Source of the DNA: an uncultured Prevotella sp. | GTDB lineage: Bacteria > Bacteroidota > Bacteroidia > Bacteroidales > Bacteroidaceae | Direction: 5' to 3' | DNA length: 64,000 nt | Assembly: GCA_902800365.1 (NCBI GenBank) | Contig: CADCEF010000007.1 | Coordinates: forward strand, 1 to 64,000 | Shown here: positions 1-64,000 of the stretch, one piece after another | Layout: each line of letters opens with the position of its first letter | Position numbering within the stretch: the first letter of the stretch is position 1 | Notes under the pieces: generated by a model | The model's database searches: none | Told to the model about the DNA's origin: nothing | What the model saw: the letters and a program-made list of their open reading frames with translations, nothing else | Position numbers and translations under genes: made by a program

Positions 1-1178
1 CGCTCTGTACCAGCCAGCTTAGCTGTGAATCCGCTCAGGAAGTAGTACTTAGTCTGCTCTGGAGTCAGGATAGATACAGGAGGCAGTACACCGAATGCGT
101 CAGCACTCAGGAAGATTACGTTCTTAGCATCAGGACCAGCGCTCTTGCCGTTTACCTTCTGAGCAATCTTCTCAATGTGGTCGATAGGATATGATACACG
201 AGTGTTCTCGGTTACGCTCTTATCTGCGAAGTCGATCTTACCGTCAGCAGCTACTGTTACGTTCTCCAGCAGAGCGTTACGCTTGATAGCGCCATAGATG
301 TCAGGCTCGTTCTCCTTGCTCAGGTTGATAACCTTAGCGTAGCAACCGCCCTCGAGGTTGAATACACCCTCGTCGTCCCATCCATGCTCGTCGTCACCAA
401 TCAGCAGACGCTTTGGATCGGTTGACAGAGTGGTCTTACCTGTACCAGACAGACCGAAGAAGATAGCTGTGTTCTTACCCTCCATGTCGGTGTTGGCAGA
501 GCAGTGCATTGAAGCGATACCCTGCAGAGGCAGATAGTAGTTCTGCATTGAGAACATACCCTTCTTCATCTCACCACCATACCATGTGTTGATGATGCAC
601 TGCTCGCGGCTTGTTGTGTTGAATGCTACACAAGTCTCTGAGTTCAGACCCAGCTCCTTGTAGTTCTCAACCTTAGCCTTAGAAGCGTTATAGATTACGA
701 AGTTAGGCTCGAACTTCTCCAGCTCCTCAGCTGTAGGCTGGATGAACATGTTCTTAACGAAGTGTGCCTGCCAAGCTACCTCAACGATGAAGCGAACAGC
801 CAGACGTGTAGCCTCGTTAGCACCGCAGAAAGCGTCAACTACGTAAAGCTCCTTGTTGCAGAGCTCCTTGATAGCGATCTCCTTAACCTGCTTCCAAACC
901 TCCTCGCTCATTGGGTGGTTGTCGTTCTTGTATTCCTCAGTTGTCCACCATACCTTGTCCTGGCTCTGTGCATCCTTTACGATGTACTTATCCTTAGGTG
1001 AACGGCCGGTGTAGATACCAGTCATAACGTTAACAGCGTCGAGCTCGGTGTTTACGCCCTTGTCGTAACCCTCGAGTCCAGCCTTTGTCTCCTCTGCGAA
1101 CAGAGTCTCATACGATGGATTGTGTGCAATTACGGTAGAACCTGTAATGCCGTACTGAGTCAAATCTAACTTTGCCAT
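1..1178 (-). CDS. pckA: ATP-dependent phosphoenolpyruvate carboxykinase, C-terminus cut by window edge
   Basis: Interconverts oxaloacetate plus ATP with phosphoenolpyruvate, CO2 and ADP in the cytoplasm. In succinate-forming Bacteroidota it often runs in the carboxylating direction. The reading frame opens at the ATG at 1176-1178 (protein begins [14 protein letters not shown]) and stays open to the left edge, so about 392 of roughly 535 family residues are visible. The ATP-type P-loop [11 protein letters not shown] lies near residues 241-251, followed by the metal/ATP motif [14 protein letters not shown]. The substrate-side motif [12 protein letters not shown] lies near residue 56. The gene stands alone, divergent from the next gene, with a Bacteroidota -7 box at 1236-1245. 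Confidence 0.97.
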
Positions 1179-1235
1179 ATTACTAATCTTTATTTTAAGT
1201 TGTGAATATTATCCTCTGTTATTTTCTAAATCGCC

Positions 1236-1245
1236 GGCAAAGATA
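1236..1245 (-). promoter_or_regulatory. -7 promoter box for pckA
   Basis: On the minus strand the box reads TATCTTTGCC, a match to the Bacteroidota -7 consensus TAnnTTTG, about 57 bp before the pckA start. No convincing -33 TTTG was found at the right distance. Confidence 0.6.
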
Positions 1246-1276
1246 CAAATAAATTGAGAATTTAGAATTAAGAATT

Positions 1277-1304
1277 AAGAATTTTTTGTGCGCACACAAT
1301 TCTT
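1277..1304. repeat. nested palindrome in the pckA upstream region
   Basis: A perfect 10-bp palindrome TGTGCGCACA (1287-1296) is framed by the complementary arms AAGAATT (1277-1283) and AATTCTT (1298-1304). It lies about 42 bp upstream of the pckA -7 box, a position usual for an activator or repressor site. It is also preceded by AT-rich heptamer repeats at 1255-1285. No regulator can be assigned. Confidence 0.4.
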
Positions 1305-1385
1305 TTTAGGTTAAAGAAATTAAAAATCAGCGCCTTTATTGTACTTTTGCCACACAGACATATCAATCTATTGTTATATTTTTCA

Positions 1386-1395
1386 TACCTTTGCA
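1386..1395 (+). promoter_or_regulatory. -7 promoter box immediately before the gene at 1402
   Basis: TACCTTTGCA fits TAnnTTTG and ends only 6 bp before the ATG at 1402, so a transcript started here would be nearly leaderless. A second candidate box TACTTTTGC lies at 1342-1350 and would give a longer leader. Neither has a clear -33 element. Confidence 0.5.
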
Positions 1396-1401
1396 CCCGA
1401 T

Positions 1402-2124
1402 ATGGAATTACAAATTTATGATTTAACACTATTGATAGTCGGCCTGCTTAACCTCGTTATGGCTATTTGTTTGTTGGCCAAGAACTATTCTTATCGCCAT
1501 TATCCCGTCTATCGTCGTTCACGCTGTTTTACGGCAGTGTTCTTTGCTGTGTTCGGCATTGGTATGCTGTTGCATTTCCATTTTCAGTGGCGTTTGTCTT
1601 ATCCGTTGTTGGCCACAGCTCTATCCGTGTCCTATTTCCATATTTCGGGCGTAGCCATCACCTGGAGCCATACATCACTGCTCAATTCCCGCTATATTAG
1701 CCGCAAGGTGGTTTTGCGTGATGTTGCCTTCTTGGCAATAGGCCTACCTTCTTATTGGATTTCCGCTACATGCTGTCCGCTCTCCACTCTCCACTATACA
1801 CTTCTGATCTTTCTGATTCATTGTGTGTGGATGGCGTTCGATTTCTACACCACCTATTTCCGTGTTAGTCGCCGTTTGATAGCCATGAAACAGGGTAGCG
1901 TAGAGGGTTTTATACGGTGGATGCTCCGCTCCTGCCATCTCATTATAGCCTTTGGTATTGGTAGCATTATGTTCACCTCATTTTTTCCAGTCGATGCCTG
2001 GCCTTTCACTGTTCTGCTTATCGTAGGCGCTATGGTGTTTGTCTACATCTATTATTCTATTAATGAGTACGGTCTGGTTATTGATTCAGCCACCAATGCC
2101 ACTGAAGATGCACAGAATAATTAA
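1402..2124 (+). CDS. multi-pass inner-membrane protein of unknown function
   Basis: A 240-residue protein that I cannot assign to a named family. It has six or seven hydrophobic segments joined by short basic loops (for example YRHYPVYRRSR and SRRLIAMKQGS), and a polar tail of about 15 residues. The layout resembles the membrane half of Bacteroidota membrane-bound regulators, but no helix-turn-helix or LytTR domain follows; the frame stops at 2124. I chose the ATG at 1402 because the frame upstream of it runs through two promoter-like boxes and a TTG start would add an unconvincing N-terminus. It ends 13 bp before the phosphatase gene, so the two may be cotranscribed. Confidence 0.7.
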   Translation: MELQIYDLTLLIVGLLNLVMAICLLAKNYSYRHYPVYRRSRCFTAVFFAVFGIGMLLHFHFQWRLSYPLLATALSVSYFHISGVAITWSHTSLLNSRYISRKVVLRDVAFLAIGLPSYWISATCCPLSTLHYTLLIFLIHCVWMAFDFYTTYFRVSRRLIAMKQGSVEGFIRWMLRSCHLIIAFGIGSIMFTSFFPVDAWPFTVLLIVGAMVFVYIYYSINEYGLVIDSATNATEDAQNN

Positions 2125-2137
2125 AACAAGATAAGAA

Positions 2138-3403
2138 ATGAAGAAGTTCTTTTTCTCAGTAGCATTAATGCTACTTGTTGTAGTGTCGGTCTTTGGACAG
2201 AACGTCTCAGCATTAGACCGTTTAAAGGATGATCCACGCCGAGCTTTTGCTACCGACTATCCGTACAAACAAACTGACGATGTGAAACTTACAAAGGCAC
2301 CAAAGGGTTACAAACCTTTCTATATCAGTCATTATGCACGTCACGGCTCACGTTATTACTGGAGCACAAGTTTGTATAAGGAACTTGACACACTGCTCAC
2401 AGTGGCCCACCAGAAGCAGCTGCTTACCGCTGCCGGCGAGGAGTTCCGCCTGAAGTTTATGGCAGCTAAGGATGAGCTAATGACGGGTGTAGAGGAGTTG
2501 ACCGAAGTGGGTTGGCGTCAGCATCAAGGCATAGCACGTACGATGTATAACAACTTCCCGGATGTGTTTAAAAAAGGAGGAAATGTATTGGCTATATCAT
2601 CGTTGGTAGGCCGTTGTGTTATCAGCATGGCAGCATTCTGTCAGGAACTGGTGCAGTGCAACCCAAAGTTGGAGATACGCGAACAGTCATCGCGATTTAC
2701 ACTTGATGGTGTGGTGCCCACAGATAGTCGTAATCCAATTAAGCATAACTATCCAAAAGACTTGAAACCACGATACGAGAATAATCGCGATATGTTTAAG
2801 GGTGAGGATAATCTACGCAAGAATCTGCTGCAGCGTGTGTTTACAAGTACAGATGGACTGCCTGGAAGTAAGCACCACATAGAGAGTAACCTTATAAACC
2901 TATATACATCGCTTCCAAGCATTGAGCACGAGGGTATGATGGGTGAAATTATTACAGATCAGGAAATGGCCGACCGTTGGGAAGGCGACAACCTTGGTGT
3001 ATACTCATGGGTGTTTGGTCCACAGTATCAGATGATACCCATTCTGCAGGATATACTAAAAAAAGCCGCTGCCGCCATTGATGGCAGTAGCGACCATGTG
3101 GCTGATCTGCGCTTCGGTCACGATACCTGTATTGGTCCTCTTACTGTGCTGATGGGTATTAACGGTGCCGATAAGGACCCGGAGGATCCCAACGAGGTTA
3201 AGAATTGCTACCAGAGTTGGGAAACCTGTAAGGCCAGCAACATACAACTGGTTTTCTATCGTGGCAAGAAGACTACAGACGATATCCTGGTTAAGTGCCT
3301 GATGAACGGCGAGGAGGCAACTCTGCCTATGCCTACAACAAACTATCCATATTATAAGTGGATTGACTTCCAGAAATTCTATACCGAGCGCTGCAACAAG
3401 TAA
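2138..3403 (+). CDS. secreted histidine-type acid phosphatase (phytase/MINPP-like)
   Basis: A histidine-phosphatase-superfamily enzyme that removes phosphate from organic esters in the periplasm or outside the cell. Residues 1-21 form a signal peptide ending in VFGQ. The catalytic RHGSR motif lies at residues 68-72 and the proton-donor HD pair at 328-329 (RFGHDTCIGPL). Length (421 residues) and overall pattern resemble Bacteroidota homologues of multiple inositol-polyphosphate phosphatase, so phytate-type substrates are plausible but not shown by the sequence. The start follows the preceding gene by 13 bp. The 3' end lies 3 bp from the convergent TPR gene with no visible terminator between them. 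Confidence 0.9.
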   Translation: MKKFFFSVALMLLVVVSVFGQNVSALDRLKDDPRRAFATDYPYKQTDDVKLTKAPKGYKPFYISHYARHGSRYYWSTSLYKELDTLLTVAHQKQLLTAAGEEFRLKFMAAKDELMTGVEELTEVGWRQHQGIARTMYNNFPDVFKKGGNVLAISSLVGRCVISMAAFCQELVQCNPKLEIREQSSRFTLDGVVPTDSRNPIKHNYPKDLKPRYENNRDMFKGEDNLRKNLLQRVFTSTDGLPGSKHHIESNLINLYTSLPSIEHEGMMGEIITDQEMADRWEGDNLGVYSWVFGPQYQMIPILQDILKKAAAAIDGSSDHVADLRFGHDTCIGPLTVLMGINGADKDPEDPNEVKNCYQSWETCKASNIQLVFYRGKKTTDDILVKCLMNGEEATLPMPTTNYPYYKWIDFQKFYTERCNK

Positions 3404-3406
3404 CCT

Positions 3407-3886
3407 TTAGTTGGTGTGTTGCTTCATGCCCTCGAGGAATTTCTGCTGAAGCTGCTGAGCCAGAGCATTGTTAGGATTAAGGCGTAAAGCCTTTTCGTAG
3501 TTCTGCATTACGTCCATGTAGTAGCGCTGACCGTTCTGTGCGGGATTCTGAACAATGCGTACCATATAGAGAAAACCACGAAGGGTGCAAAGGTCGCTTT
3601 GATCGGCACCCTTCATTTTTTCCATCTTGTTGATGGTCTCTTCGGCTTGTGCCAAAACTTTTTCTGTTTGTGGCGCATGTGGATTTATAACTGCGTAGTT
3701 AAGGCTCTGTAAGGCCAACTGGTACTTGGGACCTATGCTATCTGGCTGCATGGCCTCTAAGCGTTGTAGCTTGGCCACCAGATTAAGCATGTCGTCAGCA
3801 CTAGGCTGCTGCGCTTTAATGTTAACTACTCCTACGAAAACGAACACTACGATAGCAGCGAACTGCTTAAAAATTTGAAATGTCAT
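3407..3886 (-). CDS. small exported TPR-like protein partnered with TonB receptor
   Basis: A 159-residue protein with an N-terminal hydrophobic segment (IFKQFAAIVVFVFVGVVNIKA) that looks like a signal peptide or anchor. Helical repeats follow, the last (YYMDVMQNYEKALRLNPNNALAQQL) being a typical TPR. The start was placed at the ATG at 3884-3886 because the longer frame adds 28 residues lying inside the upstream receptor gene. With this start the two genes overlap by 20 bp, which points to translational coupling. Exact function is unknown; the context suggests a periplasmic accessory of the receptor. Confidence 0.75.
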   Translation of the reverse strand: MTFQIFKQFAAIVVFVFVGVVNIKAQQPSADDMLNLVAKLQRLEAMQPDSIGPKYQLALQSLNYAVINPHAPQTEKVLAQAEETINKMEKMKGADQSDLCTLRGFLYMVRIVQNPAQNGQRYYMDVMQNYEKALRLNPNNALAQQLQQKFLEGMKQHTN

Positions 3887-5918
3887 AAGCTTTATTATTT
3901 TTAAGTGAAACAAAAATGCCAATATAAAAGAAACGATCGCGTGATGATGTGATACCCCTGCCGACTGCATCGTAGCGGAAGATATTGGTGCGGCCCAGTA
4001 CGTTGTTCATCGATGAATATACTATAATCTTTGGGCTGAGCAGGTATGTAAGGTTGACATCCAGACTGTTGTAATGCGGTGTGATGCCATTAACAAAGTG
4101 TCTGCCTGTGGCATAGCTGTCGGCAATGCCTATAATGAACTTGCCTATACTGTATTTCGCTGTAAGGCGCAGATTGTGGCGTGACGCAAAATCAGGAGTG
4201 CATGGCATGGCGTAATCCATATAAAATCTTTCTGAATCGTTGAAGGAATAAGCTAACGTTATGGTGAGTCGGCTGCTTATTGAGTGATCTTCAAGATATA
4301 CATCCACCCCCTTGCTGGTGCCATAGCCGTCAGATTGGTAGATGCCTTGATGCAACAAAGGCAGGCTGCTATACTTTTTATAGTATGGCTCTATGCGAAG
4401 CAGTGTTGAAGATGACTTGAACTGCATTGAGAGAATGGCGTGATGGGCTATGCTTTGGTGCAGTGATTTGTTGCTCTGAGCCAAGATGTCATCCTCAGTT
4501 GTCTGGCTGTACTTACCTGCTACAAATGAGAACTGCCATTGCTTGTTGGGGATATAGCTGAGTGTGGCTCGTGGCATAAACTGGCAACTGCGTTCCATCA
4601 TTTCCATTCTTGCCGATACATTAAGGAATACTTTCGGTACAATGCGCCACTGTGCATCGATATGGGTGGCAAAGATGTTATAATCAAGGTTGTAACAATA
4701 TGGTGCAAAGCGTAAGGTGCTGTTGCGTATGTAATCCTCAACACCTGCCTGCAGCTTAAGAGTACTGTTGTACACCTTGCGTAGTTCAGTCTTAAGGTGA
4801 ACCTCATTGCGGAAGTTACGATAGTGGTCGCCTGTTGTAAAGGCGTCATCAATATTATTGAAAACGGTGCTGTTGGCAATACCTGCAAACAGAGTGTAAC
4901 CTCGACCTATTGGGGCTTTATACGTGAGGTTGGCATATATGTTATGTTCTATAAGATTAAGGTGACGCTCGTCTTGGTGTAATCCTACCGATGTGAGATC
5001 GTAACCCACGTATGATTTCAATATCCCTCGACCGTTATATTCTTTTTTATATTGTGCTTCGCCCGACAGTTTGCGGTATGGGCGAGTGAATTCCTGACGC
5101 TGAGTAAATAGGCGGTCATAAAGTCCCATGCTGGTGAGGGCTGCATTAAACGACAATGCACTGTTGTTGAAAACCTTTGTGCCACCTATATTCCAATCTA
5201 CAAGTGAAGCGCTGACGCCAAACTTGTCACTTGTTGCCATATCTGTAGTCTCCATAGGCAGTACGGCTGAAAGTGCTTGTCCGTATTCGCCACTGTAGCC
5301 ACCAAGAGAGAAGTTGATGCCTTTGAATAGGAATGGAGAAAAACGGCCGCGTACGGCAGTATTTTCGGTATTGGTAGAGTAGGGAACAAGCACATGCATA
5401 CCGTTTACAAATGTCTGGCACTCTTCGCTCTCGCCTCCACGAACATATAGTTTGCCGTCTTCGCCTACCTTCTGTGTGCCAGGCAATGACTGCAGAGCGG
5501 CCACAACATCGCCACACGAGTTGCCACTCATAACAACATCTAGTGCGTTCATCGTCTTGAAGTTGTCACTCTTACCAAAGCTGTAGGTGCTGGCTGTAAC
5601 AATAACTTCATCTATGGCTGTGGCACGTTCGTGAAGTCGGATGGTAAGATTGGTAGAAGATGAGAGGGTGATGGATTGCGTGTAGTCATCAAATCCCATA
5701 TATGTAACGCGTAGGGTCGCTTCGTCTTTTTTTGTTGTTTTGAACGAAAAACGGCCCAGTGAGTCAGTTAGGCAACCATCGATGGTACCTACTATAAATA
5801 CATTGGCACCTGCGAGCGGTTCGTGCCCGTCGGTTACAACACCCGAAACGTTGGTCTGACTCTTAGCACTCAAGGCTACGAGCAGCATAATGATGATATG
5901 TGCGACTTGTTGTTTCAT
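3867..5918 (-). CDS. TonB-dependent outer-membrane receptor with carboxypeptidase-regulatory-like domain
   Basis: An outer-membrane transport receptor of 683 residues, energised by TonB from the inner membrane. A signal peptide (about residues 1-20) is followed by a carboxypeptidase-regulatory-like beta domain (about 22-95, VSGVVTDGHEPLAGANVFI). The plug domain (about 100-215) contains LPGTQKVGEDGKLYVRGGESEE, and the rest is a 22-strand-type barrel. At 683 residues it is shorter than SusC proteins and lacks a SusD partner, so it is not a classical glycan SusC; the substrate is unknown. A -7 box sits just before the ATG, and phased direct repeats lie between it and the upstream LytTR gene, suggesting LytTR control. 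Confidence 0.9.
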   Translation of the reverse strand: MKQQVAHIIIMLLVALSAKSQTNVSGVVTDGHEPLAGANVFIVGTIDGCLTDSLGRFSFKTTKKDEATLRVTYMGFDDYTQSITLSSSTNLTIRLHERATAIDEVIVTASTYSFGKSDNFKTMNALDVVMSGNSCGDVVAALQSLPGTQKVGEDGKLYVRGGESEECQTFVNGMHVLVPYSTNTENTAVRGRFSPFLFKGINFSLGGYSGEYGQALSAVLPMETTDMATSDKFGVSASLVDWNIGGTKVFNNSALSFNAALTSMGLYDRLFTQRQEFTRPYRKLSGEAQYKKEYNGRGILKSYVGYDLTSVGLHQDERHLNLIEHNIYANLTYKAPIGRGYTLFAGIANSTVFNNIDDAFTTGDHYRNFRNEVHLKTELRKVYNSTLKLQAGVEDYIRNSTLRFAPYCYNLDYNIFATHIDAQWRIVPKVFLNVSARMEMMERSCQFMPRATLSYIPNKQWQFSFVAGKYSQTTEDDILAQSNKSLHQSIAHHAILSMQFKSSSTLLRIEPYYKKYSSLPLLHQGIYQSDGYGTSKGVDVYLEDHSISSRLTITLAYSFNDSERFYMDYAMPCTPDFASRHNLRLTAKYSIGKFIIGIADSYATGRHFVNGITPHYNSLDVNLTYLLSPKIIVYSSMNNVLGRTNIFRYDAVGRGITSSRDRFFYIGIFVSLKNNKAYDISNF

Positions 5919-5920
5919 GC

Positions 5921-5930
5921 CGCAAAGATA
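5921..5930 (-). promoter_or_regulatory. -7 promoter box abutting the TonB receptor start codon
   Basis: The minus strand reads TATCTTTGCG, which fits TAnnTTTG. It ends two bases before the ATG at 5916-5918, so transcription would start at or within the start codon unless a longer upstream transcript is used. Confidence 0.55.
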
Positions 5931-5961
5931 GAAAGGTAATACGATACTTCCAAATTTGCGG

Positions 5962-6033
5962 GACAGACGGCTAGAAAGGCTGACAGATAACTAACCCGTC
6001 AGACGAATGACTAGAAAAAAGGACGAATGACTA
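5962..6033. promoter_or_regulatory. four 12-bp direct repeats phased at 20 bp, probable LytTR binding array
   Basis: Four copies start at 5962, 5982, 6002 and 6022, exactly 20 bp apart: GACAGACGGCTA, GACAGATAACTA, GACGAATGACTA, GACGAATGACTA. Eight-base spacers between them are unrelated. The second copy contains ACAGATAAC, close to the ACAGTTAAG direct repeats bound by the LytTR protein AgrA, which are also spaced about two helical turns apart. The array lies 31 bp upstream of the receptor -7 box, and its last copy covers the stop codon of the LytTR gene. Confidence 0.65.
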
Positions 6034-6852
6034 AGCGATAAACGACTTAAGTTTTGGCACGTATGTACGCGAAACCGGCACTGTTGTGGGGCACGTGCCA
6101 AGCTTAAGCTGATAGCCATTTGAGTTACCCTGGGCTGAGGTGATATTGTTAAGATTTACCACAAATGAGCGGTGGCATTGGAAGATGTTCTGGTAAGTCT
6201 GCAGGTCGTCAAGTACGGCTGCAAGTGTGGTGTGTATCTCGGCAGTAGCTATCTTATCATTATTTATATAACATACAGATACATTATTTTTCTGCGCCTC
6301 GATATATAGCAGGTTGTTGATAGGGATTAGCAGATCGTTTCCCCTAACGTTTGTATCGTGTATGGTGATAGTTATGTCGGTCTGCTGATCGGTTGTTTTG
6401 TCGAGAAGGGCTTCGAGTTGGTTGCGCAGGTAGCGGTAGTAGCTTAGGCTTACAGAACAGATGGTTACAAACACACCGATAATAAGTGTCCAGTATAGGA
6501 ACAGTAGTAACAAATCGAGTGTGATTGGGAATGAAAATACTACCGAAAACACCAGGAAGTTGCAAATGCCTATAAAAAGTATCAGACAGAGAATAGACAA
6601 CGACTCGTGCCATATACGCCAAGGGGTGATATTCTTGTGTAATGGGCGTTCGGCAAGTCCGAAAACCAAACAGCTGCAGAATGTAACAAATCCGAACAGT
6701 AGTGATACCAAAAGCTTGTTCCCCTGATACATACTGAATCCGAACGGCTGCAGTAAATAAAGTATCAGAAACACGATGATACAATACATAATGCAGTCTC
6801 TAAGCCAGTGACTGCTAATTGGAAACGGGTATTTTCGGGATAATATTGACAT
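6031..6852 (-). CDS. membrane-anchored LytTR-family transcription regulator
   Basis: A 273-residue regulator. The N-terminal half has four transmembrane helices (about residues 18-38, 47-66, 83-106, 112-138). The C-terminal LytTR DNA-binding domain (about 175-273) shows LLYIEAQKNNVSVCY, a CHRSFVVNLNNI motif and a final VPVSRTYVPKL strand. It has no receiver domain, so it is a one-component sensor of some membrane signal. The start ATG at 6850-6852 was chosen because a promoter box lies 6 bp upstream and the extra 25 codons of the longer frame would cross it. Its likely target is the receptor gene just downstream, given the direct repeats between them. Confidence 0.88.
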   Translation of the reverse strand: MSILSRKYPFPISSHWLRDCIMYCIIVFLILYLLQPFGFSMYQGNKLLVSLLFGFVTFCSCLVFGLAERPLHKNITPWRIWHESLSILCLILFIGICNFLVFSVVFSFPITLDLLLLFLYWTLIIGVFVTICSVSLSYYRYLRNQLEALLDKTTDQQTDITITIHDTNVRGNDLLIPINNLLYIEAQKNNVSVCYINNDKIATAEIHTTLAAVLDDLQTYQNIFQCHRSFVVNLNNITSAQGNSNGYQLKLGTCPTTVPVSRTYVPKLKSFIA

Positions 6853-6858
6853 TTCGGG

Positions 6859-6894
6859 TGCAAAAATAGAATATTTTCCCGATATAACCAATTG
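6859..6894 (-). promoter_or_regulatory. promoter of the LytTR gene
   Basis: On the minus strand a TTG(G) -33 element (6891-6888) is followed after 20 bp by TATTTTTGCA (6868-6859). The start codon comes 6 bp later, so the transcript may be leaderless. Its -33 element lies in the palindrome CAATTG shared with the divergent sigma-factor promoter. Confidence 0.65.
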
Positions 6895-6922
6895 TTTTTT
6901 GAATAAAATTATTAACTTTGCA
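6891..6922 (+). promoter_or_regulatory. promoter of the ECF sigma gene
   Basis: ATTG (6891-6894) and TAACTTTGCA (6913-6922) are separated by 18 bp, as in the primary-sigma promoters of Bacteroidota. This suggests that the sigma gene is transcribed by the housekeeping polymerase and is not autoregulated through an ECF promoter. Confidence 0.65.
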
Positions 6923-6942
6923 CCCAAACTATAAATTAATCA

Positions 6943-7542
6943 ATGGAATCTACAGAAGCGTTATTGGTGCAACAGCTGAAAAATGGCGTTGATGCGGCAT
7001 ACAAATATCTGTATGACCAGCATTATCAGATATTGTGTCATGTGGCGGCACAATATGTGAAAGACGACTTTCTGGCCGAGACTATTGTTGGCGATGTGAT
7101 TTTCCATTTATGGGAGGTACGAGAGACTATAGAGATAAACACGAGTGTGCGCAGCTATCTGATGACATGCGTACGCAATCGCTGTATCGATTATTTGAAG
7201 TCGCAGTATCATAAGCGCGAGGTGGCTCATAGTGATACAGGATTAAGAGATTTTCCTGTTTTGCAGTATGTGAAAGATGATGACTACCCTCTTGGTAAAT
7301 TGTTGGAGAAAGAGTTGGAGGATGAAATAATGAATGCCATAAATAGATTGCCTGATGAGTGTCGTAGGGTATTTAATATGAGCAGGTTTGAAAATAGAAA
7401 GTACGAGGAGATTGCGCAGGAACTTAAGATATCGGTTAACACTGTAAAGTATCATATTAAGCATGCGCTGGCTCTGTTGCATGAAGATCTTGGAAAGTAT
7501 CTTACAATGGCTATGATGATACTTATTGAGAGCATGGCCTAA
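6943..7542 (+). CDS. ECF RNA polymerase sigma factor of SusCD locus
   Basis: A 199-residue sigma-70-family extracytoplasmic-function factor. Region 2 spans about residues 20-90 (YLYDQHYQILCHVAAQYV through VRSYLMTCVRNRCIDYL). Region 4 spans about 125-180 and contains a helix-turn-helix (FENRKYEEIAQELKISVNT). It heads a locus of sigma, FecR anti-sigma, STN-SusC and SusD, the standard trans-envelope signalling order in Bacteroidota. The factor presumably transcribes the downstream transport genes when substrate binding to SusC releases FecR. A terminator-like hairpin separates it from FecR. Confidence 0.93.
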   Translation: MESTEALLVQQLKNGVDAAYKYLYDQHYQILCHVAAQYVKDDFLAETIVGDVIFHLWEVRETIEINTSVRSYLMTCVRNRCIDYLKSQYHKREVAHSDTGLRDFPVLQYVKDDDYPLGKLLEKELEDEIMNAINRLPDECRRVFNMSRFENRKYEEIAQELKISVNTVKYHIKHALALLHEDLGKYLTMAMMILIESMA

Positions 7543-7551
7543 AAAATATTG

Positions 7552-7580
7552 AGTTCTGACTACCCTCAGAACTTTTTTTA
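7552..7580 (+). terminator. intrinsic terminator/attenuator between sigma and FecR genes
   Basis: AGTTCTGA (7552-7559) pairs perfectly with TCAGAACT (7566-7573) around a 6-nt loop and is followed by a run of T residues to 7579. No promoter was recognised between it and fecR, so it may set the ratio of sigma to anti-sigma, or fecR may use an ECF promoter that I cannot identify. Confidence 0.7.
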
Positions 7581-7607
7581 TCGTCAACCATATAACAAAC
7601 AAGAATA

Positions 7608-8516
7608 ATGATAGATAATAAGGACTATAACGAAAAAGAGATTTGGTTCTCATCGGTTAGTAAAGAAAGCCTGGCCAAGTACGATAAGGATGCAGCATAT
7701 GCAGCCTTCAAGAAACGTGTGGCTGAGGCTGGTGCACAGCCCAAAGCAAAGACCTTCCGACTTGGATGGATAAAATATGCTGCAGCAGTATTACTGATGG
7801 TGGTAACGGTAGGCTATCTTTCGTATAAAGGAGGACAGAATGAGATTCAGTCATCATTTGGCGATATCGTTATAGCCACTCCGCAAGGCTCGCGTACACA
7901 ATTGTCATTGCCTGATGGATCGAAGGTGTGGCTTAATGCGGGTTCTAGTATTTCGTACTCACAAGGATTTGGATACATAGACAGACTAGTTAATTTAGTG
8001 GGTGAAGGCTACTTTGAGGTAGTCCACAACGAGAAATTGCCTCTTAGCGTTGTGTCGGAAAATGTATGCGTTAAGGTTTTGGGTACTAAGTTTAATTTTC
8101 GTGACTATCCGACTGATGCAGAGGCAATTGTCTCGTTGACAGAAGGCAGTGTGGCTATGTGTAGTAAGAAAAATCCGGACGAAGGACAATTGTTGAAGCC
8201 TGGACAGCGTGCTACAGTTGATAAGGAATCGGGAAAGATACGCGTAGAGGCCTATGAGGTGGCTAACTCGATGAAATGGACTAACGGACGGCTGCTATTT
8301 GATGGCGAACCATTGCCTGACATAGTAAAGACGCTGGAGCGAAGCTATAATGTTAAGATTACTATTGCTGATTGTAATTTGAGAAAACTGCGTTTCTATG
8401 GTGACTTTATCAGGCAGGAACAGACGTTGGTAGAAGTTCTCGACGCATTGGAATCCACAGGAAAACTAAGATATGAAAGAAACGGAAAGAACGTGATATT
8501 ACTTAATCCTAAATAA
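7608..8516 (+). CDS. FecR-family anti-sigma factor
   Basis: A 302-residue single-pass inner-membrane protein that holds the ECF sigma factor and receives the signal from the STN domain of SusC. The cytoplasmic N-terminus (about 1-57) precedes one transmembrane helix (YAAAVLLMVVTVGYLSY, about 58-74). The periplasmic FecR domain follows (about 85-180) with SLPDGSKVWLNAGSSISY and the VLGTKFNFRDYP segment typical of the family. The C-terminal domain (about 220-302, LLFDGEPLPDIVKTLERSYNV) resembles the part that contacts STN. It lies 40 bp before the SusC gene, in the same operon. Confidence 0.93.
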   Translation: MIDNKDYNEKEIWFSSVSKESLAKYDKDAAYAAFKKRVAEAGAQPKAKTFRLGWIKYAAAVLLMVVTVGYLSYKGGQNEIQSSFGDIVIATPQGSRTQLSLPDGSKVWLNAGSSISYSQGFGYIDRLVNLVGEGYFEVVHNEKLPLSVVSENVCVKVLGTKFNFRDYPTDAEAIVSLTEGSVAMCSKKNPDEGQLLKPGQRATVDKESGKIRVEAYEVANSMKWTNGRLLFDGEPLPDIVKTLERSYNVKITIADCNLRKLRFYGDFIRQEQTLVEVLDALESTGKLRYERNGKNVILLNPK

Positions 8517-8555
8517 ATAACAATCAATTATGTCTAACTTAAAACCAGTTTGCCA

Positions 8556-11500
8556 ATGAAGAAGAAGATTCTTGTTTTGTCAATCATGCTAACTGTAGGT
8601 GCATGTTGCTGGGCTCAGAGTATTCAGCTGAAGCTTAACAATGTGACAGTGAAGAAGGCAATGACAGAGCTAAAGCAAAAGAGTGGCTATTCGTTTGTGT
8701 ATGAAACCAGCGATTTAGACACTAACAAAAAAGTAAATGTGGATGCTGAGAATGCTAAGGACGCTATTGCCCAGATTCTTCAGGGACAGAATGTTACCTA
8801 CGAGATTCAGGGCAAGAACGTAGTTGTTCAGCGCAAGAATGCTAACAACACTAAAGCTAATCAGGGAAAGAAACGCACCGTAAAGGGTACAGTAAAAGAC
8901 AATAACGGTGAACCCGTTATCGGTGCAACTATCATGGAGAGCGGTACAAAAAACGGAACCGTAACCGACGCCGACGGTAACTTTGTTATTGAAATCGCTT
9001 CTGACTCTAAACTTGACATTACATCTATCGGTTACAAGTCGCAGACTGTTAAGCCATCAGCCACTGGCACAACATCAGTAAGCCTGAGCGAGGATAGCAA
9101 TCTGCTTGACGATGTAGTTGTGGTGGGATATGGTACACAGCGTAAAAAACTGATTACCGGTTCTACCGTACACGTAACTGCCGACGATATTGCTGCCGTA
9201 AATGCTGTTGATGCTTTCGGTGCACTACAGAGCCAGGCATCGGGTATGAACATCGTGATGAATTCTGGACAGCCTGGTGAGGGTTATAAGGTTACCATAC
9301 GTGGTATGGGTACTGCCGGCTCGAACACCCCTCTTTATGTAGTTGATGGTGTGCCTGGTGCAAACATCGATGATCTCTCTCCAAACGATATCGAGAGTAT
9401 CGACGTACTAAAGGATGCCGCATCCAGCGCTATCTATGGTGCACGTGCATCTAACGGTGTTATCCTGGTTACTACAAAGAAAGGTAAGGCAGGCGGACAT
9501 GTGCAGGTGAGCTTTGATGGATATATGGGTTGGCAGAATCCAAACACAAACGATGTGACTCCACTGAATGCCAAACAGTATATGGAGATTAACGATAAGG
9601 CCTATCAGATTCAAGGTGTGGCAACTTACGACTGGCAGAAGCTTATCCCCAAGCAGTATGCTCAGATAATGAACGGTACTTGGAATGGTACTAACTGGTT
9701 GGAGGAAACCACCATCCATAATGCCCCCATCCATAATGCTTCACTGAGTATTTCTGGTGGTAGCGAGATCTCTCGTTTTGCTCTCGGTTTTACCAAGTTT
9801 CATCAGACAGGTACTATCGGTGCTCCTGCCGATCCTAAATACGATCGCTATACCGTTCGCCTGAATTCTGATTATTCGCTTATTAAGAAGAAGGGACGTG
9901 ATATCCTTAAGATTGGTGAGAATGCAACCTTCTCGGCTACCGACAAGCGTGGTGTATCAGTAGGAGGTATCTATGGTAACAGCATACGTAATCTTCTGGC
10001 TATGAGTCCTCTGCTGCCTGCATATAACGATGAGGGCGGATACTATGAGTATAAGGATATTCAGGCCGATGCTTGGGATTTTAGTGCAGAAATGGCAAAC
10101 CCATTGGCTCAGATGAAGTACGACAACGGTTTTGGATATACTAAGGTATATCGCTTGCAGACAAACTTCTTCTTGGAGTTTTCGCCTATCAAGGATCTTA
10201 CCTATCGTGCCAGTGCTGGTTGGCTGTATCGCCACAGAGAGGGACGTAGCTATGTTCCAGTATATGAGTTGAGTTCAAAGAAGTCGAACCCAAATGATGA
10301 TGTAAGTCAGAACCAGTCTTATTCTGTACGCTGGTCGTTGGAAAATACATTAAACTGGGTAAAGTCGTTTGATAAGCATAACATTGACGTCCTGCTTGGA
10401 CAGTCTGTTGAGAAGTGGGGTTATGGTAATGGCGTAAACGTTACTAACTCTAATTCTCTCTTCCCAGGATCATTTGATCATGCCTATATTGCTAATGCCA
10501 ATGTCGTCGATCCTTCGTTGACAAGCATAGGTGGCAGTCCAGAGGCACAGGGCGCTCTGTCCTCTTTCTTCGGTCGTGTTAACTATAACTACGACGAGAC
10601 CTATCTTCTCTCGTTGGTACTGCGTTCCGATGGTTCTTCAAACTTTGCCCGTGGTCATCGTTGGGGTTACTTCCCTTCGGTATCAGCTGGTTGGGTTATA
10701 AGTAACGAGAAGTTTATGGAGAGCACTAAGGCATGGATGGACTTCCTGAAGATTCGTGCCAGCTGGGGACAGAACGGTAACTGTAACATATCTAATTTCC
10801 AGTATCTGGCAACAATAGCCCTTGACGATCCTTATTACTTCAACAATAAGGATAATCCTGCTCTGGGTGCTTATCCAAACATCCTGCCTAATGAGGACGT
10901 AAAATGGGAGACTTCTGAACAGCTTGACTTCGGTTTCGATGCACGTTTCCTTAATAACCGTCTGGGTGTGGCTTTCGACTGGTATAAGAAGACCACAAAA
11001 GACTGGTTGGTACGTGCTCCAATGTTGCTGTCGTATGGAACCAATGCTCCTTATGTAAATGGAGGTGATATCGAGAATAAGGGATACGAAATTCAGTTGA
11101 ACTGGAACGATAAGATTGGTAAGGACTTCAGATACAGTGTGTCGGCTAACTTCTCGCATAATAAGAACGAGGTAACCCGACTTGCTAACTCTGAGGGTAT
11201 CATCCATGGTGGTTCAAATGCTATCGCACAGAACACAGCCGAGCTGTATCGTATACAGGTAGGTTATCCTATCGGTTACTTCTGGGGTTATGAGATGGAA
11301 GGTATCATCCAGAACGAGAAGCAGCTGCAGGAATATCTGGATCGCAACTGTAGTGGCGACAAGGCAAACTCTTTGCAGGGTGAGTCACTGCAGCCTGGTG
11401 ACGTAATGTTCAAGGATGTGAACGGTAATGGTAAAATTGATAAGGGTGACGATGATAAGACCATGATTGGTGATCCTAACCCAGACTTTACTTTAGGCCT

Positions 11501-11975
11501 GAACATCAATATATCATATAAGGGCTTCGACTTTGCTCTGAATGGTTATGGCTCATTTGGACAGCAGGTTGCTAAGAGTTACCGTCAGTTCTCTGACCAT
11601 CCTGATGATAACTATTGTACTGATGTGTACACCAAGTATTGGACAGGTGAGGGCAGCACTAACCGCTATCCACGTTTCTCTGATGGTAAGACTGCAAATA
11701 TGTCGGAGATTTCACGCGTATGGATTGAAGATGCCGACTTCTTCAAGATTTCAAGAATCTCACTCGGTTACGATTTCAAGCGCCTCTATTCAAAGCTTCC
11801 AGTACAAAAGTGCCGTCTCTATGTAGCACTCAGCAATTTCTTCACCTTTACAGGCTATTCAGGAATGGATCCTGAAGTGGGCTTTGGCAATGGTGCCAGC
11901 TGGGCTTCTGGTATCGACTGTGGTTATTATCCCTCAGCACGTAGCTGGCAGGTGGGTCTAAACATCAACTTTTAA
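8556..11975 (+). CDS. SusC/RagA-type TonB-dependent transporter with N-terminal STN signalling domain
   Basis: An outer-membrane transporter of 1139 residues that works with the SusD lipoprotein encoded next to it. Domains in order: signal peptide (1-21, ending CCWAQ); STN secretin/TonB short N-terminal domain (about 22-95); carboxypeptidase-regulatory-like domain (about 105-190, GTVKDNNGEPVIGATI); plug (about 195-310) including the SusC signature DVLKDAASSAIYGARASNG; and a barrel ending in GLNINF with a C-terminal aromatic residue. The STN domain is the part that talks to FecR. The ATG at 8556 was chosen over a TTG two codons upstream because it begins a normal signal peptide (MKKKILVLS). 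Confidence 0.96.
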   Translation: MKKKILVLSIMLTVGACCWAQSIQLKLNNVTVKKAMTELKQKSGYSFVYETSDLDTNKKVNVDAENAKDAIAQILQGQNVTYEIQGKNVVVQRKNANNTKANQGKKRTVKGTVKDNNGEPVIGATIMESGTKNGTVTDADGNFVIEIASDSKLDITSIGYKSQTVKPSATGTTSVSLSEDSNLLDDVVVVGYGTQRKKLITGSTVHVTADDIAAVNAVDAFGALQSQASGMNIVMNSGQPGEGYKVTIRGMGTAGSNTPLYVVDGVPGANIDDLSPNDIESIDVLKDAASSAIYGARASNGVILVTTKKGKAGGHVQVSFDGYMGWQNPNTNDVTPLNAKQYMEINDKAYQIQGVATYDWQKLIPKQYAQIMNGTWNGTNWLEETTIHNAPIHNASLSISGGSEISRFALGFTKFHQTGTIGAPADPKYDRYTVRLNSDYSLIKKKGRDILKIGENATFSATDKRGVSVGGIYGNSIRNLLAMSPLLPAYNDEGGYYEYKDIQADAWDFSAEMANPLAQMKYDNGFGYTKVYRLQTNFFLEFSPIKDLTYRASAGWLYRHREGRSYVPVYELSSKKSNPNDDVSQNQSYSVRWSLENTLNWVKSFDKHNIDVLLGQSVEKWGYGNGVNVTNSNSLFPGSFDHAYIANANVVDPSLTSIGGSPEAQGALSSFFGRVNYNYDETYLLSLVLRSDGSSNFARGHRWGYFPSVSAGWVISNEKFMESTKAWMDFLKIRASWGQNGNCNISNFQYLATIALDDPYYFNNKDNPALGAYPNILPNEDVKWETSEQLDFGFDARFLNNRLGVAFDWYKKTTKDWLVRAPMLLSYGTNAPYVNGGDIENKGYEIQLNWNDKIGKDFRYSVSANFSHNKNEVTRLANSEGIIHGGSNAIAQNTAELYRIQVGYPIGYFWGYEMEGIIQNEKQLQEYLDRNCSGDKANSLQGESLQPGDVMFKDVNGNGKIDKGDDDKTMIGDPNPDFTLGLNINISYKGFDFALNGYGSFGQQVAKSYRQFSDHPDDNYCTDVYTKYWTGEGSTNRYPRFSDGKTANMSEISRVWIEDADFFKISRISLGYDFKRLYSKLPVQKCRLYVALSNFFTFTGYSGMDPEVGFGNGASWASGIDCGYYPSARSWQVGLNINF

Positions 11976-11978
11976 TTA

Positions 11979-13730
11979 ATGAACATTATGGAAAAGAAAA
12001 TCAAATATATCATAGCTTCGCTATTCTGTGTGATGCTCTTTGCGGCCTGTGATGATTTCCTTGACACAGACAACCTCACTATGAAGGATACGTCGAACTT
12101 CCCCTTGAACGAGACTGATGCCTATCAGATGGTGAATGGTATCTATGCTGTGATGAATCGCAACCTGGCCGACCCTGAGGAAGATCCGTTCTTTATTTTC
12201 GATATAGCATCAGACGACCGTCTGGGTGGAGGTAGTCAGAGTAATATCGGTGCACAGGGCGTTGACCGACTGATGAATGCCTATGTGGACTGGATGAAAC
12301 CACTATGGCAGCAGCGTTATGCTGGTATCAACCGTGCTAACAACGCACTTGAGTCTATAGATAATGTAACAAACTGGACTTCGGAAACCACAAAGAAACA
12401 GTACCTCTGCGAGATATACTTCCTCCGTGCATGGTACTATTTCAATCTGGCTCAGGTGTTTAATGGTGTGCCTTTGGTATTGAGCACAGTTCCCCAGAAT
12501 CTTCCAAGATCAACTGCTGATGAGGTGTATGCTCAAATAGCATCTGACCTGAAGAATGCCATTGAGATAGGTCCATCAACCAAGTATCCAGACTTTGGCG
12601 AGGGACGTGTGTCAAAATGGGCTGCCGAGGGTATGATGGCTCGTGTATGGCTGTTCTATACTGGCTTCTATCAGAAGTCGGAGCTGCCTTTGGCCGAAGG
12701 TGGATCAGTATCTAAATCTCAAGTTGTAGCATGGCTTGAGGATTGTATCCAGAACAGTGGCTTCGGACTGGTATCTGACCAGCGTAATCTCTGGCCATAC
12801 ACAAACCCATATACTGCTAAGGATTATCTGTACGATCAGGAAAACAACCTGAATTGGGAGACTGACGAGAACAAGGAAAGTATGTTTGCCGTCAAGATGT
12901 CGAACAAGGCAGGATGGAGTGCTGATGATCATCTGCGTCATAACCGTATCGTTGAGTTCTATGGTTTGCGTAAGACCAACGAGAGCGCCTTCCCATTCTC
13001 TGTTCAGGGCTACTCAAATGGTCCTGTTTGTGAAAAGCTCTGGACCGATTGGGCAGAGGATCCTGACTATGCAGGCGACTATCGTCGTGTAGGTTCTATC
13101 TGCGACCGTGCTGTTGAGATTCCTAACTATCCTGGTGATAAGGCTAAGGAGGTAGAGAATACAAACCTGTTGGCCAAGAAGTATATCGGTTGTGAGGCCT
13201 ATAATGAGGATCATAGCGGTAGATATCTGAGCTATGCATACTACTATGGTAGTGAGAACAACCGTCAGAGTGGTCTTACACAATCGCTTGTTTGGCTTCG
13301 CTTTGCCGACGTTCTGTTGATGCATGCAGAGCTATCTGATGGTAAGGTTATCTATAATGGTAAGAATGGAGTTAATGCTGTCCGCCAGCGTGCAGGTTTG
13401 GGCGATATTCCTTACAGCCTGGCTAACCTTAAGAAGGAGCGCCGTTATGAGCTTTGCTTCGAGGCACTGCGTTGGAACGATCTGCGCCGTTGGGGTGATG
13501 TGGCTGAGAAGGTAAAGAATCAGGTAGGTAATAAGATCCTGAATCAGGGTATTGCAGGGGAGTACGCCTTTACCAACGACTTTATGCAGCGTTACAAGGA
13601 CACCGGTGGTGGATTCTTCAAAATTCCTGAGGACCAGGTAACACTTTCTGAAGGCGTTCTGGAGCAGAATCCAGGATGGGGAGATGGTACCAACTGGGCA
13701 AAGGGTGACCTTCCTTACAAATTCAAATAA
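11979..13730 (+). CDS. SusD/RagB-family surface lipoprotein
   Basis: The substrate-binding lid of the SusC transporter, anchored on the cell surface. The lipobox LFAAC places the lipidated cysteine at residue 24, and the acidic residues after it (CDDFLDTD) fit a surface-export signal. Helical TPR-like segments form the body of the 583-residue protein. The C-terminal family motif RRYELCFEALRWNDLRRWG is present near residue 485. The start lies 3 bp after the SusC stop; a second ATG at 11988 is also possible. No glycosidase, peptidase or sulfatase gene follows, so the substrate cannot be read from context. Confidence 0.95.
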   Translation: MNIMEKKIKYIIASLFCVMLFAACDDFLDTDNLTMKDTSNFPLNETDAYQMVNGIYAVMNRNLADPEEDPFFIFDIASDDRLGGGSQSNIGAQGVDRLMNAYVDWMKPLWQQRYAGINRANNALESIDNVTNWTSETTKKQYLCEIYFLRAWYYFNLAQVFNGVPLVLSTVPQNLPRSTADEVYAQIASDLKNAIEIGPSTKYPDFGEGRVSKWAAEGMMARVWLFYTGFYQKSELPLAEGGSVSKSQVVAWLEDCIQNSGFGLVSDQRNLWPYTNPYTAKDYLYDQENNLNWETDENKESMFAVKMSNKAGWSADDHLRHNRIVEFYGLRKTNESAFPFSVQGYSNGPVCEKLWTDWAEDPDYAGDYRRVGSICDRAVEIPNYPGDKAKEVENTNLLAKKYIGCEAYNEDHSGRYLSYAYYYGSENNRQSGLTQSLVWLRFADVLLMHAELSDGKVIYNGKNGVNAVRQRAGLGDIPYSLANLKKERRYELCFEALRWNDLRRWGDVAEKVKNQVGNKILNQGIAGEYAFTNDFMQRYKDTGGGFFKIPEDQVTLSEGVLEQNPGWGDGTNWAKGDLPYKFK

Positions 13731-13749
13731 TACTTAAATCTAAAAAATC

Positions 13750-13782
13750 GGGGTATGTTATTTGGACATACCCCGTTTTTTT
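13750..13782 (+). terminator. terminator of the SusCD operon
   Basis: GGGGTATGT (13750-13758) pairs with ACATACCCC (13766-13774) around a 7-nt loop, followed by G and seven T residues. The loop carries the -33 TTTG of the next promoter. Confidence 0.9.
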
Positions 13783-13794
13783 ATTATCTTTGCA
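13761..13794 (+). promoter_or_regulatory. upp promoter embedded in the terminator
   Basis: TTTG at 13761-13764 (inside the terminator loop) and TATCTTTGCA at 13785-13794 are separated by 20 bp, so the T-run of the terminator forms the promoter spacer. The upp ATG follows 21 bp later. Confidence 0.75.
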
Positions 13795-13815
13795 CCCAAA
13801 CTAAAAACGAATAGT

Positions 13816-14502
13816 ATGATTGAAGTAGTAGATTTTAGCAAAACCAATTCGGTACTCAACCAGTATATGGCTGAGTTGAGAGACAAGAACTATCAGAAGA
13901 ACCGACTGCTGTTCCGTCATAACATCAAGCGTATAGGCGAGATTATGGCGTATGAACTGTCGAAGACTCTGGAGTACAAAACCAAGACTATCACCACACC
14001 TCTGGGAACAATTGATATTCCCCTGCCAAAGGACGATATGGTGGTAGCTACGGTGCTGCGTGCAGGACTGCCCTTCCATGAGGGATTCTTGAATGTGTTC
14101 GACAAGGCTGACAACGGTTTTGTGTCAGCTTTCCGTATGTATATCAATAGAGAGCATACCGAGGTGGGTGTACATACAGAGTATATCGCCACACAAAGCG
14201 TGAAGAACAAAACACTGTTGGTGGTAGACCCCATGCTAGCTACCGGAGGAAGTTTGGCTGCTGCAATTGAATCACTATTGGAGTCGGGAAAACCAAAGAA
14301 AATTCATTTGTGCTGTGTGATAGCTGCTCCCGAGGGAATCGAAGTGGTGAAAGAGGCATTGCCTGATGGTTCTACTATCTGGTGTGCGGCCATCGACCAG
14401 GGTATGAACGAACAGAAGTATATCGTACCAGGATTTGGCGACTGCGGCGATCTGTGCTACGGTGAAAAGCTACAGAGTTTCCGTAAGCACGCTGATAAAT
14501 AA
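13816..14502 (+). CDS. upp: uracil phosphoribosyltransferase
   Basis: Pyrimidine salvage enzyme that makes UMP from uracil and PRPP in the cytoplasm. The PRPP-binding loop DPMLATGGSL is clear near residues 136-145, and the uracil-binding C-terminal segment reads YIVPGFGDCGDLCYG. The 228-residue length is slightly longer than the usual 208-215. The ATG at 13816 is preferred because the longer frame would begin inside the upstream terminator and promoter. The gene is monocistronic, between a terminator-embedded promoter and its own strong hairpin terminator. Confidence 0.95.
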   Translation: MIEVVDFSKTNSVLNQYMAELRDKNYQKNRLLFRHNIKRIGEIMAYELSKTLEYKTKTITTPLGTIDIPLPKDDMVVATVLRAGLPFHEGFLNVFDKADNGFVSAFRMYINREHTEVGVHTEYIATQSVKNKTLLVVDPMLATGGSLAAAIESLLESGKPKKIHLCCVIAAPEGIEVVKEALPDGSTIWCAAIDQGMNEQKYIVPGFGDCGDLCYGEKLQSFRKHADK

Positions 14503-14508
14503 AAAAGA

Positions 14509-14540
14509 ATCCCGCTCAAAACCGAGCGGGATTTCTTTTT
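14509..14540. terminator. bidirectional terminator between upp and the DASS transporter
   Basis: ATCCCGCTC (14509-14517) pairs with GAGCGGGAT (14524-14532), with a T-run on the plus side (TTCTTTTT) and an A-run on the other, serving the two convergent genes. Confidence 0.88.
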
Positions 14541-14545
14541 GTATC

Positions 14546-16051
14546 TTAGATGAGGTGAAGTGTTCCCATCAGGTAAACCAGACCGAAGCCTAATACTATT
14601 GAAATGATACCCATGATGATACCAATCTTAGACATTTGTGACTGCTTTACATAGCCTGTTGCAAATGCCAGAGCATTTGGTGGGGTAGAGATAGGCAGAA
14701 TCATTGCTGATGATGCTGCAATAGCTACACCGATAAGTACGGTTGGTGTGCCGCCGATTGGAGCGAGCTTGTCGCCCATAGCACCGCATACCATAGCCAG
14801 AATAGGCATCAGCAGAGCTGCAGTAGCAGAGTTAGAGATGAAGTTCGACAGCAGATAGCAGATAGCGCCACCAATCAGCAGGATGAGTATTGGTGAGAAC
14901 TCGCCGAATGGGATGCTCTCTACGGCATTGGCTGCCAACCCTGAAGAGTTAAGACCATAACCCAGTGCGAAACCACCGGCTACCATCCAGATAACACTCC
15001 AGTTAATCTGCTCAAGGTCACGCTTATTGATAACGCCAGTAAGAGCGAAGACACAGAATGGAATCATTGCTACAGTATTGGCATTGATACCAGTAACCTG
15101 GTCAGAAAGCCAAAGGAGTACTGTAACGATGAATGTGATAATCACAACAGTAGACTGGAACCCCTTTTGCATGCCACCGTCAATCTTCAGTTCAATCGTC
15201 TTCTGACTGAATGGGAAGAACTTGAGCAACAGACGCCAACTGATAAACAGCAGCAACATAACGAGTGGGAACATAAACATCATCCACTGTCCGAATCCGA
15301 GGCCCATATTCAATCCTTCAGGATCGTTAAGATATTTCAGAGCGATAGAGTTAGGAGGTGTACCAATAGGTGTACCCATACCACCGAGGTTGGCTGCTAC
15401 AGGGATAGACATTGCGAGTGCAATACGCCCTTTTCCCTCTGGAGGGAGCTGATGGAATACAGGTGCAAGGAATGTAAGCATCATAGCAGCTGTAGCTGTG
15501 TTAGATACGAACATTGAGAACAGACCTGTGATGAGCAGGAAACCCAGAAGCACCATCTCACTGCGTGTGCCGAAGGGACGCAACAGAACCTTTGCCAACT
15601 GGGCGTCGAGACCGGTTTTGGTGGCGGCGATAGCCAGTACAAAACCACCAATGAACAGCATGATGATAGGATCGGCAAACGAAGCCATCACACCTTTGTG
15701 AGAGAGTAACTTGCCTACCACTTCTGGGTCGACCATAGGTTTGATACCGCTGTCGGAGCAGAATAGCAGCATCAATACGATGATTGCGATTGAAGTGGCC
15801 CACGATGAAACAATCTCGAGAATCCACATCAATGTAGCAAACGCAAAGATAGCGATTACACGCTGCTGTATAACGGTTAAGTTCTGGATGCCAAACCACT
15901 CGGATGGCATATTCCAAAGTAATAATGTAACGAGAGCTACCAAGGCAATCTTGATAGCACGTTTAGTACCATCGGCAGGATGGTATTTACGCTGGTGACG
16001 CATCTTGTGATACGCCTCAACGAGGTTAAATCCTTCGTAAATGTGAAACAT
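14546..16051 (-). CDS. DASS-family (SLC13-type) sodium:dicarboxylate or sulfate symporter
   Basis: An inner-membrane anion transporter of 501 residues with about 11 to 13 membrane segments. The two substrate/sodium-binding motifs of the divalent anion:sodium symporter family are visible: FVSNTATAAMM in the first half and NFISNSATAALLMPI in the second, each with nearby glycine-rich loops (NLGGMGTPIGTPPN and ILPISTPPNALAFA). These match the C4-dicarboxylate branch (VcINDY type), so succinate, fumarate or malate is the likely substrate, which would fit a succinate-producing fermenter. Sulfate cannot be excluded. It is monocistronic with a -7 box at 16102-16111. Confidence 0.88.
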   Translation of the reverse strand: MFHIYEGFNLVEAYHKMRHQRKYHPADGTKRAIKIALVALVTLLLWNMPSEWFGIQNLTVIQQRVIAIFAFATLMWILEIVSSWATSIAIIVLMLLFCSDSGIKPMVDPEVVGKLLSHKGVMASFADPIIMLFIGGFVLAIAATKTGLDAQLAKVLLRPFGTRSEMVLLGFLLITGLFSMFVSNTATAAMMLTFLAPVFHQLPPEGKGRIALAMSIPVAANLGGMGTPIGTPPNSIALKYLNDPEGLNMGLGFGQWMMFMFPLVMLLLFISWRLLLKFFPFSQKTIELKIDGGMQKGFQSTVVIITFIVTVLLWLSDQVTGINANTVAMIPFCVFALTGVINKRDLEQINWSVIWMVAGGFALGYGLNSSGLAANAVESIPFGEFSPILILLIGGAICYLLSNFISNSATAALLMPILAMVCGAMGDKLAPIGGTPTVLIGVAIAASSAMILPISTPPNALAFATGYVKQSQMSKIGIIMGIISIVLGFGLVYLMGTLHLI

Positions 16052-16101
16052 ATTGTTTAAAAGTTGTTATTTATTATTTGGTTTCAAGCTTAAAAATCGA
16101 A

Positions 16102-16111
16102 CGCAAAGGTA
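16102..16111 (-). promoter_or_regulatory. -7 promoter box for the DASS transporter
   Basis: The minus strand reads TACCTTTGCG, matching TAnnTTTG, 50 bp before the start codon. Confidence 0.6.
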
Positions 16112-16179
16112 ATAAGTTTTTGGGAAAAATTTTGTGTTACTTCAGGTTTTGTTCGGATATTGAGTGTATATTAACACAA

Positions 16180-16214
16180 AATCATCCCCACAACAATATG
16201 CCATGGGGATGATT
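16180..16214 (-). terminator. hairpin terminator after korB
   Basis: AATCATCCCCA (16180-16190) and TGGGGATGATT (16204-16214) form an 11-bp perfect stem just past the korB stop. On the minus strand it is followed by TTGTGTT, a weak T-run. Confidence 0.75.
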
Positions 16215-16241
16215 GATATGTGGAGTTTGCAAACTCGCGGG

Positions 16242-17246
16242 TTATTTTACCTCCCAGATGTCGTTGGTTTCAAGAAGTTCTTCAAAGTTGTGATACTTCT
16301 TCTGGGCAGAAACCTCTGCAAGCTGAGCATGAACAGCATCGTTATAGGTTGGAGCCTCAACATCGCGGATCACACCGAGTGCGATGGGGAAACCGTCCTC
16401 TGGAGTCATCATGGCTAACTTCAGCTGCAGCGTGTTGTCCTCACAGTGAGCATCGTGAACCAGTACATCATCGATGGTATAGCCATCCTTACCGATCTCA
16501 ACAACCTTCAGTCCGAAGCCCTGCTGTACCAAACCGAACTCGTTGTTCTCTCCGAAAACAAGTTTCTCGCCATGCTTTACATAGATGGCGTTCTTCTTAC
16601 GACCCTCGTTGTTGTAAACCACATCGTGGCAGTGGTCGTTGAAGATAACGCAGTTCTGCAGAACCTCAGTTACACTTGCACCCTTGTGCTCGTAAGCTGC
16701 CTTCAGAACCTCAATAGTTCCTTTTGCATCGGTAGCCACGCAGCGTGCAAAGAAGTGTCCGCGTGCACCAAAGCAGAGCTCAGCTGGGCGGAATGGATCC
16801 TCTACAGTTCCGTAAGGGCTTGACTTAGATACGAAGCCACGAGGTGAGGTAGGTGAATACTGGCCCTTGGTCAAACCATAGATACGGTTGTTCAAGAGAA
16901 TCATATTCAGGTCGATGTTACGACGATTGGCGTGGATAAAGTGGTTACCACCGATAGCCAGTCCGTCACCATCACCACTAACCTGCCATACGGTGAGGTT
17001 TGGGTTGGCAACCTTTGCGCCTGTAGCGATGGCTGCAGCACGACCGTGGATGGTGTTCATGCCATAGGTAGCCATATAGTGGGGCAGACGGCTTGAGCAG
17101 CCGATACCGCTGATAACTGCTACGTTCTCGGGAGCTACGCCTATCTCGGCCATAGCCTTATGGAGTGAAGCCAGGAAGAAGTGGTCGCCGCAACCAGGGC
17201 ACCAACGAGGCTGGCCTTTCTTAAAATCTTGTGCTGTATATTCCAT
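16242..17246 (-). CDS. korB: 2-oxoacid (probably 2-oxoglutarate):ferredoxin oxidoreductase, beta subunit
   Basis: The thiamine-diphosphate-binding subunit, 334 residues. The N-terminal cysteines in RWCPGCGDHF and the later GIGCSSR are typical of this subunit. The TPP/Mg motif is GDGDGLAIGGNHFIHANRRN with ILLNNRIYGLTKGQYSPTS. With KorA it oxidatively decarboxylates a 2-oxoacid to the acyl-CoA and reduces ferredoxin, or runs in reverse for carbon fixation. The 2-oxoglutarate assignment follows the family pattern of a fused gamma-alpha KorA plus a short KorB; other 2-oxoacids are possible. It follows korA across an 81-bp spacer that holds an inverted repeat. Confidence 0.9.
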   Translation of the reverse strand: MEYTAQDFKKGQPRWCPGCGDHFFLASLHKAMAEIGVAPENVAVISGIGCSSRLPHYMATYGMNTIHGRAAAIATGAKVANPNLTVWQVSGDGDGLAIGGNHFIHANRRNIDLNMILLNNRIYGLTKGQYSPTSPRGFVSKSSPYGTVEDPFRPAELCFGARGHFFARCVATDAKGTIEVLKAAYEHKGASVTEVLQNCVIFNDHCHDVVYNNEGRKKNAIYVKHGEKLVFGENNEFGLVQQGFGLKVVEIGKDGYTIDDVLVHDAHCEDNTLQLKLAMMTPEDGFPIALGVIRDVEAPTYNDAVHAQLAEVSAQKKYHNFEELLETNDIWEVK

Positions 17247-17262
17247 ACTTTTTATATTTTTT

Positions 17263-17324
17263 GCAAGGACTACAGGACTTAAGGACTATTTTTATAAAGT
17301 CGTTTTAGTCCTGTAGTCCGTTGC
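17263..17324. repeat. inverted repeat between korA and korB
   Basis: GGACTACAGGACT (17267-17279) and its exact complement AGTCCTGTAGTCC (17307-17319) are separated by 27 bp. GCAA and TTGC extend the arms outward with one bulged base. The motif AGGACT also recurs inside the spacer. In the korAB transcript it could fold into a processing or stability hairpin; it has no terminal T-run. Confidence 0.7.
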
Positions 17325-17327
17325 TAA

Positions 17328-19172
17328 TTATTTTTTAATGATCTCCTCAAACGCATTTACAAGTTCTTCTACTACGAAGGGCTGGCCCTTTACCTGATTG
17401 AACTGGTAAGGAACGAAACCATCAACCTTCATGCGGAGGTAAGCAGCGAGCTGACCCATGTTCTGCTCGGCTACAACCACCTTCTTGTACTTCTTCAGTA
17501 CATCGGCAGTGTTCTTTGGCAGTGGGTTCAGATACTTGAACTGAGCCTGAGCTACCTTGTAACCCTTAGCACGGAGCTCGTCCATTGCAGAGTGCAGATG
17601 GCCGTATGTAGAACCGAAGCCTACGATAAGCAGATCTGCATCAGCATCGCCATCAACTTCGAGGTCGGGCACCTGAATGTTGTCAATCTTCTGCTGGCGC
17701 AGACGTGTCATCAGGTCGTGGTTCTCTGGGTTGGTAGAGATAGCACCTGTCTCAGAGTCCTTCTCAAGTCCGCCAAGGATATGAGTGAATCCCTCGCGAC
17801 CAGGAACAGCCCAGTAGCGTGTTCCGTTCTCGGCACGCATGTATGGAGTCCACTTACCCTTCAGTTCCTCAGGAACGTATGGAGGATTGATAGCATCGAG
17901 CTTAGCCATCTCTGGCAGCTTGAATGCACCAGAACCATTAGCGATATATGCATCGGTGAGCAGTACAACAGGAGTCATATGCTCGAGGGCAATCTTGGCA
18001 GCCTGATAAGCAGCGTCGAAGCAGTCGGCAGGACTGGTAGCGGCCATTACAGGCATTGGGCTCTCACCGTTACGTCCGAAGAGTGCCTGCAGCAGGTCGG
18101 TCTGCTCACTCTTGGTTGGCAGACCTGTAGCAGGACCACCACGCTGTACGTCGAGAACCACCAATGGAAGCTCCATGATAACAGCCAGGTTCATAGCCTC
18201 GCTCTTAAGGCAAACGCCAGGACCAGAGGTAGAGGTAACGCCGAGTGCACCTGCGAACGAAGCACCAAGTGCTGATGCGCAACCGCTGATCTCGTCCTCA
18301 CACTGAACGGTGATTACACCGCATGACTTATGCTTAGAGAGCTCGTGCAGAACATCGGTAGCAGGTGTGATAGGATATGAGCCCAGGTAGAGGCGCAGGC
18401 CAGCCTTCTCGGCAGCTGCGATGAAACCATAGGCTGTAGCCTTGTTACCAGTGATGTCCATATAGCGTCCAGGAGTCTTCTCCTTGGTTTCTACACGATA
18501 AACATTGATGGCACTTGAGTGAGTGTTGTGTCCGTAGTCCCAACCAGCCTGGATAACCTTGATGTTTGCCTCAGCGATAGCGGGCTTCTTGGCAAATTTC
18601 TCCTTCAGGAAGTTACCTACCAGGTTCAGGTCGCGGTCGAAGAGCCAGCAAACAAGTCCGAGGGCGAACATGTTACGGCACTTAAGCATTGCCTTGTTAT
18701 CCATTCCGCTGTCAGCCAGACAGTCCTTTACCATAGTGGTGAGTGGGCACTGGATTACACGGTCTGGGTCGATACCCATCTCGCCGAGGTAGTCTTCAGT
18801 CTTGAACTGAGCCTTCTCCAGATCCTTAGGACCAAATGAGTCGGTGTCGATGATGATGGTTGCACCAGGCTTGGCATAACGATACTGAGTCTTAAGTGCT
18901 GCAGCGTTCATTGCAACCAGAACGTCGCACTTGTCACCAGGGGTGTAGACCTTACCAGCGCCGATGTGTACCTGGAAACCAGACACACCAGTAAGCGAGC
19001 CTTGCGGGGCGCGGATATCAGCGGGATAGTCGGGGAACGTAGAAATGCCATTACCAACGGTGGCACTGACCGTAGAGAAGATGTTTCCAGCGAGCTGCAT
19101 ACCGTCGCCAGAATCACCAGAGAAGCGTACAACCACTTGGTCTAGCTCCTTCACTTCCAATGTTTCTGCCAT
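17328..19172 (-). CDS. korA: 2-oxoacid (probably 2-oxoglutarate):ferredoxin oxidoreductase, fused gamma-alpha subunit
   Basis: A 614-residue subunit in which the gamma domain (about 1-195, opening with VVRFSGDSGDGMQLAGN) precedes the alpha pyrimidine-binding domain (about 215-614). The alpha part shows LYLGSYPITPATDVLHELSK and a GPGVCLKSEAMNLAV segment. This fused order is usual for Bacteroidota KorA. The start at the ATG 19170-19172 was chosen because a promoter with both elements lies at 19203-19236, inside the longer frame. It is cotranscribed with korB and links the citric-acid-cycle branch to ferredoxin. Confidence 0.92.
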   Translation of the reverse strand: MAETLEVKELDQVVVRFSGDSGDGMQLAGNIFSTVSATVGNGISTFPDYPADIRAPQGSLTGVSGFQVHIGAGKVYTPGDKCDVLVAMNAAALKTQYRYAKPGATIIIDTDSFGPKDLEKAQFKTEDYLGEMGIDPDRVIQCPLTTMVKDCLADSGMDNKAMLKCRNMFALGLVCWLFDRDLNLVGNFLKEKFAKKPAIAEANIKVIQAGWDYGHNTHSSAINVYRVETKEKTPGRYMDITGNKATAYGFIAAAEKAGLRLYLGSYPITPATDVLHELSKHKSCGVITVQCEDEISGCASALGASFAGALGVTSTSGPGVCLKSEAMNLAVIMELPLVVLDVQRGGPATGLPTKSEQTDLLQALFGRNGESPMPVMAATSPADCFDAAYQAAKIALEHMTPVVLLTDAYIANGSGAFKLPEMAKLDAINPPYVPEELKGKWTPYMRAENGTRYWAVPGREGFTHILGGLEKDSETGAISTNPENHDLMTRLRQQKIDNIQVPDLEVDGDADADLLIVGFGSTYGHLHSAMDELRAKGYKVAQAQFKYLNPLPKNTADVLKKYKKVVVAEQNMGQLAAYLRMKVDGFVPYQFNQVKGQPFVVEELVNAFEEIIKK

Positions 19173-19202
19173 AATATTTCGTTTAATTACTAACTTTTGG
19201 GG

Positions 19203-19236
19203 TGCAAATTTATTCATTTCTGGCGGGAAAACCAAA
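19203..19236 (-). promoter_or_regulatory. korAB promoter
   Basis: On the minus strand TTTG (19236-19233) and TAAATTTGCA (19212-19203) are separated by 20 bp. The korA ATG follows 30 bp later. Confidence 0.75.
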
Positions 19237-19346
19237 AGAAAACGCAAAAAAATGCGAATTTAGGCCCGAAAAATTGTCATAAATGCATAAATTGGTGCTT
19301 TTTGGGTGACAATATGTACACAAGCTAAGCATAGCTTTTAATTTTA

Positions 19347-19405
19347 TTCCCAGTAAGGGAACGTTTTGTTCCCAAGCCGGGAATGTTTTATTCCCAACGT
19401 GGGAA
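19347..19405. repeat. 22-bp-period alternating half-site array A
   Basis: Six pentamers alternate in orientation: TTCCC at 19347, 19369 and 19391; GGGAA at 19357, 19379 and 19401. Gaps between them are 5, 7, 5, 7 and 5 bp, giving an exact 22-bp period. The 7-bp gaps are conserved (cgttttg, tgtttta) while the 5-bp gaps (agtaa, aagcc, aacgt) vary. Each unit can fold as a small hairpin. Confidence 0.85.
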
Positions 19406-19465
19406 TATTTTCTGCTTGAATTATATGGTTTTTCACTTAAAAAAAATAAAAGAAAAATATAAAAA

Positions 19466-19690
19466 ATCTCTCATCCCTCACTTGAACCTCTTGAAACCCG
19501 CATAAACACTGGGATTTCAAGCAATGAGAGATTTTCGGAATCTCTCACTAATCTCTCATGAATCTCTCATGAATCCCTCAGGTTACATGAGAGATTGTTG
19601 AGAGATTAGGGAGGGATAAAAATTATCTCTCATGCCCCTTAAACCCTTTATACAAAGGCGTTTCGAGAGATTTTGTGAGAGATGAGAGAA
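19466..19690. repeat. cluster of ATCTCTCA / TGAGAGAT repeats in both orientations
   Basis: About ten to twelve copies of the octamer or close variants occur in 225 bp. The core is two exact tandem AATCTCTCATG 11-mers and a variant AATCCCTCAGG (19561-19582 with neighbours). After a short gap follow the inverted copies ATGAGAGATT (19587-19596), TTGAGAGATTA and GGGAGGGAT. It could form a large three-unit hairpin. No protein-coding signal. Confidence 0.8.
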
Positions 19691-19760
19691 AAAAATGTAA
19701 AGTGTCTGATATCAAAAAAAACAAAGGTGGTTATGTTTTAACCACCTTTGCTTTTAGCAG

Positions 19761-19833
19761 TCGGGATGAGGCGACTCGAACGCCCGACCCCTACGTCCCG
19801 AACGTAGTGCGCTACCAACTGCGCTACATCCCG
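19761..19833 (-). tRNA. tRNA-Pro (anticodon CGG)
   Basis: The minus strand folds as a 73-nt tRNA: acceptor stem CGGGATG (19833-19827) with CATCCCG (19768-19762), D arm GCGCAGTTGGTAGCGC, anticodon stem CTACG/CGTAG with loop TTCGGGA giving anticodon CGG, and a T loop TTCGAGT. The discriminator is A and CCA is not encoded. A promoter box lies 10 bp upstream. Confidence 0.95.
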
Positions 19834-19843
19834 ATTTTGCGGG

Positions 19844-19853
19844 TGCAAAGTTA
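19844..19853 (-). promoter_or_regulatory. -7 promoter box for tRNA-Pro
   Basis: The minus strand reads TAACTTTGCA, matching TAnnTTTG, 10 bp before the mature tRNA 5' end. A -33 element is not obvious. Confidence 0.6.
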
Positions 19854-19893
19854 CTGCTATTTTTTGAAATACGTGCAGAAAAGAAGATTTTTT

Positions 19894-21942
19894 TTACTTT
19901 TTATGCTGACGGTAGTATTTGCGGAATTGCTTGAATTCATCGCACTTGCTAACAAACATCGGCTCTTCTGGTGCATCGTCTACAATATCGAACAAACCTT
20001 GGAACGCGCGGAACTGAGGCGATTGGCGATAATACTTTCTCACGTAGTCGGATGTCTGTTCGTCCCACTCGTTGGTGGTCCACAGCTTGGTGGCTGATGT
20101 CGTGGTGTAAAGTTCCTGATATCCCATAGCAAAGAGGGCTTTTATCTTCAAATCGGTATCATTGGTAGCAGCAGCCTTCTGTAGCAGTTCGGCAGCCTTT
20201 GCTCCGAAGTCGACCTCGTTTACTCTAATGGTATCGTAGACGCTCTTGCTTTCGTGGAGCAACCACCAGCAGTCGCCCTTGATGCTGGCTTGGGCATAGC
20301 GTACAGCCAGATTGTAGCAACGCTGTTCCAGAGCCTTGCCTCTGAGCAGGTTGAGTGAGCTCTCCATCATCTGCATCTCTTTACAGAAGTCGAGTTTGAT
20401 ATTCTTATACCACTTGAGCTTTGTTTCCCATGCCTTGCTGCTGTCTAACCACTGTCGCTTAATCCAAGGCTCAACCTCGTAGCTGCGCATGCGTGAATAA
20501 TATAAGTATTCAGTGGTGCGATGCTCGTTGTAGTAGCTTACGGGTATGTCCTTTAGCCACTGTATGGCTCTATCCCACTGGGCAATACGCATATACTTGG
20601 TTCCGATGAGTTCGATGAGGGCAGAATCGTTGGCTTGAATCTGGCTCTTCAGGAATTTATCGAATGATTTTGTTCCTGGGGTCTTGGTGTAGAAATAAAA
20701 TTTCTCAAGACGGTCAACACTCATGGTGTCTATGCGGAGGTCGTAGCCGTAGTTATGGGTGATGTTCAAAAGGGCCAGTTGCTGTTCGGGCTTGTTCTGA
20801 TAGTGGGGAACGATAGCCTGATTCATGGTACGCCTCAATGCTTCTGTGAAGAAATTGTCATTCTTTCCTTTGAGCCATGTGAGTTCTTCAGCCAGATAGT
20901 TATCGAACTTGTCGCTTGGCTTTGCTGTTGAAGCTGTGATGTAGAGCTTGAGCACGCGGGCATTGTCCTTCATTCGGTCGGTGCCTTCAAGTGTCATCGC
21001 AGCATCGATATCCTTAATAGCCTCCTGCTTCTTGCCACTCAGATACTCAAGCCATGCTTTGGCGCACTTCCACATGATAGGAGTCTCGGTCTTGCCTTCG
21101 CGAATTACCAACTCGCAGAACTGCTGCATCTGCCAAGATTCCTGCTGGTTGATGTTGCGGATGAAGAGCTTACCGCCATAGTAGCCGTCGCTGTTGTAGT
21201 CTACGGCCTCTTGGGCATTATTCACAAAGTCCTGAAGCAGGAATGGCAATACCTTTGAGTTAGGGTTCTGCTTGTAGTGTTGACTGATGGCGAGATACGA
21301 ACGCTTCTTGTAATAGATAGTCATAAGACTTTCGTAATCGTCCATTTCGGCAAACATCTGACCAGCTTCGGCCTCACGGCCTGTCTTATAAAGAGCTCCG
21401 GCATAGATGTTCTTCATCATGTCTTTGTATACGGTCTCTATGAACTGACTAGCTGTTTGCTGCCAGAAGTTTATGTTTTCCTGATGACGCCCCAGCATCA
21501 TGTTGCAGCGCATATAGAGCAATGCGTGCTGTGAGCGCAGCTTTGTCTTAATCTTACTGAAGGTGTATGTGCGTACAGCCTGCAGATTGCGTTGCTGGTT
21601 TGCTAATTCCTGCTTGCTGGGGTAGATCCACTCGTATTGCTTGCTTTGTTCCACACCAACGCAGTCAAGATACTTCTTAAGGTTCTGCACATAGCTAACC
21701 ATCAAAGCGTCACCCTTCTGGCGCGCAGCTTTGATAACATCGTCGGCATTAAACCAGAAGTACTCTTCGGTCGAGCCTAGGTACGCTTTCCAGTTGTCGT
21801 TGCAGATTCGTTCTACACGGGTCTTGAAGTTGTCTTGTACGTACATGCTAAACAGGTACGGGTTTTCGGGCTCGCCCCAAGCACAGGCGAATGAGGGCAG
21901 CGTAATGGCTGTCAACAGGCTAATGATGATAAATTTCTTCAT
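19894..21942 (-). CDS. exported helical-repeat (TPR-like) protein of unknown function
   Basis: A 682-residue protein with a signal peptide (about 1-19, ending FACA). The rest is largely alpha-helical, with TPR-like pairs such as YAGALYKTGREAEAGQMFAEMDDYESLMTIYYKKRSYLAIS and AKAWLEYLSGKKQEAIKDIDAAMTL. It has no catalytic motif that I recognise. The start overlaps the end of the upstream lipoprotein gene by 23 bp, so the two are translationally coupled and probably act together in the periplasm or at the outer membrane. Confidence 0.8.
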   Translation of the reverse strand: MKKFIIISLLTAITLPSFACAWGEPENPYLFSMYVQDNFKTRVERICNDNWKAYLGSTEEYFWFNADDVIKAARQKGDALMVSYVQNLKKYLDCVGVEQSKQYEWIYPSKQELANQQRNLQAVRTYTFSKIKTKLRSQHALLYMRCNMMLGRHQENINFWQQTASQFIETVYKDMMKNIYAGALYKTGREAEAGQMFAEMDDYESLMTIYYKKRSYLAISQHYKQNPNSKVLPFLLQDFVNNAQEAVDYNSDGYYGGKLFIRNINQQESWQMQQFCELVIREGKTETPIMWKCAKAWLEYLSGKKQEAIKDIDAAMTLEGTDRMKDNARVLKLYITASTAKPSDKFDNYLAEELTWLKGKNDNFFTEALRRTMNQAIVPHYQNKPEQQLALLNITHNYGYDLRIDTMSVDRLEKFYFYTKTPGTKSFDKFLKSQIQANDSALIELIGTKYMRIAQWDRAIQWLKDIPVSYYNEHRTTEYLYYSRMRSYEVEPWIKRQWLDSSKAWETKLKWYKNIKLDFCKEMQMMESSLNLLRGKALEQRCYNLAVRYAQASIKGDCWWLLHESKSVYDTIRVNEVDFGAKAAELLQKAAATNDTDLKIKALFAMGYQELYTTTSATKLWTTNEWDEQTSDYVRKYYRQSPQFRAFQGLFDIVDDAPEEPMFVSKCDEFKQFRKYYRQHKK

Positions 21943-22810
21943 AGGTCTCTGGTTTGTATCTGTTAATATTATCTGTTTCCAGGTGATATGTGATTATAGA
22001 GCGGCTTAGGCCTGGGCGCTCTTTCTCCATCGCATGTTTTACTTTCAGTATTTCCTCGGCTTCAACGGTATGTTCAACTCTCACATTCTGTATGTTTCTT
22101 ATCCATTGGTATACGGGATAGGCCGTTGCAAGAGGGAGCGGATAATCATCGAGTCGGCTGAGATACGGATATACATCACGATAGTCGAGTATCGGGTTGC
22201 GCTCTTGCCACTTTAGTGGATTGCCGGTATTGTATACCATCAGCACGCCATAGTCTGCAGGAGGAGCAGACATCGACAGCTGATGCAGACGGATAGTAGT
22301 GGATAGTTGATATTTCTTGGACGATAGTTGATTGCGTACTTCCTCCAAGAATTTGTAATATGTCTGTCGGCTCTTAGATGTGTAGTCGCAGTCTATCTGA
22401 ATCTCGCGTACATTGCTGATGTCGTTTGTTTCGTTCATCTGCAGAATGCGGTCTACTATCTTCTTTGCCAAGTCCTTGTGGGGCTTGTGCATACAGTCTT
22501 CGGTAATATAGATGGTGGGGATTAGCTCGATGCCTGCAGGCAGAGTGTCGGAGAATGATATGGTGGCATTTGGCGATGGCTCTGTGCCATCGTCGTTCAT
22601 CACCACATCGAAGTATCTACAATATACCTTGTTGATATTGTATTGGCTGAGAAATGCCCTTTCGGTAGAGTCGAGCCTGAGGTCAGTACGCCAGTAGTAT
22701 ACACTATTGCACTGCTCAAGGCTCTCGTCCTGAGACTTCTGCTTTCCACAGCCCGTCATTAGCAGTGAAAGCAAGAAGAATACTATCGCTAATCTCTCGC
22801 CTCTCACCAC
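21920..22810 (-). CDS. lipoprotein with a DUF3142-like barrel fold (inferred)
   Basis: A 296-residue lipoprotein: signal segment VFFLLSLLMTGC gives the lipidated cysteine near residue 21. Within the body, EIQIDCDYTSKSRQTYYKFLEEVR resembles the acidic strand and helix of TIM-barrel-like DUF3142 proteins. That assignment is from memory of the pattern and is uncertain. GTG at 22808-22810 is the start, because no ATG precedes the lipobox. It begins directly after the murF stop and overlaps the TPR protein, so the three genes form one operon. Confidence 0.75.
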   Translation of the reverse strand: MVRGERLAIVFFLLSLLMTGCGKQKSQDESLEQCNSVYYWRTDLRLDSTERAFLSQYNINKVYCRYFDVVMNDDGTEPSPNATISFSDTLPAGIELIPTIYITEDCMHKPHKDLAKKIVDRILQMNETNDISNVREIQIDCDYTSKSRQTYYKFLEEVRNQLSSKKYQLSTTIRLHQLSMSAPPADYGVLMVYNTGNPLKWQERNPILDYRDVYPYLSRLDDYPLPLATAYPVYQWIRNIQNVRVEHTVEAEEILKVKHAMEKERPGLSRSIITYHLETDNINRYKPETYEEIYHH

Positions 22811-24142
22811 TTACAACAGTTCTGGCAGTTGATATAGTTTGGTGCTGTTAGAGCCCTTGATTAGGATATAATGACCTTCGGGCTTTTCGGCTGCAATAGC
22901 GGCTTTTACCTCTTCTACATCTTTGAACTTGCGATAGTCGCACTTGGCATCATTAAATTCCTCGCCTACCAACCAAACTGTCTCTACATCAGTAGCTTTT
23001 AGGTAGTCAACCACATGCTGGTGCTCTTCGGCTGAAACCTCACCAAGCTCTCGCATGGCACCAAGGATTACCATCTTATGCTCGGCCTGCATCAACTTGA
23101 AGTTTTCAAGTGCGGCCTGCATCGACGATGGATTAGCATTATAGGCATCTACTATAAGGTGGTTCTTCTCGGTAACAGTCATCTGACTGCGATTGTTTGA
23201 TGGCTCGTATTCCTCGAGTGCGGCACAAATCTTCTTGCGGTCTACACCGAAGTTGATGCCTACGGCGATGGCTGCAAGCAGGTTGTCGATGTTGTATGAA
23301 CCAATAAGCTTGGTCTGGACCTTATGCCACTTTGTGCTGCGACCTTCCTCTTCGAGTATCATCAACGGCTCACGCCAGCGGAACTTCAGGAATGGGTTAC
23401 ACTCTATAATCTCGCCCGAGATGCATGAGTACTGATTCTCAGGGTCGGTAGAGTAGGGCGACATCCAGATGTCTTCATCCTCACTTATCTGGTCCATCAG
23501 ATACTCATTATCAGCATTGATGAAGATAAGACTATCTTCGCGGCTACGCAGGAAATCGTAGAGTTCACACTTGGTCTTGATAACGCCTTCGAAAGAACCG
23601 AAGCCCTGAAGGTGTGCGCGACCCACGTTGGTGATAAGTCCACATGTAGGCTCGGCAGTCTCGGCCAGTGTCTTGATGTCTCCAGGATGGCTGGCTCCCA
23701 TCTCTATCACAGCAATCTCGTGCTCCTTATTAAGGCGGAACAAAGTCTTTGGTACACCAACATCGTTGTTGAAGTTGCCCTGTGTATAGAGTACGTTGTA
23801 TTTCTTTGAAAGTACTGCAGCAATGAGCTCCTTGGTTGTTGTCTTGCCGTTGGTGCCGGTGATGCCGATAACTGGTATGTCGAACTGGCGGCGATGCTCG
23901 CGGGCCAGATCCTTGAAAGTCTGCAGACAGTCATCTACTTTTATAATGCGTGGGTCGTTAGCCACGTCCTCATCAACAATAGCATAACTGCATCCCTTTT
24001 CAAGGGCCTGCATGGCGAACTTATTACCATTAAACGACTCACCTTTCAGTGCAAGAAAGATGCTTCCCTCAGGGCAGTCACGACTATCAGTTGTGATGCA
24101 CTGATGTTGCTGATATAGCTTGTATAGTTCCTTAATATCCAT
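22811..24142 (-). CDS. murF: UDP-N-acetylmuramoyl-tripeptide--D-alanyl-D-alanine ligase
   Basis: Adds D-Ala-D-Ala to the UDP-MurNAc-tripeptide, the last cytoplasmic step of peptidoglycan precursor synthesis. The Mur-ligase ATP loop GITGTNGKTTTKEL lies near residues 104-117. The N-terminal substrate domain has TTDSRDCPEGSIFLALKG, and the C-terminal domain has YNANPSSMQAALENF. Length (443) is normal. It is transcribed leftward from a -7 box at 24161-24170, divergent from folP, and leads two envelope-protein genes. The ddl gene that makes its dipeptide substrate is elsewhere in this window (39594). Confidence 0.95.
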   Translation of the reverse strand: MDIKELYKLYQQHQCITTDSRDCPEGSIFLALKGESFNGNKFAMQALEKGCSYAIVDEDVANDPRIIKVDDCLQTFKDLAREHRRQFDIPVIGITGTNGKTTTKELIAAVLSKKYNVLYTQGNFNNDVGVPKTLFRLNKEHEIAVIEMGASHPGDIKTLAETAEPTCGLITNVGRAHLQGFGSFEGVIKTKCELYDFLRSREDSLIFINADNEYLMDQISEDEDIWMSPYSTDPENQYSCISGEIIECNPFLKFRWREPLMILEEEGRSTKWHKVQTKLIGSYNIDNLLAAIAVGINFGVDRKKICAALEEYEPSNNRSQMTVTEKNHLIVDAYNANPSSMQAALENFKLMQAEHKMVILGAMRELGEVSAEEHQHVVDYLKATDVETVWLVGEEFNDAKCDYRKFKDVEEVKAAIAAEKPEGHYILIKGSNSTKLYQLPELL

Positions 24143-24160
24143 AAACTTTGTGAATTTTGC

Positions 24161-24170
24161 TGCAAAGATA
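24161..24170 (-). promoter_or_regulatory. -7 promoter box for murF operon
   Basis: The minus strand reads TATCTTTGCA, a full match to TAnnTTTG, 18 bp before the murF start. Confidence 0.65.
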
Positions 24171-24244
24171 GTGAAAAATCTAATTTATTAGCTCGGCTTT
24201 GCCGCTTTTTCTTAAAAAAGAATTCCTAATTCTTATTTTTTTTG

Positions 24245-24254
24245 TATCTTTGTG
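24245..24254 (+). promoter_or_regulatory. -7 promoter box for folP
   Basis: TATCTTTGTG fits TAnnTTTG and ends 6 bp before the ATG at 24261, so the message is probably leaderless or nearly so. Confidence 0.6.
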
Positions 24255-24260
24255 GGCGAA

Positions 24261-25052
24261 ATGAGCTATACTATTAATATTAAAGGTAGATTGTTGGATC
24301 TCAGCACCCCTCAGGTGATGGGTATCCTGAACGTAACGCCCGACTCTTTTTATGCAGGGAGTAGGGTGCAGACGGAGGACGAAATAGTTAGACGTTGTCG
24401 TCAGATAGTAGCCGAAGGTGCAAGTATGATTGATGTGGGCGGATATTCAACGCGCCCTGGTGGTACTGAAGTTTCTGAGGCTGAGGAGATGGAGCGTTTG
24501 CGTTTCGGCTTGGGCATTATCCGCCGCGAATTGCCCGATGCTATAATCTCTGTTGATACTTTCAGAACAGATGTGGCCAGAATGACTGTAGAAGAGTTCG
24601 GTGCTGATATAATAAACGATGTGAGCGAAGGCAACGAGACAATGTACAGAATGGTGTCACGCTTACGCGTACCTTATATATTAATGTCTACACAGCCCAC
24701 TTTAAAGCAGATGCTAATGTCGTTTGCACATCAGGTTCAGCAGCTGCGCGATTTCGGTGCTTGCGACATCATATTGGATCCAGGCTTCGGATTCGGAAAA
24801 ACTCTGCAGCAGAACTATGAGATAATGAACTGTATGGAGCGCTTGCATGTGATGGAACTGCCACTGCTGGTGGGCATATCACGCAAGTCGATGATATATA
24901 AACTTATGGGAATAACTCCCGAAGAGTCTCTGAATGGAACAACGGTGCTTAACACCATCTCTCTCATGAAGGGCGCCCATATCCTGCGTGTTCACGATGT
25001 GAAACAGGCTGTGGAGTGCGTTAAGATGATGGACGCATTGAAGAGTAAATAG
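24261..25052 (+). CDS. folP: dihydropteroate synthase
   Basis: Condenses dihydropterin pyrophosphate with p-aminobenzoate in folate synthesis (the sulfonamide target). The family motifs are clear: MGILNVTPDSFYAGSR near residue 18, IDVGGYSTRPGG near 58 (most relatives have GGESTRPG), and DPGFGFGKTLQQNYEIM near 175. At 263 residues it is a typical size. The ATG at 24261 was chosen over the GTG at 24252, which lies inside the promoter box. It is followed after 28 bp by cdaA, a gene order common in Bacteroidota. Confidence 0.93.
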   Translation: MSYTINIKGRLLDLSTPQVMGILNVTPDSFYAGSRVQTEDEIVRRCRQIVAEGASMIDVGGYSTRPGGTEVSEAEEMERLRFGLGIIRRELPDAIISVDTFRTDVARMTVEEFGADIINDVSEGNETMYRMVSRLRVPYILMSTQPTLKQMLMSFAHQVQQLRDFGACDIILDPGFGFGKTLQQNYEIMNCMERLHVMELPLLVGISRKSMIYKLMGITPEESLNGTTVLNTISLMKGAHILRVHDVKQAVECVKMMDALKSK

Positions 25053-25080
25053 TAAATCGTCAAATAGTAAATAGTATAAG

Positions 25081-25860
25081 GTGTTCTTCGAATTCGGAAT
25101 CAAGGATTTTGTCGACATACTGCTTGTAGCGATGATACTCTACTACATCTACAGGCTTATGCGCGAGTCACGTTCACTGAATGTGTTTATTGGCATTATG
25201 GTGTTTGTGATTACGTGGCTGTTTGTGTCGCAGATTATTGAGATGCGTTTGCTGGGCTCTGTTCTGGATAAGTTGGTTAGTGTGGGAGTTATCGCACTCA
25301 TCGTACTCTTCCAGGAGGAAATCCGTCGATTCCTGTATAATGTGGGTGCTCATCGTCGCATGAGAGCTTTCGTACGTCTGTTCACATCTAAGCATGATGA
25401 TGGAGAAAGCAAGAAAGCACTTAAGGAAACTATTATGCCTATAGTTATGGCATCGATGAATATGAGTCGTGGCAAGGTTGGTGCACTTATCGTTATCGAG
25501 CGTACTATGCCGCTTGACGAGATAGCTATCACAGGCGATCAGATTGATTCGAACATCAATCAGCGACTGATTGAGAACATTTTCTTTAAGAACTCTCCGC
25601 TACACGATGGAGCTATGATAATATCAAAGAAACGTATCAAGGCCGCAGGATGTATTCTGCCTGTAAGTCATGATATGGATATTCCTAAGGAGTTAGGACT
25701 TCGTCATCGTGCAGCTATGGGCGTATCTCAGGAGAGTGATGCTGTTGCAGTGGTCGTGTCGGAGGAGACAGGTGCCATATCGGTGGCCGTGAACGGTCAG
25801 TTCAACCTGCGACTCTCGGCAGAGGAGTTAGAGAGTATTCTGACAAAGGTGCTTGAATAA
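25081..25860 (+). CDS. cdaA: membrane diadenylate cyclase (c-di-AMP synthase)
   Basis: Makes cyclic di-AMP from two ATP; in other bacteria the messenger controls potassium balance and wall integrity. Three N-terminal membrane helices span about residues 10-80. The DAC domain follows with the catalytic SPLHDGAMII (DGA) and LGLRHRAAMG (RHR) motifs. The start is GTG at 25081; no ATG is available before FEFGIKDFVDILL. Length (259) is close to the Gram-positive CdaA. The short spacer after folP consists of imperfect AGTAAAT repeats. Confidence 0.93.
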   Translation: MFFEFGIKDFVDILLVAMILYYIYRLMRESRSLNVFIGIMVFVITWLFVSQIIEMRLLGSVLDKLVSVGVIALIVLFQEEIRRFLYNVGAHRRMRAFVRLFTSKHDDGESKKALKETIMPIVMASMNMSRGKVGALIVIERTMPLDEIAITGDQIDSNINQRLIENIFFKNSPLHDGAMIISKKRIKAAGCILPVSHDMDIPKELGLRHRAAMGVSQESDAVAVVVSEETGAISVAVNGQFNLRLSAEELESILTKVLE

Positions 25861-25898
25861 AAGAAATAGTATTAACAATTTTATAATAAAAACAGATT

Positions 25899-26909
25899 AT
25901 GGATCTATTAAGTCAAATTGTAGCGCGTGCTAAGAGTAACAAGCAGCGCATCGTGCTCCCTGAAGCTGAAGAGGAGCGTACTCTGTGTGCAGCCGATAGA
26001 GCTCTGGCTGATGACCTTGCAGACATTATTCTGATTGGTAACCCAGCTAAGGTTGAGGCTCTGGCTAAGGAAAAGGGACTTACTAACATTGGTAAGGCAA
26101 CTCTTATCGACCCTGAGAACTATGACAAGAGCGAGGAGCTGGCTGAGAAGTTGGCAGAAATCCGCAAGTCAAAGGGTATGACCATCGAGGAGGCTCGCAA
26201 GCTTATCAAGAATCCTCTGTATCTTGGTTGTATGATTATCAAGACCGAGGGCGCTGATGGTCAGATCAGTGGTGCTCTCTCAACAACTGGCGACACTCTG
26301 CGTCCAGCTCTTCAGATTATCAAGTGTGCTCCTGGCATCACATGCGTAAGTGGTGGACTGCTGCTTATCTCTAAGCAGAAGCAGTTTGGTGAGAACGGTG
26401 TGCTCGTAGTTGCCGATGTTGCTGTTACTCCAATGCCTGATGCTGCTCAGCTGTCACAGATTGCTGTTTGCACAGCTCAGATGGCTAAGGCTGTTGCTGG
26501 TTTCGAAGATCCTCGCGTTGCAATGCTCAGCTTCTCTACAAAGGGTTCTGCTAAGCATGAGGTAGTAGATAAGGTAGTTGAGGCTACCCGTCTGGCAAAG
26601 GAACTCGATCCTACACTTAAGATTGATGGTGAGCTTCAGGCTGATGCTGCACTTGTTCCAAGTGTTGGTGCTAAGAAGGCTCCTGGTTCAGAGATTGCTG
26701 GTAAGGCTAATGTATTGGTATTCCCTAACCTCGAGGTTGGAAATATCGGCTATAAGCTGGTTCAGCGTCTGGGTGACGCTATCGCTATCGGTCCTGTTCT
26801 TCAGGGTATCGCACGTCCTGTAAACGACCTGTCTCGTGGTTGCTCAGTTGATGACATCTACTACATGATTGCCATCACCTCTTGCCAGGCTATGGACGCC
26901 AAGAAGTAA
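25899..26909 (+). CDS. pta: phosphate acetyltransferase
   Basis: Converts acetyl-CoA and phosphate to acetyl phosphate. The 336-residue single-domain form is present (VARAKSNKQRIVLPEAEEERTL at the N-terminus, GELQADAALVPSVG and NVLVFPNLEVGNIGYKLVQRL near the C-terminus). With ackA 33 bp downstream it forms the acetate-producing, ATP-yielding pathway. Codon choice is strongly uniform (many GCT, GGT and AAG codons), which suggests high expression. No clear -7 box was seen in the 38-bp spacer after cdaA. Confidence 0.96.
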   Translation: MDLLSQIVARAKSNKQRIVLPEAEEERTLCAADRALADDLADIILIGNPAKVEALAKEKGLTNIGKATLIDPENYDKSEELAEKLAEIRKSKGMTIEEARKLIKNPLYLGCMIIKTEGADGQISGALSTTGDTLRPALQIIKCAPGITCVSGGLLLISKQKQFGENGVLVVADVAVTPMPDAAQLSQIAVCTAQMAKAVAGFEDPRVAMLSFSTKGSAKHEVVDKVVEATRLAKELDPTLKIDGELQADAALVPSVGAKKAPGSEIAGKANVLVFPNLEVGNIGYKLVQRLGDAIAIGPVLQGIARPVNDLSRGCSVDDIYYMIAITSCQAMDAKK

Positions 26910-26942
26910 TTGATAATTGACAACTAATAATTAATAATTAAC

Positions 26943-28136
26943 ATGAAAATCCTTGTATTGAATTGTGGTTCGTCGTCAATCAAGTACGCACTGTACAATA
27001 TGGACGACAAGAGTGTTATGACCAGTGGTGGTGCTGAGCGCGTGGGCTTGGACAATGCCTTTGTAAAGGTTAAGCTTGCCAATGGCGAAAAGAAGCAGAT
27101 TATGCACGACATCCCCGAGCATACCGAAGGTGTAAAGTTCATTTTCTCTCTGCTTACTGATCCTGAGATTGGTGTTATCAAGAGTCTCGACGAGATCGAC
27201 GCTGTAGGTCATCGTATGGTACATGGCGGCGAAAAGTTCAATAAGTCGGTTATCCTCACCGATGAGGTTCTGAAGACTTTCGAGGAGTGCTCTGATCTGG
27301 CTCCACTGCATAACCCCGCAAACCTTAAGGGTGTAAACGCCGTTAAGGAGCTTATGCCTGGTCTGCCTCAGATAGGTGTATTTGATACTGCCTTCCATCA
27401 GACAATGCCAGCTAAGGCTTATATGTACGCTATCCCTTACGAGCTGTACGAGAAGTACGGTGTTCGTCGCTATGGTTTCCATGGAACATCTCACCGCTAT
27501 GTTTCAGCTCGCGCTTGTGAGTTCCTTGGTATCAAGGCTGAGGGTACAAAGATGATTACCTGCCACATTGGTAATGGTGGTTCTATTGCTGCTGTTCTTG
27601 ATGGTAAGTGTATCGATACCTCTATGGGTCTTACTCCACTTGAGGGCTTGGTAATGGGTACACGCTCTGGTGATATCGACGGTGGTGCTGTTACCTTCCT
27701 TGAGAAGAAGCTCAATCTTGATGCCGATGGCATGAGCAACCTGCTCAATAAGAAGAGTGGTGTAGCTGGTATCACAGGTGGTTCAAGCGATATGCGCGAC
27801 GTAGAGAACGCTGCTAAGGCTGGTGAACCTAAGGCTGTACTGGCTCAGCAGATGTATTTCTATCGTATTAAGAAATATATCGGTGCTTATGCTGCTGCCA
27901 TGGGTGGCGTAGATGTTATTGTGTTCACCGCTGGTGTAGGCGAGAATCAGGTTTCTATGCGCTCTGCAGTTTGCGCGGGTCTGGAGTTCCTGGGCGTTAA
28001 GTTCGACGAGGAGAAAAACAAGGTTCGCGGCGAAGAAGCTATCATCTCTGCTGATGACTCTAAAGTTAAGGTAGTTGTTATTCCAACCGATGAGGAGCTG
28101 ATGATTGCAACAGACACAATGAATCTGCTGAAGTAA
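26943..28136 (+). CDS. ackA: acetate kinase
   Basis: Converts acetyl phosphate plus ADP to acetate plus ATP. The ASKHA-fold motifs are visible: VLNCGSSSIKYALYN at the start, VGHRMVHGGEKF near residue 90, FDTAFHQTMP, HIGNGGSI near 205 and FTAGVGENQ near 325. Length (397) is standard. It is the second gene of the pta-ackA pair, and the spacer is an AT-rich run of AATTAAT-type repeats. A strong hairpin terminator follows. Confidence 0.97.
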   Translation: MKILVLNCGSSSIKYALYNMDDKSVMTSGGAERVGLDNAFVKVKLANGEKKQIMHDIPEHTEGVKFIFSLLTDPEIGVIKSLDEIDAVGHRMVHGGEKFNKSVILTDEVLKTFEECSDLAPLHNPANLKGVNAVKELMPGLPQIGVFDTAFHQTMPAKAYMYAIPYELYEKYGVRRYGFHGTSHRYVSARACEFLGIKAEGTKMITCHIGNGGSIAAVLDGKCIDTSMGLTPLEGLVMGTRSGDIDGGAVTFLEKKLNLDADGMSNLLNKKSGVAGITGGSSDMRDVENAAKAGEPKAVLAQQMYFYRIKKYIGAYAAAMGGVDVIVFTAGVGENQVSMRSAVCAGLEFLGVKFDEEKNKVRGEEAIISADDSKVKVVVIPTDEELMIATDTMNLLK

Positions 28137-28158
28137 TTTAGCTTATAATAATATGACG

Positions 28159-28190
28159 ATCCCCGCCCAACCGGCGGGGATTGTTGTTTA
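28159..28190. terminator. terminator after ackA, shared with the convergent barrel gene
   Basis: ATCCCCGCC (28159-28167) pairs with GGCGGGGAT (28173-28181), followed by TGTTGTTT. It ends at the stop codon of the convergent gene. Confidence 0.88.
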
Positions 28191-28682
28191 AAAGGCATAG
28201 CCTACGCTGACGTAGGGGTATGGAAATATGGCCCAGATGGGGGTAACTCCCAGTCGTAGTGTTAGGCCACGCTTAGGTTGTAATCTGATACCAGCATTCA
28301 GGAATGGAATAAAACCGATACGGTTTTTTATTTCCTCTGGGTGATCAGGGGCTGTCGCAAAATTTCTTGTATGATAGTAGCCAACCGTGCTACCGCCTCC
28401 CAGCTCAAATTTCAACACTTTGCTACCGAAGAGGTAGTTTAGTTCTAAAGGGACGGCCACACCATGCGTTTCTTGGTCTTGTCCTGGAAAAAGATGGGAA
28501 TAGCTTAATCCAACTCGATAGCCAGTACCTTCGTTACCTTTAAATCGCGAGTCGTAGTTGATGCCATATCCTAAGTGTGCACCAAGAAACTCTGCTGAGA
28601 TACTCCTGGCGGGCTTTTCGCTGGTTTGTGCGCTTGCCGTCAAAGAGAGGGTAAGTAGTGAGAGTAATAATAGTTTCTTCAT
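28188..28682 (-). CDS. small outer-membrane beta-barrel protein of the dual-membrane anti-sigma operon
   Basis: A 164-residue protein with a signal peptide (1-19, LTASAQ). Repeated amphipathic strands follow (YRVGLSYSHLFPG, VAVPLELNYLFG, LKFELGGGSTVGYY, LTLRLGVTPIW), and it ends in an aromatic residue (VSVGYAF) as outer-membrane barrels do. It resembles the PorT-type eight-stranded barrel family. The start overlaps the upstream anti-sigma gene by 4 bp. It is the last gene of the operon, so its product is probably controlled by the ECF sigma factor of the same operon. Confidence 0.8.
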   Translation of the reverse strand: MKKLLLLSLLTLSLTASAQTSEKPARSISAEFLGAHLGYGINYDSRFKGNEGTGYRVGLSYSHLFPGQDQETHGVAVPLELNYLFGSKVLKFELGGGSTVGYYHTRNFATAPDHPEEIKNRIGFIPFLNAGIRLQPKRGLTLRLGVTPIWAIFPYPYVSVGYAF

Positions 28683-29851
28683 TTTGGTGAGTTTAAGTCG
28701 AATCTGAGTCCCAACTGTAGATTGAAACTTGTAGGTTTATCTTTAAAATAATTATTGATAGTACTACCATTATCCATATAGTGTCGAATGCCAGGCTCGG
28801 CATACAGACTCAGCTGAGGGATGATATGGTAGGCCAATCCCAAACTGCCACCTATCGACCACTGCATGCGATCCTTGTCCATCACCTGATTCACCCCATC
28901 GGTATTCGATTCGGCCTTGATATTCCAGTCGGCCTGAGCGCCTGCAGTAAGATAAAGACTGATGCCATGCCATTGCAACAGGTGGGCCTGCAGGTTAAGG
29001 GGCACGCCTATGTAGTGGAGCTTCTGATGGCGCTGTATCTGATGGTTGGGCATCAGGGTGGTAAAGGTTGAATTCAGCTTGGTATAAACCAAACCCGAAC
29101 TGAGCGACAACCAGGTATTGAGTGGATATCCAACAGAAAGACCGAACGATATGGGCTGGTTATGACTCTCTTGCTCTTCGTAATCTGCTAGAAAAGCACG
29201 CGTTGCAGCCACGCGATGCATCAACTGCGGGTTCATCATCACCGCATTCTTGTTGTTCATATCGTTGGTGTTACCCTGAGCAAACAGGCCCATGGTAAGG
29301 CGCATCGGCTTTTGCTGCTGATGTTTCGCATGAGAATATGCTTTAGGCTCTGCTGACAGAGGGTGATGTACCTGTGGAATTGGTGTATCTTCCTTGGGCT
29401 TGTTAGCCGTTTCATCGGGCTGTGTGGCCTTCTCTGTAGGTTCAGGAACTTCGCTTTCTGTTTGCATAGCAGTTTCTGCTATCTGTGTAACTGCTTTTGC
29501 TGCTGTTACTACCTGAGCAACTAGTTTCTCTGGAGCCTTTACTGCTGCATCTGGGGTGATATCTGCTTGGGTGGCTACGGGCGCTTCTTCCTTGTCGGCA
29601 TGATTGGTAGCCTTAACCTGTGCCACTTGTGGCTGTACGGGCTCGTTGTTCCACATCAGATAGGCACCACCAAACAGCACACCAATGATAGCAGCTGCCA
29701 TCATCCAACGACGCAGAGCTATGTGGCGCGTCTGACCTTTAGCCTGCTTATCGAGCGAAGCCTCAATGCCCTCCCACAAGTCGCGCGATGGCTCCTGGTG
29801 GTAGTCCTTCAGGTGGTTGTTAAGCCTTTCGGCCCATTCTTCTTGCTTCAT
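28679..29851 (-). CDS. dual-membrane-spanning anti-sigma factor (Dma-like) with C-terminal outer-membrane barrel
   Basis: A 390-residue protein of unusual layout. An N-terminal cytoplasmic domain (1-48, WAERLNNHLKDYHQEPSRDLWEGIE) suits sigma-factor binding. One inner-membrane helix follows (about 50-67, MMAAAIIGVLFGGAYLMW), then a Pro/Glu/Ala/Thr-rich linker of about 100 residues (70-170). The C-terminal half (about 180-390) has alternating beta strands (FGLSVGYPLNTWLSLSSGLVY, IGVPLNLQAHL, LSLYAEPGIRHYM) ending GLRFDL. This matches what is known of the Bacteroidota Dma family, which spans both membranes and controls an ECF sigma factor governing vesicle formation. The family call is inferred from architecture and from the sigma gene that overlaps its start by 4 bp. 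Confidence 0.8.
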   Translation of the reverse strand: MKQEEWAERLNNHLKDYHQEPSRDLWEGIEASLDKQAKGQTRHIALRRWMMAAAIIGVLFGGAYLMWNNEPVQPQVAQVKATNHADKEEAPVATQADITPDAAVKAPEKLVAQVVTAAKAVTQIAETAMQTESEVPEPTEKATQPDETANKPKEDTPIPQVHHPLSAEPKAYSHAKHQQQKPMRLTMGLFAQGNTNDMNNKNAVMMNPQLMHRVAATRAFLADYEEQESHNQPISFGLSVGYPLNTWLSLSSGLVYTKLNSTFTTLMPNHQIQRHQKLHYIGVPLNLQAHLLQWHGISLYLTAGAQADWNIKAESNTDGVNQVMDKDRMQWSIGGSLGLAYHIIPQLSLYAEPGIRHYMDNGSTINNYFKDKPTSFNLQLGLRFDLNSPK

Positions 29852-30387
29852 ATCTCGTGTCGTTTGATGTAATCTGTTATCATTTGGGTGAGTATCTGTC
29901 GCGTTCTCGACAGCTGTGAGGAGGATGAACTCTCTTTGATGCCTAACTTATTGGCTATTTCGCGATGCGAGCAATGCTCGAACACATACAGGTTTAGTAC
30001 CATTCTGTAGCCTGTAGGTAGCTTGGCAATCATTGCCGTCAGCACATTGGGCGGTATCCGTTCTATCTCTGGCTCTTCGTCCTGTGTATCAGGGATGACG
30101 TCGGTAAACGTCATGCGCTCATGATGTTTCACAAAATCAAAGGCCTTATTAGCAACAATCCTGCCTATCCAGCCTTTCAGCGAACCCTCACCTCGGTAAT
30201 CGAACTTGCCGATAGAGGTAAGGATGGTCACAAAGCTGTCCTGCACCACGTCTTCCACGTCGCTCACTTCGGCTATATACCTTAGTCCGATTGACATGGC
30301 ATAGCCCTTGTAGCGCTCGTAGAGTTGCCTCATGGCAGCACGATCGCCTTGGTTGATGGCTGATAGCAGTTGCTGTTCGTTCTCCAC
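29848..30387 (-). CDS. ECF sigma factor partnered with dual-membrane anti-sigma factor
   Basis: A 179-residue ECF sigma factor. Region 2 runs through about residues 12-85 (LYERYKGYAMSIGLRYIAEVSDVEDVVQDSFVTIL, then GWIGRIVANKAFDFVKHH). Region 4 (about 110-170) contains VFEHCSHREIANKLGIKESSSSSQLSRTR. It lies 6 bp after the lipoprotein gene and overlaps the anti-sigma gene by ATGA, so sigma and anti-sigma are made in a fixed ratio. Its own operon begins at a 55-bp block that also precedes the barrel gene at 32966, the best candidate for its target promoter. Confidence 0.93.
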   Translation of the reverse strand: MENEQQLLSAINQGDRAAMRQLYERYKGYAMSIGLRYIAEVSDVEDVVQDSFVTILTSIGKFDYRGEGSLKGWIGRIVANKAFDFVKHHERMTFTDVIPDTQDEEPEIERIPPNVLTAMIAKLPTGYRMVLNLYVFEHCSHREIANKLGIKESSSSSQLSRTRQILTQMITDYIKRHEI

Positions 30388-30393
30388 TTCTTT

Positions 30394-31080
30394 TTACTTA
30401 ACTCTTTCGATACTGGTGAACTTGAGCTGTATCGTGGGATTGAGCGTCCTGCTTTCTTTCTGCCCATCGATGATGGTTTCTATCTGCGTTACTGTTAGTA
30501 TGTTTGTGAACGATGCGCCACTACGATCAAGCAAAGCGGTAGATTCGGTAGGTGCTATCGTCAACACTACAGCCATCAGCGTGCCATCATCCTTGGTTAC
30601 GATAAATGGCAGGTATATGGTGCTATATGTTTCGCTGGGCATCATCTCCAGATAGAACGATAGATCTGATATGCCGATAATGCGATAAGGAACGGCGAGG
30701 GTCGACTCCAGGCAACTTCCGTTTCGATAGTCAATCAGGGTCTGCATCCAAAGCTCTTCTTCGGGTGTTGGTGTGTTGCCATAGGGTGCTTCAGCCGAAA
30801 GCTTGGCCACCTTTACCTCAGGCAGGAATTTCTCCATGATAGCTGCGTAAGGATAATCCGCGCAAGCTACGTAGTTTTCGCCTTTAAAGCCTAATACAGT
30901 ACGTATATAAGTCTCGTTGCCTTTCACGTTGTCAACCATCCATACACCTTTGAAAGTGTAATCGAGGGATGGTTGGTCAGAAGGGTCGAGATGTGGGTCA
31001 CCTGTTTCAAGCATATCGCTGCCAGGGCTGCATGATAGCAGCGTTACTAATACTATAAATAATTGAAATATTCGCTTCAT
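30394..31080 (-). CDS. lipoprotein leading ECF/anti-sigma operon
   Basis: A 228-residue lipoprotein of no recognised family. The lipobox VTLLSC puts the lipidated cysteine at about residue 17, followed by SPGSDMLETGD. The remainder appears to be a single mixed alpha/beta domain with an all-beta C-terminus (NILTVTQIETIIDG, NPTIQLKFTSIERV). It is the first gene after the conserved promoter-like block at 31100-31154 and lies 6 bp ahead of the sigma gene. It therefore belongs to the same envelope-response regulon. Confidence 0.78.
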   Translation of the reverse strand: MKRIFQLFIVLVTLLSCSPGSDMLETGDPHLDPSDQPSLDYTFKGVWMVDNVKGNETYIRTVLGFKGENYVACADYPYAAIMEKFLPEVKVAKLSAEAPYGNTPTPEEELWMQTLIDYRNGSCLESTLAVPYRIIGISDLSFYLEMMPSETYSTIYLPFIVTKDDGTLMAVVLTIAPTESTALLDRSGASFTNILTVTQIETIIDGQKESRTLNPTIQLKFTSIERVK

Positions 31081-31099
31081 ATTTGTACACGTTTTATTG

Positions 31100-31154
31100 C
31101 TTCTTTATCCATTAAACGATGAAGAAGGCCAAATACTGCATCAAGAAATGTTAA
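31100..31154 (-). promoter_or_regulatory. 55-bp conserved ECF-type promoter block, copy 1 (sigma operon)
   Basis: On the minus strand it contains, in order, TTAACAT, TTGATGCAGTATTT, TTCTT, TCGTTTAATG and TAAAGAAG with gaps of 3, 4, 2 and 2 bp. It ends 19 bp before the lipoprotein ATG. The copy at 32893-32947 has the same order and gaps, with 46 of 55 positions identical. It also overlaps the kdgK stop codon. No TAnnTTTG box is present, which fits use by an alternative sigma factor. Confidence 0.75.
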
Positions 31155-32173
31155 ATTTTCACATTAAGAATCTCTTCCTCGGTTGAGAGGTTGAAATCGC
31201 CAGGGATGGTGTTCTTGAGGGCTGCGGCAGCTAACGAGTAATTCAACTGCTTCTGCATGTCGTTAGGGAACAGACTGATGGCATGCAGCCAACCACCCAT
31301 AAAAGCATCGCCCACACCAACTGGCTCCACCACATCAGGGATATCCATGATAGGTGCCTGCAACAGTTTATTGTCGGTATAAAGCAGGGCTGTCAGGGTG
31401 TGATGGTTCGAACTTACGATATTACGCATACCCATCATCCAGTGTTTTACTCGGGGGTAGGCAGCATGCAACTCGTCGAACCACTCTCCATACTCTTTCA
31501 TCTGCATCTCGAAGTTAGAGTCGGTAGCCGTGAATGGTGGCTGTGGATGCTGCGACAGCCAGTCGAACTCGATGGCATCGCCAAACATCATATCGCAACG
31601 CGACAGCATGCGGCTCAGGGTTTTACGTGGCTCAGCACCTTCGTACTTCCACAGGTTCTTGCGGTAGTTGATATCGAAGCATACAGTAATACCCAACTCA
31701 TCGGCCACGTCGAGTGCCTCGAAGGTGGCATTAGCAGCCTGTTGCGAGATGGCAGCCGTGATACCCGATACATGAAAGTAGTTACAATCCTTCAGTATCT
31801 CGCGCCAGGGAATCATGCCTGGCTTCAGGTCAGAATAGGCCGAACCGTTACGGTCGTAAATCACCTTGGCAGCACGCATACCTGCAGCAGGTTCGAAATA
31901 ATAGGTGCCTATGCGCTGTCCGCCATAAAGCACACGGCTGGTGTCCACACCAAGCTCTGCTAAGCTCATGGCTCCTGCATGACCTACTGGTGTATCAGGC
32001 AGTCGGGTAATATAGGTTACATCTTCGCCCTGGGTAGCCAACGATACGGCCACATTAGCCTCGCTACCACCATACTTACTGGTAAACAGGTTGCCCTGAG
32101 TCAGTCGCAGTTGTCCGGGCTTCGAAAACCTGAGCAACAGCTCGCCAAACGTTACTATCTTCTTTCTGTTCAT
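31151..32173 (-). CDS. kdgK: PfkB-family sugar kinase, probable 2-dehydro-3-deoxygluconokinase
   Basis: A 340-residue ribokinase-fold enzyme that phosphorylates a sugar with ATP. The N-terminus KKIVTFGELLLRFSKPGQLRL with KYGGSEANVAVSLATQG matches KDG-kinase-type PfkB proteins. The C-terminal anion-hole/base motif reads VEPVGVGDAFMGG, where most relatives have GAGDAF. Substrate is inferred; no KDPG aldolase or uronate gene lies nearby. The ATG at 32173 fits homologue N-termini, with 32182 as an alternative; the longest frame begins inside the promoter box and is rejected. Its 3' end overlaps the promoter block of the next operon. Confidence 0.8.
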   Translation of the reverse strand: MNRKKIVTFGELLLRFSKPGQLRLTQGNLFTSKYGGSEANVAVSLATQGEDVTYITRLPDTPVGHAGAMSLAELGVDTSRVLYGGQRIGTYYFEPAAGMRAAKVIYDRNGSAYSDLKPGMIPWREILKDCNYFHVSGITAAISQQAANATFEALDVADELGITVCFDINYRKNLWKYEGAEPRKTLSRMLSRCDMMFGDAIEFDWLSQHPQPPFTATDSNFEMQMKEYGEWFDELHAAYPRVKHWMMGMRNIVSSNHHTLTALLYTDNKLLQAPIMDIPDVVEPVGVGDAFMGGWLHAISLFPNDMQKQLNYSLAAAALKNTIPGDFNLSTEEEILNVKI

Positions 32174-32198
32174 GTTGGTCATTATCTGATAACTTCGC

Positions 32199-32208
32199 TG
32201 CAAAGATA
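32199..32208 (-). promoter_or_regulatory. -7 promoter box for kdgK
   Basis: The minus strand reads TATCTTTGCA, a full match to TAnnTTTG, 25 bp before the preferred start codon. Confidence 0.6.
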
Positions 32209-32277
32209 CATATTTTAATTCAAAAAGACTTAATGTTACATTAATTTTTATATCTGTAAGATAATATAATATTTCAT

Positions 32278-32312
32278 TTTGAAAAGATATGCAGAAAAGT
32301 ATTACATTTGCA
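32278..32312 (+). promoter_or_regulatory. promoter of the gene at 32332
   Basis: TTTG (32278-32281) and TACATTTGCA (32303-32312) are separated by 21 bp, 19 bp before the ATG. Confidence 0.6.
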
Positions 32313-32331
32313 CCCGTATTGAAAAGACTAA

Positions 32332-32880
32332 ATGATGAAACTGTATCTGATCATATGGTTATTGTTGTGGGGCTCTGAGGTGTTTGCTCAGCGCAAACTG
32401 GTGGTGGCCAGTTTAGAGTCGAAAGCGCCGCAGCGTGATATCAAGGTTCGTGTTGATAATGGCGATGAGATTGTTACCCCATGGAATGGCGAGATTGAGG
32501 TGCCCGACAGCTTTAAGCGTATCACCCTGAGTCATCCCAAGTTCCAGCACCGTTATGTGCTGGCCAACGAGCTGCATGGCGATACCATCTATCTCATCCC
32601 CGCGTTACATGCCATTGACGAGGTGGTGGTGTATGGTCAGGATCGTCGTAAATCGATGATGGCTGGCATCATGATGCCTGTCACACCCAAAGAGGTGCCA
32701 CTGCCACAAGTGGTACCAGCTGGTCCCAATGTGTTAGCCATGTTAGCCTGGCTATTCGAAAAGACCGTGGCCCCAAAGATTGAGGCCAAACAGCGTAGAA
32801 AGAGAGCCCTGAAAGTAGTACGCCAGCAAGAGCAGGAGTATGAAGCCAAATGGGATGCCCTAAAGGCACCCCAGAAGTGA
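32332..32880 (+). CDS. exported protein with carboxypeptidase-regulatory-like domain
   Basis: A 182-residue protein with a signal peptide (about 1-20, LWGSEVFAQ). A beta-rich domain (about 22-100, LVVASLESKAPQRDIKVRVDNG through LHAIDEVVVYGQ) ends in the DEVVVYG-like strand that usually precedes TonB plugs. No plug or barrel follows; instead there is a Pro-rich segment and a basic helical tail (EAKQRRKRALKVVRQQEQEYEAKW). This looks like a free-standing regulatory-like domain, possibly a periplasmic adaptor. Function is unknown. It precedes the PorT-like barrel gene, but that gene has its own promoter block. Confidence 0.7.
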   Translation: MMKLYLIIWLLLWGSEVFAQRKLVVASLESKAPQRDIKVRVDNGDEIVTPWNGEIEVPDSFKRITLSHPKFQHRYVLANELHGDTIYLIPALHAIDEVVVYGQDRRKSMMAGIMMPVTPKEVPLPQVVPAGPNVLAMLAWLFEKTVAPKIEAKQRRKRALKVVRQQEQEYEAKWDALKAPQK

Positions 32881-32892
32881 CCACGATACTCT

Positions 32893-32947
32893 TTAACATA
32901 TTTTGATGCAGTATTTTTACTTCTTAGTCGTTTAATGAGTAAAGAAG
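32893..32947 (+). promoter_or_regulatory. 55-bp conserved ECF-type promoter block, copy 2 (barrel gene)
   Basis: TTAACAT (32893), TTGATGCAGTATTT (32903), TTCTT (32921), TCGTTTAATG (32928) and TAAAGAAG (32940) match the block before the sigma operon with identical spacing. The barrel gene ATG lies 18 bp after it. The 3' half can also fold (ACTTCTT with AAGAAGT) and is followed by T residues, so it might double as a terminator for the preceding gene. Confidence 0.75.
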
Positions 32948-32965
32948 TTTTTTAAAAGCATTGAA

Positions 32966-33697
32966 ATGAAACTAAAGACAATCTTGATAGCGATGGTATT
33001 CGTATCGGCTATCACAACAAAAGCTCAAGATGTTAACTGGCAGGCCCGGGTAGGTGGTGGTGTTACATGCCTGATGGGTGGTGTGTCTAATATCAACGAA
33101 CGTACAGGTTTCCATATCGGAGGCGGTGCTGATATCGGTTTGTCAAAAAACGGTGTGTTCAGATTGCAACCAGAGCTACGATTTGAGCGTAATGGCTGGC
33201 AGTTTGATGGATATTATGGTAGCGAGCAGATTATGAAGGCACATTTTAATACGCGACTCGACTATCTGAAACTTCCAGTGACGGTTGCTGCCCGTTTGCG
33301 ATTAGCCAATCAATGTTTCATTACTTTCAAAACTGGTGCTTATGTGGCTTACGGTCTACAAGCTAAAACCCGTATGCACATCCTGAATACGGATTATGAG
33401 GAAACCTTCAGCGAGAACCATTTTAGTGGTTCCTGTGATTTTCATGGTATTGCTTATGATAATGATTCCCGTTCAACGGGCTATCCTAAATTCAGTCATT
33501 GGGATATTGGCTCTATCGGTGGTGTCGACTTAACTTTCCATCATTTCATCATTGGCGCAGAAGTGTCGTATGGACTGAAGCGTGTCTGCGAATCTGGTTT
33601 CATCGGTAATCCGCTTGGTAACATCGCTACATTAGTCCTAACCGGTGGTGGTCCCAAGAATATAAGCGCAGGTGTCTCTTTGGCGTATCAATTCTGA
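32966..33697 (+). CDS. PorT-type outer-membrane beta-barrel protein, candidate ECF regulon member
   Basis: A 243-residue outer-membrane protein with a signal peptide (1-20, AITTKAQ). Strands typical of the OMP beta-barrel family follow: GFHIGGGADIGL, FRLQPELRFERNGWQF, YLKLPVTVAARLR, CFITFKTGAYVAYGLQ. The C-terminal strand ISAGVSLAYQF ends in Phe. It is preceded by the same 55-bp block as the ECF sigma operon 2 kb away, so it is a probable target of that sigma factor. The function of the barrel itself is not known; it is convergent with lpxH. Confidence 0.85.
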   Translation: MKLKTILIAMVFVSAITTKAQDVNWQARVGGGVTCLMGGVSNINERTGFHIGGGADIGLSKNGVFRLQPELRFERNGWQFDGYYGSEQIMKAHFNTRLDYLKLPVTVAARLRLANQCFITFKTGAYVAYGLQAKTRMHILNTDYEETFSENHFSGSCDFHGIAYDNDSRSTGYPKFSHWDIGSIGGVDLTFHHFIIGAEVSYGLKRVCESGFIGNPLGNIATLVLTGGGPKNISAGVSLAYQF

Positions 33698-33703
33698 TTT
33701 TTG

Positions 33704-33720
33704 ATGTCATAACGTCATAT
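33704..33720. repeat. tandem octamer pair of the AACGTCAT family
   Basis: ATGTCATAACGTCATAT is a near-exact tandem of the octamer AACGTCAT. Related copies lie at 33783-33793, 33936-33945 and in the hairpin at 33957-34025. Confidence 0.7.
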
Positions 33721-33833
33721 CTGATGTAAACATCTGTAAGATAGTAAATTACAGATGATGATATTATATGATATTAAATTCTTTAACGTCATATTGGGGC
33801 TGTTATATGACATTGTGATAGGTTGTATAAAGT

Positions 33834-33894
33834 GTTTCATCCGGAGAAACACTTTGTTTCTAAGGGCGAAACACTTTGTTTCTGCTGATGAAAC
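33834..33894. repeat. 22-bp-period alternating half-site array B
   Basis: Six pentamers alternate: GTTTC at 33834, 33856 and 33878; GAAAC at 33846, 33868 and 33890. Gaps are 7, 5, 7, 5 and 7 bp, giving the same exact 22-bp period as array A. The 5-bp gaps are identical (acttt) while the 7-bp gaps (atccgga, taagggc, tgctgat) are unrelated. Confidence 0.85.
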
Positions 33895-33959
33895 ATGTTG
33901 AAAACATAGGTTCTTTTATGCAGTGATGTACCTTGTATGACATCATGTGTTTTAATATG

Positions 33960-34025
33960 ACATCATAACGTCATATATAACCAACTAAAAGTCAGATGGT
34001 TATAATGAATATGACGTTATGACGT
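33960..34025. repeat. large imperfect hairpin built from ATGACGTT octamers
   Basis: A 17-bp arm at 33960-33976 pairs with 34009-34025 with one mismatch. The inner arms ATAACCA (33977-33983) and TGGTTAT (33997-34003) extend the stem, with a 5-base bulge on one side. The right arm is an exact tandem of ATGACGTT. No T-run follows on either strand. Confidence 0.75.
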
Positions 34026-34059
34026 TAAAAATACGAATAATTTGCAGTGAAGTGCTTTT

Positions 34060-34824
34060 TCATGGGCGGCTTTCGCCTTCGATGTATTGCGAAAGGAGCA
34101 GGTGTTCGCCATCAAACATCACATAAGAGAACTGACTGATCCAGTCGCCTAGGATAATCATACGTGCTTTTTTGGTTAACTGCAGGTCTACCTCAATATG
34201 GCGATGTCCATAGATGAAGTAGTCTACGTTAGAGTGGTACTGTATGTACTTCTTAGTGTACAGTACCAGATGCTCGCGGTTCTCTCCCATGTATGCTGGT
34301 TCCTCACCGTTAGGACGCTTCATACGACTATGCTTTGCCCAGTTAAGCCCGAACCACATTCCCCAACGTGGATGCAGTGCTGAGAATGCCCACTGACATG
34401 CCTTGTTGTGGAAGATACTTTTAATAAGCTTAAAGCTCTTGTTTGGATCGCCAAGTCCATCACCATGAGCCAGATAGAACATCTTTCCGTAGATCTCTGT
34501 TGTCTCTGGTTTCTTGTGAAGTATCACTCCACATTCCTTTTCAAGATATTCGTATGCCCATATGTCGTGGTTGCCGGTAAAATAATGCACTTCTACGCCC
34601 ATGTCGGTAAGTTCCGACAGCTTGCCTAAGAAACGGGTGTAGCCTTTTGGTATCACATATTTATATTCGTACCAGAAGTCGAACATGTCACCAAGCAGAT
34701 AGATGGCGGCAGCCTTCTCCTTGATACTGTCGAGAAAACGAACCAGTCGGCGTTCCTGCATTCTCTGATGTGGAATAGCCAACGACCCAAGGTGGGCATC
34801 GGAAAGAAAATATACGTTCTTCAT
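34060..34824 (-). CDS. lpxH: UDP-2,3-diacylglucosamine diphosphatase
   Basis: Hydrolyses UDP-2,3-diacylglucosamine to lipid X in lipid A synthesis, at the inner face of the inner membrane. Calcineurin-fold metal motifs are present in order: FLSDAHLG (about 6-13), LLGDMFDFW (about 43-51), TGNHDIW (about 80), LAHGDGL (about 112) and YGHRHIEV (about 197). Length is 254. The ATG at 34822-34824 lies one base past the upstream stop codon; an ATG five codons further upstream would overlap that gene. It is the last gene of the efp-GT2-radC-DUF59 operon. Confidence 0.9.
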   Translation of the reverse strand: MKNVYFLSDAHLGSLAIPHQRMQERRLVRFLDSIKEKAAAIYLLGDMFDFWYEYKYVIPKGYTRFLGKLSELTDMGVEVHYFTGNHDIWAYEYLEKECGVILHKKPETTEIYGKMFYLAHGDGLGDPNKSFKLIKSIFHNKACQWAFSALHPRWGMWFGLNWAKHSRMKRPNGEEPAYMGENREHLVLYTKKYIQYHSNVDYFIYGHRHIEVDLQLTKKARMIILGDWISQFSYVMFDGEHLLLSQYIEGESRP

Positions 34825-34825
34825 A

Positions 34826-35146
34826 TTAATCGAATCCAAGTTCTACGCGTGCTTCTTCGCTCATCATCGACTGATCCCATGCGGGCTCGAACACCAGGTT
34901 TACATTTGAACCCTTTACGCCCTCTACACTCTCAATCTTTGTGCGCACGTCTTCAAGAATAAAGTCGGCAGCAGGACAGTTTGGAGCTGTAAAAGTCATA
35001 TCGAGGTCAACGGTATAATCGTCTTTTACATCAATCTTATATATCATTCCCAAGTCGTAGATGTTTACGGGAATCTCTGGATCGTAGACAGTCTTTAGTA
35101 CATCAACGATTCTCTCTTCAATCTGCGTCTTCTCTTCTTGTGTCAT
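34826..35146 (-). CDS. DUF59/MIP18-family Fe-S cluster assembly protein (SufT-like)
   Basis: A 106-residue protein of the MIP18/PaaD/SufT family that helps mature iron-sulfur proteins. The signature VLKTVYDPEIPVNIYDLGMIY spans about residues 13-33 and DMTFTAPNCPAADFI about 49-63, the latter with the conserved cysteine. It sits between radC and lpxH with 18-bp and 1-bp spacers. No other Suf genes are in the window. The exact client proteins cannot be inferred. Confidence 0.88.
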   Translation of the reverse strand: MTQEEKTQIEERIVDVLKTVYDPEIPVNIYDLGMIYKIDVKDDYTVDLDMTFTAPNCPAADFILEDVRTKIESVEGVKGSNVNLVFEPAWDQSMMSEEARVELGFD

Positions 35147-35164
35147 AATTATATATTTTGTATG

Positions 35165-35854
35165 TTAGCATTTCTTGTTTTCGTGATAGCTGTAATAGTG
35201 ACCGTCGGAAACTATTACGTGATCAGCAAAATGGATGTCCATCAGCTTACATGCGTTCATCAGGCCGATGGTTAACTCGTCGTCTTGTTTGCTTGGCGTG
35301 ATATTGCCCGATGGATGGTTGTGGCATGCCACCAGCTGTGTGGCATTGCAAAGTACTGCTTCGCGCATAATAACGCGGATGTCAACGGTTGTTGCTGTGA
35401 TTCCGCCATGAGCAATGCGCACCTTTTTTATCAGGCGGTGGTGCTGATTCAACAGCAACACCCAAAACTCTTCTACGCCAAGGTCCTGCATTATAGGATG
35501 CATGTGGTTGTAGACCCTTGTTGCAGTACCAAGGTCAGGTCGTTCTTCAGGCGATTCCATCTGCCTGCGCTTGCCAAGTTCGCATGCGGCAAGTATGGTA
35601 ATGGCTTTGGCTGGGCCAACGCCGTTATATTGGCTTAGGTCGTGGATAGACTTCTTGCCTAATGTGTTTAGACTGTTGTTGCAGTCATTAAGGATGCGTT
35701 TCATCAAGTCAACAGCACTCTCTTTAGTAGAGCCCGAACCGATAAGAATAGCCAATAACTCTGCACTGCTAAGTGCCTCGGCACCTAGCGAAGCCATCTT
35801 TTCGCGAGGTCTATCCTCTTCGGCCCACTGATTGATGTTCAGTTTTTCGCTCAT
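35165..35854 (-). CDS. radC: RadC-family JAB-domain protein
   Basis: A 229-residue protein. An N-terminal helix-hairpin-helix region (about 10-90, LLAILIGSGSTKESAVDL and YNGVGPAKAITILAACELGKR) precedes the RadC JAB metalloprotease-like domain (about 105-225). The latter carries the metal motif VACHNHPSGNITPSKQDDELT. The name comes from an old DNA-repair assignment that has been withdrawn for E. coli, so the role is uncertain. Its start overlaps the stop of the upstream glycosyltransferase gene by 4 bp (ATGA). Confidence 0.93.
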   Translation of the reverse strand: MSEKLNINQWAEEDRPREKMASLGAEALSSAELLAILIGSGSTKESAVDLMKRILNDCNNSLNTLGKKSIHDLSQYNGVGPAKAITILAACELGKRRQMESPEERPDLGTATRVYNHMHPIMQDLGVEEFWVLLLNQHHRLIKKVRIAHGGITATTVDIRVIMREAVLCNATQLVACHNHPSGNITPSKQDDELTIGLMNACKLMDIHFADHVIVSDGHYYSYHENKKC

Positions 35855-36843
35855 TTGTAGAAGTTTTTTTCGAATGCCGTAAATTCATCCTGCTTTAGTA
35901 CGCAACGTTTCCACCACGACTCAATAAATCCGAATCCGTAACCCATCAGCTGGACAAATGCGGCAGGGATACTCAGCAGTCCTACCCATAGACTCTTGTT
36001 CTTTATACTTGAGTCGATACAGATTATAGCGCTGTATAATATAATAGGTACGCACGCGTATGTGAAGATAAGTGTGATAAGCAGCAAACCAATTACACCC
36101 AATGTAAATACAGTTGGTAAGAGATGAACCAGCTTCATTGTTCCAGGATGGCGTTTCTCGAGATTGATACGCGCTATGCCACTGTTATATACCTGACGGA
36201 AGAATTTTCTGAAGTCAGTACGACGCTTATGCCAAACCCAAGCGTCAGGGAACAGGCGTGGCATATAACCCACCTCTACTATACGATACGAGAAGTCGAT
36301 GTCTTCGCCAAAACGCATCTTAGTGAATCCCTCAAGCTTCAGATAAACATCACGACGTATGCCCATATTGAATGAGCGTGGATAGAATTTGTCGAGTTTT
36401 GCCTTTCCGCCTCTGATGCCACCGGTTGTAAAGAACGATGTCATAGAATAGCTGATAGCTTTCTGTACAGGCGTGAATGATGGATGTGCTGCATCAGGAC
36501 CGCCCCAAGCTGCTATAGATGTTGAAGATGCGAGAGATTTCTCTACTGCTTCCAAATACCCCTCGGGTAGGACTACATCAGAGTCCAAGATGATGAGCCA
36601 CTCGCCGTTGGAACGTTCTGCGCCGTAGTTGCGACTCTGACCAGGACCGCTGTTCTCCTTGGCATAATAATGCAAATCAAGGATGTTTGCGTATTTCTCG
36701 CAAACATCCTTGCATGATTTTATAGATCCGTCTTCAACAATAATTACTTCGAAATCCTTAAGAGTTTGTTTTGTCAGGCTCTCGAGTAATTCGTCCACTT
36801 CGTCGGGACGGTTATAGACGGGGACAATAATCGAATACTTCAA
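35851..36843 (-). CDS. family 2 glycosyltransferase
   Basis: A 330-residue GT-A-fold glycosyltransferase. The nucleotide-sugar segment YSIIVPVYNRPDEVDELLESL opens the protein, the metal motif LDSDVV lies near residue 92, and the acceptor/base region GEDIDFSYRI lies near 193. Two or three hydrophobic segments at about 240-310 (LPTVFTLGVIGLLLITLIFTYACVPIILYSAI) anchor it to the membrane. The acceptor (lipid, polysaccharide or protein) cannot be told. It is in an operon with efp upstream and radC downstream. Confidence 0.9.
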   Translation of the reverse strand: MKYSIIVPVYNRPDEVDELLESLTKQTLKDFEVIIVEDGSIKSCKDVCEKYANILDLHYYAKENSGPGQSRNYGAERSNGEWLIILDSDVVLPEGYLEAVEKSLASSTSIAAWGGPDAAHPSFTPVQKAISYSMTSFFTTGGIRGGKAKLDKFYPRSFNMGIRRDVYLKLEGFTKMRFGEDIDFSYRIVEVGYMPRLFPDAWVWHKRRTDFRKFFRQVYNSGIARINLEKRHPGTMKLVHLLPTVFTLGVIGLLLITLIFTYACVPIILYSAIICIDSSIKNKSLWVGLLSIPAAFVQLMGYGFGFIESWWKRCVLKQDEFTAFEKNFYK

Positions 36844-36872
36844 AGTTCAATCTTCAATGTTCAATAGAAGAA

Positions 36873-37439
36873 TTACTCCTTCACTCTCTGCAGGTAAGAA
36901 CCGTCGCGGGTGTCAACCTGAATCAGGTCGCCCTCGTTGATGAACAGAGGAACGCGAACCTCAACACCAGTCTCCAGAGTAGCAGGCTTCAGAGTGTTTG
37001 TAGCTGTATCGCCCTTAACACCTGGCTCAGAGTGAGTAACGCGGAGAACGGTCTTAACAGGCATCTCAGCGTAAAGGATAGTACCGTCGGTAGTATCAGA
37101 AACAACCTCCACGATGTCGCTCTCCTTCATGTACTCATGACCGATTACGAGCTCGTTGTCGATGGGGATCTGCTCGAAAGTCTCCTGATTCATGAAGATA
37201 CGACCTGACTGGTCCTCATAGAGATACTGGTAAGGACGACGCTCAATGATAACGTCCTCGAGCTTCTCACCAATGTTGAAACGACGCTCCAGTACGCGAC
37301 CGTCTGATACGTTCTTAACCTTGATGATCATGATGGTGTTACCCTTACCTGGCTTGCGGTGCTGGAAATCGATGCACACCCAGATGCCACCGTCCATGCG
37401 AATGGCGGTGCCTTTCTTAATGTCTTGTGAATTAATCAT
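36873..37439 (-). CDS. efp: elongation factor P
   Basis: Relieves ribosome stalling at polyproline stretches. A 188-residue protein with the three-domain EF-P layout: KOW-like N-domain with the loop HRKPGKGNT (tip lysine at residue 32), middle OB domain, and C-terminal OB domain ending in VDTRDGSYLQRVKE. In some other lineages the tip residue is modified; no modification enzyme is recognisable nearby. A promoter box lies at 37476-37485, divergent from rpmH. It leads the five-gene operon to lpxH, and the spacer after it has TTCAAT-type heptamer repeats. Confidence 0.95.
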   Translation of the reverse strand: MINSQDIKKGTAIRMDGGIWVCIDFQHRKPGKGNTIMIIKVKNVSDGRVLERRFNIGEKLEDVIIERRPYQYLYEDQSGRIFMNQETFEQIPIDNELVIGHEYMKESDIVEVVSDTTDGTILYAEMPVKTVLRVTHSEPGVKGDTATNTLKPATLETGVEVRVPLFINEGDLIQVDTRDGSYLQRVKE

Positions 37440-37475
37440 AAACCTTTAAAATGTTACTTTTATATCGTTTTCGGG

Positions 37476-37485
37476 TGCAAAGGTA
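37476..37485 (-). promoter_or_regulatory. -7 promoter box for efp operon
   Basis: The minus strand reads TACCTTTGCA, a match to TAnnTTTG, 36 bp before the efp start. Confidence 0.6.
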
Positions 37486-37535
37486 CTGCTTTTTTGGAAA
37501 AAAACATAAAAAGTTTAGCTAAAAATCGTATAAAA

Positions 37536-37569
37536 TTTGCGTAATTCAAAAGAAATGAGTACTTTTGCA
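37536..37569 (+). promoter_or_regulatory. rpmH promoter
   Basis: TTTG (37536-37539) and TACTTTTGCA (37560-37569) are separated by 20 bp, a near-ideal Bacteroidota promoter. It gives a leader of roughly 40 nt. Confidence 0.8.
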
Positions 37570-37614
37570 CCCCAAATCGGTAAATAAATAACAAAATTAA
37601 ATAAGTATTTCAAA

Positions 37615-37770
37615 ATGAAGAGAACATTTCAGCCACACAATCGCCGTCGCGTAAACAAGCACGGCTTCCGTGAGAGAATGGCCACCAAGAACGGTCGTCG
37701 AGTACTGGCTGCTCGTCGTGCCAAGGGCCGCAAGAAGTTGACAGTTTCTGACGAGAATCACGGAAAGTAA
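37615..37770 (+). CDS. rpmH: 50S ribosomal protein L34
   Basis: A 51-residue basic ribosomal protein that is easily missed because of its size. It begins [20 protein letters not shown] and continues [21 protein letters not shown], the near-invariant L34 pattern. The C-terminal tail ([10 protein letters not shown]) is slightly longer than in Proteobacteria, as usual in Bacteroidota. It has a strong promoter and its own terminator. The dnaA/rnpA neighbourhood often found around rpmH in other phyla is absent here. Confidence 0.98.
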
Positions 37771-37801
37771 TCCGAGAGGAACTTAGAAAATGAGTTAAAA
37801 T

Positions 37802-37844
37802 AGAAAGAAGTAGAGTGAAATCTTTGCTTCTTTCTGTTTTTTTA
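37802..37844 (+). terminator. rpmH terminator, overlapping the next promoter
   Basis: AGAAAGAAG (37802-37810) pairs with CTTCTTTCT (37827-37835), followed by G and seven T residues. The loop contains the TTTG -33 element of the downstream promoter. Confidence 0.8.
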
Positions 37845-37856
37845 TATAACTTTGCG
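37823..37856 (+). promoter_or_regulatory. promoter of the PASTA-protein operon, embedded in the terminator
   Basis: TTTG (37823-37826) lies in the terminator loop and TAACTTTGCG (37847-37856) follows after 20 bp, so the terminator T-run is the promoter spacer. The ATG is 19 bp downstream. Confidence 0.75.
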
Positions 37857-37875
37857 TCCGAAAAGTGAAGTTAAG

Positions 37876-38523
37876 ATGAAAACAAAGGAATTCTTCGGCA
37901 AGTTCTGTAGCAAGTTTCTTATTGGAAACTTGATAGCTATGGTATTGGTGATAATCGTATTGGTGGTTGGTGTTAACTACGGTCTCGATTGGTACACCCA
38001 TCATGGCGAGGAAATCAAAGTTCCTAACATCGAGGGTATGGAACTATCTAAAGCCAGAGCTATGCTCGAAGAAAAAGGGTTGATAGTAGTAGTTACTGAT
38101 TCCGGATATAATAAACGTCTGCCTTCCGACTGTGTGTTGGCTCAGAATCCAAGTCCCGGACTTATGGTTAAGACTGGCCATACTATATACGTAATTGTAA
38201 ACTCTGCTAGTTCGCCAACGGTGGCAATCCCCGATGTGGTTGATAATTGTAGCTATCGTGAGGCCGAGGCTAAGCTTGTGTCGCTTGGATTCAAGGTGCT
38301 GCCACCTCAGTATGTTACAGGTGAGAAGGATTGGGTTTATGGCGTGTCATGCAATGGCCGCAAAGTTTCTGTCGGTGAGCGTATATCTATAGAACAGCCT
38401 TTGACGCTGCTTGTTGGCAGTGGTCAGTATGGCATGGATGATGTTAGCGTGGTTGAGCCTGAGGTGGAGATACCTGAAGGTGGTGGCGACGATGTAGATG
38501 AATTTGTAGAGGTAAAAGAATGA
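37876..38523 (+). CDS. PASTA-domain membrane protein
   Basis: A 215-residue protein with a cytoplasmic N-terminus, one membrane helix (about 18-38, NLIAMVLVIIVLVVGVNYGL) and an extracytoplasmic part with PASTA repeats. The first is at about 47-111 (VPNIEGMELSKARAMLEEKGL) and the second at about 116-186 (IPDVVDNCSYREAEAKLVSLGF). The acidic tail is low-complexity. PASTA domains bind muropeptides or uncrosslinked wall in other phyla. There is no kinase or penicillin-binding domain here. The stop overlaps the next start by ATGA, and ddl follows, so a role in wall sensing is plausible. Confidence 0.85.
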   Translation: MKTKEFFGKFCSKFLIGNLIAMVLVIIVLVVGVNYGLDWYTHHGEEIKVPNIEGMELSKARAMLEEKGLIVVVTDSGYNKRLPSDCVLAQNPSPGLMVKTGHTIYVIVNSASSPTVAIPDVVDNCSYREAEAKLVSLGFKVLPPQYVTGEKDWVYGVSCNGRKVSVGERISIEQPLTLLVGSGQYGMDDVSVVEPEVEIPEGGGDDVDEFVEVKE

Positions 38524-39569
38524 TTGACGATACAAACGATTTCGAGGAACAGGAGCAAGAACAGGAAGACTTGCTTTACGAACACTTCCGCATGGAGGTT
38601 GATAAAGGACAGGTGCCTATACGTATTGATAAGTATCTGTCTGAGCATCAGCCGCACTCAAGTCGTAACCGTATTCAAAAGGCAGCTGATGCCGGCTTTA
38701 TACATGTAAACGACAAACCGGTCAAGAGCAATTATAAGGTTCGTCCTGGTGATATTGTTACACTCATGCTCGATCGTCCGCATTACGATACAACGATCGA
38801 ACCTGAGGATATTCCGCTTGAGGTGGTCTACGAGGACGACGATCTAATGGTTATTAACAAACCTGCAGGTATGGTAGTTCATCCTGGTTGTGGAAATTTT
38901 AACGGCACTTTGGTTAATGCCATCGCATGGCATCTTAAGGATCTTGCAAGCTACGATCCTAATGACCCAGAAGTTGGTTTGGTACATCGCATAGATAAAG
39001 ATACCAGTGGACTGCTTGTTGTTGCAAAGACTCCCGATGCCAAGACGTCATTGGGCAAGCAGTTCTTCAACAAAACAACCCACCGCAGCTATAATGCCTT
39101 GGTTTGGGGAAACTTTGTAGAAGACGAGGGCAGGATAGAAGGTAACATCGGCCGCGACCCTAAAGACAGGTTGCGTATGGAGGTATTCCCGCCTGACTCT
39201 GAGATAGGAAAACCAGCTGTTACCCATTACAAGGTGATGGAGCGATATGGATATGTTACATTAGTAGAGTGCATACTTGAAACGGGACGTACCCATCAGA
39301 TTCGTGCCCATATGAAGCACATTGGCCATCCGCTTTTTGCCGATGAGCGCTATGGCGGTACCGAACTGCTTAGAGGTGAGCGCACTGCCAGCTATAAGGC
39401 CTATATACAGAACTGCTTTAAGATCTGTCCGCGTCAGGTGCTTCATGCCAAGACGCTGGGCTTTGTTCATCCTACTACCGGTAAGCAGATGGACTTTACA
39501 TCAGAGTGGCCAGAGGATATGGCAGCTCTGATTGACAAATGGAGAAACTATATTAAATATAAGAATTAA
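38520..39569 (+). CDS. RluA/RluD-family pseudouridine synthase
   Basis: A 349-residue enzyme that converts specific uridines of 23S rRNA to pseudouridine. An N-terminal S4 RNA-binding domain (about 25-85, IRIDKYLSEHQPHSSRNRIQKAADAGFIHVN) precedes the catalytic domain with GLVHRIDKDTSGLLVVAKT, whose Asp in HRIDKDTSG is the nucleophile. The C-terminus has TGRTHQIRAHMKHIGHPLFADERYGG. It resembles RluD most, but the exact target is inferred. It overlaps the PASTA gene by 4 bp and is followed by ddl. Confidence 0.92.
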   Translation: MIDDTNDFEEQEQEQEDLLYEHFRMEVDKGQVPIRIDKYLSEHQPHSSRNRIQKAADAGFIHVNDKPVKSNYKVRPGDIVTLMLDRPHYDTTIEPEDIPLEVVYEDDDLMVINKPAGMVVHPGCGNFNGTLVNAIAWHLKDLASYDPNDPEVGLVHRIDKDTSGLLVVAKTPDAKTSLGKQFFNKTTHRSYNALVWGNFVEDEGRIEGNIGRDPKDRLRMEVFPPDSEIGKPAVTHYKVMERYGYVTLVECILETGRTHQIRAHMKHIGHPLFADERYGGTELLRGERTASYKAYIQNCFKICPRQVLHAKTLGFVHPTTGKQMDFTSEWPEDMAALIDKWRNYIKYKN

Positions 39570-39593
39570 AATTTAAGAATAAAGAGATATAAA

Positions 39594-40586
39594 ATGAAGA
39601 ACTTGAAGAGAACTATAGCCATCGTTTGTGGTGGTGACTCATCAGAACATGACGTTTCTCTGCGCTCGGCGCAGGGACTTTACTCCTTCTTTGACAAGGA
39701 ACGCTACAATGTGTATATTGTTGACGTAAAGGGCCAGGACTGGCACGTAGAATTGCCTGACGGTACAACTGCTAAGATAGACCGCAATGACTTCTCGTTT
39801 ATAGAGAATGGTGAAGCCAAGCTTTTTGACTATGCTTATATCACTATCCATGGCACCCCTGGCGAGAATGGACTTCTTCAGGGATATTTCGACCTTATCG
39901 GTCTGCCTTATAGCACCAGTGGCGTATTGGTTGAGGCTATGACCTTCGATAAGTTCGTTCTTAATCAATATCTTCGCGGTTATGGTGTTTGCGTAGCAGA
40001 CTCTCTACTTATCCGTAAGGGATACGAAGAGCTTGTTGGCGACGATGAGATTGAGGAACGTATCGGTATGCCTTGCTTCGTAAAGCCTGCTGCCGACGGT
40101 TCTTCGTTCGGTGTATCTAAGGTTAAGAACAAGGATCAGTTGGCTCCTGCCATCCGTAAGGCTATGCTCGAGAGTCCTGAGATTATGGTAGAGAGCTTCC
40201 TTGAGGGAACTGAGATCTCCATTGGTGTTTATAAAACCAAGGAGAAGTCGGTTGTCCTGCCTGCTACCGAGGTAGTAACTACCAACGAGTTTTTTGATTA
40301 CGATGCTAAGTACAACGGTCAGGTTCAGGAGATTACTCCAGCCCGCTTATCAGAGGATGTAACCGAGCGTGTTCGCCAGATCACTTCTCATATCTACGAC
40401 ATCCTGCATTGTAATGGTATTATCCGAATAGACTATATTATCTCTAAGGAGGGTAAGATTTCTATGCTCGAGGTTAACACTACTCCTGGTATGACTGCTA
40501 CCAGCTTTATTCCACAACAGGTTAAAGCCGCAGGTCTGTCTATGACCGATGTGCTTACAGAGATTGTAGAAAACCAGTTTGCATAA
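39594..40586 (+). CDS. ddl: D-alanine--D-alanine ligase
   Basis: Makes D-Ala-D-Ala for peptidoglycan; its product is the substrate of MurF. A 330-residue ATP-grasp enzyme with IAVCGGDSSEHDVSLRSAQG-like N-terminus (written IVCGGDSSEHDVSLRS here), GTPGENGLLQGYFDLIGLPYS near residue 85, CFVKPAADGSSFGVSKV near 162, and the C-terminal metal motif MLEVNTTPGMTATSF near 296. The tyrosine in GLPYS is consistent with a D-Ala, not D-Lac, ligase. It is in an operon with the PASTA protein and the acyltransferase. Confidence 0.95.
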   Translation: MKNLKRTIAIVCGGDSSEHDVSLRSAQGLYSFFDKERYNVYIVDVKGQDWHVELPDGTTAKIDRNDFSFIENGEAKLFDYAYITIHGTPGENGLLQGYFDLIGLPYSTSGVLVEAMTFDKFVLNQYLRGYGVCVADSLLIRKGYEELVGDDEIEERIGMPCFVKPAADGSSFGVSKVKNKDQLAPAIRKAMLESPEIMVESFLEGTEISIGVYKTKEKSVVLPATEVVTTNEFFDYDAKYNGQVQEITPARLSEDVTERVRQITSHIYDILHCNGIIRIDYIISKEGKISMLEVNTTPGMTATSFIPQQVKAAGLSMTDVLTEIVENQFA

Positions 40587-40589
40587 TCT

Positions 40590-41732
40590 ATGAAAGAAGA
40601 GTTTGATGAGATCCGGCCTTATGAGGCGGAGGAGATGAAGCAGGCGTTCGATGAACTGTTGAACGACCGTCAGTTTCAGCTGGTGCTTAAGGGCTTTGCC
40701 CCTTGGTTGCCTAAGTCATTGCGTAACGGATTGTTACGTTTGGCGTTTACTGGCGTAAAGACACCGCTCGATTTCCAGAAGCGTTTCATGAAGCCTGTGG
40801 TAAAATATATCATGCGTAAGCATACCGACGGTTGCAGTTTTATCGACTCTTCTATTTCTGCATATGATAAGAGCGAGCGCTACACGTTTGTATCTAACCA
40901 TCGTGACATAGTGCTCGACTCTGCATTCCTGGATGTTCTGCTCGTTGATGCCGGTTATCCCACTACTGTTGAGATAGGCATCGGCGACAACCTGCTCATC
41001 TATCCTTGGATAAAGCGACTAGTACGTATGAACAAGGCTTTTACTGTTCGCCGTGGTCTCTCACTCCGCGAAACACTAGCTGCATCTCAGTTGATGAGCC
41101 GTTATATCCACTATGCGGTTGCTGCAAAGCGTGAGAATATCTGGATAGCCCAGCGAGAGGGACGTGCCAAAGATTCAAGCGACCACACTCAGGATGCTGT
41201 GCTTAAGATGCTGGCTATGGGAGGCGACCTTAAGGAGCTTAACATAGTTCCGCTCACTATCAGCTATGAGTTCGACCCCTGTGACTATCTTAAGGCTCAG
41301 GAGTTCCAGCAGAAGCGTGATAACCCGTCATTCAAGAAGTCGCGCCAAGACGATCTGGATAACATGAAGACAGGTATCTTCGGCTATAAGGGTAGAGTGG
41401 TATATCGCCCTGCTGCACCTATCAATACTTGGATTGATGAACTGTCCGACTTGCCCAAGACAGAGTGGTTCAAGGCATTGGCTGAGCGCATGGACCATGA
41501 GATTCATTGTGGCTATGAGCTCTACCCCTGCAATTATATTGCCCTCGATGAACTTAATGGCGATAACGCCAATGCTGCTCATTATACCGATGCCGACAAG
41601 AAACGCTTCGAGCAGTATATTGCTGGCCAGATGGCAAAGATTCAACTCCCCAATAAGGACGAGGCCTTCCTTCGTGAGCGTATGCTAACCATGTATGCCA
41701 ACCCCGTTAGAAATAAACTTGCCACGATATGA
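40590..41732 (+). CDS. PlsC-like glycerophospholipid acyltransferase
   Basis: A 380-residue member of the glycerolipid acyltransferase superfamily. The catalytic HX4D box is in FVSNHRDIVLDSAFL near residue 107. The glycerophosphate-binding block IWIAQREGRAKD lies near 190, and a later IVPLTISYEFDPCD block is typical. It is longer than PlsC and closer in size to PlsB-like proteins. The substrate is unknown; phosphatidic-acid synthesis or another membrane-lipid acylation is likely. It starts 3 bp after ddl and overlaps the next lipoprotein gene by ATGA. Confidence 0.83.
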   Translation: MKEEFDEIRPYEAEEMKQAFDELLNDRQFQLVLKGFAPWLPKSLRNGLLRLAFTGVKTPLDFQKRFMKPVVKYIMRKHTDGCSFIDSSISAYDKSERYTFVSNHRDIVLDSAFLDVLLVDAGYPTTVEIGIGDNLLIYPWIKRLVRMNKAFTVRRGLSLRETLAASQLMSRYIHYAVAAKRENIWIAQREGRAKDSSDHTQDAVLKMLAMGGDLKELNIVPLTISYEFDPCDYLKAQEFQQKRDNPSFKKSRQDDLDNMKTGIFGYKGRVVYRPAAPINTWIDELSDLPKTEWFKALAERMDHEIHCGYELYPCNYIALDELNGDNANAAHYTDADKKRFEQYIAGQMAKIQLPNKDEAFLRERMLTMYANPVRNKLATI

Positions 41733-42409
41733 AGAAGTTCCAGCAGCTCATCATATTCTTACTTCTCACCATCTCACTTTCTCCCCTTCTCACCTCATGC
41801 ACTAAGGATGCTTATGAGAAGGGTGAGGGAAAATACTCTCTTATGCGTGGTGATTTTGCTGAGGCCATAGTTAATAGTAGTAAACAGGTAACAAGTATTA
41901 TTACCGACGATGGTGATGAGTTTGTTCTTGCTTCACCATACACCGCAAAATGGGTATCAAAAGCTGATACCACCTATCGTTGTATGTTATATTATAATAA
42001 GGTGGCTAATAAAGCTGAGATATTGTCGATGGGGCAGGTTCCTTGTACGAGTGTAACCCCGTTATCGCAGTTCGACCGACGCTTGGTTACCGACCCAGTT
42101 AAGTTCGAGAGCACCTGGATGAGTAAGACAGGGCGCTATCTTAACTTTAGCCTTATTTTGAAGGTGGGAACTACCGATGATTCAACAGCTGTTCATACTT
42201 TGGGTGTTGTTAGCGATACTCTGATAACGCATCCTGACAACAAGCGGATTCTTAATCTTATCCTTCATCATGATCAGGACAATGTGCCTGAGTATTATTC
42301 CGCTAAAGTTTACTTCAGCATTCCTACAAAAATAATTGATGCCGACTCTGTTCGAATCAGCATCAATTCGTACGACGGAGAGGTCGTTGTTAAGCATCGT
42401 ATCCGTTAA
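41729..42409 (+). CDS. NigD-like lipoprotein
   Basis: A 226-residue lipoprotein: lipobox SPLLTSC places the lipidated cysteine near residue 24. After a short acidic linker a beta domain begins (QVTSIITDDGDEFVLASPY), and a second domain ends SVRISINSYDGEVVVKHRI. The order of two beta domains and the DDGDEF segment resembles Bacteroidota NigD-like lipoproteins, an assignment from pattern only. It is the last gene of the rpmH-side operon and converges with the GH31 gene, overlapping it tail-to-tail by 4 bp with no terminator visible. Confidence 0.75.
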   Translation: MKKFQQLIIFLLLTISLSPLLTSCTKDAYEKGEGKYSLMRGDFAEAIVNSSKQVTSIITDDGDEFVLASPYTAKWVSKADTTYRCMLYYNKVANKAEILSMGQVPCTSVTPLSQFDRRLVTDPVKFESTWMSKTGRYLNFSLILKVGTTDDSTAVHTLGVVSDTLITHPDNKRILNLILHHDQDNVPEYYSAKVYFSIPTKIIDADSVRISINSYDGEVVVKHRIR

Positions 42410-44667
42410 TTAGCTTTGTATTCCTTATTCACAACTGTATTCCAGTCTATTTGGTCTGTGCGTTGGGCTAGTGGTGCGTGTGGTATCATGCTGCCATCCT
42501 TTACCAGTATTATGGCAGGAATCTTGCCTGCCTCGATAGTCTGATAGCCACCCTCGTAAACCTTACCATTCTGATAGTCAATCCATTTTCCCTTTGGCAG
42601 ATAAACGTTGCGGCTGTTGCCACTCTCCAGCAGAGGTGCAACCAGTATCTTCGAACCGAACATATATTCATCCTCTACAAACCACGCTCCCTGGTCGTGC
42701 GGGAACTCTACCAGCAATGCGCGTACCATTGGCAGACCCAGCTTCGAGCACTCTTTGGCCTGTTCCCAGATGTATGGCATTAGCTTATATTTCATCTCGG
42801 CACAGTCGCGGAAAGCATCAGTAAATGATTCTGAAATCAGCCATGGTTCTGTTGGAGGTGCTCCATGGGCTCGAGTATGACTACTAAGGAATCCGAATGG
42901 CAGCCAGCGGCGATAGATATCCTCAGGCGAAGCAGTTACGAATCCGCCCATATCGTGGCTCCAGAACGAGAAACCGCTCAGTCCGAAACTTAGTCCGCCT
43001 CGCAGGTCGCCCAGCATTCCGGTGTTTGTGGTGGCTGCATCGCCTCCCCAGTGCAGGGCATAGCGCTGACTGCCTGCCCATGCAGAGCGGGCCCAGATGA
43101 TTCCCTCGCCTGGATGGTTGCGCTCTACTACTTCCCATAAGGCCTTGTTGTAGCGGAGTGGATAGAGGTTGTGTTCGTACATTCCGCCCTTGCCGCTATA
43201 GTAGAAACCATTGTAAGGCGCAGCCTCACCAAAGTCGCATTTTATTGTCGACACACCTTGCTTCATCAGTCCCTCTATCTTCTGCTGATACCAGTCTATG
43301 GTCTCTGGGTTCGAGAAGTCGAGTATAGCATCCTCTACAGGCATGCCACCTGTGGAATTCTTGACGTGCAGCCCCTTGTCGATAATCTCATTGAAGAATC
43401 GGTTCTTCGGTGTAAAGTATGGCAACTGCCACAAGCAGGTGTGGAAACCGTCCTTAGCCAACTGTTTCAGCATCTTTACTGGATTCTCGAAGCGTTCTTT
43501 GGCAAACTGGTAGTCGCACTGCCAATCAGTACCAAACCAGCCTGTGTCAAAGTGTATAACGTCGGCAGGTATGCGGTTTATTCTCAGTTGGCGGGCTATC
43601 TCCAATCCTTCTTGTTGCGAGAAGTAGGTAATACGGCTCATCCATGTTCCAAAGCTCCATAGTGGGGGAAGGGGCGACTTTCCTGTAATCTCGGTGTACT
43701 CGAAAAGAATATCCTTAGGCTCTCCAAAGAATACAAAGAAGTCCATCTGTTCGTCGGCCATGAACAGACGGTCGGCTCCGATGTACGATGCTCCGAAGTC
43801 GCAGGTTACGGGTGCCGATGTGTGCATGAAGATACCATAGCCGCGATTCGAGAAGAAGAACGGCACGGGCTTATACTGTCCGTCGGTCTCTGGGCCTTGT
43901 GGGTCGGTCACACTTAAATGTACCTTCTGTCCCACCTTGTTTAGTGATGTAAACGATTCTCCGCAACCATATATACGCTCACCAGGAGCCAGTGTGAACA
44001 CCGGGTTTATGCTGCGTGAGTTGTCTGATCCTCGCTTGATAAACGAGAATGGCTGCAACTTCACCTGACTCGAGTCATTGTCGATAATGTGTCGTGTCTG
44101 AGTAAGCACCTTCCCTTTTGCATCCTTGATGACAATTCGCCAAGGATACTTCTTTATCTCTATGCTGCCGAAATCGGAACTGTAGCTGATGGCATCGCCG
44201 CTCTGTGCTGTACGCCACATCTGTCCATTACCTTTTGCCTTGAAACCATCACAGAACATCACGTCATCCTTATCCGTATTCTTAGGCTCCACTGGAGTGG
44301 TCAGCATACGTATGCGTGCTGTTCTTGGGGTGATGAACTCAATCTTTATCTTTAGGTTAGGGTCGTTGTCGTAGGCAGCATCCGGGAAGTCCAGCTGTTG
44401 CATCTTTACTGGCCAGTAGCCGTTCAGGTTGAAAGCCTGTCGTGGCGACATCCTGTAGCGTTTCCATTGTACTAGTCCCTCGCCTTTTGCAGCGTTGAAG
44501 CTAACCAACGAGTCGGCAAAGAAATAGGTGTTCGACAAGTCGTAGAAGTCTGTCGACATGTCTTTTTGCATACACTGCAGGTATTGTACCCCTGCGTTGG
44601 TCTGGATTTGTGCTGCAGCGAATCCCGTCCACAGTGCAGCACACATGATTGATATAATTCGTTTCAT
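42406..44667 (-). CDS. glycoside hydrolase family 31, alpha-xylosidase-like
   Basis: A secreted 753-residue enzyme (signal peptide 1-19, WTGFAAAQ) that removes alpha-linked xylose or glucose from the non-reducing end. A GH31 N-terminal beta domain (about 20-220) precedes the barrel. The nucleophile is the Asp of IKCDFGEAAP and the acid/base the Asp of WGGDAATTNTG; SAWAGSQRYALHWGGD is close to the alpha-xylosidase YicI pattern. Xyloglucan side-chain release is therefore the preferred guess. The ATG at 44665-44667 was chosen because it opens the signal peptide, 21 bp after a promoter box. It ends 4 bp inside the convergent lipoprotein gene. Confidence 0.9.
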   Translation of the reverse strand: MKRIISIMCAALWTGFAAAQIQTNAGVQYLQCMQKDMSTDFYDLSNTYFFADSLVSFNAAKGEGLVQWKRYRMSPRQAFNLNGYWPVKMQQLDFPDAAYDNDPNLKIKIEFITPRTARIRMLTTPVEPKNTDKDDVMFCDGFKAKGNGQMWRTAQSGDAISYSSDFGSIEIKKYPWRIVIKDAKGKVLTQTRHIIDNDSSQVKLQPFSFIKRGSDNSRSINPVFTLAPGERIYGCGESFTSLNKVGQKVHLSVTDPQGPETDGQYKPVPFFFSNRGYGIFMHTSAPVTCDFGASYIGADRLFMADEQMDFFVFFGEPKDILFEYTEITGKSPLPPLWSFGTWMSRITYFSQQEGLEIARQLRINRIPADVIHFDTGWFGTDWQCDYQFAKERFENPVKMLKQLAKDGFHTCLWQLPYFTPKNRFFNEIIDKGLHVKNSTGGMPVEDAILDFSNPETIDWYQQKIEGLMKQGVSTIKCDFGEAAPYNGFYYSGKGGMYEHNLYPLRYNKALWEVVERNHPGEGIIWARSAWAGSQRYALHWGGDAATTNTGMLGDLRGGLSFGLSGFSFWSHDMGGFVTASPEDIYRRWLPFGFLSSHTRAHGAPPTEPWLISESFTDAFRDCAEMKYKLMPYIWEQAKECSKLGLPMVRALLVEFPHDQGAWFVEDEYMFGSKILVAPLLESGNSRNVYLPKGKWIDYQNGKVYEGGYQTIEAGKIPAIILVKDGSMIPHAPLAQRTDQIDWNTVVNKEYKAN

Positions 44668-44688
44668 ATTGATTAGTATAATATCTGC

Positions 44689-44698
44689 TGCAAAAATA
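44689..44698 (-). promoter_or_regulatory. -7 promoter box for the GH31 gene
   Basis: The minus strand reads TATTTTTGCA, matching TAnnTTTG, 21 bp before the start. Confidence 0.6.
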
Positions 44699-44750
44699 CA
44701 CATAATCAACGAGATAACAAAATATTAATGTAAATTTATGGCATTATGAC

Positions 44751-44783
44751 TTGGTTGTTTCACAAGAATTATTTATCTTTGCA
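44751..44783 (+). promoter_or_regulatory. promoter of the cupin lipoprotein
   Basis: TTGG (44751-44754) and TATCTTTGCA (44774-44783) are separated by 19 bp, with a leader of roughly 35 nt before the ATG at 44825. Confidence 0.65.
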
Positions 44784-44824
44784 GCCATAACCTAATGAAA
44801 TAGAAACTTAAAAACAATCTGACA

Positions 44825-45295
44825 ATGAAAAAGATTTTGAATTTTGTGTTGGCCGCTACTATGGTTTGTGGCGCAGCAGTATCATTAACCTCTTGCAATC
44901 AGGCTCAAGCACAGAAAGACAACCCCGCACAGCAAGTCGTGTCAACCGAACTTATACGCACCAGCCAGAGTTGGGATGGCGTTGAGTTGCCCGACTATCT
45001 TCAGGGTCGCCCTGAGCTTGTAGCAGTGAAGTATGTATTCCCCGCTGGTCAGAAGTTGGGCTGGCATCATCATCCCGTTATGAACTACGGTATTCTGGTG
45101 CAGGGCGAGCTCACCATCATCGGACAGGACGGCAAGGAGAAAGTTGTGCATGAGGGTGAGGCCGTTGTTGAGATGGTGAACACTATCCATCACGGCGAGA
45201 ATAGAGGCACCAAGCCTGTTATTCTCTACATGTTCTACCTCTCACAGGATGGTATGCAGCTGGCTGTTCAGCACCCGGAGATACCATTGGAGTAG
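44825..45295 (+). CDS. cupin-domain lipoprotein
   Basis: A 156-residue protein with a lipoprotein signal (VSLTSC, cysteine near residue 24) and a single cupin barrel (about 60-140). The metal ligands are recognisable: GWHHHPVMNYGILVQGELTI supplies two or more histidines and a glutamate, and NTIHHGENRGTKPV supplies the last histidine. Such small exported cupins bind a metal and perhaps a sugar or small ligand. The true substrate is unknown. It stands alone between GH31 and GH9 genes with its own promoter and terminator. Confidence 0.85.
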   Translation: MKKILNFVLAATMVCGAAVSLTSCNQAQAQKDNPAQQVVSTELIRTSQSWDGVELPDYLQGRPELVAVKYVFPAGQKLGWHHHPVMNYGILVQGELTIIGQDGKEKVVHEGEAVVEMVNTIHHGENRGTKPVILYMFYLSQDGMQLAVQHPEIPLE

Positions 45296-45324
45296 TTATA
45301 GAACATTTACCCCCAAACAATAAT

Positions 45325-45360
45325 AAAGCCTCGCGTCATCATGACGAGAGGCTTTATTTT
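45325..45360. terminator. bidirectional terminator between cupin and GH9 genes
   Basis: AAAGCCTC (45325-45332) pairs with GAGGCTTT (45348-45355), with an inner GTCAT/ATGAC stem and T-runs on both sides. The arms share AAGCCTCGC with the hairpin at 52804. Confidence 0.85.
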
Positions 45361-45374
45361 ATGTTCGTTGTTTC

Positions 45375-47732
45375 TTATCTAATGGCGTATAGGTAAGCCA
45401 ATAGGGCCATCTTTCCACGCATAGTCTCGCGGGGAGTGAACTCACCGTTAACCCAGAAGTAGCGCTGGTTGAAGTATGACTCCTGACGTGGCCAGCCGCC
45501 ATCAGTCCACGATGGATACATCTGGTTGAGCAGAATGCGGGCATCGCCGCCATTATGACCGGGCGACCATGTCTCAGTGCCGTTGAACGGAGTCTGACCA
45601 GGGTGACTCTCGGGGGTGCCGTCGTTGCGACCTGTGGTGTACACATCGGTGATGTGACGCTCTCCAAGACCAGTCATCTCTACAATGTTACCGGGGTTGC
45701 GCCCCATGGCCCAACCTGCTTCTGTATACATGATGTGCTCAAGTTGCTGTCGGCGGGCCTTGTCGCCGATGTAGTGAGCCAGCATTACCAACTGCAGGTT
45801 CTGCGATGTCTGCCAGCGACTGTCGTTGGCGGCGCGACGCGATGGGCGGTTGGCTACATGACCGTAATTATATGCCTCGGCTTGAGCGTTTACACAAGCC
45901 TTGAGATTCTGATAGAGCTCGCCATAGTGGCGTGGATGTGGACAGGTGAGGTAAGCAGCGGCTGCCCAGTACTGACAGAATGGAACATCACTCTTGTCGA
46001 ACTGGTTTGTAACACCGATGCCGAAGAAGCCCTGACGGCCCTTACTGAAGAGCATGGACTTAGGACTCTTGATCATACTCTCTTCGGCGAAAATCTTCTC
46101 CCATGCTTCGTCGCCAGTTAGGTTATAAAGGAAAGATGCTGCCAGCTGGCGGAAGTCTCGACCACGCATCTGCATCGATCCTACATCCTGCAGGTCGTCG
46201 AGCTGCTGGTTCTCTTGCTTAGAGGCAAAGCGGAAGGCCTTGATAGCCTCGTCGGTATAGTACTGGCGCAGTGTGTCGTTACCATTCAGGCGGAAAGCCT
46301 CGGCGATAACTGCACAATTGGCTGCATTAGCCCATGCGGCCATGGTGGTGCAGCCAGCCTGGAACATAACACTCCAGTCGTTGCAAGGATTGGTAACACC
46401 CTGTGAGTAGGCCTCGCCATCGCGGATAGATAGGAAGAAGTCAACCTCATTGCGGGCCTCATCGATAAGGTCGGGGATACCGTTGCCGCTCTCGCGGATA
46501 CCTAGACCGTCGTCGTTGAGCTTACCGCTGGTAAGGATGTAAGGCAGAAGCATATCGTAGATGTTGCTGACGTGAGCCAGGTGACGGTCCCAGTCGAAGG
46601 CATCTGAGTGTCCACCCTTAACCTCGGTGTTTACAGGGTTGCCAGGCAGGCGATGCTGCCAGAAGATAGACTTTTTGAGAGGCTTGAAGTGAGGTTCATC
46701 CCAAACGTCGGTGCGCAGTTCGCGCCAGCCCTTGCTCCAAGGATGGAAGTCGGTCTTATATACTGTGAATCCCTTTGGATCGGTCTCAGGGATGAACTGA
46801 GGCTGACGTGGTATCGGGTTTACATGGGCAGGGTCGATAGGCTCGCCAAGACGCATGTAGTAATATCCACGAACAGAGTAGCGATATGGTTCGTAATAGA
46901 TGTCGTTTCTGATTTCGAAGTCCATGCTACAGCCAACATCCTCTACTACCAGACGATAGCAGCCTGATTTGGCCGACTTGAAGTCGATGTTCCATACATC
47001 GGTACCGATAAGAGCCTTGCCACCAGCCTCGTTCTTAGATGCTGAGGCGGGTTTCCAGAACTTGACGGTTCCAGCCTTCTGCTTGCTCTTGGTATTGACA
47101 TTGTAAAGCCATATGGTTTTGCCTTCCCAGGCCTTATAGTCACGCTGTCCGCCATCGCCGAGCCACTGGTAGAGGTCGGCAGCATGCAGATTCTCCTTTT
47201 GGGCGTAACCGATTATATTTACGTGTACAGCCTCAGACTGAGTGTTCCAGATGTCGAAACGCACAGAGGCTTGTGATTTATCGGAACCCACACCTGTTGG
47301 GATAGTCACGGTATAGGTGCGTCCCTGGCGCAGAGACTTTGGAAGCTGGAGAAAAATCCAGTGGTCAAGCTCGCTGGTAAGTGTGTTGTCGGTATTCATC
47401 GGTTTCGACTTTCGCCATACTGCCAGAGGCTGGGCTGCGGCAAAGGTCTTGTCGTCTTTAGAACTGATGAGCCAGCCGGCAGCCTTCTGTATCTCAGCAA
47501 CCTTAAGTCGCTCTCCGAATACAAGCAGAGTGTCGTCGCCTTCAGAGAAAGAGTGCCCAAGATAGGCACTTGGGCCTGTGCCGTTGTCACGATAGTGTAC
47601 TTCGCCATCGCGGAAGTGAACCATAAGATAGTCTTTGTCGATAACTTTAACTCCTAAGAGTTTTGTTGCCAAGCAGTTGGCGGGCAGTGCAAGCATTACG
47701 GCTGTAAGCGCTGCAAAGAAACTTCTTTTCAT
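45375..47732 (-). CDS. glycoside hydrolase family 9 enzyme with N-terminal Ig-like domain
   Basis: A secreted 785-residue enzyme (signal peptide 1-22) of the endoglucanase family GH9. An N-terminal beta region (about 25-270) includes the CelD_N-type Ig-like domain (VHVNIIGYAQKENLHAADLY). The (alpha/alpha)6 catalytic domain (about 280-785) follows with GGHSDAFDWDRHL, where most relatives have DAGDY-type sequence, and FWVNGEFTPRETMRGKMALLAYL at the C-terminus, where the catalytic Glu is expected. The altered first motif suggests specificity different from plain cellulose (mixed-linkage or xyloglucan is possible). It is monocistronic with a terminator on its 3' side. Confidence 0.85.
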   Translation of the reverse strand: MKRSFFAALTAVMLALPANCLATKLLGVKVIDKDYLMVHFRDGEVHYRDNGTGPSAYLGHSFSEGDDTLLVFGERLKVAEIQKAAGWLISSKDDKTFAAAQPLAVWRKSKPMNTDNTLTSELDHWIFLQLPKSLRQGRTYTVTIPTGVGSDKSQASVRFDIWNTQSEAVHVNIIGYAQKENLHAADLYQWLGDGGQRDYKAWEGKTIWLYNVNTKSKQKAGTVKFWKPASASKNEAGGKALIGTDVWNIDFKSAKSGCYRLVVEDVGCSMDFEIRNDIYYEPYRYSVRGYYYMRLGEPIDPAHVNPIPRQPQFIPETDPKGFTVYKTDFHPWSKGWRELRTDVWDEPHFKPLKKSIFWQHRLPGNPVNTEVKGGHSDAFDWDRHLAHVSNIYDMLLPYILTSGKLNDDGLGIRESGNGIPDLIDEARNEVDFFLSIRDGEAYSQGVTNPCNDWSVMFQAGCTTMAAWANAANCAVIAEAFRLNGNDTLRQYYTDEAIKAFRFASKQENQQLDDLQDVGSMQMRGRDFRQLAASFLYNLTGDEAWEKIFAEESMIKSPKSMLFSKGRQGFFGIGVTNQFDKSDVPFCQYWAAAAYLTCPHPRHYGELYQNLKACVNAQAEAYNYGHVANRPSRRAANDSRWQTSQNLQLVMLAHYIGDKARRQQLEHIMYTEAGWAMGRNPGNIVEMTGLGERHITDVYTTGRNDGTPESHPGQTPFNGTETWSPGHNGGDARILLNQMYPSWTDGGWPRQESYFNQRYFWVNGEFTPRETMRGKMALLAYLYAIR

Positions 47733-47779
47733 TGTTATTGTTTTATTGGTTGGTAATACAGTTTAGTTTGTTAGTACCG

Positions 47780-48808
47780 TCAGCCCAGAATTTGTTCCAG
47801 TTCATCGAGCTCTTCACTGGTTGTAGCCCAGCTGGTTACGAAACGGCAGATGGTGTGATACTTATCGGTCTGTCCGAAGTGTGTGAACCGCATCTTCTGG
47901 CTTAGCTTGTCTACTTGCTCATTATCAATAATGACAAACTGCTGGTTGGTGGGTGAATCTACATAGAACTCAAATCCCTTACGAATAAATATCTGCTTCA
48001 TGCGCATGGCCATCTTGATAGCGTGCTCTGAGAGCTTGAAGTAGAGATCATCGGTGAACAGTGCATCAAATTGCAGTCCGATAAGAGCACCCTTGGCTAT
48101 TACTGCACCATGCTGCTTCTGGATAGAGAAGAAGTGCTTGTGAGCGTTCTGGTGGGTAAACACTACAGCTTCGCCGCAAAGAGCGCCAATCTTGGTACCA
48201 CCGATATAGAATACGTCGCAATGGCGTGCCAGATAAGGCAGGCTGATGTCGTTGCCCTCAGCCTTTAGTCCGTACCCCAAACGTGCACCATCTATATAAA
48301 GAGGAATCTCGTAGTTCTGGCATACTTGATAGATGTCATCAAGCTCCTTGGCGGTATAGAGTGTGCCGAACTCGGTGGGGAAGGTAATGTAAACCAATCC
48401 CGGATGTACGGCGTGATCTTTATTGCCATCGTGCATATAGTCGTCGAGATACTTGTCGAGAGTCTTAGCCTCCATCTTTCCGTTGTTGTCGGCGATGGTG
48501 ATGATTTTATGCTCAGTAAACTCCACAGCACCGGCCTCGTGTACATTAATGTGTCCGCTGCCAACACAGATTACACCCTCGTACTGATACAGCATAGAGT
48601 CGATGGTGGTGGCGTTAGTCTGCGTGCCGCCGGTTAGGAAAAAGATTTGTGCATCGGGTAGTCCGCAGGCTACTCTGATGCGTTCCTTGGCTCGTTCACT
48701 GAACTCGTCGAAACCGTAAGGTGTTGGTTTGGCGTCGTTATATTTAATCAGGTTCTCCAATACCTTTGGATGAGCCCCGTTGTTGTAATCGCATTCAAAT
48801 GATATCAT
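47780..48808 (-). CDS. ltaE: low-specificity L-threonine aldolase (PLP-dependent)
   Basis: Cleaves L-threonine or L-allo-threonine to glycine and acetaldehyde. The 342-residue fold-type I PLP enzyme shows FLTGGTQTNATTIDSML (PLP phosphate binding), HINVHEAGAVEFTEH, DGARLGYGLKAEG (Asp for the pyridine nitrogen) and YIGGTKIGALCGEAVV with the Schiff-base lysine. It ends 48 bp upstream of the GH9 start on the same strand. Its own promoter box lies at 48830-48839. Other beta-eliminating lyases share this fold, so the exact substrate is inferred. Confidence 0.9.
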   Translation of the reverse strand: MISFECDYNNGAHPKVLENLIKYNDAKPTPYGFDEFSERAKERIRVACGLPDAQIFFLTGGTQTNATTIDSMLYQYEGVICVGSGHINVHEAGAVEFTEHKIITIADNNGKMEAKTLDKYLDDYMHDGNKDHAVHPGLVYITFPTEFGTLYTAKELDDIYQVCQNYEIPLYIDGARLGYGLKAEGNDISLPYLARHCDVFYIGGTKIGALCGEAVVFTHQNAHKHFFSIQKQHGAVIAKGALIGLQFDALFTDDLYFKLSEHAIKMAMRMKQIFIRKGFEFYVDSPTNQQFVIIDNEQVDKLSQKMRFTHFGQTDKYHTICRFVTSWATTSEELDELEQILG

Positions 48809-48829
48809 ATGCTTATTAGTTATTTTGTG

Positions 48830-48839
48830 TGCAAATTTA
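48830..48839 (-). promoter_or_regulatory. -7 promoter box for ltaE
   Basis: The minus strand reads TAAATTTGCA, a match to TAnnTTTG, 21 bp before the start. Confidence 0.6.
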
Positions 48840-48858
48840 CATAAAGTTTTGCGATTTA

Positions 48859-48892
48859 TTTGCTTTCTTCGTATGAAATTAGTATTTTTGCA
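48859..48892 (+). promoter_or_regulatory. promoter of the double-domain esterase
   Basis: TTTG (48859-48862) and TATTTTTGCA (48883-48892) are separated by 20 bp. The leader to the ATG at 48950 is about 50 nt and AT-rich. Confidence 0.75.
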
Positions 48893-48949
48893 CGCAAATT
48901 AATCAATAAAGTATGTATTTATTTAAATGGCAATATTAAAAATTGAACT

Positions 48950-50395
48950 ATGAACAGAAAACTATTCATTACAGGACTGATGATGCTTGCTATGACAATG
49001 CAGGCACAAACAGCAAGAAAGTTTACGCTGAACCTCACCGACGACGGCAAGGCTCAGATGGTTTGTTTCCTGCCAGAGAATCCCTCGGGCAGAGCAATTG
49101 TTGGTGTGCCAGGAGGCGGCTATTCGATGCTTTCGAATACGCACGAAGGTTATCTGGCTTCCGATTGGCTGAATAAGCAAGGCATTGCCTATTTTGTAGT
49201 GAACTACCGATTGCCTAATGGCAATCGTACGATTCCCATCGGCGATGTAGAGCAGGGATTCCGTATCGTTCGCGATTCTGCAAAGGTGTGGAATATCAAT
49301 CCTAACGATGTTGGTATTATGGGTTTCTCTGCAGGCGGACATCTGTCATCGGTTATCTCAACACTCTCACCATATGAGGTGCGCCCAAACTTCTCGATAC
49401 TTTTCTATCCAGTAATATCTATGGACGAGCGTGTATCGCACAAGTGGTCGTGCATAAACTTCCTGGGCGAGGAGGGACATAAGGACTCCAAGCTGGTGTG
49501 GCAGTATTCTACACAGAACGCTGTGCGCAGCCACCTTACACCTCCAGCCTGTATCATCAGTGCCAGCGATGATAGACTGGTGCCGGTTGTAACCAATGGA
49601 GTGCAGTATTACTCTGCTATGCGTAATGCCGGCAATGAGTGCAGTTTGTTCATCTACCCCTCAGGCGACCATGGTTTCGGCTTCGGCCCTTGGTTCAAGT
49701 ATCACGACCAGATGCTTAACGATCTTGGCAGCTGGCTAAAGTCGATACCAAGTCCCAAGCAGGATGCCGTTCGTGTGGCTTGTATCGGTAATAGCATCAC
49801 CGATGGCCATGGCATCGATATGCGTACCAAGTACGGCTATCCCGCACAGTTGCAGGGTATTCTGGGTGACGGTTATTATGTGAAGAACTTCGGTGTTAGT
49901 GCACGTACCATGCTTAATAAGGGCGACTTCCCATATATGAACGAGATGGCTTGGCGCGATGCGCTGGCATTTAAGCCTGATGTAGTAATCATCAAGTTGG
50001 GAACAAACGATTCTAAGCCAGAGAACTGGCAGTATGGTGCAGAGTTCAAGAAAGACCTGCAGCAGATGATTACAACCCTACGCCCAGACCTGGCACAGCC
50101 GGTAAGTAAGAAGAAGGGCAAGAAGGCAAAGTTGGCTCTGCCTGTTGGTCCAAAGATTTATCTTTGCACACCTATTCCTGCCTTCAAGTCGACCTGGAAT
50201 ATCAATGACAAGGTCATTACCAATGAGATTATCCCCATACAGTTGGAAGTTGCAAAACAGTATGGCCTACAGGTAATCGACCTGCACACCCTCTTTGCAA
50301 ACGATGGTGATAAGATGCTGGACGATGGCATTCATCCCGATGGCAAGGGCGCCAAGAAAATGGCCGAGATTATAGCAGAAGCTATCAAGAAATAG
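48950..50395 (+). CDS. secreted esterase: alpha/beta-hydrolase fused to an SGNH/GDSL hydrolase
   Basis: A 481-residue exported protein (signal peptide 1-19, MQAQ) with two complete hydrolase domains. The first (about 22-270) is an alpha/beta hydrolase: oxyanion motif GVPGGGYSML, nucleophile GFSAGGHLSS and DHGFGF with the catalytic His. The second (about 280-481) is an SGNH hydrolase: ACIGNSITDGHG with the Ser, GTNDSKPENW with the Asn, and DGIHPDGKG with the Asp-His pair. Both are of types that deacetylate hemicellulose in Bacteroidota, and it sits near GH31 and GH9 genes. Acetylated xylan, mannan or xyloglucan is a fair guess. A KKKGKKAK basic insertion near residue 390 is odd. Confidence 0.88.
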   Translation: MNRKLFITGLMMLAMTMQAQTARKFTLNLTDDGKAQMVCFLPENPSGRAIVGVPGGGYSMLSNTHEGYLASDWLNKQGIAYFVVNYRLPNGNRTIPIGDVEQGFRIVRDSAKVWNINPNDVGIMGFSAGGHLSSVISTLSPYEVRPNFSILFYPVISMDERVSHKWSCINFLGEEGHKDSKLVWQYSTQNAVRSHLTPPACIISASDDRLVPVVTNGVQYYSAMRNAGNECSLFIYPSGDHGFGFGPWFKYHDQMLNDLGSWLKSIPSPKQDAVRVACIGNSITDGHGIDMRTKYGYPAQLQGILGDGYYVKNFGVSARTMLNKGDFPYMNEMAWRDALAFKPDVVIIKLGTNDSKPENWQYGAEFKKDLQQMITTLRPDLAQPVSKKKGKKAKLALPVGPKIYLCTPIPAFKSTWNINDKVITNEIIPIQLEVAKQYGLQVIDLHTLFANDGDKMLDDGIHPDGKGAKKMAEIIAEAIKK

Positions 50396-50425
50396 TATAT
50401 TACTGATAGTTTATGATGGACATAC

Positions 50426-50463
50426 GGTCACATGGTCACAACTGTGACCATGTGACCTTTTTA
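50426..50463 (+). terminator. terminator of the esterase gene, built from tandem octamers
   Basis: The 15-base arm at 50426-50440 (GGTCACATGGTCACA) is exactly complementary to 50443-50457 and is followed by TTTTT. Each arm is itself a tandem of the octamer GGTCACAT, so it belongs to the same class as the octamer repeats in the other long spacers. Confidence 0.85.
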
Positions 50464-50637
50464 CTTCGACGAAATGGTATTGTCTCTATAAGTGGTTGAA
50501 ATGCAGAGCGTTATGTTTGTGTAAATGCCTGCTTTTAGTCTCATGTGACCGATACTAATGCAAAAACGGAACACATAGTAAGCCTAACAGGGCAAAAGCT
50601 AAGGGAAATAGGGTCAGAACAGTAAGGTTGTCATCGT

Positions 50638-50693
50638 TCGCCTATACGCAAACAATCGAGCGCCTGTACGCAAACGATCGTGTGCCTATACCC
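50638..50693. repeat. 22-bp-period repeat array C
   Basis: Units beginning GCCTRTACGC start at 50640, 50662 and 50684, exactly 22 bp apart. Read as half-sites it is TCG, CGC, GCG, CGC, GTG, CCC with gaps of 6, 10, 6, 10 and 6 bp. The gaps are conserved (cctata/cctgta and aaacaatcga/aaacgatcgt) and the outer half-sites degenerate. Confidence 0.8.
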
Positions 50694-50708
50694 AATCTGA
50701 AACGCATT

Positions 50709-52688
50709 TTATAATCCGCTAATGATATATCGAGCGCCTTGCGTGTAGGTAGTGTCGAGAGTAAGGGTGTAGCCCATTGATGTGGCCAGACATTTAGCCA
50801 ATGGCAGACCTACGCCAAGTGTATGCTCGTCGGGCGAAAGGCGGACGAATGGAACAAAGATGCGTTCTGCTTCGGCAGCAGGAATAGTCGGACCTTCGTT
50901 GCTGATGGCTATCGTGCATGTGCCGTTGTCCTCAGCACGGCAATGCAGCAGCAGTGTATCGCCTGTGGCATACTTAACAGCATTGTCGAGCAGACAGTTA
51001 AGCAACTCCTGTAGCAGTGTATTTGTCCGTATCGTAACACTATCGGGCACTTCAGACTTAAAGTCGAATGACTTTGGCTTGGTCTTGAAGTGCAAGTCGT
51101 AACTGTTCAGTATAGAGCGTATTATCTCGTTCAGTCCTATCTCGTAGTTCTTCGGTATAGGATATGCATCACCATATAGACTGAAGAGTACAAGCTTTCT
51201 TGTAGATGTAGCCACATCATAACAATCGCGGCAGATAGCCGAGCGCAACTGCATATATTCGTCATGAGGTATCTGTCCGTCGGCCTCGATGATAACTTCT
51301 GCCGTACCAATCAGCGTTTGAAGTGGCGAGCGGAGCGCGTCTTGGCATACGCGTTTCTCCTCTTCGGTGATACCCAAGTCGCCACGCGAATACGAATCGA
51401 GTACAGGATCCATTAACGATTCTACGTTCTTTGCTGCGGCAACAATATCACTGTATCGTTTTCCACGCTCTTCGGGCTTAAGTTTAAACTCAGGGTCGTT
51501 GAATATGCGTGCATAGTTTAGCAGCGTACTAATTGGTGAGTTGAGTTTCTCAAGAATGGTTGTTACAAAGCCTCGGCGTATGGCTTGTCCTGCCTCTGTG
51601 CGTCGGCGAGCCTCCTGCAACTCCTGAAACTGCTCTTTCAGTTTCAGATTCTTGAAATAGCGATAGATAAGTATGCCTATCAGCAGTGCTATGATTACTG
51701 AGGCCATCAGTCCACCAAGCATCAATTGACTACGTCTAAGTTCTGCTTTCTCCTCCTCGGCCTGAAGTAAGTCGATGCCATGTGAGATATCCATGATATC
51801 ATCCTCGAGCACCTCACGCTCATCTACAAGCTGAAAACTATCCTTTAGTTCGGCGGCTTTGAAAGCACGTTGCCAGTCGCCCATTTTTTCATAAATATCC
51901 AGTCGCAACTCGTTTGCCATCATAGGCACATCGGTAGAGTCGCACCAGGCCAAAGCTTGCTTATAGTCTTTCTTTGCCAAGTTATAGCAAACCATTACCT
52001 GATACAGATTGGCAGGATTAAACCCTGCGGGATTATTCTTGCGGATACTGTCGTAGCGAGCAAAGTATTGGTCGAATGCCTTCTGGTCGCCAAGTCGGCT
52101 GGCGATGATACAGCGATAACCCAGCACACCGCTATCGTAAATAGGGTTCTCCAGCATCTGTTTTGGCAGACTGTCTAGACACGCCATCGCCTCGGTTGGA
52201 CGGTTGAAGCTAAGCACCTGCGACAAAGAAAGATAGCAATTGAAAACTGATACGGGCTCTTTGTCGGCATCTATGCCCTGCAGTGCTTTACGGAAATATG
52301 TCTCACCCATCTCTGGTTGATTTCTTCCGCTATAGAAGAATCCCAGACACATATGGGATATATACAGATACTGCTCCTGATGGCGGTCGCGAATGTCTTC
52401 GGTAAGACGGTGAATCTCGGTATAGGCACGATGGAAATGCTTGTGGTTAACATCGTAGATAACTCGGCTCATCCAAACACGGTAGTACTTGTCCCATGCC
52501 TCTTTTTGTTCCAAATGGTTGAGAAATAGCTTGTGAGCATCGTAGAATTCGGAATCGTTGCCACTAACTTGCGCTTGCTGTACGCGCATAGCCAGTTCTT
52601 GTTCTACGTTATCATTATCGGCATAAGCTTTGTTGCTACCGAGGAAAGAAAAAGTAATAAATAAAAAAAGGAATAGATATTGTTTCAT
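50709..52688 (-). CDS. TPR-containing histidine-kinase-like sensor lacking the phosphoacceptor histidine
   Basis: A 659-residue protein: signal peptide (1-23), periplasmic TPR-like helices (about 27-300), one membrane helix (about 322-345) with a following coiled coil, a HisKA-like helix pair and an HATPase_c domain. Where kinases have SHELRTPL this protein has ILEKLNSPIS (about 374-384), and a second similar helix reads DALRSPLQTL; neither has histidine. The ATP-binding boxes are kept: N box NCLLDNAVKYA (564 on), G1 SNEGPTIP and G2 GVGLPLAK. It may be a pseudokinase, or act through a partner. No response regulator is adjacent. A promoter box lies at 52710-52719. Confidence 0.85.
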   Translation of the reverse strand: MKQYLFLFLFITFSFLGSNKAYADNDNVEQELAMRVQQAQVSGNDSEFYDAHKLFLNHLEQKEAWDKYYRVWMSRVIYDVNHKHFHRAYTEIHRLTEDIRDRHQEQYLYISHMCLGFFYSGRNQPEMGETYFRKALQGIDADKEPVSVFNCYLSLSQVLSFNRPTEAMACLDSLPKQMLENPIYDSGVLGYRCIIASRLGDQKAFDQYFARYDSIRKNNPAGFNPANLYQVMVCYNLAKKDYKQALAWCDSTDVPMMANELRLDIYEKMGDWQRAFKAAELKDSFQLVDEREVLEDDIMDISHGIDLLQAEEEKAELRRSQLMLGGLMASVIIALLIGILIYRYFKNLKLKEQFQELQEARRRTEAGQAIRRGFVTTILEKLNSPISTLLNYARIFNDPEFKLKPEERGKRYSDIVAAAKNVESLMDPVLDSYSRGDLGITEEEKRVCQDALRSPLQTLIGTAEVIIEADGQIPHDEYMQLRSAICRDCYDVATSTRKLVLFSLYGDAYPIPKNYEIGLNEIIRSILNSYDLHFKTKPKSFDFKSEVPDSVTIRTNTLLQELLNCLLDNAVKYATGDTLLLHCRAEDNGTCTIAISNEGPTIPAAEAERIFVPFVRLSPDEHTLGVGLPLAKCLATSMGYTLTLDTTYTQGARYIISGL

Positions 52689-52709
52689 AACATGCTTATA
52701 GTTTCAAAG

Positions 52710-52719
52710 TACAAAGATA
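52710..52719 (-). promoter_or_regulatory. -7 promoter box for the sensor gene
   Basis: The minus strand reads TATCTTTGTA, a match to TAnnTTTG, 21 bp before the start. Confidence 0.55.
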
Positions 52720-52803
52720 GGCATTTTTCCTTAACTGGCAAAGCATACCGCCTGTTTTTTTTATTTTTTTAGGTAGCCCCGCGCATTTTGGATTGTAAAT
52801 TAT

Positions 52804-52840
52804 AAGCCTCGCATCGATATCGACGCGAGGCTTTTCTTTT
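52804..52840. terminator. hairpin after the arginine/proline operon
   Basis: AAGCCTCGC (52804-52812) pairs with GCGAGGCTT (52825-52833) around the palindrome TCGATATCGA. It lies 23 bp past the last gene of the leftward operon. The long T-run is on the plus strand, so on the minus strand termination may be weaker. Confidence 0.65.
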
Positions 52841-52855
52841 TTTTGGTTGTTTGTA

Positions 52856-53821
52856 TTATAATGCTTCGAGCATGCGCTTGATAACCACCGAACAGCTGAT
52901 CTCACGGTTGGCGGCCTCGGGGATTACGAGGCTGTTTGGACTCTCGATGACATCGTCGGTAACGATGAGGTTACGACGCACAGGCAGACAGTGCATGAAT
53001 TTTCCATTGTTAGTCCACGACATGTGCTCGGTGTCAACAGTCCACGACATATCCTTGTTGGTAATCTTACCGTAATCGGCAGGATTGGTTACGCCTGGGT
53101 TACTCCAGTTCTTAGCGTAGATAAAGTCGGCACCCTCGAAGGCTTTCTTCTGGTCGTACTCCACACGGGCGTTGCCAACGAACTTAGGATCGAGCTCATA
53201 GCCCTCTGGATGTGTGATTACTAGATCAACATCAGGAGCTGCATTCATCCACTGTGCAAACGAGTTAGGCACGGCCTGAGGCAATGCACGGCAGTGAGGT
53301 GCCCAGGTTAATACAACCTTTGGTCGTTCAACAACCTTATGTTCCTCGATAGTAATCAGGTCGGCAAAAGCCTGCAAAGGGTGAACTGTGGCTGTCTCCA
53401 TTGCAAATACAGGACGGCCAGAGTACTTGATGAACTGCTGCAGAACTGTCTCTGCATAATCGTACTCGCGGTCGGTGAGTCCGGCAAAGCTTCTAACGCC
53501 GATAAGGTCGCAGTAGCAGCCCATTACTGGGATAGCCTCGAGCAGGTGCTCGCTTTTGTCGCCATCCATAATAACACCGCGTTCGGTTTCCAACTTCCAT
53601 GCACCAGCATTAACATCGAGCACTATTACATTCATGCCGAGGTTCATTGCTGCCTTCTGGGTAGAAAGACGTGTGCGCAGGGAGTTGTTAAAGAATATCA
53701 TCATGAGCGTCTTGTTCTTGCCAAGATGCTGATATTTGAAACGGTCGTTCTTAATCTCAAATGCTTCGGCCATGGCTTTATCCAATGGACCGAGGTCTTC
53801 AACGTTTATAAAACTCTTCAT
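52856..53821 (-). CDS. argF: N-succinyl/N-acetyl-ornithine carbamoyltransferase (Bacteroidota ArgF type)
   Basis: Transfers the carbamoyl group from carbamoyl phosphate to an N-acylated ornithine, the step that replaces ordinary OTCase in Bacteroidota arginine synthesis. The 321-residue protein keeps the carbamoyl-phosphate site as FFNNSLRTRLSTQ (normal OTCase has STRTR) and the HCLPVRRN motif near the C-terminus. The central TATVHPLQAFADLITI segment matches the SOTCase/AOTCase group. In Bacteroides the substrate is N-succinylornithine; that specificity is inferred here. It is the last gene of the arg/pro operon, after the SpoIIE-type phosphatase. Confidence 0.92.
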   Translation of the reverse strand: MKSFINVEDLGPLDKAMAEAFEIKNDRFKYQHLGKNKTLMMIFFNNSLRTRLSTQKAAMNLGMNVIVLDVNAGAWKLETERGVIMDGDKSEHLLEAIPVMGCYCDLIGVRSFAGLTDREYDYAETVLQQFIKYSGRPVFAMETATVHPLQAFADLITIEEHKVVERPKVVLTWAPHCRALPQAVPNSFAQWMNAAPDVDLVITHPEGYELDPKFVGNARVEYDQKKAFEGADFIYAKNWSNPGVTNPADYGKITNKDMSWTVDTEHMSWTNNGKFMHCLPVRRNLIVTDDVIESPNSLVIPEAANREISCSVVIKRMLEAL

Positions 53822-53839
53822 ATCTAATAATATTAATGT

Positions 53840-55915
53840 TCAATATTCAATGTTCAATGCCTTTAGGCACATTATTGTCATGTCGTCGTTAGCATCTGCA
53901 CCATGACGATGACGGTTCACCTCTGCTTCCATCAGTTCTACCACATGGCGGGCATCTTTGAATTTGGTATGTCGTAGTATATCGAGCATGTGGTCGTCGC
54001 CAAACTGCTTCTGGTTGATATCCTCGGCTTCATTCAGTCCGTCGGAATAAATGAAGAGGGGACGCCCCTTGATAGATTCTATCTCTTCACCGATGTAATC
54101 AAGCCCAGGCCATAGACCGATAGGTGCATTGGGCTCCATTTCAAGGAACGAACCATGCTTCTCGTCACCACCGATTACTGGAGGATTGTGACCGGCATTG
54201 CAGAAATGCAGATGGCCGCTATTGAGGTTTAGCTGACCAATGAACATCGTTACGAACATGCCGTTGTCGTTTTTCTCGGTCAGTTCGTTGTTTAGGCGTG
54301 TGGCTATTGAAGCTGGCATCAGATGCTGTTTAGCCAGAGCACGGAACAAGCGTGTAGTTTGAGCCATAAACAATGAAGCGGGAACACCCTTACCTGAAAC
54401 ATCGCCCAAACAGAAATATAGAATGTCGTCTTCAAGCAGATAATCGTAAAGATCGCCACCAACCTCCTTGGCAGGGGTCATCGAGGCGTAAATATCCAAA
54501 TCTGAACGCTTGGGGAACTCATGTGGTACCATCGACATCTGGATTTCGCGGGCAATACGCAGTTCACTCTCAATGCGCTCCTTGGCGGCGGTGGTCTGCT
54601 CAAGTTGCTCGTAGGCTGTTTCCAATTTATCGTAGGCCACGGACAGATCTTTCATGTGGCGGCTGCGACGATATAGGTAGATGCAGAGGAAGGCGATGAT
54701 AAGTGCACCCACGCCGATGGCTGTCCATAGGGTGGCGCGCTCCATGCGCTCCTTGTTCTGCTCCAACTCGAGTTTTGACTGATACTCGCTCAACTTAGAC
54801 TGTTGGGCCTGGCGGTCCAAACTGTCGTTCTTAAGTTTGATTGAGGCGTTGCTCAGTTCTATTTCGCGGTTTTTCAATGTTAGGCTGAGTGCCTCTTCCT
54901 CCAGTCGGCGCTGCTCTAGTTCGTCTTGGGCGTGAGCCAGTTTCAGCGATTGGTTGTGCAACAGCAATTCTTTTGTCTGGTTCTCGGCTCGGATAATATC
55001 CATCTGCATAGCATGCTCTGCAGCCTGCTTGCGTATGTCGGACGTATTAGTGGAGTCGCAAGCTTTTTTATACTCCTTGTAGTATTTTAGTGCATCTTCC
55101 CATTTGCCCTGCCATTCGTAGGCATAAGAGATCAGTTTGTTTTTCTCTTGTGGCAACTTTACCTTCTGAGCCAATTCGAGCATTTTCTCATAGTCGCCGT
55201 TTACCTGTGCATGGTAGATTTCAATATCGTTTGCAAAGGCAGAGCGAAATTTATATTTCTCAGAAAGTCGTTTCCATTCCGTATAGGTTTTGTTCAGTTC
55301 TGCCTTTTGAACTTCCCCTTGGTTATACATGGCTGCGATGCATCGGTAGCTCCACGCATCAACAATCGAAGGCCCAGTAAGATTCGGTTCTTTAAGGGCC
55401 TTGTCGGTCATCTCGAGCACCTTTTTCTGGTCTCTGCGATTATGGTAAATCTTTGCTAAACCTAAATAGACTGGTGCAGCATTGATTTGAGGTAGATATG
55501 TCTGTTTGTATTTAATGGCCTTCTGATAATACTCCTCTGCTTTTATCTCCATCCTCAGCGCACTGGCTTGGTTGGCATTGGCTAGTGATGAATAGTAAAA
55601 ACCCAGCTTGCTGTCGTTCTGCTGGCTATATTCATTCATAGCTTTGGCTATCTCCATGCCTTTCTCTCTGCTGATTCTAGAAAAAGCAAATGAGGCTTGA
55701 TTGGCCCAGGTTCTATAAAATAGTCCTTCGTCTTTTGCTTTAAGACAGGCTTCTTTCAGTTGGTCGGTAACGTTCATAAACAACTCTATCTCGTGAGAGG
55801 AGTATAGACGATACATTTCTTTCGTCAACCTATCAATGTCGGCTTGATGGTTTTGTGCTGCCAGTACGAGTGGCAGCAAAAGGAATAATAGGTATGTAGT
55901 AATTCTCCTTTTCAT
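53840..55915 (-). CDS. TPR sensor with SpoIIE-type PP2C serine/threonine phosphatase output domain
   Basis: A 691-residue protein: signal peptide (1-20), periplasmic TPR helices (about 25-300), a long coiled coil (about 305-395, QDELEQRRLEEEALSLTLKNRE), one membrane helix (about 398-416), another short coiled coil, and a cytoplasmic PP2C/SpoIIE domain (about 460-691). The metal-binding aspartates are present: KEVGGDLYDYL, LGDVSGKGVPASLF, YSDGLNEAED and ANDDMTIMCL. Such phosphatases usually act on anti-sigma-antagonist pairs. It lies 23 bp after proA and 18 bp before argF, inside the amino-acid operon, which is an unusual place. Confidence 0.9.
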   Translation of the reverse strand: MKRRITTYLLFLLLPLVLAAQNHQADIDRLTKEMYRLYSSHEIELFMNVTDQLKEACLKAKDEGLFYRTWANQASFAFSRISREKGMEIAKAMNEYSQQNDSKLGFYYSSLANANQASALRMEIKAEEYYQKAIKYKQTYLPQINAAPVYLGLAKIYHNRRDQKKVLEMTDKALKEPNLTGPSIVDAWSYRCIAAMYNQGEVQKAELNKTYTEWKRLSEKYKFRSAFANDIEIYHAQVNGDYEKMLELAQKVKLPQEKNKLISYAYEWQGKWEDALKYYKEYKKACDSTNTSDIRKQAAEHAMQMDIIRAENQTKELLLHNQSLKLAHAQDELEQRRLEEEALSLTLKNREIELSNASIKLKNDSLDRQAQQSKLSEYQSKLELEQNKERMERATLWTAIGVGALIIAFLCIYLYRRSRHMKDLSVAYDKLETAYEQLEQTTAAKERIESELRIAREIQMSMVPHEFPKRSDLDIYASMTPAKEVGGDLYDYLLEDDILYFCLGDVSGKGVPASLFMAQTTRLFRALAKQHLMPASIATRLNNELTEKNDNGMFVTMFIGQLNLNSGHLHFCNAGHNPPVIGGDEKHGSFLEMEPNAPIGLWPGLDYIGEEIESIKGRPLFIYSDGLNEAEDINQKQFGDDHMLDILRHTKFKDARHVVELMEAEVNRHRHGADANDDMTIMCLKALNIEY

Positions 55916-55938
55916 GTCGTTCCCTCCTTATATGTTGG

Positions 55939-57180
55939 CTATGGACGAATCTGTCCTTCACCCTCGATAAGCCACTTGTAGGTGGTTATTTCTTCGAGTG
56001 CCATAGGGCCACGTGGACCGAGTTTCTGGGTAGAGATACCAATTTCGGCTCCAAGGCCGAACTGTGCACCATCGGTAAACGAGGTGGGCGCATTCCAATA
56101 AACGCAGGCTGCGTCTACGTGAGCCTGGAACTTACGGGCGGTCTGCTCGTTCATGGTTATGATAGCCTCGCTATGGCCAGAGCCATTCTCGTCGATATGG
56201 TCGAGGGCTTCTTCGAGCGATGCAACAGTTTTGATGGCGAGTTTATAGTCCATAAACTCAGTGCCGAAGCTTTCATCGTTAGCGTGCTCCAACAGAGGAT
56301 ATTTGCCATCGAGGTTCTTGAATGCTTGTTCATCGGCATATATAATTACCTGCTTCTCGGCCATCTTCTCGCAGAGGGCGGGCAGGTCGGCCAGACGGCT
56401 CTCGTGTATCAACAGGCAGTCGAGCGCATTGCATACAGATACACGGCGGGTCTTTGCATTATTGATGATTGCCTTGCCCATCTCCAGGTCGCCCTCTTTG
56501 TCAAAGTAGGTGTTTACCACACCTGCTCCTGTCTCGATAACAGGGATGCGGGCTGTATCGCGTACAAAGTCGATGAGCTTGCGACCGCCACGTGGGATGC
56601 AGAGGTCCACATAGCCTACTGCATTAAGCATCTCGCCAGTGGCCTCGTGAGTGGCTGGCAGCAGTGCTACCACATCCTTCGACACGCCATACTGCTCCAG
56701 TATATCATGAATCAATGCAACCTCTTCGCGATTACTGCAATCGGCATCCTTGCCGCCCTTCAACACGCAGGCGTTGCCACTTTTGAAACAGAGCGAAAAA
56801 ACATCGAACGTTACATTAGGACGAGCCTCATAGATCATGCCGACAACACCGAAAGGAACAGAAACACGACATAAACGCAGACCATTAGGCAGCGTCTTCT
56901 GCTTTGTGATGTGCCCCAACGGCGATGGGAGTGTGGCAACATTACGCATATCGGAGGCGATACCTTCGAGACGACTGTCGGTAAGCTGCAGACGGTCGTA
57001 CAGAGGATTTTCCTTCGACATCTTAGCCAGATCCTGAGCGTTGGCATCAAGGATCCTTGCCTTATTGTTGACAATAGCATCGGCAACGGCATTAAGAATC
57101 TTGTTGCGCTGCTCGTCGCTAAGCAATGCCAGACTCTTGCTGGCACGTTTAACTCGTTCGAAAGTATCTTTAAGCTGCAT
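55939..57180 (-). CDS. proA: glutamate-5-semialdehyde dehydrogenase (gamma-glutamyl phosphate reductase)
   Basis: Second step of proline synthesis: reduces gamma-glutamyl phosphate with NADPH. The 413-residue aldehyde-dehydrogenase-fold protein has [21 protein letters not shown] near residue 115, [12 protein letters not shown] near 137, the catalytic cysteine in [15 protein letters not shown] near 247, and the C-terminal [19 protein letters not shown] signature. It starts 7 bp after proB in the usual proBA order and is followed by the SpoIIE-type phosphatase. Confidence 0.96.
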
Positions 57181-57187
57181 ATGTCTT

Positions 57188-57955
57188 CTATGTTAGGAAT
57201 TCTGTGTGAGGTGTTGATTCAGGTCTCTCAATGAGATCAATAAGGATGTTGTCGCGCGTGCCGTTGGCAATGATGACATGTATGCCTGCCGACTGGATGT
57301 TGCTGGCCGTGTGGTATTTTGAGTGCATGCCACCACGACCGAAAGCACTCTTTTCCTTCTGGATGTACTTAGAGAGGTCGGTACATGGCGCAACGGTAGG
57401 AATAAGTTCTGATGTAGGATCGTCGGGATGACCTGTATAGATACCATCGATATTTGAGAGCAGAACCAGCGAGTCGGCTTTCATCATCTGAGCGATGAGG
57501 CCCGATAGTTCATCGTTATCAGTAAACATCAACTCGGTAACAGATACTGTGTCGTTCTCGTTTACGATGGGGAGAACGTCGTTCTCCAGCATTACAGTCA
57601 TACAAGCCTGCTGGTTGCGATATTGCTCTCCTGGTTGGAAGTTCTCCTTCATGGTGAGCACCTGACCAACGTGAATGCCGAACTCGCGGAATAAATCGTA
57701 GTAAAGACCTACGAGTTTTACCTGACCAACGGCAGAGAACAACTGGCGTTGCTCAACCGAATCGAGTGAGTGATCTACGGTAAGCTCGCGTCGGCCACAG
57801 GCTACGGCACCTGAAGTTACGAGGATAACCTCGATATTCTGCTTTCGCAACCAAGCTATCTGATCGACCAACGCCGACATTCGGGTGACATCAAGTTTAC
57901 CGTCATCGCGCGTCAGCACATTAGATCCTACTTTGACAACAATTCTTCTTTTCAT
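57188..57955 (-). CDS. proB: glutamate 5-kinase, short form without PUA domain
   Basis: Phosphorylates glutamate at the gamma carboxyl, the first and feedback-controlled step of proline synthesis. The amino-acid-kinase fold is clear: [20 protein letters not shown] at the start, [12 protein letters not shown] near residue 47, [14 protein letters not shown] near 130 and [13 protein letters not shown] near 205. At 255 residues it ends after the kinase domain; the C-terminal PUA domain of E. coli-type ProB is absent, as is usual in Bacteroidota. The final [14 protein letters not shown]-like tail ([13 protein letters not shown]) is polar. Confidence 0.95.
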
Positions 57956-57958
57956 CTT

Positions 57959-58318
57959 CTAATATAATGGTACACCTTTTATGTGATCAATTTTTGGTTC
58001 CTGACCTATCATGCCTACTACAGAAATGATATCGAACCTCACATCGCTGTTGATGTGACGATACTTAATATAGTGGTTGATAGCCAGACGGAGACTCTGT
58101 AGTTTGCGATAGTCGACAGCCTCCTCAGGATCCCCATAGAGACAATTCCGGCGGGTTTTGACTTCAACGAATATCACCTCATTGCCGTCGGTGGCTATGA
58201 TGTCTATATCGCGCCTACCTGATTTCCAGTCGCGTTCTATAATCTTATAGCCATGAAGTTGTAGGTACTCTGAGGCTTTTTCCTCGCCCCATTTCCCTAA
58301 CTCATTATGTGCCGCCAT
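57959..58318 (-). CDS. YraN/UPF0102-family protein
   Basis: A 119-residue protein with a restriction-endonuclease-like fold. The conserved blocks are GEEKASEYLQLHGYKIIERDWKSGRRDIDIIA and VIFVEVKTRRN, which supply the D...ExK residues of such nucleases. The physiological role is unclear; some related proteins bind or cut DNA during recombination or uptake. It starts 7 bp after the acyl-CoA synthetase gene and ends 3 bp before proB, fully embedded in the operon. Confidence 0.9.
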   Translation of the reverse strand: MAAHNELGKWGEEKASEYLQLHGYKIIERDWKSGRRDIDIIATDGNEVIFVEVKTRRNCLYGDPEEAVDYRKLQSLRLAINHYIKYRHINSDVRFDIISVVGMIGQEPKIDHIKGVPLY

Positions 58319-58325
58319 ATGCTAA

Positions 58326-59978
58326 CTATTTCTCCGCATCTTTCTGGCGAATCTCTACGCGACGGATCTTACCGCTGATAGTCTTTGGTAGTTCGTCTAC
58401 AAACTCAATGATGCGAGGATATTTATATGGCGCAGTCTCTTTCTTTACATGCTGCTGAAGTTCCTTGATAAGGTCGTCTCCGGCCTTGCCCTTCCATTCC
58501 TTGCCGAGTACAACAGTAGCCTTTACAACCATACCGCGGATATCATCGGGTACACCGGTAATGGCGCACTCTACTACTGCGGGGTGAGTCATCAGGGCGC
58601 TCTCTACCTCAAACGGACCGATGCGATAGCCCGACGACTTAATAACATCGTCTATACGACCTTCGAACCAGTAGTAGCCATCCTCATCGCGCCATGCCAT
58701 ATCACCTGTGTGATAGATGCCGTCATGCCATGCCTCGCGGGTCTTCTCCTCATCGCGATAGTAGCCCTTGAACAGACCGATAGGCTTCTTGTCGCCTACG
58801 CGAACCACAATCTCTCCCTTCTCACCATCCTCGCAGCTGGTACCGTCGGCACGCAGCAGGTCGATTTCGTACTGGGCATTGGGGATACCCATGGAACCTG
58901 GCTTTGGTGTCATCCAAGGGAAGGTTCCCAGTGTCATGGTGGTCTCGGTCTGACCGAATCCCTCCATCATGCGGATGCCTGTCTTCTCATAGAACTTGTC
59001 GTAAACGGCAGGGTTCAGAGCCTCTCCTGCAGTACAGCAGTACTCAAGGCTGCTAAGATCATATTTGCTAAGATCCTCACGAATCATAAAACGATAGATT
59101 GTAGGAGGTGCACAGAATGATGTTACCTTATACTTTTCCATCTGGCGCAGCAGGGTGTCGGCATTAAACTTCTCGTGGTCGAATACAAACACAGTTGCTC
59201 CGGCAAACCACTGTCCATAGAACTTACCCCAAACGGCCTTACCCCAACCGGTATCAGCCACAGTAAGGTGGAGTGAACCCTCGTGCAGATTATGCCAGAA
59301 CACACCTGTGGTAAGATGGCCCATAGCATAGAGGTAGTCGTGAGCTACCATCTTTGGCTCGCCACTGGTACCAGAGGTGAAGTACATAATCATGGTGTCT
59401 TCGTTGTTATTAACGAAGGCTGGTTTCTGGAACTTGGGTGCGTTTGCCACTTCAGTCTTCCAGTTGTGGAAACCTTCTTCGTCACGCAGAGTTATATATT
59501 GCTTTACCGTAGGACTCTCAGGCATGGCAAGTTTAATCTGGCTGATGATATAGTCATCATCTGCACAGATGATAGCCTTTACTGAGGCACGGGTGTTGCG
59601 ATATACGTAGTCGTGCTTAGTAAGCATATGTGTAGCAGGAATCACGATTGCTCCAATCTTACACAAGGCAAGCATGATAATCCACCACTCATAGTGACGC
59701 TTCAGAATAAGCATCACAGGGTCGCCCTTACCAATGCCAAGCGACATCAGGTAGGCTGCAGCCTGGTCACTTTGTTCTTTCAGCTGTGCGTATGTGGCAC
59801 GTATCTCCTCACCTTGGTCGTTAGTCCAAAGCAGTGCTAACTTCTCAGGTGCTTCCTCTGCCCACGCATCCATAACATCGTAGGCAAAGTTGAAGTTCTC
59901 GGGGATGATAAACTCCAGGTTCTTATTGTAATCTTCAACAGAAGTGAATTTCGTCTGTTTTAAAAATCTTTCTATCAT
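58326..59978 (-). CDS. AMP-forming acyl-CoA synthetase (medium-chain type)
   Basis: A 550-residue adenylate-forming enzyme that activates a carboxylic acid to its CoA thioester. The AMP-binding P-loop MYFTSGTSGEPKMVAHDY lies near residue 190, EGFGQTETTMTLG near 334, YHTGDMAWRDEDGYYWFEGRIDDVIKSSGYRIGP near 424-458, and the C-terminal lysine motif PKTISGKIRR near 532. The pattern is closest to the medium-chain/ACSM group. It lies 1 bp after the XRE-cupin regulator, which in Bacteroidota commonly accompanies such a synthetase. The acid substrate is unknown. Confidence 0.9.
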   Translation of the reverse strand: MIERFLKQTKFTSVEDYNKNLEFIIPENFNFAYDVMDAWAEEAPEKLALLWTNDQGEEIRATYAQLKEQSDQAAAYLMSLGIGKGDPVMLILKRHYEWWIIMLALCKIGAIVIPATHMLTKHDYVYRNTRASVKAIICADDDYIISQIKLAMPESPTVKQYITLRDEEGFHNWKTEVANAPKFQKPAFVNNNEDTMIMYFTSGTSGEPKMVAHDYLYAMGHLTTGVFWHNLHEGSLHLTVADTGWGKAVWGKFYGQWFAGATVFVFDHEKFNADTLLRQMEKYKVTSFCAPPTIYRFMIREDLSKYDLSSLEYCCTAGEALNPAVYDKFYEKTGIRMMEGFGQTETTMTLGTFPWMTPKPGSMGIPNAQYEIDLLRADGTSCEDGEKGEIVVRVGDKKPIGLFKGYYRDEEKTREAWHDGIYHTGDMAWRDEDGYYWFEGRIDDVIKSSGYRIGPFEVESALMTHPAVVECAITGVPDDIRGMVVKATVVLGKEWKGKAGDDLIKELQQHVKKETAPYKYPRIIEFVDELPKTISGKIRRVEIRQKDAEK

Positions 59979-59979
59979 A

Positions 59980-60537
59980 TTATTCTACTGTAAATGCAAG
60001 GAACTTAACGGGTTTGTCGCCTATGGCCAGCATGCCGTGGGGCTTTGATGAGTCGAAGTAGATGCTGTCGCCTTCTTCAAGGATGATGGTCTTACCTCCG
60101 ATGAAGAGTTCCATCTTACCCTCGAGCACCATGTTGAACTCCTGTCCTGGGTGAGTATTCTTGTAGATGGTACGTGCACCTGGCTTAGGCTCTACGGTAA
60201 CAATGAATACATCGGCATTGTGGTTTACGAAACCGCTTACCAGACTCTGATACTTGTAGGCCTTGGTGCGCTCTACACTCATTCCTTGACCTTTGCGAAC
60301 CACGAAGTATGACTTCATGTGAGGTGCCTCGGCAAACATCAGCTCCTCAGCGCTTACACCATACTTGTGGGCTATCTTCATCAGATTAGATATGGTAATA
60401 TCCAACTCGCCCTTTTCTATTTTTTCGTACTTGTCGGAACTTATACCGATAGTTTCTGCCATCTCACTTACTGGGATGTCGAGCACGTCGCGCAGTCCAC
60501 GCAAACGCTCACCAATTTGCTTTAATTGCTCGTCCAT
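59980..60537 (-). CDS. XRE-family regulator with C-terminal cupin domain
   Basis: A 185-residue DNA-binding regulator. The N-terminal helix-turn-helix (about 1-65) reads LRGLRDVLDIPVSEMAETIGISSDKYEKIEKGELDITISNL. The C-terminal cupin (about 105-185) shows THPGQEFNMVLEGKMELFIGGKTIILEEGDSIYFDSSKPHGM, the usual ligand-sensing barrel. It directly precedes the acyl-CoA synthetase gene and probably controls it, perhaps sensing a related acid. It also lies within the arginine/proline operon. Confidence 0.92.
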   Translation of the reverse strand: MDEQLKQIGERLRGLRDVLDIPVSEMAETIGISSDKYEKIEKGELDITISNLMKIAHKYGVSAEELMFAEAPHMKSYFVVRKGQGMSVERTKAYKYQSLVSGFVNHNADVFIVTVEPKPGARTIYKNTHPGQEFNMVLEGKMELFIGGKTIILEEGDSIYFDSSKPHGMLAIGDKPVKFLAFTVE

Positions 60538-60551
60538 TTTAATTATGTTAT

Positions 60552-61169
60552 TTATCGTTCATCTACTATTTTATAATTTGAGTATTTCTCCTTTGGGAAT
60601 TCAAAGACGCTATCGTCGATGTTGCCGGCCTGGAAATCGGAGAAGCTGATGGTTGCCCAGAAGATGCTTACTTTTATGCGTAGCTTCTTAGGGTAATAGT
60701 TGCCTGGTGTAAGCAGGGCAATGATCTTCTTCATCTTGACCTTTGCACCTGGTTTTGCCTCAAGGGTTACCTGCAATCCATCGGGATCCTTGGCTATTGA
60801 GTAGTTATAGCTGTCGGGCTCGAACTTGAACATCTGAAGCTTGTCGTTCTTCTTGTTCACTTTAGGGTCGTGAATCTCTACAATGCCTTTCTTTTCTCGA
60901 AGGATGTATTTCACGTCGCCGTTGTTCCACATCTTTGATTCCTTATACTCCGACTTTGCTTTGTCGCCCTTGTTCCACGATGTTCCTTCTTCCTTATATA
61001 GGTGAAGAATGTCTATTTTATAATGAAACCGTACTCCTTCTTTTCCATAGATATGATTCCATGCTGTGTTGAATACACGCTTGGCCTGACGGGCATTGGC
61101 TGTTTCTTGTGCTGATGCACTGACCGTCGACAGGATTATTAGGAATAAGAAAAGAAGTCTTTTCATCAT
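60552..61169 (-). CDS. LolA-like outer-membrane lipoprotein carrier family protein
   Basis: A 205-residue exported protein (signal peptide about 1-21, TVSASAQ). The remainder is a beta-rich half-barrel pattern: VRFHYKIDILHLYKEE, VKYILREKKGIVEIHD, LQMFKFEPDSYNYSI and LQVTLEAKPGAKVKMKKIIALLTPG with a KLRIKVSIFWATISFSDFQ strand. This resembles LolA-like periplasmic carriers, though the identity is low and the client is unknown. Two tandem ATG codons are possible starts (61169, 61166). It lies 4 bp after proC. Confidence 0.72.
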   Translation of the reverse strand: MMKRLLFLFLIILSTVSASAQETANARQAKRVFNTAWNHIYGKEGVRFHYKIDILHLYKEEGTSWNKGDKAKSEYKESKMWNNGDVKYILREKKGIVEIHDPKVNKKNDKLQMFKFEPDSYNYSIAKDPDGLQVTLEAKPGAKVKMKKIIALLTPGNYYPKKLRIKVSIFWATISFSDFQAGNIDDSVFEFPKEKYSNYKIVDER

Positions 61170-61173
61170 TTAT

Positions 61174-61953
61174 TTACTTCAGTCCAGCTTTGAGTCCACG
61201 GATAACAGCAGAGGTGAAACCAGCGTGCTCCATCTCGTTGAGACCCTTGATGGTTACACCTCCAGGAGTTGTTACCAGGTCGATAGCTGCCTCAGGGTGC
61301 AGTCCGCTTGCTTCAAGCAGTTCAACAGCTCCCTTCATGGTCTGCATCACAATCTTCTTAGCATCGTCGGCTTTGAAACCTAACTCAACGCCACCCTCGG
61401 CTGCTGCACGTATATAGCGCATAGCATAAGCAATGCCGCAGCTGGCAAGTGTGGTGCCTGCTGCCAGATGTTGTTCGTCGGTGATGAGGGTGTTACCCAT
61501 CTCGTCGAAGATGTCAACAATCTTCTGTGTCTCTTCTTTAGAGGCTCCTACAGGAACAACGAATGTCATCGATGCCATCTCGGCGATAGCTATATTTGGA
61601 ATGACAAGGAAGAGTGGGGGACATTTCTCACCCAACCATCCTTTTATGCTGTCTGATGATACACCAGCAGCAATAACAATAAGTATCTGTTTCTTTGGGT
61701 CGAGTTCGGGCTTGATGTCGGTAAGCACCTTCTCTACCAACCAAGGCTTTACCACAACGCATACTATGTCGGATGTCTCGGCAGCCAACTTGTTGTCGGT
61801 AGTTACGCTTACGCCCATCTTTGAGAACTTCTCTACCACAGCCTGCGATGGATCGCTAACTGTGATATCCTCGTTCTTGAACTGTTGACCTTTTATAAGT
61901 CCTTCAACGGTAGCACCGCCCATGGCGCCTGCTCCAATTACTGATATCTTCAT
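61174..61953 (-). CDS. proC: pyrroline-5-carboxylate reductase
   Basis: Last step of proline synthesis: reduces pyrroline-5-carboxylate with NAD(P)H. The 259-residue protein has the Rossmann glycine motif SVIGAGAMGGATVEGLIKG at the start, VVVKPWLVEKVL near 68, and the C-terminal signature EAAIDLVTTPGGVTIKGLNEMEHAGFTSAV. It lies 35 bp after argD. Together with proA and proB the proline pathway from glutamate is complete in this operon. Confidence 0.95.
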   Translation of the reverse strand: MKISVIGAGAMGGATVEGLIKGQQFKNEDITVSDPSQAVVEKFSKMGVSVTTDNKLAAETSDIVCVVVKPWLVEKVLTDIKPELDPKKQILIVIAAGVSSDSIKGWLGEKCPPLFLVIPNIAIAEMASMTFVVPVGASKEETQKIVDIFDEMGNTLITDEQHLAAGTTLASCGIAYAMRYIRAAAEGGVELGFKADDAKKIVMQTMKGAVELLEASGLHPEAAIDLVTTPGGVTIKGLNEMEHAGFTSAVIRGLKAGLK

Positions 61954-61988
61954 GTCTATATATGTTCTTATGTTTCCTTATCAAAATA

Positions 61989-63128
61989 TCAATCCTCTTC
62001 AGGTTGAACTCTTATCAGTCTCTCGATGAAATCATCGGCTTCTGCCTTTGTGAGACAAAGTGGTGGCAACAGGCGTAGGATGTCCTGACCGGCACAACCG
62101 GTAAAACAGTGCTCATGCTTGATAAGAGGTTTACGAACCATTCTGTGTGGCATGTCGAGTTCTATGCCAATCATAAGTCCGCGTCCGCGTACCTCTTTAA
62201 TGTGTGAGCTGCCGATGTTACGGATACCTTCCATGAGATAGTCACCTACCACGCGGGCATTCTCAACCAGTCCTTCGTCCTCGAAAACGTCGAGAGTTGC
62301 CAGTGCTGCAGCACAAGCCAGATGGTTTCCGCCAAAGGTTGTGCCTAACTGACCATAAACAGGCTCAAACTCAGGTGAGATAAGAACACCCCCCATAGGG
62401 AATCCGTTAGCGATACCCTTGGCAACGGTGATGATATCTGGTTTGATGCCCAACCACTGGTGTGCAAAGAACTTACCGCTTCTACCATATCCGCACTGAA
62501 TCTCATCGCAGATGAGCACAGCACCATAGCGCTTACAAGCGTAAGCAAGACCTTGTGCAAACTCTGGTGTGGCCATCTGAATACCGCCAACACCCTGGAT
62601 GCACTCAAGTATAACGGCTGCTACGCCACCTTTCGACAACTCGCGTACCCATGGCTCAAGGTCGTTAAGAGGTAGAAAGCGCACGTGATGGTTATCGTTG
62701 ATAGGTGCCACAATCTTAGGATTGTTGGTAACCTCGACAGCCAGTGATGTACGTCCGTGGAATGCCTTCTCGCATGACAGTACACGAGTGTTACCCGTCT
62801 TGAACGATGCGAGCTTAAGTGCATTCTCGTTAGCCTCGGCACCCGAGTTGATCAGGAACAGCTGATAGTCGTCGTATCCGGAAATCTTTCCAAGACGCTC
62901 GGCTAACTGAACCTGTAACTTGTTGATAACAGAATTAGAGTAGAAACCAATGTTCTGGAGTTGCTCTGTTACCTTACTGATATAATGGGGATGAGAGTGA
63001 CCGATGCTGATAACTGCATGCCCACCATATAGGTCGAGATACTCCTGACCTTTGTCGTCCCACACTTTACAACCTTTGCCCTTTACGATGTTAACATCGA
63101 AGAGTGGATAAACGTCGAATAATTTCAT
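61989..63128 (-). CDS. argD: acetylornithine/succinylornithine aminotransferase
   Basis: Transaminates N-acyl-glutamate semialdehyde to N-acyl-ornithine. The 379-residue class-III PLP enzyme has NSGAEANENALKLASFKTGN (phosphate pocket), ILECIQGVGGIQMA, ICDEIQCGYGRSGKFFAHQ (Asp to the pyridine nitrogen) and ITVAKGIANGFPMGG with the Schiff-base lysine. Given the downstream ArgF type, the acyl group is probably succinyl. It starts 20 bp after argC. Confidence 0.95.
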   Translation of the reverse strand: MKLFDVYPLFDVNIVKGKGCKVWDDKGQEYLDLYGGHAVISIGHSHPHYISKVTEQLQNIGFYSNSVINKLQVQLAERLGKISGYDDYQLFLINSGAEANENALKLASFKTGNTRVLSCEKAFHGRTSLAVEVTNNPKIVAPINDNHHVRFLPLNDLEPWVRELSKGGVAAVILECIQGVGGIQMATPEFAQGLAYACKRYGAVLICDEIQCGYGRSGKFFAHQWLGIKPDIITVAKGIANGFPMGGVLISPEFEPVYGQLGTTFGGNHLACAAALATLDVFEDEGLVENARVVGDYLMEGIRNIGSSHIKEVRGRGLMIGIELDMPHRMVRKPLIKHEHCFTGCAGQDILRLLPPLCLTKAEADDFIERLIRVQPEED

Positions 63129-63148
63129 ATCGTCTCCTCCTTGATTAT

Positions 63149-64000
63149 TTAGAAAGCTGATGCTTTCAGTTTTAGTCCGGCGGTTTCGTCGATGCCGAAC
63201 ATAATATTCATATTTTGAACAGCCTGACCAACAGCGCCCTTTAACAGGTTGTCGATGGCAGAGGTTACCAGCAGCTTATTGCCGTATTTCTCTACATGTA
63301 CCAACGCCTTGTTGGTGTTTACTACTTGCTTCAGGTCTATCGACTTGTCGCTGTAGTGGGTGAAGGCTGCATCCTTATAAAAGTCTTTGTAAGCCTCAAT
63401 CACATCCTCTACTGGAGCTGGAGTCTTGATTACTGCTGTGCAGAAGATGCCGCGAGCAAAGTCACCACGATAGGGGATGAAATCAATATCTGCATCGAGA
63501 TAACCCTGCACCTGTTTCAGACTCTGACGAATCTCAGCTATGTGCTGATGCTGGAATGGCTTGTAGATGCTCAGGTTGTTGTTACGCCACGAGAAATGGG
63601 TTGTGGCACCTGGTTTCTGACCAGCACCAGTAGAACCTGTTATGGCATTAACAGCCACATCCTCTTTCAGAATGTTAAGATAGGCAGCTGGTAGCAATGC
63701 CACCTGTATGCAAGTAGCGAAACATCCTGGATTAGCCACATGCTGAGCCTTCATAATATCTTCCTTGTTAATCTCTGGAAGACCATATACGTTGTCGTGG
63801 TCGCCCTTTATGCGGAAATCTTGAGCAAGGTCGATTATCTTCACGTTCTCAGGGATGGTGTGTTCCTTGAGGAATGCCTCGCTCTTGCCATGTCCGAAGC
63901 AGAAGAATACCACATTCACCTTATCAAAAGGCATCTCGTCGGTAAACTTCAGATCAGTATCACCTATCAGGCCTTCATGCACATCTGATACCAGATTACC
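63149..64000 (-). CDS. argC: N-acetyl(succinyl)-gamma-glutamyl-phosphate reductase, N-terminus cut by window edge
   Basis: Reduces N-acyl-glutamyl phosphate to the semialdehyde with NADPH. The frame is open to the right edge (GNLVSDVHEGLIGDTDLKF at the visible start), so the Rossmann N-terminus is missing. The 283 visible residues include VFFCFGHGKSEAFL, VANPGCFATCIQVALLPA with the catalytic cysteine, and GSTGAGQKP. It is the first visible gene of the leftward arg/pro operon; upstream genes lie outside the window. Confidence 0.95.
   Translation of the reverse strand, partial: GNLVSDVHEGLIGDTDLKFTDEMPFDKVNVVFFCFGHGKSEAFLKEHTIPENVKIIDLAQDFRIKGDHDNVYGLPEINKEDIMKAQHVANPGCFATCIQVALLPAAYLNILKEDVAVNAITGSTGAGQKPGATTHFSWRNNNLSIYKPFQHQHIAEIRQSLKQVQGYLDADIDFIPYRGDFARGIFCTAVIKTPAPVEDVIEAYKDFYKDAAFTHYSDKSIDLKQVVNTNKALVHVEKYGNKLLVTSAIDNLLKGAVGQAVQNMNIMFGIDETAGLKLKASAF

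Follow-up and report, generated by a model that had tools for sequence, protein, structure and literature searches.

Repeat arrays of the window and their surroundings

The window analysed here is a continuous stretch of 64,000 nucleotides from the genome of an uncultured Prevotella sp., and it carries three short repeat arrays, A, B and C (Table 1). Array A consists of six half-sites, alternating TTCCC and GGGAA, that start at 19347, 19357, 19369, 19379, 19391 and 19401 and are separated by gaps of 5, 7, 5, 7 and 5 bp. A first-pass annotation of this DNA had given the same positions, gaps and exact 22-bp period, and the array is far beyond chance. Beyond an A/T-rich linker lies an inverted repeat of ATCTCTCA motifs with a score of 74, compared with a maximum of 25 among 200 random pieces. 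This repeat is non-coding, and in combining inverted repeats with a lack of coding capacity it resembles a MITE; array A itself lies outside it. The array, the linker and part of the arms recur at C21 with 83% identity over 260 bp, and the ATCTCTCA iteron element is found at four places in the genome, all four of them beside a TTCCC array.

Array B is of the same kind as array A, with alternating inverted half-sites at a period of 22 bp. Array C is a direct repeat of 2.6 copies with a 22-bp period and has a second genomic copy at C13:42050; we found neither alternating inverted half-sites nor a significant fold in it. The proposal of the first-pass annotation that B and C share the design of A is thus borne out for array B, including its three units, and for the period but not the design of array C. 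It is doubtful that array C belongs with the other two, and it does not fit the VapE-element reading developed below. The palindrome in the same gap scores 28 (random maximum 25, shuffles 27) and is perhaps an iteron remnant.

The same annotation had placed the three arrays in the only gene-free stretches above 300 bp, which is right in substance, with the additions that the region of array A also holds a tRNA-Pro gene and that there is a fourth gap in the ORF list, at 37440-37851. This last gap contains an rpmH-like (ribosomal protein L34) ORF, read by eye. An Rfam search of the window gave only the tRNA above the cut-off, and the array corresponds to no known RNA family.

Table 1. Arrays and neighbouring features in the window
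Feature	Position	Strand	Remarks
2-oxoacid:acceptor oxidoreductase-type gene	17328..19172	-	Neighbour; POR domain within first 150 residues
Array A	19347..19405	.	TTCCC-n5-GGGAA-n7 three times (period 22); equivalent of the left-end module in VapE units
A/T-rich linker, array to iteron arms	19406..19466	.
Inverted repeat of ATCTCTCA motifs	19467..19689	.	223 bp; two iteron arms without VapE between them; motif spacing about 11 bp (by eye)
Terminator-like hairpin behind tRNA-Pro	19717..19755	-
tRNA-Pro (cgg)	19760..19833	-	Neighbour, outside element
Imperfect inverted repeat	33697..34032	.	336 bp, array B central; arm-array-arm module without VapE
Array B	33834..33894	.	GTTTC-n7-GAAAC-n5, period 22, three units
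Palindrome of GGTCACA half-sites	50426..50457	.	Near-perfect, 32 bp; same gap as array C
Array C	50639..50695	.	22-bp direct repeat; membership doubtful

A dispersed family with a fixed 22-bp period

We analysed the periodicity of alternating half-sites in 450 kb, comprising the window and 386 kb of the same genome, at 32 different periods and omitting half-sites that were A/T-only or nearly homopolymeric. All ten arrays with at least five alternating half-sites had a period of 22 bp; because 11 of the 20 stretches sampled had been picked for A-, B- or C-type repeats, this result demonstrates a fixed period and not a density. Ten dinucleotide shuffles of the 450 kb contained no such array, the reverse of the outcome (arrays no commoner than in shuffled sequence) that the first-pass annotation had named as speaking against its proposal. 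One more family, GGAACT-nnn-AGTTCC-n7 at L044:6704, came from outside the selection. Searching irrespective of half-site sequence, as that annotation had suggested, also yielded further half-site families in loci not chosen for arrays. Other periods do occur: four non-TTCCC arrays among 120 loci (0.9 Mb) of relatives have periods of 22, 21, 21 and 18, and control loci gave 39 and 48 (Y1_Tnp loci) and, once, 43 (lpxH loci). A sister family, AATAAGG-n3-CCTTATT-n4, has a period of 21 or 42 (L084, L086, L380 and L323).

The TTCCC family is restricted in its distribution. A three-half-site TTCCC pattern matched 34 times, at nine loci of the window's genome, compared with no match for the reversed pattern. 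The two-unit pattern was present in 14 of 119 genomes, all of them among the 72 of the same genus, and in none of the 47 genomes of other families. A scan of named sequences gave at least 120 stretches, nearly all from Prevotella, Prevotellaceae, Bacteroidales or Bacteroidaceae assemblies, including P. ruminicola KHT3 and X. ruminicola; the exceptions, a Clostridiales MAG (L061), Bacteroides timonensis (L142) and Paenibacillus (L172), are kept in the counts. At one locus the window's genome is 86-88% identical to Prevotella ruminicola KHT3 over 7.9 kb. Viral contigs contributed 25 stretches with TTCCC arrays. The arrays on the IMG/VR contigs L178, L182, L187, L190 and L198, which are putative phages, lie in some cases within ORFs. 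The titles and abstract openings that made up our literature search, with subscription papers outside its scope, contained no description of these arrays or of the short-VapE element introduced below.

Most of the 148 distinct TTCCC arrays have three perfect units (91), with two in 35, four in 18 and more in 4. Across them the first base of the 5-bp gap is A and its last base T (86% each), and the 7-bp gap tends towards Y-R-W3-Y-R, with C..A or T..G as its end pair in 182 of 306 cases. The spacers are therefore constrained without being palindromic. The first-pass statement that the 7-bp gaps are conserved and the 5-bp gaps are not captures only half of this, since both are constrained. Copying of whole arrays finds no clear support: array pairs sharing spacers outnumber those in permutations at 22 of 29 positions (77 versus at most 35) and at 23 (32 versus at most 16), and there is no clear excess at 24 (8 versus at most 8) or 25 (3 versus at most 4).

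In summary, the arrays are a dispersed family, and the data support a conserved geometry (a 22-bp period, mostly three units, often with 6-3-6 palindromes followed by 7 bp) that is combined with differing half-sites. The earlier idea of a single element class that keeps its architecture and exchanges its half-sites is therefore largely upheld, apart from array C and from the existence of other periods. The geometric reading of array A is partly supported as well; what it lacked was the connection with VapE elements and their inverted iteron arms.

Short VapE genes between inverted iteron arms

Among 109 genes adjoining TTCCC arrays, VapE-like genes were the commonest (nine), followed by DUF3874 and DUF5906, which are other matches of such proteins, and by DUF6078 (four). 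All nine VapE neighbours have the array upstream in the same orientation, its start 330-553 bp ahead of the predicted gene start, with iteron sequence between array and gene (by eye), and in eight of the nine an inverted copy of the upstream arm lies directly behind VapE. The distance from array to arm is 47-105 bp in eight loci, on one side. Several iteron families, ATCTCTCA, ACCTAACA, TAGTAGAGG and CACTCACCC, occur beside the one array family, so VapE itself may not be what reads the array.

The short VapE protein has VapE-like and DUF3874 domains. Its nearest solved structure is PDB 7pds, PriRep1 with double-stranded DNA (phmmer 2.5e-9), which is also matched by the structural model (Foldseek 1.2e-7; model pLDDT 70). 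It is thus a homologue of the SaPI5 helicase PriRep1, and the unit carries the PriRep-type helicase characteristic of SaPI/PICI. DUF6078 is encoded downstream in 14 of 30 short-VapE loci, several of which end early, and upstream in one. The DUF6078 model gave no fold match better than E 1.1. The DUF6078 copies of two elements with CGGAC arrays, L381 and L385, are divergent, at 26% identity with the reference, which hints that this protein could be matched to the type of array or could read the array.

We then used VapE similarity in place of the array as the starting point and fetched 30 short-VapE loci, of which 28 are testable because two end too near upstream. A period-22 array with at least four half-sites was present within 900 bp upstream in 19 of the 28, which are not fully independent since the query was taken from L104, itself an array locus, and L376 and L120 are one locus. 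Ten of the 19 have TTCCC half-sites, three have GTCCC/TTCCC hybrids and six have others (AAACT, GCGGA, CGGAC twice, TCGTA and TGCGA). The controls gave one upstream array in 58 korA/lpxH regions of relatives (Fisher 2e-11) and none in 30 Y1_Tnp loci. The remaining nine loci comprise two with a period of 21 or 42 upstream, three with 21-, 22- or 44-bp arrays only downstream, and four with nothing usable on either side. Counting arrays of at least five half-sites in all 30 loci gave 16 with period 22 and one with period 21. Inverted iteron arms surround VapE in 28 of the 30 loci; L364 and L388 have their array on the gene side of the arm. Short VapE genes thus lie between inverted iteron arms, and a period-22 array, with half-sites of many kinds, is found upstream of them far more often than in the controls.

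The association extends to whole genomes. Short VapE (E 1e-86 or better, list read manually) is found in 10 of 14 TTCCC-positive and in 8 of 58 TTCCC-negative genomes of the genus, a comparison that is uncorrected for phylogeny. Among 246 other genomes across the order, two pass E 1e-60, at 34-35% identity and with frames of 474 and 701 codons. In viral contigs, 24 distant VapE relatives have 20-31% identity. The matches listed for the window's genome include no short VapE. Long VapE genes of relatives have an inverted repeat spanning at least 300 bp in 15 of 20 upstream regions and a strict period-22 array in 4. L373 and L429 represent the same host site, with both flanks matched; one genome has a short VapE there, the other a long one.

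Arrays that move with VapE

We compared copies of the element at different host sites. L120 and L132 have in common a unit of 2314 bp (94.8% identity) with the order array, linker, arm, VapE, arm, DUF6078, hairpin, in which the array has four and six units, respectively. Outside this unit there is no match in the 2.6 versus 3.6 kb available on the left or the 3.1 versus 2.0 kb on the right. A weaker pair, since the left flank of L371 is only 130 bp and a further match lies to the right, is formed by L370 and L371, whose common unit of 2338 bp (91.2%) opens with the first TTCCC and closes a short distance behind DUF6078. In both comparisons, the firm one and the weaker one, the shared sequence extends from the array to a point behind DUF6078, so that VapE and the array have moved together there and the array forms the left end of a mobile unit of about 2.3 kb. 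For the pairs L104/L128 and L365/L368, matching sequence begins no further out than the arm. To the right of the VapE elements, L370:3068-3191 and L371:208-331 (minus) are a promoter-like sequence of 124 bp with 96% identity, and the other host flanks differ.

The shared units encode VapE and DUF6078 only (ORFs of at least 70 codons), with no integrase or phage-interference genes, and we saw no recombinase gene in them; a defence-system library gave zero matches. No empty VapE site was found among the loci in hand, nor an empty site at the korA and lpxH loci of relatives, where conservation of the korA DNA is lost beyond the promoter. Neither array A nor array B is present at the corresponding korA and lpxH regions (29 relatives each).

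The window's own genome contains a related arrangement. Its best VapE homologue, of the long type (C22, 710 aa), is preceded by 475 bp made up of an iteron arm, a GGAACT array and an inverted arm, and this module is repeated at C6 without VapE (L392:1-475 versus L044:6476-6949, 86.5%). The genome has a second VapE match, which is weaker. Array B, central in its 336-bp inverted repeat, has the same layout.

These copies bear on whether the arrays could instead be independent, dispersed landing sites beside which VapE elements insert in one orientation and at a short distance. Within 2.5 kb of available sequence, a count that includes long VapE and in which some loci end early, only 10 of the 148 TTCCC arrays have both VapE and DUF6078, 4 have VapE only and 3 have DUF6078 only, leaving 131 with neither, as landing sites would. 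Arrays that stand alone inside genes, the several iteron families beside one array family and the position of the array on one side only, close to the arm, point the same way. However, L120 and L132 have spacers and linker in common at different host sites, with different DNA further left, the array at L392/L044 lies inside the copied 475 bp, and arrays A and B are missing from the regions of relatives described above. We therefore consider landing sites an unlikely explanation.

Positions of the arrays relative to genes

A simple ORF caller allowed 104 of the 148 arrays to be placed; 41 are too near a locus end and 3 are unclear. Of those placed, 26 lie inside ORFs of 150 codons or more; the gaps holding the others are codirectional in 40 cases, convergent in 23 and divergent in 15, compared with 220, 76 and 112 such gaps, respectively, in the background. 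Inverted repeats beside TTCCC arrays are modestly enriched, with 25 of 277 flanks and 21 of 438 random pieces reaching a score of at least 14, and 10 and 4, respectively, a score of at least 24.

In-frame arrays recur in identical protein loops across species with differing half-sites, namely in the linker of cobB and in a loop of an acyltransferase. The arrays in the inter-domain linker of cobB, which encodes cobyrinate a,c-diamide synthase, belong to about five half-site families as judged by eye (L036:9973-10009, L202, L204, L206-L209, L218); depending on the species, the same linker has REP-like hairpins or a Y1-transposase-like ORF (L216/L225) as alternatives. In the acyltransferase-3 loop (L037:9911-9969 and L262-L269), in-frame 22-bp arrays of several half-site families are found, and TTCCC, AGTACG/CGGACT, GTTTCC and AGTRCG/CGYACT arrays all start after the same arginine codon. 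Array-free homologues of this loop are mostly just 17-33 bp shorter, and L270, without an array, is not shorter, so these differences do not represent a clean 66-bp insertion. In L266 and L091 a GGGGGACGGTTCTTTTGTTACA-type palindromic element replaces the third unit of the TTCCC array within the acyltransferase gene.

The edges of the arrays gave little sign of target duplication. Direct repeats adjoining the array measured 2 bp in 30 and 3 bp in 2 of 146 cases, and none reached 4 bp; allowing a one-base offset gave 13 of 4 bp, 7 of 5 bp and 1 of 6 bp, in A/T-rich flanks. No clear target-site duplication was seen by eye at the arm edges of 36 loci. Simple transposition with an adjacent target duplication of at least 4 bp thus has no example among the array edges examined. 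L105:5039 and L141:5271 are 96% identical to the right of the array and unrelated to its left, with the break inside the array, which hints at recombination at arrays.

An alternative is that the arrays are sites for a host regulator or nucleoid protein and that their link to VapE is secondary. Palindromes phased at 22 bp would suit a dimeric DNA-binding protein, and the unusual G037 hybrid half-site appears by eye at three unrelated loci (cobB in L207, the acyltransferase in L262 and VapE in L379), as a host-level factor predicts. Against such a role, the gap counts above reveal no promoter preference, 26 arrays lie within ORFs, several half-site families coexist in one genome, and arrays A and B are absent at the corresponding loci of relatives. 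A host factor as the primary reason for the arrays is in our view improbable.

The arrays might also act as RNA, with nested hairpins that serve as terminators or attenuators or that stabilise mRNA. The fold of array A is much stronger than that of shuffled sequence (z -5.6 and -6.3), three of its hairpins are terminator-like on the + strand (four such hairpins in the region, compared with a shuffle mean of 0.8), and arrays are closer to gene 3' ends (median 141 bp, n=86) than to 5' ends (244 bp, n=70). However, the end pair of the 7-bp spacer avoids Watson-Crick pairing (73 of 306 versus 125 expected), and the sense strand shows no preference for G-U over C-A (26 versus 31 codirectional, 5 versus 13 in genes). 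The bias that would preserve pairing is therefore absent, the arrays are read in frame within ORFs and no Rfam family exceeded the cut-off, which makes a function as RNA very improbable.

Mobilization of the arrays as REP/BIME elements by a RAYT (Y1) transposase is scarcely credible: they resemble REPs, as described in excerpts of PMC3733652, in being small dispersed palindromes downstream of and within genes, Y1_Tnp is above the cut-off in 43 of the 72 genus genomes and a Y1-like ORF (by eye) lies in the G033 cobB linker, yet the best 30 Y1_Tnp loci, which do not include the weak match of the window's genome, have no TTCCC palindrome, no period-22 array and repeats of other periods in only five.

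A model for the element

We propose, with a probability of roughly 65%, that a VapE-type replication initiator-helicase forms the core of a small mobile element and that array A represents the left-end module of such an element, lying in the window beside a remnant without VapE. Several observations speak against this reading: 131 of 148 TTCCC arrays have neither VapE nor DUF6078 nearby, 26 are located within ORFs, a strict period-22 array precedes just 4 of 20 long VapE genes, and no clear target-site duplication or empty site was found in the material examined. The iterons would probably be an origin bound by VapE, by analogy with the Rep protein of SaPIs, which recognizes iterons next to its own gene, according to excerpts of PMC7581432. 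The array could be a row of dimer sites on one face of the DNA; judging from its two-helical-turn spacing, binding by a protein is plausible, and such a protein might read the array as the end of the element or as part of its origin. Half-sites would then turn over together with the protein that reads them, and solo arrays would be detached ends.

More broadly, and only tentatively, these elements may constitute a minimal mobile class in which a single VapE, sometimes with DUF6078, moves although the element encodes neither transposase nor integrase. A phased palindromic array would mark the end, half-sites and iterons would diversify independently under a fixed geometry, and detached arrays would spread alone, even in frame into protein loops. 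If this is correct, one lineage can run several copies that do not recognize each other. The left-end reading ties previously unexplained intergenic palindrome arrays of rumen Prevotella to a defined gene and a unit of about 2.3 kb. It also opens to experiment how a replication helicase spreads when no recombinase gene is visible, and why the geometry persists as the recognition sequence changes. In annotation, alternating arrays of 22-bp period with adjoining inverted iterons suggest a present or former VapE element.

Comparison with known systems

Rickettsia palindromic elements resemble the arrays in being palindromic DNA in frame within protein genes, and differ from them in being longer single palindromes with neither a 22-bp array nor VapE. 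A CRISPR array can be dismissed, given the 22-bp period with 5-bp half-sites, compared with CRISPR repeats of 24-48 bp split by unique spacers (size range from excerpts of PMC3733652). REP/BIME sequences with RAYT, as described there, are likewise small palindromes dispersed within ORFs and close to the ends of genes, whereas the present arrays have a fixed 22-bp period and no RAYT gene among the best 30 loci is flanked by them; no GTAG/CGTC tag is evident by eye in array A. PINSR of the Prevotella intermedia group is also a non-coding intergenic repeat restricted to one Prevotella lineage, but it belongs to another clade, is 188 bp long, is reported to be without terminal inverted repeats and has no array described (PMC4755523).

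Another parallel is the MITE BrickBuilt of Porphyromonas gingivalis, which, in excerpts of PMC4596501, is a non-coding inverted-repeat element with a short tandem array (23 nt) and has 19 copies in ATCC 33277. BrickBuilt has 12-bp IS5-type terminal inverted repeats and direct tandem repeats (PMC4596501, same excerpts), whereas the elements described here have iterons about 11 bp apart, alternating palindromes, no clear target-site duplication and relatives that bear VapE. As for a possible autonomous parent with matching ends, relatives carry VapE between such arms, and in the window's genome the pair L392/L044 shows this for another family.

The replication module of SaPIs shares with the VapE unit a homologous helicase (7pds) and short repeats beside the rep gene. 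In contrast to SaPIs, the unit of about 2.3 kb lacks a separate primase, an integrase and phage genes, and it has a 22-bp palindromic array and DUF6078. Its iterons lie on both sides of the VapE gene, whereas SaPI origins, in excerpts of PMC7581432, are located downstream of rep.
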